A stretch of DNA of 64,000 bases from Brachycybe producta (taxonomy: Eukaryota > Arthropoda > Diplopoda > Playtdesmida > Andrognathidae), in NCBI GenBank assembly GCA_036925085.1, contig JAUPFP010000032.1, forward strand, positions 62,001-126,000. The letters run 5' to 3'. Position numbers and translations under genes: made by a program. Below are positions 1 through 64,000 of this stretch, piece after piece; the first letter of the stretch is position 1; each line of letters opens with the position of its first letter. The notes beneath the pieces were generated by a model, which saw only the letters and a list, made by a program, of their open reading frames with translations, was not told where the DNA came from and ran no database searches.

Positions 1-3000
1 AAGAATAAGTAAAAAATAATTAAAAAATGATTAAAAAATAAATAAAAAATGATTAAAGGTTGATTAAAGAATGATTAAAAAATGATTAAAGAATAATTAA
101 AGTACGATTAAAAAATGATTCAAAAATGATTCAAAAATGATTAAAAAATGATTGAACAATGATTAAATAATAATTAAAGAATGATTAAAAAATAATTAAA
201 GAATAATTAAAAAATGATTAAAAAATAATTAAAGAATGATTAAAGAAAGATTAAAAAATGATTAAAAAATGATTAAAGAAAGATTAAAAAATGAATAAAA
301 ATGATTAAAAAATAATTAAAAAATGATTAAAAAATGATTTAAAAATGATTAAAAAATAATTAAAAAATTAAAAAATGATTAAAGAATGATTAAAAAATGA
401 TTAAAGAATGATTAAAGAATGATTAAAGAATGAATAAAGAACGATTAAAGAATGATTAAAAATAATTAAAAAATATTTAAAGAATGATTAAAGAAAGATT
501 AAAAAATGATTAAAAAATGATTAAAGAAAGATTAAAAAATGAATAAAAAATTATTAAAAAATAATTAAAAAATGATTAAAAAATGATTTAAAAATGATTA
601 AAAAATAATTAAAAAATGATTAAAAAATGATTAAAAAATAATTAAAAAAGAAAGATTAAAAAATGATTAAAAAAAGATTAAAAAATGATTAAAGAATAAT
701 TAAAGAATAATTAAAAAATGATTATAGAATGATTAAAAAATGATTAAAAAATGATTGAAGAATGATTAAAGAATAATTAAAAAATTATTCAAAAAATTAT
801 TCAAAAATGATTCAAAAATTATTAAAAAATGATTGAAGAATAATTAAAGAATAAGTAAAAAATAATTAAAAAATGATTAAATAAAAAAATAAATAAAAAA
901 TGATTAAAGGTTGATTAAAGAATGATTAAAAAATGATTAAAGAATAAGTAAAAAATAATTAAAAAATGATTAAAAAATAAATAAAAAATGATTAAAGGTT
1001 GATTAAAGAATGATTAAAAAATGATTAAAGAATAATTAAAGTACGATTAAAAAATGATTCAAAAATGATTCAAAAATGATTAAAAAATGATTGAACAATG
1101 ATTAAATAATAATTAAAGAATGATTAAAAAATAATTAAAGAATAAATAAAAAATGATTAAAAAATAATTAAAGAATGATTAAAGAAAGATTAAAAAATGA
1201 TTAAAAAATGATTAAAGAAAGATTAAAAAATGAATAAAAATGATTAAAAAATAATTAAAAAATGATTAAAAAATGATTTAAAAATGATTAAAAAATAATT
1301 AAAAAATGATTAAAAAATGATTAAAAAATAATTAAAAAAGAAAGATTAAAAAATGATTAAAAAAGATTAAAGAATGATTAAAGAATGATTAAAAAATAAA
1401 TAAAAAATAATTAAAAAATGATTAAAGAATGTTAAAAAAATGATTAAAAATTGATTAAAGAAAGATTAAAAAATGATTCAAAATTGATTCAAAAATGATT
1501 AAAACATGATTAAAAAATGATTAAAGAATGATTAAAGAATGATTAAAAATGATTAAAGAATGATTAAAGAATGATTAAAGAATGATTAAAGAATGAATAA
1601 AGAACAATTAAAGAATGATTAAAAAATGATTAAAGAATGATTAAAAAATGATTAAAAAATGATTAAAGAAAGATTAAAAAATGAATAAAAAATTATTAAA
1701 AAATAATTAAAAAATGATTATAGAATGATTAAAAAATGATTAAAAAATAATTAAAAAAGAAAGATTAAAAAATGATTAAAAAAAGATTAAAGAATGATTA
1801 AAGAATAATTAAAAAATGATTATAGAATGATTAAAAAATGATTAAAAAATGATTGAAGAATGATTAAAGAATAAGTAAAAAATAATTAAAAAATGATTAA
1901 ATAAAAAAATAAATAAAAAATGATTAAAGGTTGATTAAAGAATGATTAAAAAATGATTAAAGAATAAGTAAAAAATAATTAAAAAATGATTAAAAAATAA
2001 ATAAAAAATGATTAAAGGTTGATTAAAGAATGATTAAAAAATGATTAAAGAATAATTAAAGTACGATTAAAAAATGATTCAAAAATGATTCAAAAATGAT
2101 TAAAAAATGATTGAACAATGATTAAATAATAATTAAAGAATGATTAAAAAATAATTAAAGAATAATTAAAAAATGATTAAAAAATAATTAAAGAATGATT
2201 AAAGAAAGATTAAAAAATGATTAAAAAATGATTAAAGAAAGATTAAAAAATGAATAAAAATGATTAAAAAATAATTAAAAAATGATTAAAAAATGATTTA
2301 AAAATGATTAAAAAATAATTAAAAAATTAAAAAATGATTAAAGAATGATTAAAAAATGATTAAAGAATGATTAAAGAATGATTAAAGAATGAATAAAGAA
2401 CGATTAAAGAATGATTAAAAAAATTAAAAAATGATTAAAGAATGTTAAAAAAATGATCAAAAAATGATTAAAAAATGATTAAAAAATGATTAAAGAATGA
2501 TTAAAGAATGATTAAATAATGATTAAAAAATAATTAAAGAATGATTAAAAAATGATTCAAAATTGATTCAAAAATGATTAAAAAATGATTGAAGAATGAT
2601 TAAAGAATAATTAAAGAATGATTAAAAAATAATTAAAGAATGATTACAGAATGATTAAAGAATGATTAAAAAATGATTAAAGAATGATTAAAAAATGATT
2701 AAAGAATAAGTAAAAAATAATTAAAAAATGATTAAAAAATAAATAAATAATGATTAAAGGTTGATTAAAGAATAATTAAAAAATGATTAAAGAATAATTA
2801 AAGTACGATTAAAAAATGATTCAAAATTGATTCAAAAATGATTAAAAAATGATTGAAGAATGATTAAAGAATAATTAAAGAATGATTAAAAAATAATTAA
2901 AGAATGTTTACAGAATGATTAAAGAATGATTAAAGAATGATTAAAAAATGATTAAAGAATAATTAAAGTACAATTAAAAAATGATTCAAAAATGATTCAA

Positions 3001-6000
3001 AAATGATTAAAAAATGATTGAACAATGATTAAATAATAATTAAAGAATGATTAAAAAATAATTAAAGAATAATTAAAAAATGATTAAAAAATAATTAAAG
3101 AATGATTAAAGAAAGATTAAAAAATGATTAAAAAATGATTAAAGAAAGATTAAAAAATGAATAAAAATGATTAAAAAATAATTAAAAAATGATTAAAAAA
3201 TGATTTAAAAATGATTAAAAAATAATTAAAAAATGATTAAAAAATGATTAAAAAATAATTAAAGAATGATTAAAGAATGATTAAAAAATGATTAAAAAAT
3301 GATTGAAGAATGATTAAAGAATAATTAAAAAATGATTCAAAAAATTATTCAAAAATGATTCAAAAATTATTAAAAAATGATTAAAGAATGATTAAAAAAT
3401 GATTAAAGAATGATTAAAGAATGATTAAAGAATGAATAAAGAACGATTAAAGAATGATTAAAAAAATTAAAAAATGATTAAAGAATGTTAAAAAAATGAT
3501 CAAAAAATGATTAAAAAATGATTAAAAAATGATTAAAGAATGATTAAAGAATGATTAAATAATGATTAAAAAATAATTAAAGAATGATTAAAAAATGATT
3601 CAAAATTGATTCAAAAATGATTAAAAAATGATTGAAGAATGATTAAAGAATAATTAAAGAATGATTAAAAAATAATTAAAGAATGATTACAGAATGATTA
3701 AAGAATGATTAAAAAATGATTAAAGAATGATTAAAAAATGATTAAAGAATAAGTAAAAAATAATTAAAAAATGATTAAAAAATAAATAAATAATGATTAA
3801 AGGTTGATTAAAGAATAATTAAAAAATGATTAAAGAATAATTAAAGTACGATTAAAAAATGATTCAAAATTGATTCAAAAATGATTAAAAAATGATTGAA
3901 GAATGATTAAAGAATAATTAAAGAATGATTAAAAAATAATTAAAGAATGATTAAAGAATAATTAAAGAATGATTAAAAAATAATTAAAGAATGTTTACAG
4001 AATGATTAAAGAATGATTAAAGAATGATTAAAAAATGATTAAAGAATAAGTAAAAAATAATTAAAAAATGATTAAAAAATAAATAAAAAATGATTAAAGG
4101 TTGATTAAAGAATAATTAAAAAATGATTAAAGAATAATTAAAGTACGATTAAAAAATGATTCAAATATGATTCAAAAATGATTAAAAAATAAATAAAAAA
4201 TGATTAAAGGTTGATTAAAGAATGATTAAAAAATGATTAAAGAATAATTAAAGTACGTTTAAAAAATGATTCAAAAATGATTCAAAAATGATTAAAAAAT
4301 GATTGAACAATGATTAAATAATAATTAAAGAATGATTAAAAAATAATTAAAGAATAATTAAAAAATGATTAAAAAATAATTAAAGAATGATTAAAGAAAG
4401 ATTAAAAAATGATTAAAAAATGATTAAAGAAAGATTAAAAAATGAATAAAAATGATTAAAAAATAATTAAAAAATGATTAAAAAATGATTTAAAAATGAT
4501 TAAAAAATAATTAAAAAATGATTAAAAAATGATTAAAAAATAATTAAAGAATGATTAAAGAATGATTAAAAAATGATTAAAAAATGATTGAAGAATGATT
4601 AAAGAATAATTAAAAAATGATTAAAAAAATTATTCAAAAATGATTCAAAAATTATTAAAAAATGATTAAAGAATGATTAAAAAATTATTAAAGAATGATT
4701 AAAGAATGATTAAAGAATGAATAAAGAACGATTAAAGAATGATTAAAAAAATTAAAAAATGATTAAAGAATGTTAAAAAAATGATCAAAAAATGATTAAA
4801 AAATGATTAAAAAATGATTAAAGAATGATTAAAGAATGATTAAATAATGATTAAAAAATAATTAAAGAATGATTAAAAAATGATTCAAAATTGATTCAAA
4901 AATGATTAAAAAATGATTGAAGAATGATTAAAGAATAATTAAAGAATGATTAAAAAATAATTAAAGAATGATTACAGAATGATTAAAGAATGATTAAAAA
5001 ATGATTAAAGAATGATTAAAAAATGATTAAAGAATAAGTAAAAAATAATTAAAAAATGATTAAAAAATAAATAAATAATGATTAAAGGTTGATTAAAGAA
5101 TAATTAAAAAATGATTAAAGAATAATTAAAGTACGATTAAAAAATGATTCAAAATTGATTCAAAAATGATTAAAAAATGATTGAAGAATGATTAAAGAAT
5201 AATTAAAGAATGATTAAAAAATAATTAAAGAATGTTTACAGAATGATTAAAGAATGATTAAAGAATGATTAAAAAATGATTAAAGAATAAGTAAAAAATA
5301 ATTAAAAAATGATTAAAAAATAAATAAAAAATGATTAAAGGTTGATTAAAGAATAATTAAAAAATGATTAAAGAATAATTAAAGTACGATTAAAAAATGA
5401 TTCAAATATGATTCAAAAATGATTAAAAAATGATTGAACAATGATTAAATAATAATTAAAGAATAATTAAAAAATAATTAAAGAATGATTAAAAAATGAT
5501 TAAAAAATAATTAAAGAATGATTAAAGAAAGATTAAAAAATGATTAAAAAATGATTAAAGAAAGATTAAAGAATGATTAAAGAATGATTAAAGAATGATT
5601 AAAGAATGATTAAAAAATGATTAAAGAATGATTAAAGAATGATTAAAGAATGATTAAAGAATGATTACAGAATGATTAAAGAATGATTAAAGAATGATTA
5701 AAGAATGATTAAAGAATAATTAAAAAATAATTAAAAAATGATTAAAAAATAAATAAAAAATGATTAAAGGTTGATTAAAGAATGATTAAAAAATGATTAA
5801 AGAATAATTAAAGTACGATTAAAAAATGATTCAAAAATGATTCAAAAATGATTAAAGAATGATTAAAGAATGATTAAAAAACGATTAAAGAATGATTAAA
5901 GAATGATTAAAGAATAATTAAAAAATGATTATAGAATGATTAAAAAATGATTAAAAAATGATTGAAGAATGATTAAAGAATAATTAAAAAATGATTCAAA

Positions 6001-9000
6001 AAATTATTCAAAAATGATTCAAAAATTATTAAAAAATGATTAAAGAATGATTAAAGAATGATTAAAGAATGATTAAAGAATGATTAAAGAATGAATAAAG
6101 AACAATTAAAGAATGATTAAAAAATGATTAAAGAATGATTAAAAAATGATTAAAGAATAAGTAAAAAATAATTAAAAAATGATTAAATAAAAAAATAAAT
6201 AAAAAAGGATTAAAGGTTGATTAAAGAATGATAAAAAAATGATTAAAGAATAAGTAAAAAATAATTAAAAAATGATTAAAAAATGAATCAAAAATGATTA
6301 AAGGTTGATTAAAGAATGATTAAAAAATGATTAAAGAATAATTAAAGTACGATTAAAAAATGATTCAAAAATGATTAAAAAATGATTAAAAAATGATTGA
6401 ACAATGATTAAATAATAATTAAAGAATGATTAAAAAATAATTAAAGAATGATTAAAAAATGATTAAAAAATAATTAAAGAATGATTAAAGAAAGATTAAA
6501 AAATGATTAAAAAATGATTAAAGAAAGATTAAAAAATGAATAAAAAATTATTAAAAAATAATTAAAAAATGATTAAAAAATGATTTAAAAATGATTAAAA
6601 AATAATTAAAAAATGATTAAGAAATGATTAAAAAATAATTAAAAAAGAAAGATTAAAAAATGATTAAAAAAAGATTAAAGAATGATTAAAGAATGATTAA
6701 AGAATGATTAAAGAATAATTAAAAAATGATTAAAGAATGATTAAAGAATGATTAAAGATTGATTAAAGAATGATTACAAAATGATTAAAAATAATTAAAA
6801 AATGATTAAAGAATGTTAAAAAAATGATAAAAGAATGATAAAAGAATGATAAAAGAATGATAAAAGAATGATTAAAGAATAATTAAAAAATGATTAAAAA
6901 AAGATTAAAAAATGATTAAAGAATGATTAAAGAATGATTAAAGAATAATTAAAAAATGATTATAGAATGATTAAAAAATGATTAAAAAATGATTGAAGAA
7001 TGAATAAAGAACGATTAAAGAATGATTAAAAATAATTAAAAAATATTTAAAGAATGATTAAAGAAAGATTAAAAAATGATTAAAAAATGATTAAAGAAAG
7101 ATTAAAAAATGAATAAAAAATTATTAAAAAATAATTAAAAAATGATTAAAAAATGATTTAAAAATGATTAAAAAATAATTAAAAAATGATTAAAAAATGA
7201 TTAAAAAATAATTAAAAAAGAAAGATTAAAAAATGATTAAAAAAAGATTAAAAAATGATTAAAGAATAATTAAAGAATAATTAAAAAATGATTATAGAAT
7301 GATTAAAAAATGATTAAAAAATGATTGAAGAATGATTAAAGAATAATTAAAAAATTATTCAAAAAATTATTCAAAAATGATTCAAAAATTATTAAAAAAT
7401 GATTGAAGAATAATTAAAGAATAAGTAAAAAATAATTAAAAAATGATTAAATAAAAAAATAAATAAAAAATGATTAAAGGTTGATTAAAGAATGATTAAA
7501 AAATGATTAAAGAATAAGTAAAAAATAATTAAAAAATGATTAAAAAATAAATAAAAAATGATTAAAGGTTGATTAAAGAATGATTAAAAAATGATTAAAG
7601 AATAATTAAAGTACGATTAAAAAATGATTCAAAAATGATTCAAAAATGATTAAAAAATGATTGAACAATGATTAAATAATAATTAAAGAATGATTAAAAA
7701 ATAATTAAAAAATGATTAAAAAATGATTTAAAAATGATTAAAAAATAATTAAAAAATTAAAAAATGATTAAAGAATGATTAAAAAATGATTAAAGAATGA
7801 TTAAAGAATGATTAAAGAATGAATAAAGAACGATTAAAGAATGATTAAAAATAATTAAAAAATATTTAAAGAATGATTAAAGAAAGATTAAAAAATGATT
7901 AAAAAATGATTAAAGAAAGATTAAAAAATGAATAAAAAATTATTAAAAAATAATTAAAAAATGATTAAAAAATGATTTAAAAATGATTAAAAAATAATTA
8001 AAAAATGATTAAAAAATGATTAAAAAATAATTAAAAAAGAAAGATTAAAAAATGATTAAAAAAAGATTAAAAAATGATTAAAGAATAATTAAAGAATAAT
8101 TAAAAAATGATTATAGAATGATTAAAAAATGATTAAAAAATGATTGAAGAATGATTAAAGAATAATTAAAAAATTATTCAAAAAATTATTCAAAAATTAT
8201 TAAAAAATGATTGAAGAATAATTAAAGAATAAGTAAAAAATAATTAAAAAATGATTAAATAAAAAAATAAATAAAAAATGATTAAAGGTTGATTAAAGAA
8301 TGATTAAAAAATGATTAAAGAATAAGTAAAAAATAATTAAAAAATGATTAAAAAATAAATAAAAAATGATTAAAGGTTGATTAAAGAATGATTAAAAAAT
8401 GATTAAAGAATAATTAAAGTACGATTAAAAAATGATTCAAAAATGATTCAAAAATGATTAAAAAATGATTGAACAATGATTAAATAATAATTAAAGAATG
8501 ATTAAAAAATAATTAAAGAATAAATAAAAAATGATTAAAAAATAATTAAAGAATGATTAAAGAAAGATTAAAAAATGATTAAAAAATGATTAAAGAAAGA
8601 TTAAAAAATGAATAAAAATGATTAAAAAATAATTAAAAAATGATTAAAAAATGATTTAAAAATGATTAAAAAATAATTAAAAAATGATTAAAAAATGATT
8701 AAAAAATAATTAAAAAAGAAAGATTAAAAAATGATTAAAAAAGATTAAAGAATGATTAAAGAATGATTAAAAAATAAATAAAAAATAATTAAAAAATGAT
8801 TAAAGAATGTTAAAAAAATGATTAAAAATTGATTAAAGAAAGATTAAAAAATGATTCAAAATTGATTCAAAAATGATTAAAACATGATTAAAAAATGATT
8901 AAAGAATGATTAAAGAATGATTAAAAATGATTAAAGAATGATTAAAGAATGATTAAAGAATGATTAAAGAATGAATAAAGAACAATTAAAGAATGATTAA

Positions 9001-12000
9001 AAAATGATTAAAGAATGATTAAAAAATGATTAAAAAATGATTAAAGAAAGATTAAAAAATGAATAAAAAATTATTAAAAAATAATTAAAAAATGATTATA
9101 GAATGATTAAAAAATGATTAAAAAATAATTAAAAAAGAAAGATTAAAAAATGATTAAAAAAAGATTAAAGAATGATTAAAGAATAATTAAAAAATGATTA
9201 TAGAATGATTAAAAAATGATTAAAAAATGATTGAAGAATGATTAAAGAATAAGTAAAAAATAATTAAAAAATGATTAAATAAAAAAATAAATAAAAAATG
9301 ATTAAAGGTTGATTAAAGAATGATTAAAAAATGATTAAAGAATAAGTAAAAAATAATTAAAAAATGATTAAAAAATAAATAAAAAATGATTAAAGGTTGA
9401 TTAAAGAATGATTAAAAAATGATTAAAGAATAATTAAAGTACGATTAAAAAATGATTCAAAAATGATTCAAAAATGATTAAAAAATGATTGAACAATGAT
9501 TAAATAATAATTAAAGAATGATTAAAAAATAATTAAAGAATAATTAAAAAATGATTAAAAAATAATTAAAGAATGATTAAAGAAAGATTAAAAAATGATT
9601 AAAAAATGATTAAAGAAAGATTAAAAAATGAATAAAAATGATTAAAAAATAATTAAAAAATGATTAAAAAATGATTTAAAAATGATTAAAAAATAATTAA
9701 AAAATTAAAAAATGATTAAAGAATGATTAAAAAATGATTAAAGAATGATTAAAGAATGATTAAAGAATGAATAAAGAACGATTAAAGAATGATTAAAAAT
9801 AATTAAAAAATATTTAAAGAATGATTAAAGAAAGATTAAAAAATGATTAAAAAATGATTAAAGAAAGATTAAAAAATGAATAAAAAATTATTAAAAAATA
9901 ATTAAAAAATGATTAAAAAATGATTTAAAAATGATTAAAAAATAATTAAAAAATGATTAAAAAATGATTAAAAAATAATTAAAAAAGAAAGATTAAAAAA
10001 TGATTAAAAAAAGATTAAAAAATGATTAAAGAATAATTAAAGAATAATTAAAAAATGATTATAGAATGATTAAAAAATGATTAAAAAATGATTGAAGAAT
10101 GATTAAAGAATAATTAAAAAATTATTCAAAAAATTATTCAAAAATGATTCAAAAATGATTAAAAAATGATTGAAGAATAATTAAAGAATAAGTAAAAAAT
10201 AATTAAAAAATGATTAAATAAAAAAATAAATAAAAAATGATTAAAGGTTGATTAAAGAATGATTAAAAAATGATTAAAGAATAAGTAAAAAATAATTAAA
10301 AAATGATTAAAAAATAAATAAAAAATGATTAAAGGTTGATTAAAGAATGATTAAAAAATGATTAAAGAATAATTAAAGTACGATTAAAAAATGATTCAAA
10401 AATGATTCAAAAATGATTAAAAAATGATTGAACAATGATTAAATAATAATTAAAGAATGATTAAAAAATAATTAAAGAATAAATAAAAAATGATTAAAAA
10501 ATAATTAAAGAATGATTAAAGAAAGATTAAAAAATGATTAAAAAATGATTAAAGAAAGATTAAAAAATGAATAAAAATGATTAAAAAATAATTAAAAAAT
10601 GATTAAAAAATGATTTAAAAATGATTAAAAAATAATTAAAAAATGATTAAAAAATGATTAAAAAATAATTAAAAAAGAAAGATTAAAAAATGATTAAAAA
10701 AGATTAAAGAATGATTAAAGAATGATTAAAAAATAAATAAAAAATAATTAAAAAATGATTAAAGAATGTTAAAAAAATGATTAAAAATTGATTAAAGAAA
10801 GATTAAAAAATGATTCAAAATTGATTCAAAAATGATTAAAACATGATTAAAAAATGATTAAAGAATGATTAAAGAATGATTAAAAATGATTAAAGAATGA
10901 TTAAAGAATGATTAAAGAATGATTAAAGAATGAATAAAGAACAATTAAAGAATGATTAAAAAATGATTAAAGAATGATTAAAAAATGATTAAAAAATGAT
11001 TAAAGAAAGATTAAAAAATGAATAAAAAATTATTAAAAAATAATTAAAAAATGATTATAGAATGATTAAAAAATGATTAAAAAATAATTAAAAAAGAAAG
11101 ATTAAAAAATGATTAAAAAAAGATTAAAGAATGATTAAAGAATAATTAAAAAATGATTATAGAATGATTAAAAAATGATTAAAAAATGATTGAAGAATGA
11201 TTAAAGAATAAGTAAAAAATAATTAAAAAATGATTAAATAAAAAAATAAATAAAAAATGATTAAAGGTTGATTAAAGAATGATTAAAAAATGATTAAAGA
11301 ATAAGTAAAAAATAATTAAAAAATGATTAAAAAATAAATAAAAAATGATTAAAGGTTGATTAAAGAATGATTAAAAAATGATTAAAGAATAATTAAAGTA
11401 CGATTAAAAAATGATTCAAAAATGATTCAAAAATGATTAAAAAATGATTGAACAATGATTAAATAATAATTAAAGAATGATTAAAAAATAATTAAAGAAT
11501 AATTAAAAAATGATTAAAAAATAATTAAAGAATGATTAAAGAAAGATTAAAAAATGATTAAAAAATGATTAAAGAAAGATTAAAAAATGAATAAAAATGA
11601 TTAAAAAATAATTAAAAAATGATTAAAAAATGATTTAAAAATGATTAAAAAATAATTAAAAAATTAAAAAATGATTAAAGAATGATTAAAAAATGATTAA
11701 AGAATGATTAAAGAATGATTAAAGAATGAATAAAGAACGATTAAAGAATGATTAAAAAAATTAAAAAATGATTAAAGAATGTTAAAAAAATGATCAAAAA
11801 ATGATTAAAAAATGATTAAAAAATGATTAAAGAATGATTAAAGAATGATTAAATAATGATTAAAAAATAATTAAAGAATGATTAAAAAATGATTCAAAAT
11901 TGATTCAAAAATGATTAAAAAATGATTGAAGAATGATTAAAGAATAATTAAAGAATGATTAAAAAATAATTAAAGAATGATTACAGAATGATTAAAGAAT

Positions 12001-15000
12001 GATTAAAAAATGATTAAAGAATGATTAAAAAATGATTAAAGAATAAGTAAAAAATAATTAAAAAATGATTAAAAAATAAATAAATAATGATTAAAGGTTG
12101 ATTAAAGAATAATTAAAAAATGATTAAAGAATAATTAAAGTACGATTAAAAAATGATTCAAAATTGATTCAAAAATGATTAAAAAATGATTGAAGAATGA
12201 TTAAAGAATAATTAAAGAATGATTAAAAAATAATTAAAGAATGTTTACAGAATGATTAAAGAATGATTAAAGAATGATTAAAAAATGATTAAAGAATAAT
12301 TAAAGTACGATTAAAAAATGATTCAAAAATGATTCAAAAATGATTAAAAAATGATTGAACAATGATTAAATAATAATTAAAGAATGATTAAAAAATAATT
12401 AAAGAATAATTAAAAAATGATTAAAAAATAATTAAAGAATGATTAAAGAAAGATTAAAAAATGATTAAAAAATGATTAAAGAAAGATTAAAAAATGAATA
12501 AAAATGATTAAAAAATAATTAAAAAATGATTAAAAAATGATTTAAAAATGATTAAAAAATAATTAAAAAATGATTAAAAAATGATTAAAAAATAATTAAA
12601 GAATGATTAAAGAATGATTAAAAAATGATTAAAAAATGATTGAAGAATGATTAAAGAATAATTAAAAAATGATTCAAAAAATTATTCAAAAATGATTCAA
12701 AAATTATTAAAAAATGATTAAAGAATGATTAAAAAATGATTAAAGAATGATTAAAGAATGATTAAAGAATGAATAAAGAACGATTAAAGAATGATTAAAA
12801 AAATTAAAAAATGATTAAAGAATGTTAAAAAAATGATCAAAAAATGATTAAAAAATGATTAAAAAATGATTAAAGAATGATTAAAGAATGATTAAATAAT
12901 GATTAAAAAATAATTAAAGAATGATTAAAAAATGATTCAAAATTGATTCAAAAATGATTAAAAAATGATTGAAGAATGATTAAAGAATAATTAAAGAATG
13001 ATTAAAAAATAATTAAAGAATGATTACAGAATGATTAAAGAATGATTAAAAAATGATTAAAGAATGATTAAAAAATGATTAAAGAATAAGTAAAAAATAA
13101 TTAAAAAATGATTAAAAAATAAATAAATAATGATTAAAGGTTGATTAAAGAATAATTAAAAAATGATTAAAGAATAATTAAAGTACGATTAAAAAATGAT
13201 TCAAAATTGATTCAAAAATGATTAAAAAATGATTGAAGAATGATTAAAGAATAATTAAAGAATGATTAAAAAATAATTAAAGAATGATTAAAGAATAATT
13301 AAAGAATGATTAAAAAATAATTAAAGAATGTTTACAGAATGATTAAAGAATGATTAAAGAATGATTAAAAAATGATTAAAGAATAAGTAAAAAATAATTA
13401 AAAAATGATTAAAAAATAAATAAAAAATGATTAAAGGTTGATTAAAGAATAATTAAAAAATGATTAAAGAATAATTAAAGTACGATTAAAAAATGATTCA
13501 AATATGATTCAAAAATGATTAAAAAATAAATAAAAAATGATTAAAGGTTGATTAAAGAATGATTAAAAAATGATTAAAGAATAATTAAAGTACGATTAAA
13601 AAATGATTCAAAAATGATTCAAAAATGATTAAAAAATGATTGAACAATGATTAAATAATAATTAAAGAATGATTAAAAAATAATTAAAGAATAATTAAAA
13701 AATGATTAAAAAATAATTAAAGAATGATTAAAGAAAGATTAAAAAATGATTAAAAAATGATTAAAGAAAGATTAAAAAATGAATAAAAATGATTAAAAAA
13801 TAATTAAAAAATGATTAAAAAATGATTTAAAAATGATTAAAAAATAATTAAAAAATGATTAAAAAATGATTAAAAAATAATTAAAGAATGATTAAAGAAT
13901 GATTAAAAAATGATTAAAAAATGATTGAAGAATGATTAAAGAATAATTAAAAAATGATTAAAAAAATTATTCAAAAATGATTCAAAAATTATTAAAAAAT
14001 GATTAAAGAATGATTAAAAAATTATTAAAGAATGATTAAAGAATGATTAAAGAATGAATAAAGAACGATTAAAGAATGATTAAAAAAATTAAAAAATGAT
14101 TAAAAAATGTTAAAAAAATGATCAAAAAATGATTAAAAAATGATTAAAAAATGATTAAAGAATGATTAAAGAATGATTAAATAATGATTAAAAAATAATT
14201 AAAGAATGATTAAAAAATGATTCAAAATTGATTCAAAAATGATTAAAAAATGATTGAAGAATGATTAAAGAATAATTAAAGAATGATTAAAAAATAATTA
14301 AAGAATGATTACAGAATGATTAAAGAATGATTAAAAAATGATTAAAGAATGATTAAAAAATGATTAAAGAATAAGTAAAAAATAATTAAAAAATGATTAA
14401 AAAATAAATAAATAATGATTAAAGGTTGATTAAAGAATAATTAAAAAATGATTAAAGAATAATTAAAGTACGATTAAAAAATGATTCAAAATTGATTCAA
14501 AAATGATTAAAAAATGATTGAAGAATGATTAAAGAATAATTAAAGAATGATTAAAAAATAATTAAAGAATGTTTACAGAATGATTAAAGAATGATTAAAG
14601 AATGATTAAAAAATGATTAAAGAATAAGTAAAAAATAATTAAAAAATGATTAAAAAATAAATAAAAAATGATTAAAGGTTGATTAAAGAATAATTAAAAA
14701 ATGATTAAAGAATAATTAAAGTACGATTAAAAAATGATTCAAATATGATTCAAAAATGATTAAAAAATGATTGAACAATGATTAAATAATAATTAAAGAA
14801 TAATTAAAAAATAATTAAAGAATGATTAAAAAATGATTAAAAAATAATTAAAGAATGATTAAAGAAAGATTAAAAAATGATTAAAAAATGATTAAAGAAA
14901 GATTAAAGAATGATTAAAGAATGATTAAAGAATGATTAAAAAATGATTAAAGAATGATTAAAGAATGATTAAAGAATGATTAAAGAATGATTACAGAATG

Positions 15001-16735
15001 ATTAAAGAATGATTAAAGAATGATTAAAGAATGATTAAAGAATAATTAAAAAATAATTAAAAAATGATTAAAAAATAAATAAAAAATGATTAAAGGTTGA
15101 TTAAAGAATGATTAAAAAATGATTAAAGAATAATTAAAGTACGATTAAAAAATGATTCAAAAATGATTCAAAAATGATTAAAGAATGATTAAAGAATGAT
15201 TAAAAAACGATTAAAGAATGATTAAAGAATGATTAAAGAATAATTAAAAAATGATTATAGAATGATTAAAAAATGATTAAAAAATGATTGAAGAATGATT
15301 AAAGAATAATTAAAAAATGATTCAAAAAATTATTCAAAAATGATTCAAAAATTATTAAAAAATGATTAAAGAATGATTAAAGAATGATTAAAGAATGATT
15401 AAAGAATGATTAAAGAATGAATAAAGAACAATTAAAGAATGATTAAAAAATGATTAAAGAATGATTAAAAAATGATTAAAGAATAAGTAAAAAATAATTA
15501 AAAAATGATTAAATAAAAAAATAAATAAAAAAGGATTAAAGGTTGATTAAAGAATGATAAAAAAATGATTAAAGAATAAGTAAAAAATAATTAAAAAATG
15601 ATTAAAAAATGAATCAAAAATGATTAAAGGTTGATTAAAGAATGATTAAAAAATGATTAAAGAATAATTAAAGTACGATTAAAAAATGATTCAAAAATGA
15701 TTAAAAAATGATTAAAAAATGATTGAACAATGATTAAATAATAATTAAAGAATGATTAAAAAATAATTAAAGAATGATTAAAAAATGATTAAAAAATAAT
15801 TAAAGAATGATTAAAGAAAGATTAAAAAATGATTAAAAAATGATTAAAGAAAGATTAAAAAATGAATAAAAAATTATTAAAAAATAATTAAAAAATGATT
15901 AAAAAATGATTTAAAAATGATTAAAAAATAATTAAAAAATGATTAAGAAATGATTAAAAAATAATTAAAAAAGAAAGATTAAAAAATGATTAAAAAAAGA
16001 TTAAAGAATGATTAAAGAATGATTAAAGAATGATTAAAGAATAATTAAAAAATGATTAAAGAATGATTAAAGAATGATTAAAGATTGATTAAAGAATGAT
16101 TACAAAATGATTAAAAATAATTAAAAAATGATTAAAGAATGTTAAAAAAATGATAAAAGAATGATAAAAGAATGATAAAAGAATGATAAAAGAATGATAA
16201 AAGAATGATTAAAGAATAATTAAAAAATGATTAAAAAAAGATTAAAAAATGATTAAAGAATGATTAAAGAATGATTAAAGAATAATTAAAAAATGATTAT
16301 AGAATGATTAAAAAATGATTAAAAAATGATTGAAGAATGAATAAAGAACGATTAAAGAATGATTAAAAATAATTAAAAAATATTTAAAGAATGATTAAAG
16401 AAAGATTAAAAAATGATTAAAAAATCATTAAAGAAAGATTAAAAAATGAATAAAAAATTATTAAAAAATAATTAAAAAATGATTAAAAAATGATTTAAAA
16501 ATGATTAAAAAATAATTAAAAAATGATTAAAAAATGATTAAAAAATAATTAAAAAAGAAAGATTAAAAAATGATTAAAAAAAGATTAAAAAATGATTAAA
16601 GAATGATTAAAGAATAATTAAAAAATGATTATAGAATGATTAAAAAATGATTAAAAAATGATTGAAGAATGATTAAAGAATAATTAAAAAATTATTCAAA
16701 AAATTATTCAAAAATGATTCAAAAATTATTAAAAA
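1..16735. repeat. Higher-order duplication in satellite, offset ~9337 bp
   Basis: Marker GTACG occurs at 102, 1041, 2061 and 2803 and again at 9439, 10378, 11398 and 12140, each exactly 9337 bp later. The first bases of the window match 9338 onward, and the match continues to roughly 7395 / 16735 with small 11-bp indels. Inside it, a ~1.96-kb period is seen (102 to 2061, 8419 to 10378 and 9439 to 11398 are all 1959 bp apart). This indicates unequal exchange or segmental amplification within the array. Confidence 0.85.
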
Positions 16736-19700
16736 ATGATTAAAGAATGATTAAAAAATGATTAAAGAATGATTAAAGAATGATTAAAGAATGAATAAAG
16801 AACGATTAAAGAATGATTAAAAATAATTAAAAAATGATTAAAGAATGTTAAAAAAATGATCAAAAAATGATTAAAAATGATTAAAAAATGATTAAAGAAT
16901 GATTAAAGAATGATTAAATAATGATTAAAAAATAATTAAAGAATGATTACAGAATGATTAAAGAATGATTAAAGAATGATTAAAGAATGATTAAAAAATG
17001 ATTAAAGAATAATTAAAGTACGATTAAAAAATGATTCAAAATTGATTCAAAAATGATTAAAAAATGATTGAAGAATGATTAAAGAATAATTAAAGAATGA
17101 TTAAAAAATAATTAAAGAATGATTACAGAATGATTAAAGAATGATTAAAGAATGATTAAAGAATGATTAAAAAATGATTAAAGAATAAGTAAAAAATAAT
17201 TAAAAAATGATTAAAAAATAAATAAAAAATGATTAAAGGTTGATTAAAGAATAATTAAAAAATGATTAAAGAATAATTAAAGTACGATTAAAAAATGATT
17301 CAAAATTGATTCAAAAATGATTAAAAAATGATTGAAGAATGATTAAAGAATAATTAAAGAATGATTAAAAAATAATTAAAGAATGTTTACAGAATGATTA
17401 AAGAATGATTAAAAAATGATTAAAGAATGATTAAAAAATGATTAAAGAATAAGTAAAAAATAATTAAAAAATGATTAAAAAATAAATAAAAAATGATTAA
17501 AGGTTGATTAAAGAATAATTAAAAAATGATTAAAGAATAATTAAAGTATGATTAAAAAATGATTCAAATATGATTCAAAAATGATTAAAAAATGATTGAA
17601 CAATGATTAAATAATAATTAAAGAATGATTAAAAAATAATTAAAGAATGATTAAAGAAAGATTAAAAAATGATTAAAAAATGATTAAAGAAAGATTAAAA
17701 AATGATTAAAAATGATTAAAGAAAGATTAAAGAATGATTAAAGAATGATTAAAGAATGATTAAAGAATGATTAAAGAATGATTAAAGAATGATTAAAGAA
17801 TGATTACAGAATGATTAAAGAATGATTAAAGAATGATTAAAGAATGATTAAAGAATAATTAAAAATTAATTAAAAAATGATTAAAAAATAAATAAAAAAT
17901 GATTAAAGGTTGATTAAAGAATGATTAAAGAATGATTAAAAAATGATTAAAGAATAAGTAAAAAATAATTAAAAAATGATTAAAAAATAAATAAAAAATG
18001 ATTAAAGGTTGATTAAAGAATAATTAAAAAATGATTAAAGAATAATTAAAGTACGATTAAAAAATGATTCAAATATGATTCAAAAATGATTAAAAAATGA
18101 TTGAACAATGATTAAATAATAATTAAAGAATGATTAAAAAATAATTAAAGAATGATTAAAGAAAGATTAAAAAATGATTAAAAAATGATTAAAGAAAGAT
18201 TAAAGAATGATTAAAAAAAGATTAAAGAATGATTAAAGAATGATTAAAGAATGATTAAAGAATGATTAAAGAATGATTAAAGAATAATTAAAAAATGATT
18301 AAAGAATGATTAAAGAATGATTAAAGAATAATTAAAAAATGATTAAAGAATGATTAAAGAATGATTAAAGATTGATTAAAGAATAATTAAAGAATGATTA
18401 AAGAATGATTACAGAATGATTAAAAATAATTAAAAAATGATAAAAGAATGATAAAAGAATGATAAAAGAATGATTAAAGAATAATTAAAAAATGATTAAA
18501 AAAAGATTAAAAAATGATTAAAGAATGATTAAAGAATAATTAAAAAATGATTATAGAATGATTAAAAAATGATTAAAAAATGATTAAAAAATGATTGAAG
18601 AATGATTAAAGAATAATTAAAAAATGATTCAAAAAATTATTCAAAAATGATTCAAAAATTATTAAAAAATGATTAAAGAATGATTAAAAAATGATTAAAG
18701 AATGATTAAAGAATGATTAAAGAATGAATAAAGAACGATTAAAGAATGATTAAAAATAATTAAAAAATGATTAAAGAATGTTAAAAAAATGATCAAAAAA
18801 TGATTAAAAAATGATTAAAAAATGATTAAAGAATGATTAAAGAATGATTAAAGAATGATTAAAGAATGATTAAAAAATGATTAAAGAATAAGTAAAAAAT
18901 AATTAAAAAATGATTAAAAAATAAATAAAAAATGATTAAAGGTTGATTAAAGAATGATTAAAAAATGATTAAAGAATAATTAAAGTACGATTAAAAAATG
19001 ATTCAAAATTGATTCAAAAATGATTAAAAAATGATTGAAGAATGATTAAAGAATAATTAAAGAATGATTAAAAAATAATTAAAGAATGATTACAGAATGA
19101 TTAAAGAATGATTAAAGAATGATTAAAGAATGATTAAAAAATGATTAAAGAATAAGTAAAAAATAATTAAAAAATGATTAAAAAATAAATAAAAAATGAT
19201 TAAAGGTTGATTAAAGAATAATTAAAAAATGATTAAAGAATAATTAAAGTACGATTAAAAAATGATTCAAATATGATTCAAAAATGATTAAAAAATGATT
19301 GAACAATGATTAAATAATAATTAAAGAATGATTAAAAAATAATTAAAGAATGATTAAAAAATGATTAAAAAATAATTAAAGAATGATTAAAGAAAGATTA
19401 AAAAATGATTAAAAATGAATCATTAAAGAATGATTAAAAAAAGATTAAAGAATGATTAAAGAATGATTAAAGAATGATTAAAGAATGATTAAAGAATGAT
19501 TAAAGAATAATTAAAAAATGATTAAAGAATGATTAAAGAATGATTAAAGAATAATTAAAAAATGATTAAAGAATGATTAAAGAATGATTAAAGATTGATT
19601 AAAGAATAATTAAAGAATGATTAAAGAATGATTAAAGAATGATTAAAAATAATTAAAAAATGATAAAAGAATGATAAAAGAATGATAAAAGAATGATTAA

Positions 19701-21185
19701 AGAATAATTAAAAAATGATTAAAGAATAATTAAAGAATGATTAAAGAATGATTAAAGAATGATTAAAAATAATTAAAAAATGATAAAAGAATGATAAAAG
19801 AATGATAAAAGAATGATTAAAGAATAATTAAAAAATGATTAAAAAAAGATTAAAAAATGATTAAAGAATGATTAAAGAATAATTAAAAAATGATTATAGA
19901 ATGATTAAAAAATGATTAAAAAATGATTGAAGAATGATTAAAGAATAATTAAAAAATGATTCAAAAAATTATTCAAAAATGATTCAAAAATTATTAAAAA
20001 ATGATTAAAGAATGATTAAAAAATGATTAAAGAATGTTAAAAAAATGATCAAAAAATGATTAAAAAATGATTAAAAAATGATTAAAGAATGATTAAAGAA
20101 TGATTAAAGAATGATTAAAGAATGATTAAAAAATAATTAAAGAATGATTACAGAATGATTAAAGAATGATTAAAGAATGATTAAAGAATGATTAAAAAAT
20201 GATTAAAGAATAAGTAAAAAATAATTAAAAAATGATTAAAAAATAAATAAAAAATGATTAAAGGTTGATTAAAGAATAATTAAAAAATGATTAAAGAATA
20301 ATTAAAGTACGATTAAAAAATGATTCAAATATGATTCAAAAATGATTAAAAAATGATTGAACAATGATTAAATAATAATTAAAGAATGATTAAAAAATAA
20401 TTAAAGAATGATTAAAAAATGATTAAAAAATAATTAAAGAATGATTAAAGAAAGATTAAAAAATGATTAAAAATGATTAAAGAAAGATTAAAGAATGATT
20501 AAAGAATGATTAAAGAATGATTAAAGAATGATTAAAGAATGATTAAAGAATGATTAAAGAATGATTACAGAATGATTAAAGAATGATTAAAGAATGATTA
20601 AAGAATGATTAAAGAATAATTAAAAATTAATTAAAAAATGATTAAAAAATAAATAAAAAATGATTAAAGGTTGATTAAAGAATGATTAAAGAATGATTAA
20701 AGAATGATTAAAGAATGATTAAAAAATGATTAAAGAATGATTAAAGAATGATTAAAGAATGATTAAAGAATGATTAAAGAATGATTACAGAATGATTAAA
20801 GAATGATTAAAGAATGATTAAAGAATAATTAAAAAATGATTAAAGAATGATTAAAGAATGATTAAAAAATGATTAAAAAATGATTAAAAAAAAATTAAAA
20901 AATGATTAAAGAATGATTAAAGAATGATTCAAGATTGATTAAAAAATGATTAAAGAATGTTAAAAAAATGATTAAAAATTGATTAAATAAAGATTAAAAA
21001 ATGATTCAAAATTAATTCAAAAATGATTAAAACATGATTAAAAAATGATTAAAGAATGATTAAAGAATGATTAAAGAATGATTAAAGAATTATTAAAGAA
21101 TGATTAAAGAATGATTACAGAATGAGTAAAGAATGATTAAAGAATGATTAAAGAATGATTAAAGAATAATTAAAAAATGATTAAA

Positions 21186-21189
21186 GAAT
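21186..21189 (+). repeat. Left target-site duplication GAAT
   Basis: GAAT lies immediately before the TG of the 5' LTR, and GAAT follows the CA of the 3' LTR at 28362-28365. Removing the element and one copy restores the normal satellite phase. A 5-bp AGAAT reading is also possible because the LTR ends in A. Confidence 0.75.
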
Positions 21190-21592
21190 TGAAACGATAC
21201 GTCCAGGAGCGATCCTGGCTCGTTTAGTTATTTTTGGATCGTTTGTTTATTTTTAGAGTGGCCTGGAACTTTGTCAACCCTCTGTACTCACGTACAGAGG
21301 ATTGACCCAGTTCCATCAGCTGATGACGATGCCAATATCCTGTCTTGGGTCTTGGGTCCCTTTTTCCTCCCAGTCCCACCCCTTAATACAAAGAGATCGA
21401 CTTGATAAGCCTCAGCACCGGGTCTATGGGGTGAAAACTTTCTTTTGTAATTTTGTTTTGATTACGATGAATCACTTGTCTATATTTTAGTGACCACTGG
21501 TCAATCATGTTGATTGGCCAGTTTGGTTTTCAAGTTTGATTTTGCCCAATCAGAGAATACTGAGAAAGTGTTCTCAGTATCCTCTTTTTGGG

Positions 21593-21599
21593 TATAAAA
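21593..21599 (+). promoter_or_regulatory. LTR TATA box
   Basis: GGTATAAAAGG is a strong TATA box inside U3, with a CCAAT motif about 45 bp upstream and an inverted repeat at 21557-21580 between them. Transcription would start near 21625. The same box sits at 27877 in the 3' LTR. Confidence 0.75.
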
Positions 21600-21691
21600 G
21601 GCCGTGTATTTTTGTGTAAATTAAGCAGTCTTGAAAGCATTCTTTGGACACAGACATTATGCCCAAATTTGCCTAGAGATGATGAGATGTA

Positions 21692-21697
21692 AATAAA
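21692..21697 (+). terminator. LTR polyadenylation signal AATAAA
   Basis: AATAAA about 95 bp after the TATA box, with T-rich sequence downstream, gives the usual short R region. The working copy would be the 3' LTR equivalent at about 27976. Confidence 0.6.
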
Positions 21698-22077
21698 CTG
21701 GAAATTATAGTTAAAAAGTTGTTGAAGTTATTTTTATCTTTTAAAAACAAAACGAAGGACTTCAACATTTTGTCATCTAGCACTGTCAACCCAGGTGTAA
21801 ACCTGGCTCTCCAGTACTAGATGAGACTTCTGAAGACAGCACGATCAACCAGCTTTTTACGGGCGAAAGCCCGGGGAGTAGCAGACAACAAAAGATCCTT
21901 AAAACTGTAAAGGTTCTTGAAAGAGGAACTTGTGAGGAAACGTATGGGACTAATTTGTTCCCTTCCTCCCGAACCATAATAGAATTAGTGGCCTAGCCAC
22001 CCACTTTCCGATCGCCCGAAAGAGCGCTACGATACTTTTTGATAATTCTATTAGGCCCCTGAATGTGGTTCGTTACA

Positions 22078-22101
22078 AATTTGGTGGAGGAGCTGGGCGG
22101 T
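22078..22101 (+). other. Candidate primer-binding site
   Basis: Four bases after the LTR, TGGTGGAGGAGCTGGGC begins with the TGG expected to pair with a tRNA CCA end. I could not name the tRNA. The LTR fragment at 52670-53618 has TGGTGGAGG at the same place (53465), then diverges, which supports a real functional site. Confidence 0.5.
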
Positions 22102-22179
22102 TGAATACCTTGTTACTCCATAAGCTACAAAGATCGTGTTGAAAAGCACCGCGGCATAGAGAAAACATCGACGTCAGAA

Positions 22180-23601
22180 ATGACCAGTCTACAGAAACTA
22201 CTCAAGGACTTGAGGGATCTCGAGAGACTGAGGGAGGAAAGACGTCGAAAGAAGAAGACTGCCGCGTTGAAGAAGATCGTGAAGAGGCAACGTACTCAAC
22301 TGGAGGAGGCCAAGGACGAAGCTAATGTACTTCCACCGACTCCTGTTGCTGTCAAGCCTGAGGTACAGTCCAACGATGGAAGCAAGACGCCAGAACACGC
22401 CGCCATTGCCGACATCATTGGGAAACTGTCTAAAGAGAAACAGGATGAGTTGGTTCGTCAGATTATGGGCGATGAACGGAGCAGAGCGGGCTCAATCAAC
22501 ACTGAATTGGAATCGATTGAACCCTTGCGAAAGCTCGGTCCGGATGAAACTACCAAATGGACACCGGACCTGGGACCTACGCCATACTCTGAGAGAAATT
22601 CGTTACATCCTCTGCAGGGATTTTCGAAGTACGACGGTGATGACAACATCCTCCTCTACATAGAAGAATTTGAAGACATCGCTACGGCGCACGACTGGAA
22701 CTCCCTGCAGAGATGCAGGCACTTTGCAGGGCTCTTGAGGAAGCGTGCAATCAAATGGCTCGCACACTTCCGCTCTGCTTATGAGGGACAAGAAATTACG
22801 TGGACGGCCATGAAGGAGGGAATCATTGCTGAATTCCTCCTGCCTGACCAGAAGGTCCGCATGAGTCGAGAATTGGTGGAAAGGCGTCAGCAAGACCATG
22901 AAACTTTCAGAGTCTATGCTGAAAAATACGCCGAGATGTATCGAAGAATTCATCCACACGACGATGAATCGTTGCTGATAGCTACGCTCCGAAAGAGTCT
23001 GCTACCAGCACTAAGAAAACATTTGTATGGAGCACCAAAAGATCATTACCATGAGTTTGTGCGCTTCAGTACTCAAACTGAAGGGGAACTGGTGGATGAG
23101 AGAGAGTTGGTTTACAAAACATCGGCTGGGACTACAACCAAAGCGGGCGTAAGCCAGCCGAATCAAGGAAGTCAACCAAAACAGCAGAGTCAACCTAGAA
23201 CTTCAAGCGGACAAGACAAGATGTCGAACCCGCCTGAAAAGGCTGACCAGGAATCGAAACAGACAAATGAGCATCAAAACAAGCAGAGGGCTCCTTGGCG
23301 AAATCAATACCAAGGGCCGCTCACCTGTTACCGATGTGGGGAGGCGGGCCACATTGCACGTGCTTGCCCGAATCCCGGAAAACCAAGGACTGAACAAAGG
23401 AACGTTCCAACGGCAACATCGACCACTGTAAGCAGGATCGACGAACCGTTGGCAACGACGGCAACGAAGTTCTCAAATACTGTTGAGGTTTTTGAAACTC
23501 ACGTCCTGCCGAATGGTATGAGAATGGTGCCTGTCGATATCAATGGAGTGACACACTATTTTCATGAGGAAAATCTAACAGAAGAGGCTTTAAACTGCTA
23601 A
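22180..23601 (+). CDS. gag: Gag polyprotein of the LTR retrotransposon
   Basis: A 473-residue structural protein expected to form the virus-like particle and bind the element's RNA. The start ATG has A at -3. Residues ~1-50 are highly charged and likely coiled-coil (many L, R, K, E). Residues ~150-310 fit a retrotransposon Gag capsid-like region (helical, with FEDIA, AIKWLAHF, FLLPDQK and an acidic/helical tail). Residues ~325-375 are a Q/S/K-rich linker. A single CCHC zinc knuckle, CYRCGEAGHIARAC, lies at ~383-396. The frame is fully open. It ends in TAA six nucleotides after a TTTAAAC slippery heptamer in the correct phase, so a fraction of ribosomes should continue into the downstream ORF. 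Function is inferred from the domain pattern. Confidence 0.9.
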   Translation: MTSLQKLLKDLRDLERLREERRRKKKTAALKKIVKRQRTQLEEAKDEANVLPPTPVAVKPEVQSNDGSKTPEHAAIADIIGKLSKEKQDELVRQIMGDERSRAGSINTELESIEPLRKLGPDETTKWTPDLGPTPYSERNSLHPLQGFSKYDGDDNILLYIEEFEDIATAHDWNSLQRCRHFAGLLRKRAIKWLAHFRSAYEGQEITWTAMKEGIIAEFLLPDQKVRMSRELVERRQQDHETFRVYAEKYAEMYRRIHPHDDESLLIATLRKSLLPALRKHLYGAPKDHYHEFVRFSTQTEGELVDERELVYKTSAGTTTKAGVSQPNQGSQPKQQSQPRTSSGQDKMSNPPEKADQESKQTNEHQNKQRAPWRNQYQGPLTCYRCGEAGHIARACPNPGKPRTEQRNVPTATSTTVSRIDEPLATTATKFSNTVEVFETHVLPNGMRMVPVDINGVTHYFHEENLTEEALNC

Positions 23602-23633
23602 GGGCGCCACTCAGCCCCAAAGTAGTGACGCCC
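23589..23633 (+). promoter_or_regulatory. -1 programmed ribosomal frameshift signal
   Basis: TTTAAAC at 23589-23595 is read by Gag as T TTA AAC, the canonical X XXY YYZ phase. The Gag stop TAA is at 23599-23601. After a 6-nt spacer a stem forms: GGGCG (23602-23606) with CGCCC (23629-23633), then after one C-A mismatch CACT (23608-23611) with AGTG (24 to 27 of the same line, 23624-23627), closing a 12-nt loop. The -1 frame is open through the signal and joins the long second ORF. No in-frame ATG is needed for that ORF. A pseudoknot partner was not resolved. Confidence 0.8.
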
Positions 23634-26600
23634 GAAGTAGTTGTGAATAAGGAAGAAGAAAACGATGTCATTTTGGAGAGACTTCAAGAGGTTCAGGCTG
23701 CTGATCAACAAGAGGAAATTTCTGAGCAACCAAGGGTTATGTGCATCAAGGTCCGACAGGGAGGAAACAAGGCGGAGTCCAAAGGTCTGTGTCAATGGAA
23801 ACGACAGCTAGAGACGTCCGAAAAATCCACAGCCCTGTGCCAAGATGATCGACATACGGCGGAAGCAACGATACAAAGGAGTTGGGGCACAGCAGAACAA
23901 GAAGAATCAACAAGGCTGACATCTGGGAGAGTTGCAGTTGGAATCCGAAGTCAAACCATCCAAGGGGAAGGTCAACTAAAGAAACCACTGCAAAGTGGGA
24001 AAGCCAAGATGGATTTCGAGGTTAAACCCATGGTGAAGAAAATGCAGGTTGAAGCGAAATTTGGAGTAACTTCACCTGAAAAGGGTAACTTTGTGAGTGA
24101 AGGGTTTCAGACTATTTCTGGGAAAGGTCAGCAAACAGTGCCACTGCAAAATGAGTTTACTATGACATCCAAAACGGATATCGTACCAAAACTCGGTGAT
24201 GATCAGGTGATGGCGAAATTTGGAGTACCCATCCCTGTGGAAAATGATCAGGTGATGGCGAAATTTGGAGTACCCATCCCTGTGGAAAAAGATCAGGTGA
24301 TGGCGAAATTTGGAGTACCCATCCCTGTGGAACATGATCAGGTGATGGCGAAATTTGGAGTACCCATCCCTGTGGAGCAGGTGGCGGTGAAATCTGGAGT
24401 AACCACCCCTGTGAAAATTGGAAATGAGATGACGGTGAAATTTGGAGTAACCGCCATTGAGAAAAAAGAGTTTCAAGAAGAAACTGTGGATCTTCGAAGG
24501 AGAGGACTAATCTCAGTCAGGATTGACCGAAATAATCCTCATGAAGATAAGAGTAAAGAAGGCCTAGCTGAAATCACTGTCGACAAACAATCCAGTGAAA
24601 TTTCGGAAGAAACTTCAGTGAAAAAGGAAAGAGAGGAAACACATGGGATGGCCAAAAATGTCTCTAAGAAAGAGACATCTACAGCTTCCCGTGTGCAGAC
24701 ACGTGTAGGACCTGGAATAGATGATAGAAAGCATCATTCAGGAGTGAGGAAAAAGAAATCCAGCGCTAAAACCATCTTAAAAGATGAATTAACGTCTGAA
24801 TTGGATGTAGAAACGGCAAAAATTCAAATTTGCCGCTATACGGAGTGCCGCCTAGTGAGGAAAAAAGAGGAGAGAGAATTTTCTAAGAAGAAAAGCTCCT
24901 CCCACTTCCGGCCGGAAATTGAAAGTGAGAACCCCACAGGATCACGTGAGAAGACGACCGCCATTTTTGATGCCACTTCGAATCTTCATTCTGCAAAGAA
25001 TAGTCGCGGTTTGAATTTTGTCAAAGAAAAAAAAGTGTCAGCGTTTAATTTGGATAAATTTGAAAAGAGGATGGCTGAATCTAATGGCAGTGGAAAATCT
25101 GGAAGTGAGGAGATGTTTGAAGTGGAGCAGTTTTTGGAAGCCGGTGAAATGACACCGGAGTGGTTGAGGCTGCTTTTTGGAGAAGAGGATGACGACAACG
25201 CCATCGCTGCAGGGGTTTCCTCCGGCAGCAATGCCGCGCCGTCGATGCCTTCTACGGAAAAAGCCTCAGGATCTGCTCAAACGAAAAAACGGAAACAACC
25301 CGAGGGTGAGCCAACTAATTTCGTTCCTCTTGTTCATTCTCCTCCGGAGCGACGCCGAAATGTCAATCCGGAGCCAGATACTGTATATGATGGGCCAGCA
25401 AGGGATCCTAAGTTGCAGTTCCCAAGACCCCCTGAGGAGATGGATACTCCTCCAGGTAGCCTCTTGGATGGATGTTTGCCTGCAGAAATGGGAGGATCCA
25501 GAAGAAGCGGCCGAACGAAAGGAGAGAAAAATGCAGATAAACTGGCCATGAAAGAATGGATCGATGGCCAGAATCGGGAATTGGCAGCTCGAGGACGATC
25601 TCCGATAAGAGTTCCGGAGGTGGGAGAGGCTTTGCCGAAAAAGAAATCGTCAAGGGAGGTCTCTCCGTCCAACAGCTGGGTCACCGTGGACCAGCCAATC
25701 GTCCGTGGGTATGTTCACCGGCCTAATAAACCTCTTAACTTACCCACAGCAATGGAGAAGGTCTCCATTTCATCAAAAGTCGTGGCGCCTACGAGAGACA
25801 CTCGCCCGCCTGCGGCGAGCAATCCCGCTAGGGCCCAGCGAGATAAATTCGTCAGTGAGAGGCCTACGGATCCCAGACGCCAGCCAGATGTCGTCAGGAG
25901 CCGACCTCATGAGGAAACAAGAAGGGAAACAAGATACGAACAGCCAAGGATCGAGACATCCAGAAGCCATTCAGGTCGTCATCCTCACATCCCGGGACAA
26001 CCCCGGAAAGGACAAGGTGCCACAGAGAGGAGGAGGCAGCGACGAGATGCGATCTTCGAGGGAGAACGTGGTCATCCCAGCAAAGCAACGTCTGGACCAG
26101 CCACGGGAGCGATCCCGAAGGTCTCACCACCGCCACCCCCGCAACAATGGCCGAAAGGAACACTGGACATGTCCGATGGGAAGTTGTCCAACCGGCAACA
26201 GTTTCGGCTGTTGCGTAACGGTTTGGTATCTTTTAGTCGTCGTTGGGGCAGAAATTCATTCCGATATTTAGGTTTCTTCCATAGCAACGATGGGATCAAG
26301 GAAGACAGAATCCGTCCGCGATTGGACAGGCCATGGACAGCGGTGATCATCCAGGTGTTGGATCACTGGCCCGTCGTTGTACTTCACAACAACGCCGAAC
26401 CAGGGACCCTTCAGCTAGTATATCCACAACCATGGGATAAATCAACGTGCGGCATTCTGGAGGTGGTTATCTCGTCGATGGTGGCCACCTTGATTCCGAG
26501 CAGCAGAGGACATAGGAACGTCGTCCACAACCGATTGACCGAGCAGGATGGAAACGCTCACCTGGCTACACAGCAGCTTGACTTTATGGAGTCCATCGTT

Positions 26601-26723
26601 TTGGGAGCAATCCCACGGTCTCAAGTCGTCCCGCTGCGTATGCTGGAAGACCTGAACATCTTGACAACGGAGGCAGAACCAGGAGCCAGGGACCAACAGG
26701 GCCATCTGGAACCGGATCATTAG
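23595..26723 (+). CDS. ORF X, unknown protein in the pol position
   Basis: About 1042 codons in the -1 frame after the slippery site, giving a predicted Gag-X fusion of ~1514 residues. The annotated open frame could also start at a GTG (23625), but frameshifting is the better explanation. I do not recognise the protein. Counting from 23625: residues ~1-130 are E/Q-rich; ~145-285 hold seven imperfect repeats built on KFGV, four of them near-identical 15-mers; ~290-480 are K/E/S-rich; an ATG in good context at 25071 (residue ~483) opens an acidic segment with EEDDDN; ~560-840 are P/R/S-rich and probably disordered; ~845-1032 are more compact, with hydrophobic runs such as AVIIQVLDHWPVVVL. No RT, RNase H, integrase or protease motifs are seen. 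It could be a chaperone, assembly or accessory protein, or a captured gene. The protein is basic overall, so nucleic-acid binding is possible. Confidence 0.75.
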   Translation: MLRAPLSPKVVTPEVVVNKEEENDVILERLQEVQAADQQEEISEQPRVMCIKVRQGGNKAESKGLCQWKRQLETSEKSTALCQDDRHTAEATIQRSWGTAEQEESTRLTSGRVAVGIRSQTIQGEGQLKKPLQSGKAKMDFEVKPMVKKMQVEAKFGVTSPEKGNFVSEGFQTISGKGQQTVPLQNEFTMTSKTDIVPKLGDDQVMAKFGVPIPVENDQVMAKFGVPIPVEKDQVMAKFGVPIPVEHDQVMAKFGVPIPVEQVAVKSGVTTPVKIGNEMTVKFGVTAIEKKEFQEETVDLRRRGLISVRIDRNNPHEDKSKEGLAEITVDKQSSEISEETSVKKEREETHGMAKNVSKKETSTASRVQTRVGPGIDDRKHHSGVRKKKSSAKTILKDELTSELDVETAKIQICRYTECRLVRKKEEREFSKKKSSSHFRPEIESENPTGSREKTTAIFDATSNLHSAKNSRGLNFVKEKKVSAFNLDKFEKRMAESNGSGKSGSEEMFEVEQFLEAGEMTPEWLRLLFGEEDDDNAIAAGVSSGSNAAPSMPSTEKASGSAQTKKRKQPEGEPTNFVPLVHSPPERRRNVNPEPDTVYDGPARDPKLQFPRPPEEMDTPPGSLLDGCLPAEMGGSRRSGRTKGEKNADKLAMKEWIDGQNRELAARGRSPIRVPEVGEALPKKKSSREVSPSNSWVTVDQPIVRGYVHRPNKPLNLPTAMEKVSISSKVVAPTRDTRPPAASNPARAQRDKFVSERPTDPRRQPDVVRSRPHEETRRETRYEQPRIETSRSHSGRHPHIPGQPRKGQGATERRRQRRDAIFEGERGHPSKATSGPATGAIPKVSPPPPPQQWPKGTLDMSDGKLSNRQQFRLLRNGLVSFSRRWGRNSFRYLGFFHSNDGIKEDRIRPRLDRPWTAVIIQVLDHWPVVVLHNNAEPGTLQLVYPQPWDKSTCGILEVVISSMVATLIPSSRGHRNVVHNRLTEQDGNAHLATQQLDFMESIVLGAIPRSQVVPLRMLEDLNILTTEAEPGARDQQGHLEPDH
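24201..24380 (+). repeat. 45-bp coding minisatellite in ORF X
   Basis: Four tandem 45-bp copies encode a 15-residue repeat beginning DQVMAKFGVPIPVE. Related but diverged KFGV units lie before (~24056) and after (~24381 and ~24428). The unit is a multiple of three, so copy-number change keeps the frame. The four central copies are almost identical, pointing to recent slippage. Confidence 0.95.
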
Positions 26724-26841
26724 AAACGACCAGGAACGACAACGGATTGACGTGGACCAGTTCCGACCCACGCCGAAGAAACCGGAGGAACGGGATGCAG
26801 CGAGGAAGCGTATCATTTCATTTATTGATAAATATTTTTAA
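26665..26841 (+). other. Possible shifted C-terminal extension of ORF X
   Basis: In the Gag frame, an open stretch of about 58 codons overlaps the end of ORF X and runs to TAA at 26839-26841. Its composition (many R, Q, D, E, then IISFIDKYF before the stop) looks more protein-like than the last residues of ORF X itself. Either ORF X suffered a one-base indel near 26680 and originally ended here, or this is chance. An autonomous or sibling copy would decide. Confidence 0.35.
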
Positions 26842-27466
26842 TTTTCGTTTTCTTGAGGGTTAAAAAGGGTTTTTAACTTGGGTATTTTAGTCAAAATTGT
26901 GGTCAAAAAAGGGTTAATTTAATGAACAAAATTATTTCTCTTTTAAGCGTTTTTTTTTATTATTTAGTCAGATCTGCCTTAAAGATTAAAGAGGGGGGTT
27001 TTTCTTTTAAAATTGTTGTCTCTGTGGGCAGAGATGTGATAGCTAGGTCAAGCTTGGGAAAGGGGGGGTTGTGATTCCTTTTTAAATGTTTATTTTAAAG
27101 AAATTTTTATTTAACTCCTTGTTTTTATTTTGGGGAAGTTTTCGTTATTTTATGAAGAGTACTGAGATTAATTACAAATTTTGGGTGGAATATTCTAGTC
27201 GAATAAATTAAAATAGTAATTGAGTAAAACGGAAATTTGAGGGTTGGGGGTTTGTCATCCTGTTGTGATCAAATCGAATAATGAAAACCTGTGATTTTTA
27301 TTGTGATATATTATTTTCAAATTCGAAAATTTTTTATCGTTTTTTTTGTATGCAAATTGTGATACAGTATTTTGTTTTTGGGTTTTGTAGACAACCTTTT
27401 TGCGGTGGCTTATCAAGGTCCCCTAAGTTATTTGACGTAAGTTCAGGGTGAACTTCCATCTTAGTT
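26842..27466 (+). other. Non-coding 3' region of the retrotransposon
   Basis: About 625 bp of T-rich sequence with no reading frame. It includes a second purine run, GGGAAAGGGGGGG at 27056-27068, that could act as an internal polypurine tract. Confidence 0.7.
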
Positions 27467-27473
27467 GGGGGGG
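27467..27473 (+). other. Polypurine tract (G7) before 3' LTR
   Basis: Seven G residues directly abut the TG of the 3' LTR, the position required for plus-strand priming. The tract is short and preceded by TTAGTT. Confidence 0.7.
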
Positions 27474-28361
27474 TGAAACGATACGTCCAGGAGCGATCCT
27501 GGCTCGTTTAGTTATTTTTGGATCGTTTGTTTATTTTTAGAGTGGCCTGGAACTTTGTCAACCCTCTGTACTCACGTACAGAGGATTGACCCAGTTCCAT
27601 CAGCTGATGACGATGCCAATATCCTGTCTTGGGTCTTGGGTCCCTTTTTCCTCCCAGTCCCACCCCTTAATACAAAGAGATCGACTTGATAAGCCTCAGC
27701 ACCGGGTCTATGGGGTGAAAACTTTCTTTTGTAATTTTGTTTTGATTACGATGAATCACTTGTCTATATTTTAGTGACCACTGGTCAATCATGTTGATTG
27801 GCCAGTTTGGTTTTCAAGTTTGATTTTGCCCAATCAGAGAATACTGAGAAAGTGTTCTCAGTATCCTCTTTTTGGGTATAAAAGGCCGTGTATTTTTGTG
27901 TAAATTAAGCAGTCTTGAAAGCATTCTTTGGACACAGACATTATGCCCAAATTTGCCTAGAGATGATGAGATGTAAATAAACTGGAAATTATAGTTAAAA
28001 AGTTGTTGAAGTTATTTTTATCTTTTAAAAACAAAACGAAGGACTTCAACATTTTGTCATCTAGCACTGTCAACCCAGGTGTAAACCTGGCTCTCCAGTA
28101 CTAGATGAGACTTCTGAAGACAGCACGATCAACCAGCTTTTTACGGGCGAAAGCCCGGGGAGTAGCAGACAACAAAAGATCCTTAAAACTGTAAAGGTTC
28201 TTGAAAGAGGAACTTGTGAGGAAACGTATGGGACTAATTTGTTCCCTTCCTCCCGAACCATAATAGAATTAGTGGCCTAGCCACCCACTTTCCGATCGCC
28301 CGAAAGAGCGCTACGATACTTTTTGATAATTCTATTAGGCCCCTGAATGTGGTTCGTTACA
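27474..28361 (+). repeat. 3' LTR (888 bp)
   Basis: Same length as the 5' LTR and offset by exactly 6284 bp throughout; TATA at 27877 and AATAAA at about 27976 match. The two embedded short ORFs are identical in both LTRs. It is followed by GAAT and then satellite. Confidence 0.95.
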
Positions 28362-31300
28362 GAATGATTAAAGAATGATTAAAGAATGATTACAAAATGA
28401 TTAAAAATAATTAAAACAGGATTAAAGAATGTTAAAAAAATGATTAAAAAATGATTAAAGAATTATTAAAGAATGATTAAAGAATGATTAAAGAATAATT
28501 AAAAAATGATTAAAGAATGATTAAAGAATGATTAAAGAATAATTAAAAAATGATTAAAGAATGATTAAAGAATGATTAAAAAATGATTAAAAAATGATTA
28601 AAAAAAAATTAAAAAATGATTAAAGAATGATTAAAGAATGATTCAAGATTGATTAAAAAATGATTAAAGAATGTTAAAAAAATGATTAAAAATTGATTAA
28701 AGAAAGATTAAAAAATGATTCAAAATTAATTCAAAAATGATTAAAACATGATTAAAAAATGATTAAAGAATGATTAAAGAATGATTAAAGAATGATTAAA
28801 GAATGATTAAAAAATGATTACAAAATGATTAAAAATAATTAAAAAATGATTAAAGAATGTTAAAAAAATGATTAAAAATTGAATAAAGAAAGATTAAAAA
28901 ATGATTCAAAATTGATTCAAAAATGATTAAAACATGATTAAAAAATGATTAAAGAATTATTAAAGAATGATTAAAAAATGATTAAAGAATAAGTAAAAAA
29001 TAATTAAAAAATGATTAAATAAAAAAATAAATAAAAAATGATTAAAGGTTGATTAAAGAATGATTAAAAAATGATTAAAGAATAAGTAAAAAATAATTAA
29101 AAAATGATTAAAAAATAAATAAAAAATGATTAAAGGTTGATTAAAGAATGATTAAAAAATGATTAAAGAATAATTAAAGTACGATTAAAAAATGATTCAA
29201 AAATGATTCAAAAATGATTAAAAAATGATTGAACAATGATTAAATAATAATTAAAGAATGATTAAAAAATAATTAAAGAATAATTAAAAAATGATTAAAA
29301 AATAATTAAAGAATGATTAAAGAAAGATTAAAAAATGATTAAAAAATGATTAAAGAAAGATTAAAAAATGAATAAAAATGATTAAAAAATAATTAAAAAA
29401 TGATTAAAAAATAATTAAAAAAGAAAGATTAAAAAATGATTAAAAAAGATTAAAGAATGATTAAAGAATGATTAAAAAATAAATAAAAAATAATTAAAAA
29501 ATGATTAAAAAATAAATAAAAAATGATTAAAGAATAATTAAAGTACGATTAAAAAATGATTCAAAAATGATTCAAAAATGATTAAAAAATGATTGAACAA
29601 ATAAATAATATAAATAAATAATAATTAATTAAAGAATGATTAAAGAATGATTAAAAATAATTAAAAAATGATTAAAGAATGTTAAAAAAATGATTAAAAA
29701 TTGATTAAAGAAAGATTAAAAAATGATTAAAAATTGATTCAAAAATGATTAAAACATGATTAAAAAATGATTAAAGAATGATTAAAGAATGATTAAAAAT
29801 GATTAAAGAATGATTAAAGAATGATTAAAGAATGATTACAAAATGATTAAAAATAATTAAAAAATGATTAAAGAATGATTAAAGAATGATTAAAGATTGA
29901 TTAAAGAATAATTAAAGAATGATTAAAGAATGATTACAGAATGATTAAAAATAATTAAAAAATGATAAAAGAATGATAAAAGAATGATAAAAGAATGATT
30001 AAAGAATAATTAAAAAATGATTAAAAAAAGATTAAAAAATAATTAAAGAATGATTAAAGAATAATTAAAAAATGATTATAGAATGATTAAAAAATGATTA
30101 AAAAATGATTGAAGAATGATTAAAGAATAATTAAAAAATGATTCAAAAAATTATTCAAAAATGATTCAAAAATTATTAAAAAATGATTAAAGAATGATTA
30201 AAAAATGATTAAAGAATGATTAAAGAATGATTAAAGAATGAATAAAGAACGATTAAAGAATGATTAAAAATAATTAAAAAATGATTAAAGAATGTTAAAA
30301 AAATGATCAAAAAATGATTAAAAAATGATTAAAAATGATTAAAGAATGATTAAAGAATGATTAAATAATGATTAAAAAATAATTAAAGAATGATTACAGA
30401 ATGATTAAAGAATGATTAAAGAATGATTAAAAAATGATTAAAGAATAATTAAAGTACAATTAAAAAATGATTCAAAATTGATTCAAAAATGATTAAAAAT
30501 GATTGAAGAATGATTAAAGAATAATTAAAGAATGATTAAAAAATAATTAAAGAATGATTACAGAATGATTAAAGAATGATTAAAAAATGATTAAAGAATG
30601 ATTAAAAAATGATTAAAGAATAAGTAAAAAATAATTAAAAAATAATTAAAAAATAAATAAAAAATGATTAAAGGTTGATTAAAGAATAATTAAAAAATGA
30701 TTAAAGAATAATTAAAGTACGATTAAAAAATGATTCAAATATGATTCAAAAATGATTAAAAAATGATTGAACAATGATTAAATAATAATTAAAGAATAAT
30801 TAAAAAATAATTAAAGAATGATTAAAAAATGATTAAAAAATAATTAAAGAATGATTAAAAAAAGATTAAAAAATGATTAAAAAATGATTAAAGAAAGATT
30901 AAAGAATGATTAAAGAATGATTAAAGAATGATTAAAGAATGATTAAAGAATGATTAAAGAATGATTAAAGAATGATTAAAGAATGATTACAGAATGATTA
31001 AAAAATGATTATAGAATGATTAAAAAATGATTAAAAAATGATTGAAGAATGATTAAAGAATAATTAAAAAATGATTCAAAAAATTATTCAAAAATGATTC
31101 AAAAATTATTAAAAAATGATTAAAGAATGATTAAAGAATGATTAAAGAATGATTAAAGAATGAATAAAGAACAATTAAAGAATGATTAAAAAATGATTAA
31201 AGAATGATTAAAAAATGATTAAAGAATAAGTAAAAAATAATTAAAAAATGATTAAATAAAAAAATAAATAAAAAAGGATTAAAGGTTGATTAAAGAATGA

Positions 31301-34300
31301 TTAAAAAATGATTAAAGAATAAGTAAAAAATAATTAAAAAATGATTAAAAAATGAATCAAAAATGATTAAAGGTTGATTAAAGAATGATTAAAGAATAAT
31401 TAAAGTACGATTAAAAAATGATTCAAAAATGATTCAAAAATGATTAAAAAAATGATTGAACAATGATTAAATAATAATTAAAGAATGATTAAAAAATAAT
31501 TAAAGAATGATTAAAAAATGATTAAAAAATAATTAAAGAATGATTAAAGAAAGATTAAAAAATGATTAAAAAATGATTAAAGAAAGATTAAAAAATGAAT
31601 AAAAAATTATTAAAAAATAATTAAAAAATGATTAAAAAATGATTTAAAAATGATTAAAAAATAATTAAAAAATGATTAAAAAATGATTAAAAAATAATTA
31701 AAAAAGAAAGATTAAAAAATGATTAAAAAAAGATTAAAGAATGATTAAAGAATGATTAAAGAATAATTAAAAAATGATTATAGAATGATTAAAAAATGAT
31801 TAAAAAATGATTGAAGAATGATTAAAGAATAATTAAAAAATGATTCAAAAAATTATTCAAAAATGATTAAAAAATGATTAAAGAATGATTAAAGAATGAT
31901 TAAAGAATGATTCAAGATTGATTAAAAAATGATTAAAGAATGTTAAAAAAATGATTAAAAATTGATTAAAGAAAGATTAAAAAATGATTCAAAATTAATT
32001 CAAAAATGATTAAAACATGATTAAAAAATGATTAAAGAATGATTAAAGAATGATTAAAGAATGATTAAAGAATGATTAAAAAATGATTACAAAATGATTA
32101 AAAATAATTAAAAAATGATTAAAGAATGTTAAAAAAATGATTAAAAATTGAATAAAGAAAGATTAAAAAATGATTCAAAATTGATTCAAAAATGATTAAA
32201 ACATGATTAAAAAATGATTAAAGAATTATTAAAGAATGATTAAAAAATGATTAAAGAATAAGTAAAAAATAATTAAAAAATGATTAAATAAAAAAATAAA
32301 TAAAAAATGATTAAAGGTTGATTAAAGAATGATTAAAAAATGATTAAAGAATAAGTAAAAAATAATTAAAAAATGATTAAAAAATAAATAAAAAATGATT
32401 AAAGGTTGATTAAAGAATGATTAAAAAATGATTAAAGAATAATTAAAGTACGATTAAAAAATGATTCAAAAATGATTCAAAAATGATTAAAAAATGATTG
32501 AACAATGATTAAATAATAATTAAAGAATGATTAAAAAATAATTAAAGAATAATTAAAAAATGATTAAAAAATAATTAAAGAATGATTAAAGAAAGATTAA
32601 AAAATGATTAAAAAATGATTAAAGAAAGATTAAAAAATGAATAAAAATGATTAAAAAATAATTAAAAAATGATTAAAAAATAATTAAAAAAGAAAGATTA
32701 AAAAATGATTAAAAAAGATTAAAGAATGATTAAAGAATGATTAAAAAATAAATAAAAAATAATTAAAAAATGATTAAAAAATAAATAAAAAATGATTAAA
32801 GAATAATTAAAGTACGATTAAAAAATGATTCAAAAATGATTCAAAAATGATTAAAAAATGATTGAACAAATAAATAATATAAATAAATAATAATTAATTA
32901 AAGAATGATTAAAGAATGATTAAAAATAATTAAAAAATGATTAAAGAATGTTAAAAAAATGATTAAAAATTGATTAAAGAAAGATTAAAAAATGATTAAA
33001 AATTGATTCAAAAATGATTAAAACATGATTAAAAAATGATTAAAGAATGATTAAAGAATGATTAAAAATGATTAAAGAATGATTAAAGAATGATTAAAGA
33101 ATGATTACAAAATGATTAAAAATAATTAAAAAATGATTAAAGAATGATTAAAGAATGATTAAAGATTGATTAAAGAATAATTAAAGAATGATTAAAGAAT
33201 GATTACAGAATGATTAAAAATAATTAAAAAATGATAAAAGAATGATAAAAGAATGATAAAAGAATGATTAAAGAATAATTAAAAAATGATTAAAAAAAGA
33301 TTAAAAAATAATTAAAGAATGATTAAAGAATAATTAAAAAATGATTATAGAATGATTAAAAAATGATTAAAAAATGATTGAAGAATGATTAAAGAATAAT
33401 TAAAAAATGATTCAAAAAATTATTCAAAAATGATTCAAAAATTATTAAAAAATGATTAAAGAATGATTAAAAAATGATTAAAGAATGATTAAAGAATGAT
33501 TAAAGAATGAATAAAGAACGATTAAAGAATGATTAAAAATAATTAAAAAATGATTAAAGAATGTTAAAAAAATGATCAAAAAATGATTAAAAAATGATTA
33601 AAAATGATTAAAGAATGATTAAAGAATGATTAAATAATGATTAAAAAATAATTAAAGAATGATTACAGAATGATTAAAGAATGATTAAAGAATGATTAAA
33701 GAATGATTAAAAAATGATTAAAGAATAATTAAAGTACAATTAAAAAATGATTCAAAATTGATTCAAAAATGATTAAAAATGATTGAAGAATGATTAAAGA
33801 ATAATTAAAGAATGATTAAAAAATAATTAAAGAATGATTACAGAATGATTAAAGAATGATTAAAAAATGATTAAAGAATGATTAAAAAATGATTAAAGAA
33901 TAAGTAAAAAATAATTAAAAAATAATTAAAAAATAAATAAAAAATGATTAAAGGTTGATTAAAGAATAATTAAAAAATGATTAAAGAATAATTAAAGTAC
34001 GATTAAAAAATGATTCAAATATGATTCAAAAATGATTAAAAAATGATTGAACAATGATTAAATAATAATTAAAGAATAATTAAAAAATAATTAAAGAATG
34101 ATTAAAAAATGATTAAAAAATAATTAAAGAATGATTAAAAAAAGATTAAAAAATGATTAAAAAATGATTAAAGAAAGATTAAAGAATGATTAAAGAATGA
34201 TTAAAGAATGATTAAAGAATGATTAAAGAATGATTAAAGAATGATTAAAGAATGATTAAAGAATGATTACAGAATGATTAAAAAATGATTATAGAATGAT

Positions 34301-37300
34301 TAAAAAATGATTAAAAAATGATTGAAGAATGATTAAAGAATAATTAAAAAATGATTCAAAAAATTATTCAAAAATGATTCAAAAATTATTAAAAAATGAT
34401 TAAAGAATGATTAAAGAATGATTAAAGAATGATTAAAGAATGAATAAAGAACAATTAAAGAATGATTAAAAAATGATTAAAGAATGATTAAAAAATGATT
34501 AAAGAATAAGTAAAAAATAATTAAAAAATGATTAAATAAAAAAATAAATAAAAAAGGATTAAAGGTTGATTAAAGAATGATTAAAAAATGATTAAAGAAT
34601 AAGTAAAAAATAATTAAAAAATGATTAAAAAATGAATCAAAAATGATTAAAGGTTGATTAAAGAATGATTAAAGAATAATTAAAGTACGATTAAAAAATG
34701 ATTCAAAAATGATTCAAAAATGATTAAAAAAATGATTGAACAATGATTAAATAATAATTAAAGAATGATTAAAAAATAATTAAAGAATGATTAAAAAATG
34801 ATTAAAAAATAATTAAAGAATGATTAAAGAAAGATTAAAAAATGATTAAAAAATGATTAAAGAAAGATTAAAAAATGAATAAAAAATTATTAAAAAATAA
34901 TTAAAAAATGATTAAAAAATGATTTAAAAATGATTAAAAAATAATTAAAAAATGATTAAAAAATGATTAAAAAATAATTAAAAAAGAAAGATTAAAAAAT
35001 GATTAAAAAAAGATTAAAGAATGATTAAAGAATGATTAAAGAATAATTAAAAAATGATTATAGAATGATTAAAAAATGATTAAAAAATGATTGAAGAATG
35101 ATTAAAGAATAATTAAAAAATGATTCAAAAAATTATTCAAAAATGATTAAAAAATGATTAAAGAATGATTAAAGAATGATTAAAGAATGATTAAAGAATG
35201 AATAAAGAATGATTAAAAAATGATTAAAGAATAAGTAAAAAATAATTAAAAAATGATTAAAAAATAAATAAAAAATAATTAAAAAATGATTAAAAAATAA
35301 ATAAAAAATGATTAAAGAATAATTAAAGTACGATTAAAAAATGATTCAAAAATGATTCAAAAATGATTAAAAAATGATTGAACAATGATTAAAGAATGAT
35401 TAAAGAAAGATTAAAAAATGATTAAAAAATGATTAAAGAAAGATTAAAAAATGAATAAAAAATTATTAAAAAATAATTAAAAAAGAAAGATTAAAAAATG
35501 ATTAAAAAAAGATTAAAGAATGATTAAAGAATGATTAAAGAATAATTAAAGAATAATTAAAAAATGATTAAAGAATGATTAAAGAATGATTAAAGATTGA
35601 TTAAAGAATGATTACAAAATGATTAAAAATAATTAAGAAATGATTAAAGAATGTTAAAAAAATGATTAAAAAATGATTAAAGAATGATTAAAGAATGATT
35701 AAAGAATAATTAAAAAATGATTAAAGAATGATTAAAGAATGATTAAAGAATGATTAAAGAATGATTAAAAAATGATTAAAAAATGATTAAAACATGATTA
35801 AAAATTGATTAAAGAATGATTAAAGAATGATTAAAAATGATTAAAGAATGATTAAAGAATGATTAAAGAATGATTAAAGAATGATTAAAGAATAATTAAA
35901 AAATGATTAAAAAAAGATTAAAAAATGATTAAAGAATGATTAAAGAATGATTAAAGATTGATTAAAGAATGATTACAAAATGATTAAAAATAATTAAAAA
36001 ATGATTAAAGAATGTTAAAAAAATGATTAAAAAATGATTAAAGAGTGATTAAAGAATGATTAAAGAATAATTAAAACATGATTAAAGAATGATTAAAGAA
36101 TAATTAAAGAATGATTAAAGAATAATTAAAAAATGATTAAAAAATGATTAAAACATGATTAAAAATTGATTAAAGAATGATTAAAGAATGATTAAAAATG
36201 ATTAAAGAATGATTAAAGAATGATTAAAGAATGATTAAAGAATGATTACAAAATGATTAAAAATAATTAAAAAATGATTAAAGAATGTTAAAAAAATGAT
36301 TAAAAATTGATTAAAGAAAGATTAAAAAATGATTCAAAATTGATTCAAAAATGATTAAAACATGATTAAAAAATGATTAAAGAATGATTAAAGAATGATT
36401 AAAGAATGATTAAAAATGATTAAAGAATGATTAAAGAATGATTAAAGAATGATTAAAGAATGATTAAAGAATGATTACAAAATGATTAAAAATAATTAAA
36501 AAATGATTAAAGAATGTTAAAAAAATGATTAAAAAATGATTAAAAAATGATTAAAAAATGATTAAAGAATGATTAAAGAATGATTAAAGAATGATTAAAG
36601 AATGATTAAAGAATGATTAAAGAATGATTAAAGAATGATTAAAGAATGATTAAAGAATAATTAAAAAATGAATAAAAAATTATTAAAAAATAATTAAAAA
36701 ATGATTAAAAAATGATTTAAAAATGATTAAAAAATAATTAAAAAATGATTAAAAAATGATTAAAAAATAATTAAAAAAGAAAGATTAAAAAATGATTAAA
36801 AAAAGATTAAAGAATGATTAAAGAATGATTAAAGAATAATTAAAAAATGATTATAGAATGATTAAAAATGATTAAAAAATGATTGAAGAATGATTAAAGA
36901 ATAATTAAAAAATTATTCAAAAAATTATTCAAAAATGATTCAAAAATTATTAAAAAATGATTAAAGAATGATTAAAGAATGATTAAAGAATGATTAAAGA
37001 ATGATTAAAGAATGAATAAAGAATGATTAAAAAATGATTAAAGAATAAGTAAAAAATAATTAAAAAATGATTAAAAAATAAATAAAAAATAATTAAAAAA
37101 GAAAGATTAAAAAATGATTAAAAAATGATTGAACAATGATTAAAGAATGATTAAAGAAAGATTAAAAAATGATTAAAAAATGATTAAAGAAAGATTAAAA
37201 AATGAATAAAAAATTATTAAAAAATAATTAAAAAATGATTAAAAAATGATTTAAAAATGATTAAAAAATAATTAAAAAATGATTAAAAAATGATTAAAAA

Positions 37301-40300
37301 ATAATTAAAAAAGAAAGATTAAAAAATGATTAAAAAAAGATTAAAGAATGATTAAAGAATAATTAAAGAATAATTAAAAAATGATTAAAGAATGATTAAA
37401 GAATGATTAAAGATTGATTAAAGAATGATTACAAAATGATTAAAAATAATTAAAAAATGATTAAAGAATGTTAAAAAAATGATTAAAAAATGATTAAAGA
37501 ATGATTAAAGAATGATTAAAGAATAATTAAAAAATGATTAAAGAATGATTAAAGAATGATTAAAGAATGATTAAAGAATGATTAAAAAATGATTAAAAAA
37601 GAAAGATTAAAAAATGATTAAAAAAAGATTAAAGAATGATTAAAGAATGATTAAAGAATAATTAAAAAATGATTATAGAATGATTAAAAAATGATTAAAA
37701 AATGATTGAAGAATGATTAAAGAATAATTAAAAAATGATTCAAAAAATTATTCAAAAATGATTAAAAAATGATTAAAGAATGATTAAAGAATGATTAAAG
37801 AATGATTAAAGAATGAATAAAGAATGATTAAAAAATGATTAAAGAATAAGTAAAAAATAATTAAAAAATGATTAAAAAATAAATAAAAAATAATTAAAAA
37901 ATGATTAAAAAATAAATAAAAAATGATTAAAGAATAATTAAAGTACGATTAAAAAATGATTCAAAAATGATTCAAAAATGATTAAAAAATGATTGAACAA
38001 TGATTAAAGAATGATTAAAGAAAGATTAAAAAATGATTAAAAAATGATTAAAGAACGATTAAAAAATGAATAAAAAATTATTAAAAAATAATTAAAAAAG
38101 AAAGATTAAAAAATGATTAAAAAAAGATTAAAGAATGATTAAAGAATGATTAAAGAATAATTAAAGAATAATTAAAAAATGATTAAAGAATGATTAAAGA
38201 ATGATTAAAGATTGATTAAAGAATGATTACAAAATGATTAAAAATAATTAAAAAATGATTAAAGAATGTTAAAAAAATGATTAAAAAATGATTAAAGAAT
38301 GATTAAAGAATAATTAAAAAATGATTAAAGAATGATTAAAGAATGATTAAAGAATGATTAAAGAATGATTAAAAAATGATTAAAAAATGATTAAAACATG
38401 ATTAAAAATTGATTAAAGAATGATTAAAGAATGATTAAAAATGATTAAAGAATGATTAAAGAATGATTAAAGAATGATTAAAGAATAATTAAAAAATGAT
38501 TAAAAAAAGATTAAAAAATGATTAAAGAATGATTAAAGAATGATTAAAGATTGATTAAAGAATGATTACAAAATGATTAAAAATAATTAAAAAATGATTA
38601 AAGAATGTTAAAAAAATGATTAAAAAATGATTAAAGAGTGATTAAAGAATGATTAAAGAATAATTAAAACATGATTAAAGAATGATTAAAGAATGATTAA
38701 AGAATGATTAAAGAATAATTAAAAAATGATTAAAAAATGATTAAAACATGATTAAAAATTGATTAAAGAATGATTAAAGAATGATTAAAAATGATTAAAG
38801 AATGATTAAAGAATGATTAAAGAATGATTAAAGAATGATTACAAAATGATTAAAAATAATTAAAAAATGATTAAAGAATGTTAAAAAAATGATTAAAAAT
38901 TGATTAAAGAAAGATTAAAAAATGATTCAAAATTGATTCAAAAATGATTAAAACATGATTAAAAAATGATTAAAGAATGATTAAAGAATGATTAAAGAAT
39001 GATTAAAAATGATTAAAGAATGATTAAAGAATGATTAAAGAATGATTAAAGAATGATTAAAGAATGATTACAAAATGATTAAAAATAATTAAAAAATGAT
39101 TAAAGAATGTTAAAAAAATGATTAAAAAATGATTAAAAAATGATTAAAAAATGATTAAAGAATGATTAAAGAATGATTAAAGAATGATTAAAGAATGATT
39201 AAAGAATGATTAAAGAATGATTAAAGAATGAATAAAAAATTATTAAAAAATAATTAAAAAATGATTAAAAAATGATTTAAAAATGATTAAAAAATGATTA
39301 AAAAATGATTAAAAAATGATTAAAGAATGATTAAAGAATGATTAAAGAATGATTAAAGAATGATTAAAGAATGATTAAAGAATGATTAAAAAATGAATAA
39401 AAAATTATTAAAAAATAATTAAAAAATGATTAAAAAATGATTTAAAAATGATTAAAAAATAATTAAAAAATGATTAAAAAATGATTAAAAAATAATTAAA
39501 AAAGAAAGATTAAAAAATGATTAAAAAAAGATTAAAGAATGATTAAAGAATGATTAAAGAATAATTAAAAAATGATTATAGAATGATTAAAAAATGATTA
39601 AAAAATGATTGAAGAATGATTAAAGAATAATTAAAAAATTATTCAAAAAATTATTCAAAAATGATTCAAAAATTATTAAAAAATGATTAAAGAATGATTA
39701 AAGAATGATTAAAGAATGATTAAAGAATGATTAAAGAATGAATAAAGAATGATTAAAAAATGATTAAAGAATAAGTAAAAAATAATTAAAAAATGATTAA
39801 AAAATAAATAAAAAATAATTAAAAAAGAAAGATTAAAAAATGATTAAAAAATGATTGAACAATGATTAAAGAATGATTAAAGAAAGATTAAAAAATGATT
39901 AAAAAATGATTAAAGAAAGATTAAAAAATGAATAAAAAATTATTAAAAAATAATTAAAAAATGATTAAAAAATGATTTAAAAATGATTAAAAAATAATTA
40001 AAAAATGATTAAAAAATGATTAAAAAATAATTAAAAAAGAAAGATTAAAAAATGATTAAAAAAAGATTAAAGAATGATTAAAGAATGATTAAAGAATAAT
40101 TAAAGAATAATTAAAAAATGATTAAAGAATGATTAAAGAATGATTAAAGATTGATTAAAGAATGATTACAAAATGATTAAAAATAATTAAAAAATGATTA
40201 AAGAATGTTAAAAAAATGATTAAAAAATGATTAAAGAATGATTAAAGAATGATTAAAGAATAATTAAAAAATGATTAAAGAATGATTAAAGAATGATTAA

Positions 40301-41441
40301 AGAATGATTAAAGAATGATTAAAAAATGATTAAAAAATGATTAAAACATGATTAAAAATTGATTAAAGAATGATTAAAGAATGATTAAAAATGATTAAAG
40401 AATGATTAAAGAATGATTCAAGAATGATTAAAGAATGATTAAAGAATAATTAAAAAATGATTAAAAAAAGATTAAAAAATGATTAAAGAATGATTAAAGA
40501 ATGATTAAAGATTGATTAAAGAATGATTACAAAATGATTAAAAATAATTAAAAAATGATTAAAGAATGTTAAAAAAATGATTAAAAAATGATTAAAGAGT
40601 GATTAAAGAATGATTAAAGAATAATTAAAACATGATTAAAGAATGATTAAAGAATGATTAAAGAATGATTAAAGAATGATTAAAAAATGATTAAAAAATG
40701 ATTAAAACATGATTAAAAATTGATTAAAGAATGATTATAGAATGATTAAAAATGATTAAAGAATGATTAAAGAATGATTAAAGAATGATTAAAGAATGAT
40801 TACAAAATGATTAAAAATAATTAAAAAATGATTAAAGAATGTAAAAAAAATGATTAAAAATTGATTAAAAAATGATTCAAAATTGATTCAAAAATGATTA
40901 AAACATGATTAAAAAATGATTAAAGAATGATTAAAGAATGATTAAAGAATGATTAAAAATGATTAAAGAATGACTAAAGAATGATTAAAGAATGATTAAA
41001 GAATGATTAAAGAATGATTACAAAATGATTAAAAATAATTAAAAAATGATTAAAGAATGTTAAAAAAATGATTAAAAAATGATTAAAAAATGATTAAAAA
41101 ATGATTAAAGAATGATTAAAGAATGATTAAAGAATGATTAAAGAATGATTAAAGAATGATTAAAGAATGATTAAAGAATGATTAAAGAATGATTAAAGAA
41201 TGATTAAAGAATAATTAAAAAATGATTATAGAATGATTAAAGAATGATTAAAGAATGATTAAAGAATGATTAAAGAATGATTAAAGAATGATTAAAGAAT
41301 GATTAAAGAATGATTAAAAATGATTAAAGAATGATTAAAGAATGATTAAAGAATGATTAAAGAATGATTAAAGAATGATTAAAGAATGATTACAAAATGA
41401 TTAAAAATAATTAAAAAATGATTAAAGAATGTTTAAAAAAT
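28362..41441. repeat. A+T-rich 11-bp satellite array, right part
   Basis: Continuation of the same 11-bp satellite after the insertion. Variants AATGATAAAAG, GATTACAAAATG, AAACATGATT and AAAGAGTGATT mark subdomains. The last ~5 kb is the most homogeneous, with long runs of pure AATGATTAAAG. The array ends abruptly at AAAAAATGA, next to the 183-bp satellite. Confidence 0.97.
28620..35150. repeat. Tandem duplication of ~3.27 kb inside satellite
   Basis: Rare variants recur at an exact 3269-bp offset: CAAAATTAATTC at 28721 and 31990, the unusual GAACAAATAAATAATATAAAT at 29595 and 32864, and ATTCAAGATT at 28641 and 31910. The two copies read almost identically until about 35150. Confidence 0.85.
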
Positions 41442-44400
41442 GAGCAAGCATAGACACTTCAATGTCGCCCACTTCGAACTGGTGTAACTTTTGAAGCGTG
41501 CAGTGCACACTGGATTGAAGACATTTATTAATTCCAGGCTTTTCTGGGAATGCATCGAATAGAAATATTTCCGTTCCCGCTCTTCTGGTTCACTTGCAAT
41601 GAATTTTCGAAATTACAAATCCATGATCAAGCATAGACACTTCAATGACGCCCACTTCGTACTGGTGTAACTTTTGAAGCATGCAGTGCACACTGGATTC
41701 GAAGACATTTATTAATTCCAGGCTTTTCTGTGAATGCATCGAATAGAAATATTTCCGTTCCCGCTCTTCTGGTTCACTTGCAATGAATTTTCGAAATTAC
41801 AAATCCATGAGCAAGCATAGACACTTCAATGACGCCCACTTCGAACTAGTTTAAATTTTGAAGCGTGCAGTGCACACTGGATTCGAAGACATCCCTGCAT
41901 TCCAGGCTTTTTGGGGAATGCATCAAATCTAATATATCCGTTCCCGCTCTTCTGGTTCACTTGCAATGAATTTTCGAAATTACAAATCCATGAGCAAGCT
42001 TAGACACTTCAATGACGCCCACTTCGAACTGATGTAACCTTTGAAGCATGCAGTGCACACTGGATTCGAAGACATCCCTGCATTCGAGGCTTTTTGGGGA
42101 ATGCATCGAATCCAATATTTCCGTTCCCGCTTTTCTGGTTCACTTGCAATGAGTTTTCGAAATTACACATCCATGAGCAAGCATAGACACTTCAAGGACG
42201 CCCACTTCGAACTGGCGTAACTTTGAAGCGTACAGTGCACACTGGATTCGAGGACATTCCTGCATTCCAGGCTTTTTGGGGAATGCATCGAATCTAATAT
42301 TTCCGTTCCCGCTCTTCTGGTTCACTTGCAATGAATTTTCGAAATTACAAATCCATGAGCAAGCTTAGACACTTCAATGACGCCCACTTCGAACTGGTGT
42401 AACCTTTGAAGCATGCAGTGCACACTGGATTCGAAAACATTCCTGCATTCCAGCCTTTTCTGGGAATGCATCAAATCTAATATTTCCGTTCCCGCTCTTC
42501 TGGTTCACTTGCAATGAATTTTCGAAATTACAAATCCATGAGCAAGCTTAGACACTTCAATGACGCCCACTTCGAACTGGTGTAACCTTTGAAGCGTGCA
42601 GTGCACACTGGATTCGAAGACATCCCTGCATTCCAGGCTTTTTTGGGAATGCATCAAATCTAAAATTTCCGTTCCCGCTCTTCTGGTTCACTTGCAATGA
42701 ATTTTCGAAATTACAAATCCATGAGCAAGCATAGACACTTCAATGTCGCCCACTTCGAACTGGTATAACTTTTGAAGTGTGCAGTGCACACTGGATTCGA
42801 AGACATCCCTGCATTCCAGGCTTTTTGGGGAATGCATCAAATCTAACATTTCCGTTCCCGCTCTTCTGGTTCACTTGCAATGAATTTTCGAAATTACAAA
42901 TCCATGAGCAAGCTTAGACACTTCAATGACGCCCACTTCGAACTGGTGTAACTTTTGAAGCATACAGTGCACACTGGATTCGAAGACATTCCTGCATTCC
43001 AGCCTTTTCTGGGAATGCATCGAATCCAATATTTCTGTTCCCGCTCTTCTAGTTCACTTGCAATGAATTTTCGAAATTACACATCCATGAGCAAACATAG
43101 ACACTTCAATGTCGCCCACTTCGAACTGGTGTAACTTTTGAAGCGTGCAGTGCACACTGGATTCGAAGACATCCCTGCATTCCAGGCTTTTTTAGGAATG
43201 CATCAAATCAAGTTTTTCCGTTCTCGCGTCTCTGGTTCACTTGCAATGAATTTTCGAAATTACAAATCCATGAACAAGCATAGACACTTCAATTACACCC
43301 ACTTCGAATTGGTGTAACTTTTGAAGCGTACAGTGCACACTGGACTCGAAGACATTCCTGCATTCCAGGCTTTATGGGGAATGCATCGAATACATTATTT
43401 CCGTTCCCGCGTCTCTGGTTCACTTGCAATGAATTTTCGAAATTACAAATCCATGAACAAGCATAGACACTTCAATGAAACCCACTTCGAATTGGTGTAA
43501 CTTTTGAAGCGTACAGTGCACACTGGATTCGAAGACATTCCTGCATTCCAGCCTTTTCTGAGAATGCATCGAATCCAATATTTCCATTTCCGCTCTTCTG
43601 GTTCACTTGCAATGAATTTTCGAAATTACAAATCCATGAGCAAGCTTAGACAATTCAATGACGCCCACTTCGAACTGGTGTAACCTTTGAAGCATGCAGT
43701 GCACACTGGATTCGAAGAAATCCCTGCATTCCAGGCTTTTTTAGGATTGCATCAAATCCAGTTTTTCTGTTCCTGCGTTTCTGGTTCACTTGCAATGAAT
43801 TTTCGAAATTACAAATCCATGAGCAAGCTTAGACACTTCAATGACGCCCACTTCGAACTGGTGTAACCTTTGAAGCATGCAGTGCACACTGGATTCGAAA
43901 ACATTCCTGCATTCCAGCCTTTTCTGGGAATGCATCGAATCTAATATTTCCGTTCCCGCTCTTCTGGTTCACTTGCAATGAATTTTCGAAATTACAAATC
44001 CATGAGCAAGCTTAGACACTTCAATGACGCCCACTTCGAACTGGTGTAACCTTTGAAGCGTGCAGTGCACACTGGATTCGAAGACATCCCTGCATTCCAG
44101 GCTTTTTTGGGAATGCATCAAATCTAAAATTTCCGTTCCCGCTCTTCTGGTTCACTTGCAATGAATTTTCGAAATTACAAATCCATGAGCAAGCTTAGAC
44201 ACTTCAATGACGCCCACTTCGAACTGGTGTAACTTTTGAAGCATACAGTGCACACTGGATTCGAAGACATTCCTGCATTCCAGCCTTTTCTGGGAATGCA
44301 TCGAATCCAATATTTCTGTTCCCGCTCTTCTAGTTCACTTGCAATGAATTTTCGAAATTACACATCCATGAGCAAACATAGACACTTCAATGTCGCCCAC

Positions 44401-47400
44401 TTCGAACTGGTGTAACTTTTGAAGCGTGCAGTGCACACTGGATTCGAAGACATCCCTGCATTCCAGGCTTTTTTAGGAATGCATCAAATCAAGTTTTTCC
44501 GTTCTCGCGTCTCTGGTTCACTTGCAATGAATTTTCGAAATTACAAATCCATGAACAAGCATAGACACTTCAATTACACCCACTTCGAATTGGTGTAACT
44601 TTTGAAGCGTACAGTGCACACTGGACTCGAAGACATTCCTGCATTCCAGGCTTTATGGGGAATGCATCGAATACATTATTTCCGTTCCCGCGTCTCTGGT
44701 TCACTTGCAATGAATTTTCGAAATTACAAATCCATGAGCAAGCATAGACACTTCAATGACGCCCACTTCGAACTAGTTTAAATTTTGAAGCGTGCAGTGC
44801 ACACTGGATTCGAAGACATCCCTGCATTCCAGGCTTTTTGGGGAATGCATCAAATCTAATATATCCGTTCCCGCTCTTCTGGTTCACTTGCAATGAATTT
44901 TCGAAATTACAAATCCATGAGCAAGCTTAGACACTTCAATGACGCCCACTTCGAACTGGTGTAACCTTTGAAGCATGCAGTGCACACTGGATTCGAAGAC
45001 ATCCCTGCATTCGAGGCTTTTTTAGGATTGCATCAAATCCAGTTTTTCTGTTCCTGCGTTTCTGGTTCACTTGCAATGAATTTTCGAAATTACAAATCTA
45101 TGAGCAAACATAGACACTTCAAGGACGCGCATTTCGAACTGGTGTAACTTTTGAAGCGTGCAGTGCACACTGGATTCGAAGACATCCCTGCATTCCAGGC
45201 TTTTTTAGGAATGCATCGATTCCAATATTTCCGTTCCCGCTTTCTGGTTCACTTGCAATGAATTTTCAAAATGACAAATCCATGAACAAGCATAGACACT
45301 TCAATGACGCCCACTTCGAATTGGTAACTTTTGAAGCGTACAGAGCACACTGGATTCGAAGACATTCCTGCATTCCAGGCTTTTCTGGGATTGCATCGAA
45401 TCCAATATTTCCGTTCGCGCTCTTCTGATTCACTTGCAATTAATTTTCGAAATTACAAATTCATGAGCAAGCATAGACACTTCAATTACACCCACTTCGA
45501 ATTGGTGTAACTTTTGAAGCGTACAGTGCACACTGGACTCGAAGACATTCCTGCATTCCAGGCTTTATGGGGAATGCATCGAATACATTATTTCCGTTCC
45601 CGCTTTTCTGGTTCACTTGCAATGAATTTTCGAAATAACAAATCCATGAGCAAGCATAGACACTTCAATGACGCCCACTTCGAACTGGTGTAACTTTTGA
45701 AGCGTACAGTGCACACTGCATTCGAAGACATTCCTGCATTCCAGCCTTTTCTGAGAATGCATCGAATCAAATATTTCCATTTCCGCTCTACTGGTTCACT
45801 TGCAATGAATTTTCGAAATTACAAATCCATGAACAAGCATAGACACTTCAATGAAACCCACTTCGAATTGGTGTAACTTTTGAAGCGTACAGTGCACACT
45901 GGATTCGAAGACATCCCTGCATTCCAGGCTTTTTGGGGAATGCATCGAATCTAATATTTCCATTCCCGCTTTTCTGGTTCACTTGCAATGAATTTTCGAA
46001 ATTACAAATCCATGAGCAAGCTTAGACAATTCAATGACGCCCACTTCGAACTGGTGTAACCTTTGAAGCATGCAGAGCACACTGGATTCGAAGACATCCC
46101 TGCATTCCAGGCTTTTTTAGGAATGCATTAAATCCAGTTTTTCCTTTCCCGCGTCTCTGGTTCACTTGCAATGAATTTTCGAAATTACAAATCCATGAAC
46201 AAGCATAGACACTTCAATGACACCCACTTCGAATTGGTGTAACTTTTGAACCGTACAGTGCACACTGGATTCGAAGACATTCCTGCATTCCAGCCTTTTC
46301 TGAGAATGCATCGAAATCCAATATTTCCATTTCCGCTCTTCTGGTTCACTTGCAATGAATTTTCGAAATTACAAATCCATGAGCAAGCTTAGACAATTCA
46401 ATGACGCCCACTTCGAACTGGTGTAACCTTTGAAGCATGCAGTGCACACTGGATTCGAAGACATCCCTGCATTCCAGGCTTTTTTAGGAATGCATTAAAT
46501 CCAGTTTTTCCGTTCCCGCGTCTCTGGTTCACTTGAAATGAATTTTCGAAATTACACATCCATGAGCAAGCATAGACACTTCAATGTCGCCCACTTCGAA
46601 CTGGTGTAACTTTTGAAGCGTGCAGTGCACACTGGATTCGAAGATACCCCTGCATTCTAGGCTTTTTTAGGAATGCATCGAATCCAATATTTCCGTTCCC
46701 GCTTTTCTGGTTCATTTGCAATGAATTTTCGAAATTACACATCCATGAGCAAACATAGACACTTCAATGTCGCCCACTTCGAACTGGTGTAACTTTTGAG
46801 GCGTGCAGAGCACACTGGATTCGAAGAAATCCCTGCATTCCAGGCTTTTTTAGGATTGCATCAAATCCAGTTTTTCTGTTCCTGCGTTTCTGGTTCACTT
46901 GCAATGAATTTTCGAAATTACAAATCCATGAACAAGCATAGACACTTCAATGACGCCCACTTCGAATTGGTGTAACTTTTGAAGCGTGCAGTGCACACTG
47001 GATTCGAAGACATCCCTGCATTCCAGGCTTTTTTAGGAATGCATCGATTCCAATATTTCCGTTTCCGCTTTCTGGTTCACTTGCAATGAATTTTCGAAAT
47101 TACAAATCTATGAGCAAACATAGACACTTCAAGGACGCGCATTTCGAACTGGTGTAACTTTTGAAGCGTGCAGTGCACACTGGATTCGAAGACATCCCTG
47201 CATTCCAGGCTTTTTTAGGAATGCATCGATTCCAATATTTCCGTTCCCGCTTTCTGGTTCACTTGCAATGAATTTTCGAAATTACAAATCTATGAGCAAA
47301 CATATACACTTCAAGGACGCCTACTTCGAACTGATGTAACTTTGAAGCGTACAGTGCACACTGGATTCGAAGACATTCCTGCATTCTAGGCATGATGTAT

Positions 47401-47785
47401 TCTGGGAATGCATCAAATCCAATATTTCCGTTCCCGCTCTTTTGGTTCACTTGCAATGAATTTTCAAAATGACAAATCCATGAACAAGCATAGACACTTC
47501 AATGACGCCCACTTCGAACTGGTGTAACTTTTGAAGCATGCAGTGCACACTGGATTCGAAGACATCCCTGCATTCCAGGCTTTTTGGGAAATGCATCAAA
47601 TCCAATATTTCCGTTCCCGCTCTTCTGGTTCACTTGCAATGAATTTTCGAAATTACAAATCTATGAGCAAACATAGACACTTCAAGGACGCCTACTTCGA
47701 ACTGATGTAACTTTGAAGCGTACAGTGCACACTGGATTAGAAGACATCCCTGCATTCCAGGATTTCTGAAAATGCATCGAATCCA
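41442..47785. repeat. ~183-bp satellite array, ~35 monomers
   Basis: Anchor TAGACACTTC recurs at 41451, 41634, 41818, 42001, 42184, 42366 and 42549, about every 183 bp, to the end of the array. Monomers contain a conserved core (CACTTGCAATGAATTTTCGAAATTACAAATCCATGA... in part) and GTGCAGTGCACACTGG. The first two monomers carry a variant (ATTTATTAATTCC) not seen inside, as expected at an array edge. Open frames of 60-65 codons on the minus strand are by-products: the unit is 61 codons long. A block of several monomers recurs at +1281 bp (seven units) and +1464 bp (eight units), so there is higher-order structure. Confidence 0.96.
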
Positions 47786-48095
47786 ATAGACAAAAAGGCT
47801 CTACCATGTGCTAGGGCATGGCAGTGAAGTAGCAGCACTTAAATAAACTAAGTCCTAAATAAATGTTGTATTGACCGATACAGCATAATGCGGTCTTTGG
47901 GTCTTTGATAACCACATGCTACTCATGGCATCATGCTATTGCACGACTGTGATGTAGCAGGACTAAAATAAACTAAGTCCTAAATAAATGTTGTACTGAC
48001 AGATAAAACATAATGCGGTCTATGGGTCTTCGATAACTGCATGCTACTCATGGCATCGTGCTATTGCACGACCATGTAGTAGCAAGAAAAAAGTT
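47786..48095. repeat. ~125-bp tandem repeat, ~2.5 copies
   Basis: AAATAAACTAAGTCCTAAAT occurs at 47841 and 47966, and GCATGCTACTCATGGCATC-like text follows each, with a partial third copy ending near 48090. It forms the border between the 183-bp satellite and unique sequence. No coding potential is seen. Confidence 0.85.
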
Positions 48096-48711
48096 CTAAG
48101 TCAAATAAGCCTAACACCGAGAGTTACGACAATTGACCGTAAACCCCTGGCGTACCAATGACTTCTTTACTGTGTGTTCAGATGAAAAACGAAAGTGTTT
48201 CATAAATTATAAGGATAGCTCAATCATTTAAGGGTTATAAAAAAGTCTTTAGGAAGAACAGTTCTTCTTTATGATAACATTTTTTGCTAACATTTCTGTA
48301 TCTTAGTATTTTTGCTGACACAGTGACAATTTGTGATTTCAATGAATTGAATGTCTCTTTTGAGTAGAAAAATTCACAGTATGTTAGATACTAGAATAAC
48401 AAATTAATTAGCTAATAAAAGTATTTTCTTGTTGATATTTTTTTTTTCTTTCTTGTCTCATTTAGAAAAGTTAGTTGTTTATTATAGGTGGTTTCATTCT
48501 CGTGTTCTCAAAATCTGATTGGAAATTAATTATAATAAATTAATTAGTTGTTAAATTCGTTTTGATTTTTTTTGCACATTTGCGTGCCGCAAGTCACTGA
48601 ACAATATGCAAAAAGTTTCATTCGAATATCTAATTACATTCTGGATCCATACATACATCCATCCATCCATCCTTTCATATTTTAATTATTTTCCCAAACC
48701 TATAATACCTC
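48096..48711. other. Unannotated A+T-rich sequence
   Basis: I see no gene. There is a short CATC microsatellite (about 48645-48671) and several TTAATTA-type palindromes. Confidence 0.6.
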
Positions 48712-49043
48712 GTTTCCACTACAAAAATTAACTGAAGTTAAAAAGTTAATCACAGTTAATTTTTCTATTGGAAACAAATGTAGTAAAAATAGTAGTTAAA
48801 TTTTCTGAACAATAGAGTCCAAACAAAATTTAGCCTACAACCAACATGGCGGATAGCGAGAGCACTCAATTTTTAACTGAATGAGGAGCCAACATTATAT
48901 AAAATGCAAAACAGGATGTGATACGTAATCATTTAACCACTGGTGTTTTAAATATGGAAATACACCAGAGTACCATTTATAGCTTGTCTGTAGTTAACTA
49001 TAAGCTTAGTTATGTATCTGTAGTTAATTTTTGCATTGGAAAC
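48712..49043. mobile_element. MITE-like element with inverted repeats
   Basis: GTTTCCACTACAAAAATTAACT (first 20 bases of the 22-bp left arm are quoted in part) at 48712-48733 is inverted at 49022-49043 with only 3 mismatches in the middle of the arm. A third inverted copy at 48754-48775 makes a small hairpin with the left arm. Inside, 48850 starts ATGGCGGATAGCGAGAGC, an open N-terminal fragment of 12 codons that may derive from the parent transposon. No clear target duplication was found, so superfamily is undecided. Confidence 0.6.
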
Positions 49044-49576
49044 TAGCAACTATCAACATCATGTAAATTCTTTCAGCATATTTGCCTAAGTACTACTGTA
49101 TGTTCTGAATTTCACTTTAAGAATGCGAGTAGATCATTTATTTTGGTGTGTGTAGCATTAGATGGCGCCACTAGCCCTTCTCCCATAGAAATGTATTGGT
49201 ACTCACCTTTCTTTTTTTCACGTGGCAAACTTTTAATTGCGTCATCGCTATTTCTCTACACGTGCTCTCTTCACTTATATTATGTTCTTTGTGTAAGTTT
49301 GTCTACGTGCTGATAATTAAGGTTGTTTTGGACGCTTTTTAGAGCTAAAAGGGTGCATTCGATTTCAATTAAATGGTGACGAGTGTAGTTTGGCCACCTA
49401 TGAAGGTTGCAGGCACCATCTACCTTGCATTTACACAAATATTTTTTTCTATGAAAGCCCTTCTTAAAAGTTGGTAGTATACAAAATAAATAAAATTTAT
49501 ATACAATCTTCACTTAAAATTAAATTAATTCTAACCCTTTCAAAATCCCTTTTGCCAAATTCACAATTTGCTTTAA
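49044..49576. other. Unannotated intergenic sequence
   Basis: Nothing supportable. A 77-codon minus-strand frame (49280-49513) has no recognisable motif and starts in low-complexity sequence. Confidence 0.5.
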
Positions 49577-49728
49577 CACACACACGCACTCTCTCTCTTT
49601 CTCTCTCTCTCACTCTTCCTCTCTCACTCACTCTCTCACTCTCACTCTTTCTCTCTCTCTCACTCTCTCACTCTCTCACTCTCTCACTCCCTTGCTCTCT
49701 CTCGCTCTCACTCTCTCTCACTCTCTCT
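49577..49728. repeat. CT-rich (CTCTCA) microsatellite
   Basis: About 150 bp of CT dinucleotides interrupted by CA at intervals. Confidence 0.97.
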
Positions 49729-49851
49729 TAATTGTAACTTGTCTATGCAATTTTAAATAGTCAACAAACTTTTTTGAATTGATCTGGTATACTGTGTATC
49801 TTTGCAACCTCGTATTGGCGAGGCAGTCTACTCAATAAAGTAGTTCATCAT
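49729..49851. other. Unique spacer between two CT microsatellites
   Basis: About 123 bp flanked by the same CT repeat on both sides. It ends in CTACTCAATAAAGTAGTTCATCAT, which contains an AATAAA and a short hairpin (CTACT/AGTAG). It could be the 3' end of a short retroposon whose tail is the microsatellite, but this is inference. Confidence 0.4.
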
Positions 49852-50086
49852 CTCTCACTCTCTCTCTCTCCCTCTCTCTCTCACTCTCTTTCTCTCACAC
49901 TCACTCTCTCTCTTTCTCACTCTCTCTCTCTCACTCTCTCACTTTCACTCTCTCTCTCTTTCTCACTCTCTCTCTCTTTCACTCTCTCACTCTCTCTCTC
50001 ACTCTCTCACTCTCTCTCTCTCACACTCTTTCTCTCTCAGTCTCTCTCTCTTTCTCACTCTCTCACTCTCTCACTCTCTCGCTCTA
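49852..50086. repeat. CT-rich (CTCTCA) microsatellite, second block
   Basis: About 235 bp of the same CT/CTCA pattern as at 49577, ending at GCTCTAATAAGGG. Confidence 0.97.
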
Positions 50087-50221
50087 ATAAGGGTTAAAGG
50101 CCCTCCTTCCATTAGGCTATAGGCCTGGGTTACACAGAAATACACAATGACTCAAGTTATATATCAACTATCTGTTCATGAATTATGGAGGTTACACAAC
50201 GTCAATTGGTGATGTAATTGT

Positions 50222-50793
50222 CTAGGTCGCGATATCGTAATCGTCATTGGCGTACTCGAATACCGCTGCAGAGGCAAACTGCTGCAGCTCAGAGCTCAAC
50301 CGACTGTCCTCCTTAACTTCCTCTGCTTCCAGTGGCCACATGTGTCCACTGCTTGTAACCACATATGACAGCCTCCCACATGCAGCCACCCTCTCACATG
50401 TCGCCACCCTCCGTGCAAGTGCACACTCTTATAGGATGTGGGGTAGCGTGTCCAGCCCTGCCCCACACTTGCATGCATCATCGCCACGTAAGCCCGAAAT
50501 GGGCCATGTCCCGTCAGCAGTTGGAGCAGCTTTCCTGTAAGGAGACGAGTGCCACGCTTGACCTCTGGGGTGAAAGCATATAACTGCCGCCCCTGGATTG
50601 CAGCATCCCACATCCACTGCCACCGGAAAACTATTGCTGCCTGTTGTTTCTGCCACAGTGTTGCCACGGGCAGTTGATGGGGGGTGCCCATGTGCCCAGC
50701 GTGGGCACATAAAAGATACGCTCCGTCTTGATTGCTGGTAATCTGGTAAGTTTCAAACTGCCATAACAAGTTTATTTTTAAAAATATCGACAA
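50222..50793 (-). pseudogene. LINE ORF2 C-terminal fragment (I/R1/Jockey-like)
   Basis: Three overlapping minus-strand frames together read like the tail of a non-LTR retrotransposon polyprotein. The first (50793 down) has RWQWMWD, then LLTGHGPFRAYV; a neighbouring frame continues CKCGAGLDTLPHIL, the C-x-C-G...T..H zinc-knuckle pattern that follows LTGHG in the I, R1 and Jockey groups; then an in-frame TAA and a C-terminal tail to 50222. At least one frameshift and one stop make it dead. No reverse transcriptase domain is present upstream, so it is 5'-truncated. Assignment rests on the LTGHG and zinc-knuckle spacing known for those families. Confidence 0.6.
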
Positions 50794-51374
50794 AATAAAT
50801 TACTTTTACGTGATTGCTTGGTCTTCTAGTTTATACAATACATTGCCAGTACTGCTAGGATATTTATGCACTATAACTCAAAGGTTATGGTATGAGTTAT
50901 TAGAAGTTATATGTGGCACTGCATATCTAAAAACCGCATGTGTGCATCGATTTCTCCGGTGCCACTGCAATGCCACAGTGGTGCTGCACGTCCAAAAAAT
51001 GCATGTGTTTTAGCTAATTTTAGCAACGTTTTTGGCATCACAAGCTTTATATTACATTTTTTACAAATAATAATTATTAAAACTTCATATGCTTTTTATT
51101 GTTGCTTTACAGATTTATTGTATTTTTGCATTCTTGGAACTTTTGCTGGTTTTATCCCTTTTTCTCTTTTCACTATCTGCTGCATAAAATCCATTCTATG
51201 AATTCCATTCTAGAATCCATTCTCTCAAGTATACAAACATTTTTAGGTTTGGCAAAAATAGGCTTATTATTGTAAAAACACGGCTGTTTATAAATCAGGT
51301 GTAGTTTCTCTTAGCCTTGAGGTTGCCAAACAAATTCTTATTGGAATTGAATCTGGCAGATTATTTCTCTGAAT
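50794..51374. other. Unannotated sequence
   Basis: No feature that I can support. Reading frames up to 96 codons occur but lack motifs, and the region is A+T-rich. Confidence 0.5.
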
Positions 51375-52669
51375 GACAGCAAAGTTAGAGGAGGTGATCT
51401 GCTTGCATTTCGACTGAAATGTCCTAATAATAGAGATTTTGTCGTTGATGATTGCATATGGTGGCAAAATGGCAGTAACAAGGCTAGAAAGCTTAGTGTA
51501 ATCATAACTTATTACAATGGTCAAATTGGAAATAAAAAAGAGTACACAAAAGAATGGAAAAAATGGGTGTTTCACCTAAGTGAATCAAAATGACAGACAC
51601 TTGCCCGTTTAGTATTGTATATTGGTGATCCAAAAAGGTGTCGATGCTGCCCACATGGAAATGTACGATGTCATAAACGTTTTTATGAACACACATTGCC
51701 AACAACATTAACAAAACTAAAAGAGGAAATTTCTAAGAACACAAAGCCATTGAAAGCATATGAAGAGATTCAAAGAATAGTAACTGCAGAAGTTATTGAC
51801 CTTCCAGAAGGATATCCTAAAGTTTTGGAAATTGAAGGCCATGCTTTACCACGTGATTTAAAACAAAGTCACAATGTGCAACATGCCATCAAAAAAACTA
51901 GAGAAATAAGCAGTGATGAATATTTCAACTTGCTTCTAAAGCACAGGGAGAGTTACGTGATTTTATACTAAAAATTGTAACCTTCCCTGATTTGATAGTT
52001 GCCTGTGGTCACAAAAAGGCAATCACACTTGCCAATCGTCTGCTGGCCCATAGTTCCAAAGACCCTGACTTGGAACAACTACTGTCTTATGACACAATGT
52101 TTAACTCTATGTCACAATACTCACTATGCGAAATACTGAGTTAAGAGGAGACAATATTTTTCCACTTTTTTTCTTTATGCACACCAACAAGTTTCACAAA
52201 ACACATCGGTTTATTTTTAGAGAAATCGTCTGTGACTTGTTGCATTTTGAAAAATATGGAAAAATTTCCCACATGCTGAAACAAATCTTGTCTTTTGCCA
52301 AAATCATGTTTTGTGAGACATAACATTTTGGCTCAAGAAAAAAAAGGATACAAAGATGACATCTCTGGCTACACAAGCCATGTTAGATGTATTTTGCTTT
52401 GTGAAACACCTGAAGCATTTGAGGAGTTATACGAGATTTTCTTACAAAAATGGTCAGAATCATTTGTTGGATATGCTGATGACCATTTACAAAACGATCT
52501 GCATGAGCATGCAATTGCAGCAGTTACAAAGAAATTTGCTGCATTTCGTTCAAAAACTTCTACAACAAATACTAGTGAAAGTATGAATGCCTTTGTAAAA
52601 AGTTATCAAGGCAATGAAGAACTCCCAGTTGATGTCCAGGTTTTGACTTTATTTTTTTGCCAAACATAT
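51375..52669 (+). pseudogene. MULE-like transposase pseudogene, 5' part
   Basis: Coding-like sequence is readable from about 51375. It gives a DNA-binding-type N-terminus with CRCCPHGNVRCHKRF (near 51635), then an in-phase switch near 51953, then CGHKKAITL and LLSYDTMFN (near 52090), which resembles the first catalytic Asp block of MULE transposases. It continues to NTSESMNAFVKS (near 52575), a motif typical of MULE/FAR1-type enzymes. TGA (51591), TAA (52141) and a further TGA break it. The frame is interrupted at 52669 by an LTR insertion and resumes at 53619. The family call is from motif memory only; no start or TIR was identified. Confidence 0.5.
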
Positions 52670-53618
52670 TGTGGCAACCTGGTCTGCTCAATTTTTAAAT
52701 TTTGGTTGAGCAGACGAATTTCCCTATGGTGGTCTACAGTAGCTACAGTAGGCTGTTGGGACGGATGCCATGTTGGTGCCAGCAGACCTCTCACCATGAA
52801 GTCTATGGGTGAGAGGTCAGATGTGACCTCTGTCCCCTCCAGGTGGAGTTGCCTGGAGGTTTCCTGTGGCCTAGTCAACCACAGGATCTGGGCAGTTGGT
52901 GGTAGGCTTCAGGAGTGACTAGACCTGTGGGTGGAGGTCAGGTATACCCCCACTAGCCAGTGCATCTGTTCATCTTTGTTTTGCATTTTGGCTTTTGCCT
53001 TGTATAAAGTGCCTTTGGGCTGGTCAATCAGACCAGCCCTTATTTGTAAATATCAACTGTCATCTTATTCATCTTATCCGTCGTAAGTGTGATTAAACAC
53101 TTTTTCATCACTTACTTGTGTCGTGTCGTTTATTTGGGGAGTTACCGCGGGATCACCGAATTACCGGGGGGTCGCCGGTTTGGGGTAACACCACCGTCCT
53201 TCTCCGACCTTTTTCGGCCGGTACTCATGTCGGCTCGCGGTAGAACCGGTGTTCTACCGAGATATTCTCGGCGTGGCGGCGTGGTCTTTCGTCGTGTCTG
53301 TCGTGGGTGGCTCCTGGAGCGGACACATTCCAAGAAAAACACCGTAGGAGAGGCGGCTACAGGTACGGTCCTGTCCCCGTAGGAGCCAGTTGGTGGTAAG
53401 TTTTTGCGTCCGTTTTGCGATTAATTTACCGGGGTATTGTAACGGTCCGGCAGGACGTTACAATTGGTGGAGGCACCGGGTACCTGTACCCCGCCTCTCG
53501 CACGGTGATTTACCGTGTGTTCGACCGTGTAGTCGGTCGAATCACCGTGCGGTGCGAGTACGCCACTGGGCGCCTATTTTGGTTTTTAAATGTTTTTAAA
53601 AGTTTTAAATGAATCGTG
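52670..53618 (+). mobile_element. LTR retrotransposon fragment inserted in transposase
   Basis: The insert is flanked by CATAT at 52665-52669 and 53619-53623. Its first ~793 bp (52670-53462) begin TGTGGCAACC and end GTTACA, an LTR form. AATAAA-like and T-rich control signals are weak. It is followed by TGGTGGAGGCACCGGG (53465), a primer-site position, and ~140 bp of leader. The rest of the element is missing, so it is a 5' LTR plus truncated leader. Excising the insert and one CATAT brings the two transposase halves into one reading frame, which is independent support for the boundaries. The 97-codon frame inside (53089-53382) is not a gene. Confidence 0.65.
53465..53480 (+). other. Candidate primer-binding site of LTR fragment
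   Basis: TGGTGGAGGCACCGGG lies two bases after the LTR's terminal CA. The first nine bases equal those of the retrotransposon at 22082. Confidence 0.5.
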
Positions 53619-53623
53619 CATAT

Positions 53624-54331
53624 AGGAATAAAGGAAACTGGCATTTGAAGGAGCAATTCTAAGGAAAGGCCATGGAATTAGAAATGCCTGGTATAAAGCT
53701 TTATTCACTTGCAGAAATTGTAACAGAAGTCAAACGAGATAATGTCAACCCCAATGTTATCAAAGAAAAAAAACAAAGTTGCACTATGTCACAGAAATGT
53801 ATTGCTCGAATGTGTGTAGAGCAAGAAAGGGTATCACTTGATGCAGCCAATCGTGTATATGTTGTTGGCAGTCCATTCTGGGACAATGTTGTGGCTGTCA
53901 ACATGAAAGATAAACAACAAAGTAACATAAAAGTTTATGCTTTCATGTACTGGCTGTAAAAGCATACACTGGTTCAGAACTTGGTTCCAACACCAATAAA
54001 TATCACCTGTCAGAACTCATAAAAATGAGGCCCAAGTCTGGAAGGAAGAAGCCAAGACCAAGTGATTTTGACTATACTGTGTATGAAGCAAATGATTCCG
54101 TGCTTGCACAGGCAATAAGGAAACATTCCATGCCAATATTTGGAACTTCGTTTGAAGAATCTGTGGATCATAAAAAATGAAAGATAGCTTCATCTACTTC
54201 CTCTACAGCATCCCTTGACATCGATGACATGGGGTTGTCTCCTACTTCGGTGCATGAATGCCCAAGCACATCAGAAATAAGTGAGCTACCTAGCAGAGTA
54301 CATATTTGTAGTACTTTTGACAATCTCGCTC
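53624..54331 (+). pseudogene. MULE-like transposase pseudogene, 3' part
   Basis: Coding resumes after the LTR insert with a helical segment (KGNWHLKEQF, then a TAA) and a frame to 53959. A frame change near 53940 follows, at the point where HVLAVKAYTGS is read, the tail of what looks like a SWIM-type zinc finger whose Cys pair is lost. A low-complexity C-terminal tail (RPKSGRKKPRPSD, later acid/serine-rich) continues to about 54331 with one TGA at 54178. A SWIM finger after the catalytic core is usual in MULE transposases. The right end is cut by the A/T tail of the LINE on the opposite strand. Confidence 0.5.
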
Positions 54332-54504
54332 CAGTTCAATTCAATTAAATTCAATTAAATACACCTGCAATCAGCTCGAAAGCCATGTGGCAGGGAGGAA
54401 TTGCTCCCAATCACAACTGATTGTCATTATTTAAAAATAAGACATCATCATGAAATTGAAATCGTCCTAACAAACAACTATTCACAGGAAGAGAATTCCA
54501 TAGT

Positions 54505-57360
54505 CTAATAAGTAATAACATTAGGAAGAAAAGACCAAAAATATGCATCAGTCCTAGCCATTAATTCTTTGAAAGTTTTTGAATGCGCAAATCTACCTTT
54601 ACGAGGATTTCTAGTTAGTAAACCATTAAGCAGGGTAATGTTATCACAAGACAGCAAATGTCCCAGAAGAGCGAGGCTTTGCTCATTTCTTCGGCCTGCT
54701 AATGATTCCCATTCTAGTTTTTGGAGCATAGATGATACGCTGTCAGTATACGCATACTGTCCCTTTACAAATTTTGCAGCCCTATGCTGCACCATTTCTA
54801 TTTCTTGTTTTAGATTATTTCTAAATGGGTTCCAAATTGGGGAACAATATTCTAAGATAGGTCTAACTAGGGTAAAGTAACAGGCCTTCTTTACATTTTC
54901 TTTACAATGTTTAAGGGTGCGTTGGACAAACCGCAGCCTTTGATTAGCTTTGGCAACTGCTTTGGTTATATGATCTTTCCAAAGCATGTCCTTGGACAAG
55001 GTTAAGCCAAGATATTTGACGGTATCAACATGGGTTAGCTGAACATCTCCCATTGTGTAATCTGCCATGAACGATTCTCGCTTTCGGGAAACTCGCATAA
55101 CATTGCATTTACCCCTATTCAGTTGTAAATGCCACTCAGAGCACCACTCTTCAACACTGTCTAGATCTCTTTGGAGGACTTCACTATCCTCATTATCCCT
55201 AATCCTCCTGTAAACAACAGCATCATCTGCAAACAAACATATCGTACTGTTGCATCTGTCTGCCAGATCGTTTATGAACAGAAGGAAAAGCAGTGGTCCA
55301 AGAATGCTACCCTGAGGTACACCAGATGTTACTTTAGCCCAGTCTGACACAGCACCATCAATTTGGACTCGCTGTTGTCTATTTGATAAGAATGATGATG
55401 TCCATCAAATTACTTGTTTATTTAAGTTAAAAGTCATCATTCTTTTAATTAGTAGTGAATGCTTCACTGTATCAAATGCTTTTGCAAAATCTAAAAATAC
55501 CAAGTCAAATTCGCCTTTATTATCTAAGCCAGATTGTATGTCTTGGATGAATAGTGCTAGCTGGGTATCACATGATCTGCCTTTTCGAAAACCATGCTGG
55601 TTTTCATGAATTAATTTATGGTTTTTTAAATGCTTGATTGTATTAGAATAAATTATATGCTCGAGAGTTTTACAAACAATGGAGGTCAGAGAAATGGGTC
55701 TATAGTTCTTTGGACAATTTTTATCTCCTGTTTTAAGAATTGGGCAGATATTTGCTTGCCTCCATGCCATAGGCAGTATACCACTATCAAGAAAATCTTG
55801 GAAAAGTTTACTTAAAAAAGGGCTAACTTCTGTGGCCAGCTCCTTTAGCAATTTTGGCGAGATTTCATCTGGACCAGCTGATTTATTAACATCTAGATTA
55901 CAAAGTAAATTTTGTAATCCAGTGGAGTTTATGATTATATCAGGCATGACATGAGATAAGGTGCCAAGTTGTGGTTCCTCATTGCCATCATTAGCATGAA
56001 AGACACTTTGGAAATAATCATTAAGTGTGCTTGCAATAACCTGTTTGTCAGTACAGACATCACCAAGTGGTGTTATAATTGAAGTTTTATTATTTTGAAT
56101 TTTGGTGAGATTTTTTACATATTTCCAGAACAACTTGGGATTTTTATGGAGTGATGCCCCTAAGACATTATTAGTAAAGTTTAAGTGTTCTTTTTTAAGC
56201 AACCTTTTCACAAGACATCACTGGGAATTAAACTGCAATTTAACAGTATCATTCATTTTAATCTTCATTTTAGATCTAAATTTGCGTTGTTTACGAAGAG
56301 CGCGGCGTATCTCAGTGGTGTACCAAATTGGTTCCAAGCTTGATTTTACATTTTTGAATGGGATGAATTTATTTATGCCATTAGAAATGACACTGACAAA
56401 CAATGACCACTGTTGGTTTACATCTTTTGATAGTCCACTTTTATTTTTATTTTTCAGTCCATTTGTTACAAAGAGCTTAAAATTAGCCCAATCAGCTTTA
56501 TTGTACTGTAGGACTTTTCGGGGAGCTAATTGGAGTTTTTCTAATTGGGTGGCAAATTCTAAGTAAATCATTTTGTGATCGCTTATGCCATCAGCAATTT
56601 CAATTGATTTGGCATTTTCTGGGGTGTTCGTAAAAACTAAAACTAGAATATTAGCTGTTGTATTGGTGCAGCATGTAGGGGTTTGCACAAGTTGATCCAG
56701 AGAATATGTGCATACACTATTAAGCAGTATATCTGTTAATTTATTACTAGAGCACTGAGAGTCAACAGTATAATTTTTCCAATTTATTTCTGGAAGGTTA
56801 AAATCCACACCAATGAGAACTGATGCATGTTTGTTGGTAGAAAATAAGGAATCTAAACATTTTCTAAATTGGAGTAATTCCTCCTCGTCACTTGAAGGTG
56901 GGCGACAGAATGAAAATAGAAAATTTTTTCTCCCATTATGAAGTGAAATGCTACAACACACTGCCTCACAATCACCTTCATAAGCAGGTTTTTTTTATGT
57001 AAGGTTTTTATTGATAGCAAGAAATACACCTCCACCTTTGATTAAGTTCCGATCTTTTCGGAATATGTTAAATTGTTGGGGGGAAACCTCCGTGGATGAA
57101 ACATCTTCAGTTAGCCATGATTCACTACCAAAGATAATGTCAGGATTATAGCTTTCTATAGCTTCTCTAAATTGAATTACTTTATTTTTTATACTTCTGC
57201 AATTGATTATTAACATTTTTAAAGATTTATTTATAAGCTTGTTTTCCTTTTTGGTCAGAGGAACTGTCTTAGAAGAAATTTTTTTGTTAGAAAGTTGGGT
57301 TTCTTTTTGAATAACTATTTTAGGTACAGTAACTAGATTTGATTTCTTCCTAGAATCAGA
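54505..57360 (-). pseudogene. CR1-like LINE ORF2 (endonuclease-reverse transcriptase)
   Basis: A single reading frame of about 950 codons with only three internal stops: TAA at 56995-56997, TGA at 56218-56220 and TGA at 55405-55407. No frameshift is needed. The first ~100 residues of the endonuclease show INCRSIKNK, DIIFGSESWL and RKDRN...GGGVFLA. VDFNLPEINW and the SDH box come after the first stop. RT block A reads FLDFAKAFDTV (near 55450) and block C FADDAVVY (near 55230), preceded by SGVPQGSILGP; YRPISLTS and QHGFRKGRSC lie between. It ends NVITY then stop at 54505. Both TGA codons could come from CGA by deamination. The product would nick target DNA and prime reverse transcription, but this copy is dead. 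Confidence 0.85.
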
Positions 57361-57371
57361 TCATTTAGAGA

Positions 57372-58098
57372 TTAGAAGTTTCCCTGGACTTGACTACAAA
57401 CAGATTTCCAGAGAACAGAGCTCAATACATCCTTACCGGCTGCAGTCAAGTGAAGGCCATCACGCAGATAATACTTATCAGGTGCTTTAAGAAGTTCCCG
57501 AGAAGCATCCGCAAATGAATAACCAGCACTACGACAGGGAAAAAATAACTCTTATGAAATCTGCTGAACTGCAGGGTTTGGATAAAAAAAAACCCTAGCA
57601 TCACGCTCAAACCGTGGCAGGACAGTAGAATTCACAATCCTTGCACAAGGTCTGATGCATTTTACCTCTCTAGAAAAGTGTTTAAGTCTCTCAGCTATCC
57701 CCTTTGATCTTGAGATTATTAGTGCCGGCATGCACAACTACAACAGGGTTAAGGCTAGCTTTGTTCAGCACTGCCTTAACTCGAGTAGTTAAATGCTCAA
57801 CACGTGTGCCTGGATAGCACCACGTAGTTGACTTCCCAGTTTTGCCAACCCTAACACCTCAAATGATACTGTCACCAATGAGGTGCACATTGATAGGCTT
57901 ACCAGTTTGCAGGCTAGAATTAGTGGATGTTGAGGCAGGAATATCCTCAGACAGCACATCAAATCGGTTACCACCCATGGTAGCAGAACTACCATTAGCT
58001 ATGACACTGGCAAAGCTTTTTCTCTGTGGCCGAGATCCTTTGCCTTTGACCACCATCCATCCGTCTCCTGTCTGGGCTGGCTGATTCTTAACTACAGT
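57372..58098 (-). pseudogene. CR1-like LINE ORF1 with SGNH esterase-like domain
   Basis: Reading downstream on the minus strand from about 58098: a basic N-terminal segment (KGKGSRPQRKSFASV), then LIGDSII with GDS as SGNH block I, a TGA in place of the next codon (57859-57861), then VVVVHAGTNN (block III, GTN). A one-base frame change follows near 57725, a segment from 57737 to a TAA at 57552, and DGLHLTAAGKDVL (block V, with D..H) ending at TAA 57372. These blocks match the esterase domain known in CR1 ORF1 proteins, which are RNA-binding chaperone-like partners of ORF2. The N-terminal zinc or PHD part is missing or too decayed to see. Confidence 0.7.
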
Positions 58099-58100
58099 TG

Positions 58101-59189
58101 ATCACAGATATGAAACACTCCAACCAACAGCATGTATTTCAAACTTTATCATCAAAGATTGCATACAAGCTTCGATAGTGTTGCATAATCTAAAAGAGAG
58201 AGTCATGAGAATCAGGCAGAATAACATTCAAGGAATGAGGTTGAAGTATTTTGTATTAACAATGAGTGAAATTCGGGACTCTCATGCACTAAACAGGAAT
58301 TTAATTGTAGTTCTTTTGCCTCTGACTGAAAATGGTGCTCATTAGACATTAGGACTGATAAATTTTGAACTAAAGTCATTGGTAATCCTTGACTCTGCAC
58401 ATATGCTAAGTAGTTCCCAGCAAATTCAACAGTTTATCAGACTAAAACAAATTGTCAAAATGTGTTATGCATGTGCAAAGTTGAAAGTTTCACTCCATGA
58501 ATGGACATGCACACTTAGCACATGTTTTGTGTAATGAACTTTGTATCTATTTTACAGCATAAAAAGCCATTTCAGCTGGAAAGCAAAAATTGCAGATGGC
58601 AGATGCAACACATTTTCATTAATTGTCCAGATGATGAAGCACAAGCACAGCATTAGCAGAGTTATAAAAATTTAAAAATAGCAATGGACAAAGAATTTCA
58701 TGATGATGCATTCCAAATAGCTTTAAAACCAACCAGCAAATTAACAGCTACCTAACCAGCTACAGCTACCTACAACAAAAACTGGTCTAGATGCCATATA
58801 CAATCCTGTATTGGTTCTAGTGCAGTGCCACAAGTACTTTGTGTTTACTGTAGGAATTAGTTCCACTCAACATTTGGGGATGAACACTTTATAAAAAAAC
58901 ATACTGTACTTGTACAGCATACAGAAAATGCAACCTGAAATAAATTTAATGGACAAAAGTATTAAAATGCTCTTGGTACCCAGAACATTCTTAACACCAT
59001 TTCTTGCCTAATAATATGCAGACAGCTATGTGCCATAATTGCAGGCTACGAAACTTAAGTGTTATATGTTGATACTTTTGTGAATGCCATTAAATACATA
59101 TAATGTTATGTTCATTTATCTTGTAACAGCCTGTCTGAGTGGAATTAAACCCCAGAACAAGTCTTATGGTTGCTAGGTAATAGTCAAGA
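58101..59189. other. Unannotated sequence upstream of LINE
   Basis: I see nothing coding. A 62-codon minus-strand frame at 58212-58400 has no recognisable motif. It may include decayed 5' sequence of the LINE. Confidence 0.4.
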
Positions 59190-59750
59190 TAGAGGTTGGA
59201 CAGCCTATTGGTGGACTTTGAACTTCTTTGTTAAGCATCCCCTGTTGATAACTTCATTGTTGCATGTTGCTGGCATTTGTGCATGGTGCTCTGCATTTTG
59301 TCGTTTCAGCAGGAATTTGAGTTTGGATGGTCTATGAGTGAACTTTGGACTTCTTTGCTAGGCATCCTTGTTAATAACTTCATTGTTGTGCATTGCTGGC
59401 ATTTGTGCATGGTGCTCTGTATTTTTTCATGTTTCAGTAGGAATTTGAGTTTGGATGGTCTATGGGTGGACTTTGGACTTCTTTGCTAGGCATCCCTGTT
59501 AATAACTTCATTGTTGTGCATTGCTGCATTTGTGCATGGTGCTCTGCATTTTTTCATATTTCAGCAGGAATTTGAGTTTGGATGGTCTATGGGTGGACTT
59601 TGGACTTCTTTGCTAGGCATCCCTGTTAATTACTTCATTGTTGTGCATTGCTGGCATTTGTGCATGGTGCTCTGCATTTTTGGACCTTTCAGCAGGAATT
59701 TGAGGTTGGACAGCCCATTGGTAAACTTTGATCTTCTTTGTTAGGTTTCT
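59190..59750. repeat. ~128-bp minisatellite, ~4.4 copies
   Basis: AATTTGAG lies at 59314, 59442, 59569 and 59698, steps of 128, 127 and 129 bp. Each unit reads about GGTCTATGGGTGGACTTTGG ... GCATTTGTGCATGGTGCTCTGC ... TTTCAGCAGG. The first and last copies share GGTTGGACAGCC, a variant not in the middle. The two plus-strand frames of about 70-77 codons are repeat by-products. Confidence 0.95.
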
Positions 59751-60676
59751 TTGTTAGACTTTGTAATGCCCATGTGTGTAATGTTACAAACTTTGCCATC
59801 TGCTGTATTAACACCAATGTGCAGCTATTTACAATCTTCATGTTTTGTTTGATTTGTGCTTTTAGAGTTTTCAAAATTATAATGACCATTAAAAGTTTTT
59901 TTAATGAACACTGCCATAATTGCTGTTTAATGCCTTAAGAACCATATCTTTTTCATTTTTGTGTACTGCATTTCATTGATTCACTACAATGGGATTTCTT
60001 TTCCCTTGGAATTCCTGTGTTTTTTTATTTTCCCACCCTGTAAATAGACTACCCGGCCTTAATTTAGCCTACCCGCCCTATTAAAATGTGTTTTTTTATT
60101 ACCGCGCTCTCTAAAAAAGACTTCAAATTACTCTCCTTCTTTAAACTGTGTTGCATGCAACACTATTGTTTGTTTACCCTTCCTATCCGCCTTACCCGCC
60201 TTTTAGTAGTACCCAAGCTGATGCAATTTTTTTGCTAATGAATAGTTTAAAATGAAAAAATAGTGCTCACATATCTGTTTGTTTACGTTCCCTATAATAT
60301 TATAGAATTATTAGAAATTTTAAAACTATGAATATATACATTTTGTAAATCAATAAAGAATTACTTATGGTTATAATATAAGAATTAACGGAAATTATTT
60401 GCTCAAGCAAATGCAGGTTTGTAGATTTTTGTGTTACTGCGCGCTGACTAACCACTGCAGTTTAATAATTATCACTACCACCATTTTGTGTCTAACTTTG
60501 CGAACACAAATTTCATATGCATTGACACAACATGGCGGCTACTGGGTAGTTTTGCAAGTGTTTAAAAAGACAACTGTGAGAGTCGTTATAATATTGTTCA
60601 ATTTTATTATTGATATCATTTGACGCATACAAAAAAAGTTGTGAAATATCTTTAAGACAGTTTTCTTTCTAAAATA
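59751..60676. other. Unannotated sequence with possible promoter
   Basis: Mostly A+T-rich. It has three short CTACCCG(G/C)CC or TTACCCGCC motifs at about 60050-60200 and an AACATGGCGGC (YY1-like) motif at 60531-60541. No gene is identified. Confidence 0.4.
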
Positions 60677-60826
60677 ATGGATTTAAATTCAGTTTATAAA
60701 CAAATATTGAAGTCATTTAATGCGAAATTCGTCGTTTGTGATCGTTTTAAAGATGTTAAAGAGTTGTACGTTATTGGAATAACGTTGGAACCATTATTTT
60801 CAATGGGTTTGTATTTCAGTCCATAA
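60677..60826 (+). CDS. Short ORF, possible first exon (weak)
   Basis: A 49-codon ATG frame begins MDLNSVYKQILKSF and ends TAA. It starts ~140 bp after the AACATGGCGGC motif, where a YY1-type promoter would put a transcription start, so it could be a first coding exon of an unseen gene. There is no homology that I recognise, and chance is a fair alternative. Confidence 0.2.
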   Translation: MDLNSVYKQILKSFNAKFVVCDRFKDVKELYVIGITLEPLFSMGLYFSP

Positions 60827-61255
60827 GGATCCTCCTTGATGTAGAGGTTAATTTCTGGCTCGAATTGGTCAAATAATTGTTATGAAATTAGTTGAAATTG
60901 TACTATCTGACTGTTATTCATTGCTATTTTATAATATTGTTGCATAAAATATTTGAAATTCGCTCATAAGAAAGCGAAAGGGCAGGAAATTCTTGGGTGG
61001 GGTCTCCCCAGATGGGGATTTAAAAAGGGGCCCTGAGGGCCCCTAACTGACCTTTTGCAAGTAAGGGCCAAATGACACTCGTGACTAGGCTGTGGAAACT
61101 GTTTAACACGAGGTGAAAATGACCGGAATATTATTTCGCGTTAAACGAACTTCGGGTGAAGGGATGGGTAATTCTTGGGTACGACCCCCCCCCCCAAATG
61201 GGGATTTAAAAAGGGGCCCTGTCGGACCATTTTTAGATGGTGGACATCGTTTAAC

Positions 61256-61962
61256 CTTAGACTATTACTCTACTGGACTGGCAACTCCCTATCTTCTACA
61301 TGTTAAAGCGTTAAATGCATGTTCATAGGCAAAATAAATAAGGCAAAAGTGACGCCAGCTCCGCCTGGTGGCATTATTTTAAAAGAAAATCGTTGGCTAG
61401 ATTGTTTGTTTTTTTTGCAAAGGGGAAAACATTGGGGGTGAATCATATACTGTATGGTAAGTTATTTTAGTTTTGTCACGTTTTACTGGATTTTCCAATT
61501 TTAATTCTATTCTAGGAATCCAGTAAAATGCGGATAAAAAAGTAAAATGAATTCCATATTTGATATTCTGCTGTGAATCTCGTACATGATTTTTTTTAAT
61601 GTCGGCCCAGTTGTCGTTTCGTCTTCTAAGCAAAAAATTGTTGGAAAACGTTGTTGTTACGGTGTTTGTGACTCGCATTTTCCTGATAATAGACCACAAC
61701 CAAAACAGGTAACACTTTACAGACACTTTTTGGCAGAACACAGCTGTAGTTCTTCATCGGCCATACTTTTTATAATAATATATATAAAAAATCCACCCTA
61801 TATAACTACAAAATGAACTCGTCCAAAGTTTGACTTTTGATATTCATGTTCATATACCATAGTCCTGCTAGAGGCGCCACTTCAAAAACGACGTCACGAC
61901 GATTCAAAACTATCCAACACAAAATTTCGGGAGTTGCCAGTCTATTAGAGTAATAGTCTAAG
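61256..61962. mobile_element. 707-bp TIR transposon with THAP-like frame
   Basis: Terminal inverted repeats of 34 bp match at 32 positions: CTTAGACTATTACTCTA... at 61256-61289 and its inverse ending TAGAGTAATAGTCTAAG at 61929-61962. The element is non-autonomous (too short for a transposase). An internal hairpin (TTTTACTGGATT/AATCCAGTAAAA, 61481-61528) is present. A TTAA within the duplicated target would suit Kolobok; a 7-8-bp duplication with a THAP domain would suit P elements. I cannot decide. Confidence 0.8.
61586..61816 (+). pseudogene. THAP-type zinc-finger remnant
   Basis: A 76-codon ATG frame inside the TIR element. Residues ~18-40 include GKRCCYGVCDSHF, which fits the start of a THAP domain (C-x2-4-C pattern, CCYG.C.S), but the downstream C and H ligands are not visible. 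THAP domains are the DNA-binding parts of P-element and Kolobok transposases. After PQPKQ a GTAACA follows, which could be an intron donor, so the rest of the domain may have been in a later exon now lost. Probably a decayed first exon of the parent transposase. Confidence 0.45.
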
Positions 61963-62514
61963 GTTTAACAAAGAAATGGAACGATTTGGAAATGGTTTAT
62001 TTCGTGTTAAACGAATTTAGCGTGAAAGGGGTGAGGCCCCAGGTGGGGATTTTAAAAAGATCCCTAATGGACCTTACCAAGTATGGGTCGCGTGTCACTC
62101 GTGAATACACAGTGAAGACCGTTTAACACGAAAGAAAAGAAAAGAACCGGAATATCTTTTCGCGTTAAACGAATTTTGTGTGAAGGTACAGGTAATTTTT
62201 GAGCGTGGCTCAGGTGGGGATTTTAAAAGGAACCCCTGACTGACATTTGAGTAATTCAAATGACACGAAGGAATCGACTGTGAATACCGTTTAACACGAA
62301 ATAAAAAAAAACTGGAATATTTTTTCGTGTTAAACGAATTCATTTTCAAACTGATATTGATTGCCACGAAAAAAGTTTTAGCATCATATTTTACCATTCT
62401 AGTTTTGAAAACAATTTGAATTTTTTTTTTTTTCGTTATGTTGTTTCTAAAAAAAAACGTTCGCTTGACGTTTTTGTACGGAGCTCTGAAAAGCTCATGC
62501 GAGATTTTTTTAAA

Positions 62515-62703
62515 AATCTCGACATATCGACTTTTAAACTGTTTTATTCGGCCATGTTAATTATGCCATGTTGTGCGCACCATACTCTTAATATTTAAAT
62601 TATTTCTGCTACAAGAGGGTGCTTTAATTTGAGTATGGTGCGCGCAACATGGCATAATTAACATGACCGAATAAAAGAGATTAAAAGTCGACATGTCGAG
62701 ATT
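62515..62703. repeat. Long hairpin 1 (73-bp arms, 43-bp loop)
   Basis: Arms 62515-62587 and 62631-62703 are inverted copies with about five mismatches in 73 positions. Both contain CATGTTAATTATGCCATGTTG or its complement. It looks like a fold-back/MITE element and would make a stable RNA hairpin if transcribed. Confidence 0.9.
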
Positions 62704-62763
62704 AAGAAAAAATTTGCTAAAAGTCCTCTGCTGGTCTCCATATTTTTGCTTCCAAAATCACAG

Positions 62764-62897
62764 GCAATTAGAAAACGGGATGAACAGAAGTTAGCTCCAC
62801 CCTTTTTATGACGGCCGGCAACTTCTAATTGGTTTGTTGTGTGGTTCGTCATAAAAATGGGCGGAGCCAACTTCTGTTCATCCCGTTTTCTAATTGC
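62764..62897. repeat. Long hairpin 2 (50-bp arms, 33-bp loop)
   Basis: Arms 62764-62813 (begin GCAATTAGAAAACGGGATGA) and 62847-62897 pair with about three mismatches and one extra base. The arms are unrelated to those of hairpin 1, and the two structures are only 60 bp apart. Confidence 0.9.
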
Positions 62898-63461
62898 TTG
62901 TCCAAAATCTTGCAAAAACATCCGTGGAGCACAGTATTAGCCACTGCAGTGGCGCCATCCGGTGAGAGAAAAACGTAATAAATATTGAGCCAATTTAAGC
63001 AGGTTTTACTAGTGAAAGTGTCAATGATTTTTGCCGACATTTAGGTTAGTTATCGAGGTTAAGGTCTTCAAGTGATGCCCATTAAAAGTAATTTTTTTAA
63101 AAAAAAAATGTAGATGAAATTAAACATGGTCACGTGGCCAAGGTTGAATCTGGATCACGTGAACAACAACAAGAAGCAGCAGTCATTTGAATAAAAGTAG
63201 ATTGTGATTCAAGTTTGACTGCAAACCAAACCCCACACAATTAAGGTGGTTTTTAAACTGAACTCAGAAACTTGAAATTGTTTTAGAAACTAGAAGGGTA
63301 AAGACCATTTTACACTGAAAATACGTCTTGTTATTAGTAATGTTTTTAACAAGTATTAGCAAATCGGCCTATAAACTGTTATTAACTTTTGTTATCAACT
63401 TTTTTTTTATCGACTTTTTGTTATCGACTTTTGTTGATAACATTTTGCTAGTAACATTATT
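62898..63461. other. Unannotated sequence
   Basis: No gene seen. It contains A9 and T-rich runs, and from about 63380 short TTATCGACTTTTTG-type repeats lead into the 44-bp repeat. Confidence 0.4.
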
Positions 63462-63640
63462 AAGTCTCTGGAAACGTTAATATTTGCTGTTAACATTGTT
63501 CCAAAGTCTCTAGAAATGTTAATAACATTTGCTGTTAACATTGTTAAAAGTCTTTAGAAATGTTAATAACATTTCCTGTTAACATTGTTAAAAGTTTCTA
63601 GAAATGTTAATAACATTTGCGGTTAACATTGTTAAAAGCC
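63462..63640. repeat. 44-bp tandem repeat, ~4 copies, ending in hairpin
   Basis: AAGTCTC/AAGTTTC starts at 63462, 63504, 63548, 63592 and 63636 (steps 42, 44, 44, 44). The unit includes GAAATGTTAATAACATTTGC and GTTAACATTGTTAA. It ends in AAAAGCC-TCTCATC-GGCTTTT (63634-63654), a perfect 7-bp hairpin followed by a T run. Not a CRISPR: there are no variable spacers. Confidence 0.9.
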
Positions 63641-63660
63641 TCTCATCGGCTTTTTTATTT

Positions 63661-64000
63661 TTATACTAGGTCTTTTTCGGAACTTTACGAGTATTTACGA
63701 ATGGAACGCTGCGACAATCATGAGAACGTATCTGTTAAACATTCAGCAATAAATTTATTGAACGTAAAAAAAAATGATGTTCGCTACAAGTGATAGAAGA
63801 AGACGATCGGACGTTTCATTTCAGTTTCTTCCTAGACATAGTCAAAAGATGTCGGACCGAACAGGAAAAAGTTGTTCCTGGAGCGGAACTTCAACTGTTC
63901 CGTATTTCTCGACAGTCAAGTCGAACAGTTTTAGCTCCGATCGCGTTTTACAACGATGTCTTTCTTTTAATAAGTGCATCGCGTTTCAGAATTCTAGTCC
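63661..64000. other. Unannotated sequence to window end
   Basis: Nothing recognisable. It is more G+C-balanced than the preceding sequence and rich in TCG/CGA, so it could be the edge of another feature beyond the window. Confidence 0.4.

Follow-up and report, generated by a model that had tools for sequence, protein, structure and literature searches.

A gypsy-type LTR retroelement of Brachycybe producta that lacks enzyme genes encodes Gag and, behind a putative -1 frameshift signal, a protein resembling the tail of a Pol

Results

An LTR element without enzyme genes

The window (the whole 64,000-nucleotide stretch of Brachycybe producta DNA that was analysed) contains a complete LTR element, whose features are collected in Table 1. 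With its paired LTRs, putative primer-binding site (PBS), polypurine tract, and short target duplications, it is an LTR retroelement with a gypsy-type Gag. Gag matches the Pfam families Retrotrans_gag (E 6.6e-7) and zf-CCHC, the CCHC knuckle (E 6.7e-7), both above their cut-offs; a match to Ty3_capsid falls under its cut-off. A reverse transcriptase or integrase of the gypsy branch (order RT-RH-IN) was absent from the element in a Pfam profile search, and its putative placement in Ty3/gypsy draws on Gag and on a relative, family D, described below. The GAAT target duplication is weak evidence when taken by itself because the flanking satellite is rich in GAAT. That satellite, an 11-bp AT-rich repeat with the consensus TAAAAAATGAT, spans 10-41443 (~41 kb) and encloses the element. 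Elsewhere in the window, a 183-bp satellite occupies 41440-47788 (~35 copies, 90%), and broken LINE frames with reverse transcriptase lie on the minus strand at 54505-56961, with an RVT_1 match at C32:116997-117728 (window ~54997-55728). We take these frames to resemble the CR1/jockey elements of animals.

Table 1. Features of the LTR element, in window coordinates
Feature	Position	Strand	Description
Complete LTR element	21190-28361	+	Paired LTRs, with gag and X inside
Target duplication GAAT, left copy	21186-21189	.	Directly before 21190
5' LTR	21190-22077	+	888 bp, TG...CA, exact repeat of 27474-28361
Putative PBS TGGTGGAGGAGCTGGG	22082-22097	+	Basis: position 3' of the 5' LTR
gag	22180-23601	+	473 aa, capsid-like domain and CCHC knuckle
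Slippery heptamer TTTAAAC	23589-23595	+	In phase; kept at 43 of 43 distinct loci
X	23592-26723	+	-1 frame, 1043 codons long; related to the C-terminal Pol tail of family D
Spacer TGCTAA	23596-23601	+	6 nt, gag stop TAA at its end
Stem-loop	23602-23633	+	Arms 23602-23611 and 23624-23633
45-nt tandem repeat, in frame	24199-24376	+	4 units in the window copy; within the half of X that evolves fast
Conserved middle part of X	25368-25818	+	60-63% identity to the D Pol tail
Conserved C-terminal domain of X	26175-26654	+	45-47% identity to the D Pol end
Putative polypurine tract GTTGGGGGGG	27464-27473	+	Directly before the 3' LTR; inferred
3' LTR	27474-28361	+	888 bp, identical to the 5' LTR
Target duplication GAAT, right copy	28362-28365	.	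Directly after 28361

The initial annotation had described an LTR element devoid of enzyme genes, with a TTTAAAC in -1 phase, a 6-nt spacer, and a 9-pair stem around the gag stop, and a long -1 frame free of enzyme motifs. All of this stands, and the LTRs are identical. No enzyme domain was found in X, the product of the -1 frame, in Pfam, PHROGs, NCBIfam, or PDB sequences. The sole Pfam row for X was Gal_mutarotas_3 (E 0.0043, under its cut-off), and the best weak database rows were GPKOW_C (E 0.042) and nucleoside diphosphate kinase (E 0.17). The C-terminus of X gave a weak GPKOW_C match in five of 11 aligned members, with the E value just given as the best, which is probably a chance match. 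A search of viral contigs found no relatives of either the middle or the C-terminus of X.

A conserved junction between gag and X

TTTAAAC is read T-TTA-AAC in the gag frame and is the sole in-phase X XXY YYZ heptamer of gag; a second heptamer, GGGAAAC, lies out of phase at 22420. The stem arms form nine pairs with one mismatch, as read by eye, and the fold of 23596-23646 has an energy of -17.5 kcal/mol (z -2.48), matched by 3 of 200 shuffles. The -1 frame then stays open for its full length to a stop at 26721-26723, for which the chance is ~4e-25 at this base composition.

The junction is kept among copies. TTTAAAC is present at each of the 43 distinct loci that cover the site, a count that includes two loci sharing one flank (L027 and L028), and it occurs there in eight sequence variants. 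When subfamilies A and B, described below, are aligned, a 57-column window from 23580 holds 2 differences, where the mean is 16.9. A gag stretch at ~22527-22566 is even more alike between A and B, and the junction block is therefore unusual but not unique. Stem changes in several variants preserve pairing as G-U, and one stem pair is broken in each of L047 and L051 (both read by eye). With an in-phase heptamer, a short spacer, a stable stem, and conservation among copies, the junction has the makings of a programmed -1 frameshift signal, as predicted from its sequence.

Could X be made by another route? A GTG at 23625 and an early in-frame ATG in X would allow reinitiation or internal initiation, and X might also come from a spliced RNA, in which case the heptamer would be a relic; slippage, too, is a prediction. 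We consider these routes distinctly unlikely, given that the only in-phase heptamer of gag is present at every locus covered, that the window around it has so few differences (even with one gag stretch more alike), and that several stem variants still pair, though L047 and L051 do not pair fully.

Two subfamilies that have moved recently

The genome searched comprises 295 Mb in 442 contigs. Scoring of 90 of 2549 candidates gave at least 93 gag matches; second pieces of one place, 3 of 93 gag rows and 4 of 82 X rows, were dropped before counts were made. Subfamily A, to which the window copy belongs, accounts for at least 41 gag rows at 94-100% identity, and subfamily B for at least 29 rows at 85-87% identity over at least 460 residues. 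The remaining gag matches are decayed. At 43 of 78 places, X has a stop-free frame of at least 940 aa, and a match to its conserved half lies downstream of gag at 65 of 90 gag places.

The paired LTRs of five B copies (L039, L040, L041, L043, and L046) are identical, with 0 mismatches over 890-893 bp, and those of a sixth, L045, show 8 mismatches in 858. Together with the identical pair in the window's A copy, these pairs show that both subfamilies moved recently. The B copies L039, L041, and L046 are bounded by 4-bp CTAT target duplications, and matching flanks were found for L009/L065 (ATAT), L014/L066 (ATAT), and L029/L068 (ATTG). The element has no enzymes, yet it has transposed recently, as does the non-autonomous partner of a pair. 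The initial annotation had proposed a family of parasitic elements, and a multicopy, recently active lineage of two subfamilies without enzymes is what we found.

Target preference is strong: ATAT directly precedes 22 of 30 A loci (L009-L038), with the window copy, at GAAT, as an exception. The flank common to L027 and L028 probably reflects one insertion that was duplicated together with its surroundings. A 30-mer over the LTR end and PBS had 115 genome matches at up to three mismatches, against 0 for a reversed control. Three main forms of the PBS occur, at 11, 9, and 9 of 30 A loci (one further locus differs) and at 7, 1, and 1 of nine B loci. The presence of all three forms within both subfamilies suggests that several tRNAs serve as primers.

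Selection on Gag and X

We calculated dN/dS by NG86, using L039 and L046 for comparisons between A and B. The ratios for gag were 0.13 and 0.15, and that for X was 0.20 with either copy; against L051, X gave 0.24 (A), 0.19 (L039), and 0.20 (L046). Along X, the A-L039 ratio was 0.44-0.51 over codons 1-450, 0.31 over 451-600, 0.06 over 601-750, and 0.13 over 751-900. For codons 901-1043 dN was 0.046 and dS was saturated, as it was in one or two windows of two further comparisons, and ratios there are therefore rough. In X, differences at codon positions 1/2/3 numbered 81/44/234 for the C-terminal half (483 codons) and 136/148/198 for the N-terminal half (473 codons); gag had 41/30/128 in 467 codons. 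Overall dS between A and B was ~0.5-0.56 for gag and ~1.2 for X. The 45-nt repeat varies in number by whole units, and open X frames accordingly range from 1021 to 1096 aa in 15-aa steps. These codon comparisons indicate purifying selection on both Gag and X, with the ratio of X lowest in its C-terminal half.

This pattern bears on whether these are ordinary, decaying deletion derivatives in which X is functionless and its open frame reflects recent ancestry. Decayed copies do exist, and A derivatives without most of X have multiplied (see below). Against this, the differences between A and B in X pile up at third positions, the overall ratio is low, and more than half of the X places are still open, and we regard this explanation as very improbable. 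The kept heptamer, the mostly kept stem, and the low dN/dS of X agree with what the initial annotation had expected of sibling copies.

X resembles the C-terminal tail of a Pol

Long gag and X queries gave only A and B copies because few candidates were scored; shorter queries reached a more distant family, D. With 133 residues at the end of Gag as the query, D appeared as 23 rows at 47-53% identity among the matches listed. An integrase zinc-binding domain (PF17921) lies 3.1-3.4 kb downstream on the same strand in 21 of these 23 D-type gag matches, and in 17 of the 21 it is in the -1 frame of the D Gag. This pairing took in 23 of 150 Gag-end rows and 103 of 150 integrase rows.

Two separate parts of X also match D. 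Queries of 150 residues from the X middle (E ~1e-41) and of 160 residues from the X end (E ~1e-33) gave the identities listed in Table 1. In 26 of 30 D-type rows, an integrase match lies ~2.2-2.6 kb upstream of the X-end match. The X-end match is in frame with the upstream integrase in 22 of the 30, and in 20 the two matches lie in open frames of equal length, mostly 2205-2207 aa; the X-middle match is also present in 21 of the 30. Here the pairing took in 30 of 150 X-end rows, 29 integrase rows, and 21 X-middle rows. Gag, integrase, and X-end matches occur together at six D loci. At one of these, on contig C3, gag lies at 4344561, the integrase at 4348193, the X middle at 4350257, and the X end at 4350983, with a pol frame of 2207 aa. 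A reverse transcriptase search listed no D locus among the best 150 of 4496 candidates, which were filled by other families, and our use of the term autonomous for D is provisional, based on Gag, integrase, and frame length.

Since two separate parts of X match the D Pol tail in the same order, enzymes have apparently been lost and the tail kept: X looks like a Pol tail, and the window element like the remainder after enzyme loss. The initial annotation had read the junction as a signal that was kept while its cargo was replaced. Its first half agrees with the invariant slippery site; its second half does not, as X is a homologue of the D Pol tail. The lack of a database match for X had left room for an unrelated foreign protein in place of pol. 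We now give almost no credence to this idea: homology of the middle and the C-terminus to D rules out foreign cargo for the conserved half, and only the fast N-terminal half could have such an origin.

Alternatively, X might have started as a separate accessory or envelope-like third gene, with one fusion to Pol in D and another to Gag in A and B. Third genes of gypsy-like elements sit after integrase, as the D tail does, and the unequal divergence of gag and X between A and B would fit exchange of modules. However, the tail and the integrase of D share one open frame in 20 of 30 rows, and the tail of A and B follows Gag in the same -1 frame as the D Pol. A single loss of the middle accounts for both arrangements, and we find an independent third gene unlikely.

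Copies that have lost most of X and the question of a helper

Two deletion classes within subfamily A lack the conserved half of X. One, joining 25113 to 26673, keeps the frame and was seen in two of the copies read (L070 and L074); the other, joining 25075 to 26638, breaks the frame and was seen in three (L071-L073). Each junction thus occurs in more than one copy. These classes have themselves multiplied, and X is therefore not strictly required in cis. The claim of selection on X made in the initial annotation is supported by the A-B ratio, but the multiplication of the two classes speaks against its strongest form. X-deleted copies could live on X from full-length sisters. L070-L074, deletion copies with a 3' LTR, are parasites of the parasite.

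A pol gene between the same LTRs, a finding that the initial annotation had set against its own reading, was sought in the 14 A copies for which the X C-terminus had no match. Six of the 14 were read in part; all six are shortened and none has pol. One of the 14, C1:18351430, has an X-middle match next to it.

We considered 18 PBS matches without nearby gag or X as helper candidates; six of the 18 were read, and all six start with the same gag family. A search for a different LTR end carrying the A/B PBS gave 0 matches with one pattern and, with a second, 25 matches against 30 in the reversed control, which is background. The PBS core with a different preceding base occurs at C3:6447836, C3:8033045, C12:1716447, C17:3331446, C20:1049078, and C86:240365; none of the six adjoins a listed D gag, as judged by eye. 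It is possible that these places are other elements using the same primer. Family D may be a helper with a different PBS or merely the nearest surviving relative.

Discussion

We think it likely that the window element belongs to a non-autonomous (semi-autonomous) Ty3/gypsy-like lineage in which the enzyme-coding middle of pol was lost but Gag, the Pol tail, and the frameshift junction between them were retained. The ancestor would have encoded Gag and then, via a -1 frameshift, a Pol made up of protease, reverse transcriptase, RNase H, integrase, and a long C-terminal tail. Loss of the middle would have left the retained signal joining Gag to the tail. The majority of ribosomes would then make Gag, and a minority would slip at TTTAAAC to make Gag-X. 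The low, fixed Gag:Gag-X ratio put forward in the initial annotation is likewise a prediction. Gag-X would enter particles with Gag and helper Gag-Pol, probably in place of Gag-Pol. The element has no enzymes, and copying of its RNA therefore needs a helper in trans, whose enzymes would copy and integrate it. Several observations count against this explanation: the two deletion classes have multiplied, no helper emerged from the PBS searches, with D only about half identical in Gag, and half of X (codons 1-450) evolves fast.

What does the tail do? It appears to be more than a fossil because it was retained through enzyme loss and through the divergence of A and B. Its job would be separable from the enzymes, most likely to make particles or integration complexes of the element itself functional or to steer them, and its role would be accessory, in cis or in trans. 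More tentatively, with a confidence that stops a little short of even, we propose that the Pol tail is a module with a function of its own, a domain not yet described, and that joining it to Gag by frameshifting favours the element's own RNA or steers integration. Should the tail prove necessary and the enzymes dispensable, nature has dissected Pol in this element and made the function of the tail directly testable. One genome holds three levels of this system: enzyme-bearing D, the Gag-tail elements A and B, and shorter, tail-less A derivatives that are still spreading.

TR-GAG, LARD, TRIM, BARE-2, and RLG_Sabrina are gag-only or coding-free LTR elements that are mobilised in trans. In none of them do we know of a conserved frameshift that leads into a Pol-tail protein. 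A literature search, mostly at a level short of full text, found no element of Gag and a Pol tail behind a frameshift.

Judging by the portions of the sources available, the closest system is RLG_Quinta of wheat, which likewise combines Gag with an extra domain, DUF1, and has no enzymes (PMC11302176). RLG_Quinta was derived from and is moved by the autonomous RLG_Cereba, with which it has LTR termini and PBS in common; its Gag and DUF1 lie in one ORF, and DUF1 was perhaps acquired later (PMC11302176). The word 'frameshift' is absent from the available text on RLG_Quinta, and RLG_Sabrina is also named there (PMC11302176). In contrast, the second protein of the window element lies behind a putative -1 signal and is traced to a Pol tail, and our PBS pattern searches found no autonomous family sharing termini with A and B. 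Thus, as far as these portions go, Gag with an unexplained domain and no enzymes was known from RLG_Quinta and its DUF1, and here the origin of such a domain is traceable, apparently to a remnant of Pol.

Mouse IAP 1-delta-1 offers a second comparison. According to the parts of the reports available, a gag-pol deletion created a Gag-Pol fusion in this element, which needs Gag and Pol in trans and multiplies more than the full-length form, with the fusion protein helping in cis (PMC6466679, PMC7411935). There, part of gag and of pol is deleted to leave one fused ORF, whereas the window element has an intact Gag and a kept junction, and its lineage comprises two diverged subfamilies that are under selection. 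The Pol tail follows Gag in the -1 frame, and an IAP-like joining of the two in one protein would result only if slippage occurs. New features of this case are the kept -1 junction, an extra protein traced to a Pol tail, and evidence of selection on that protein.
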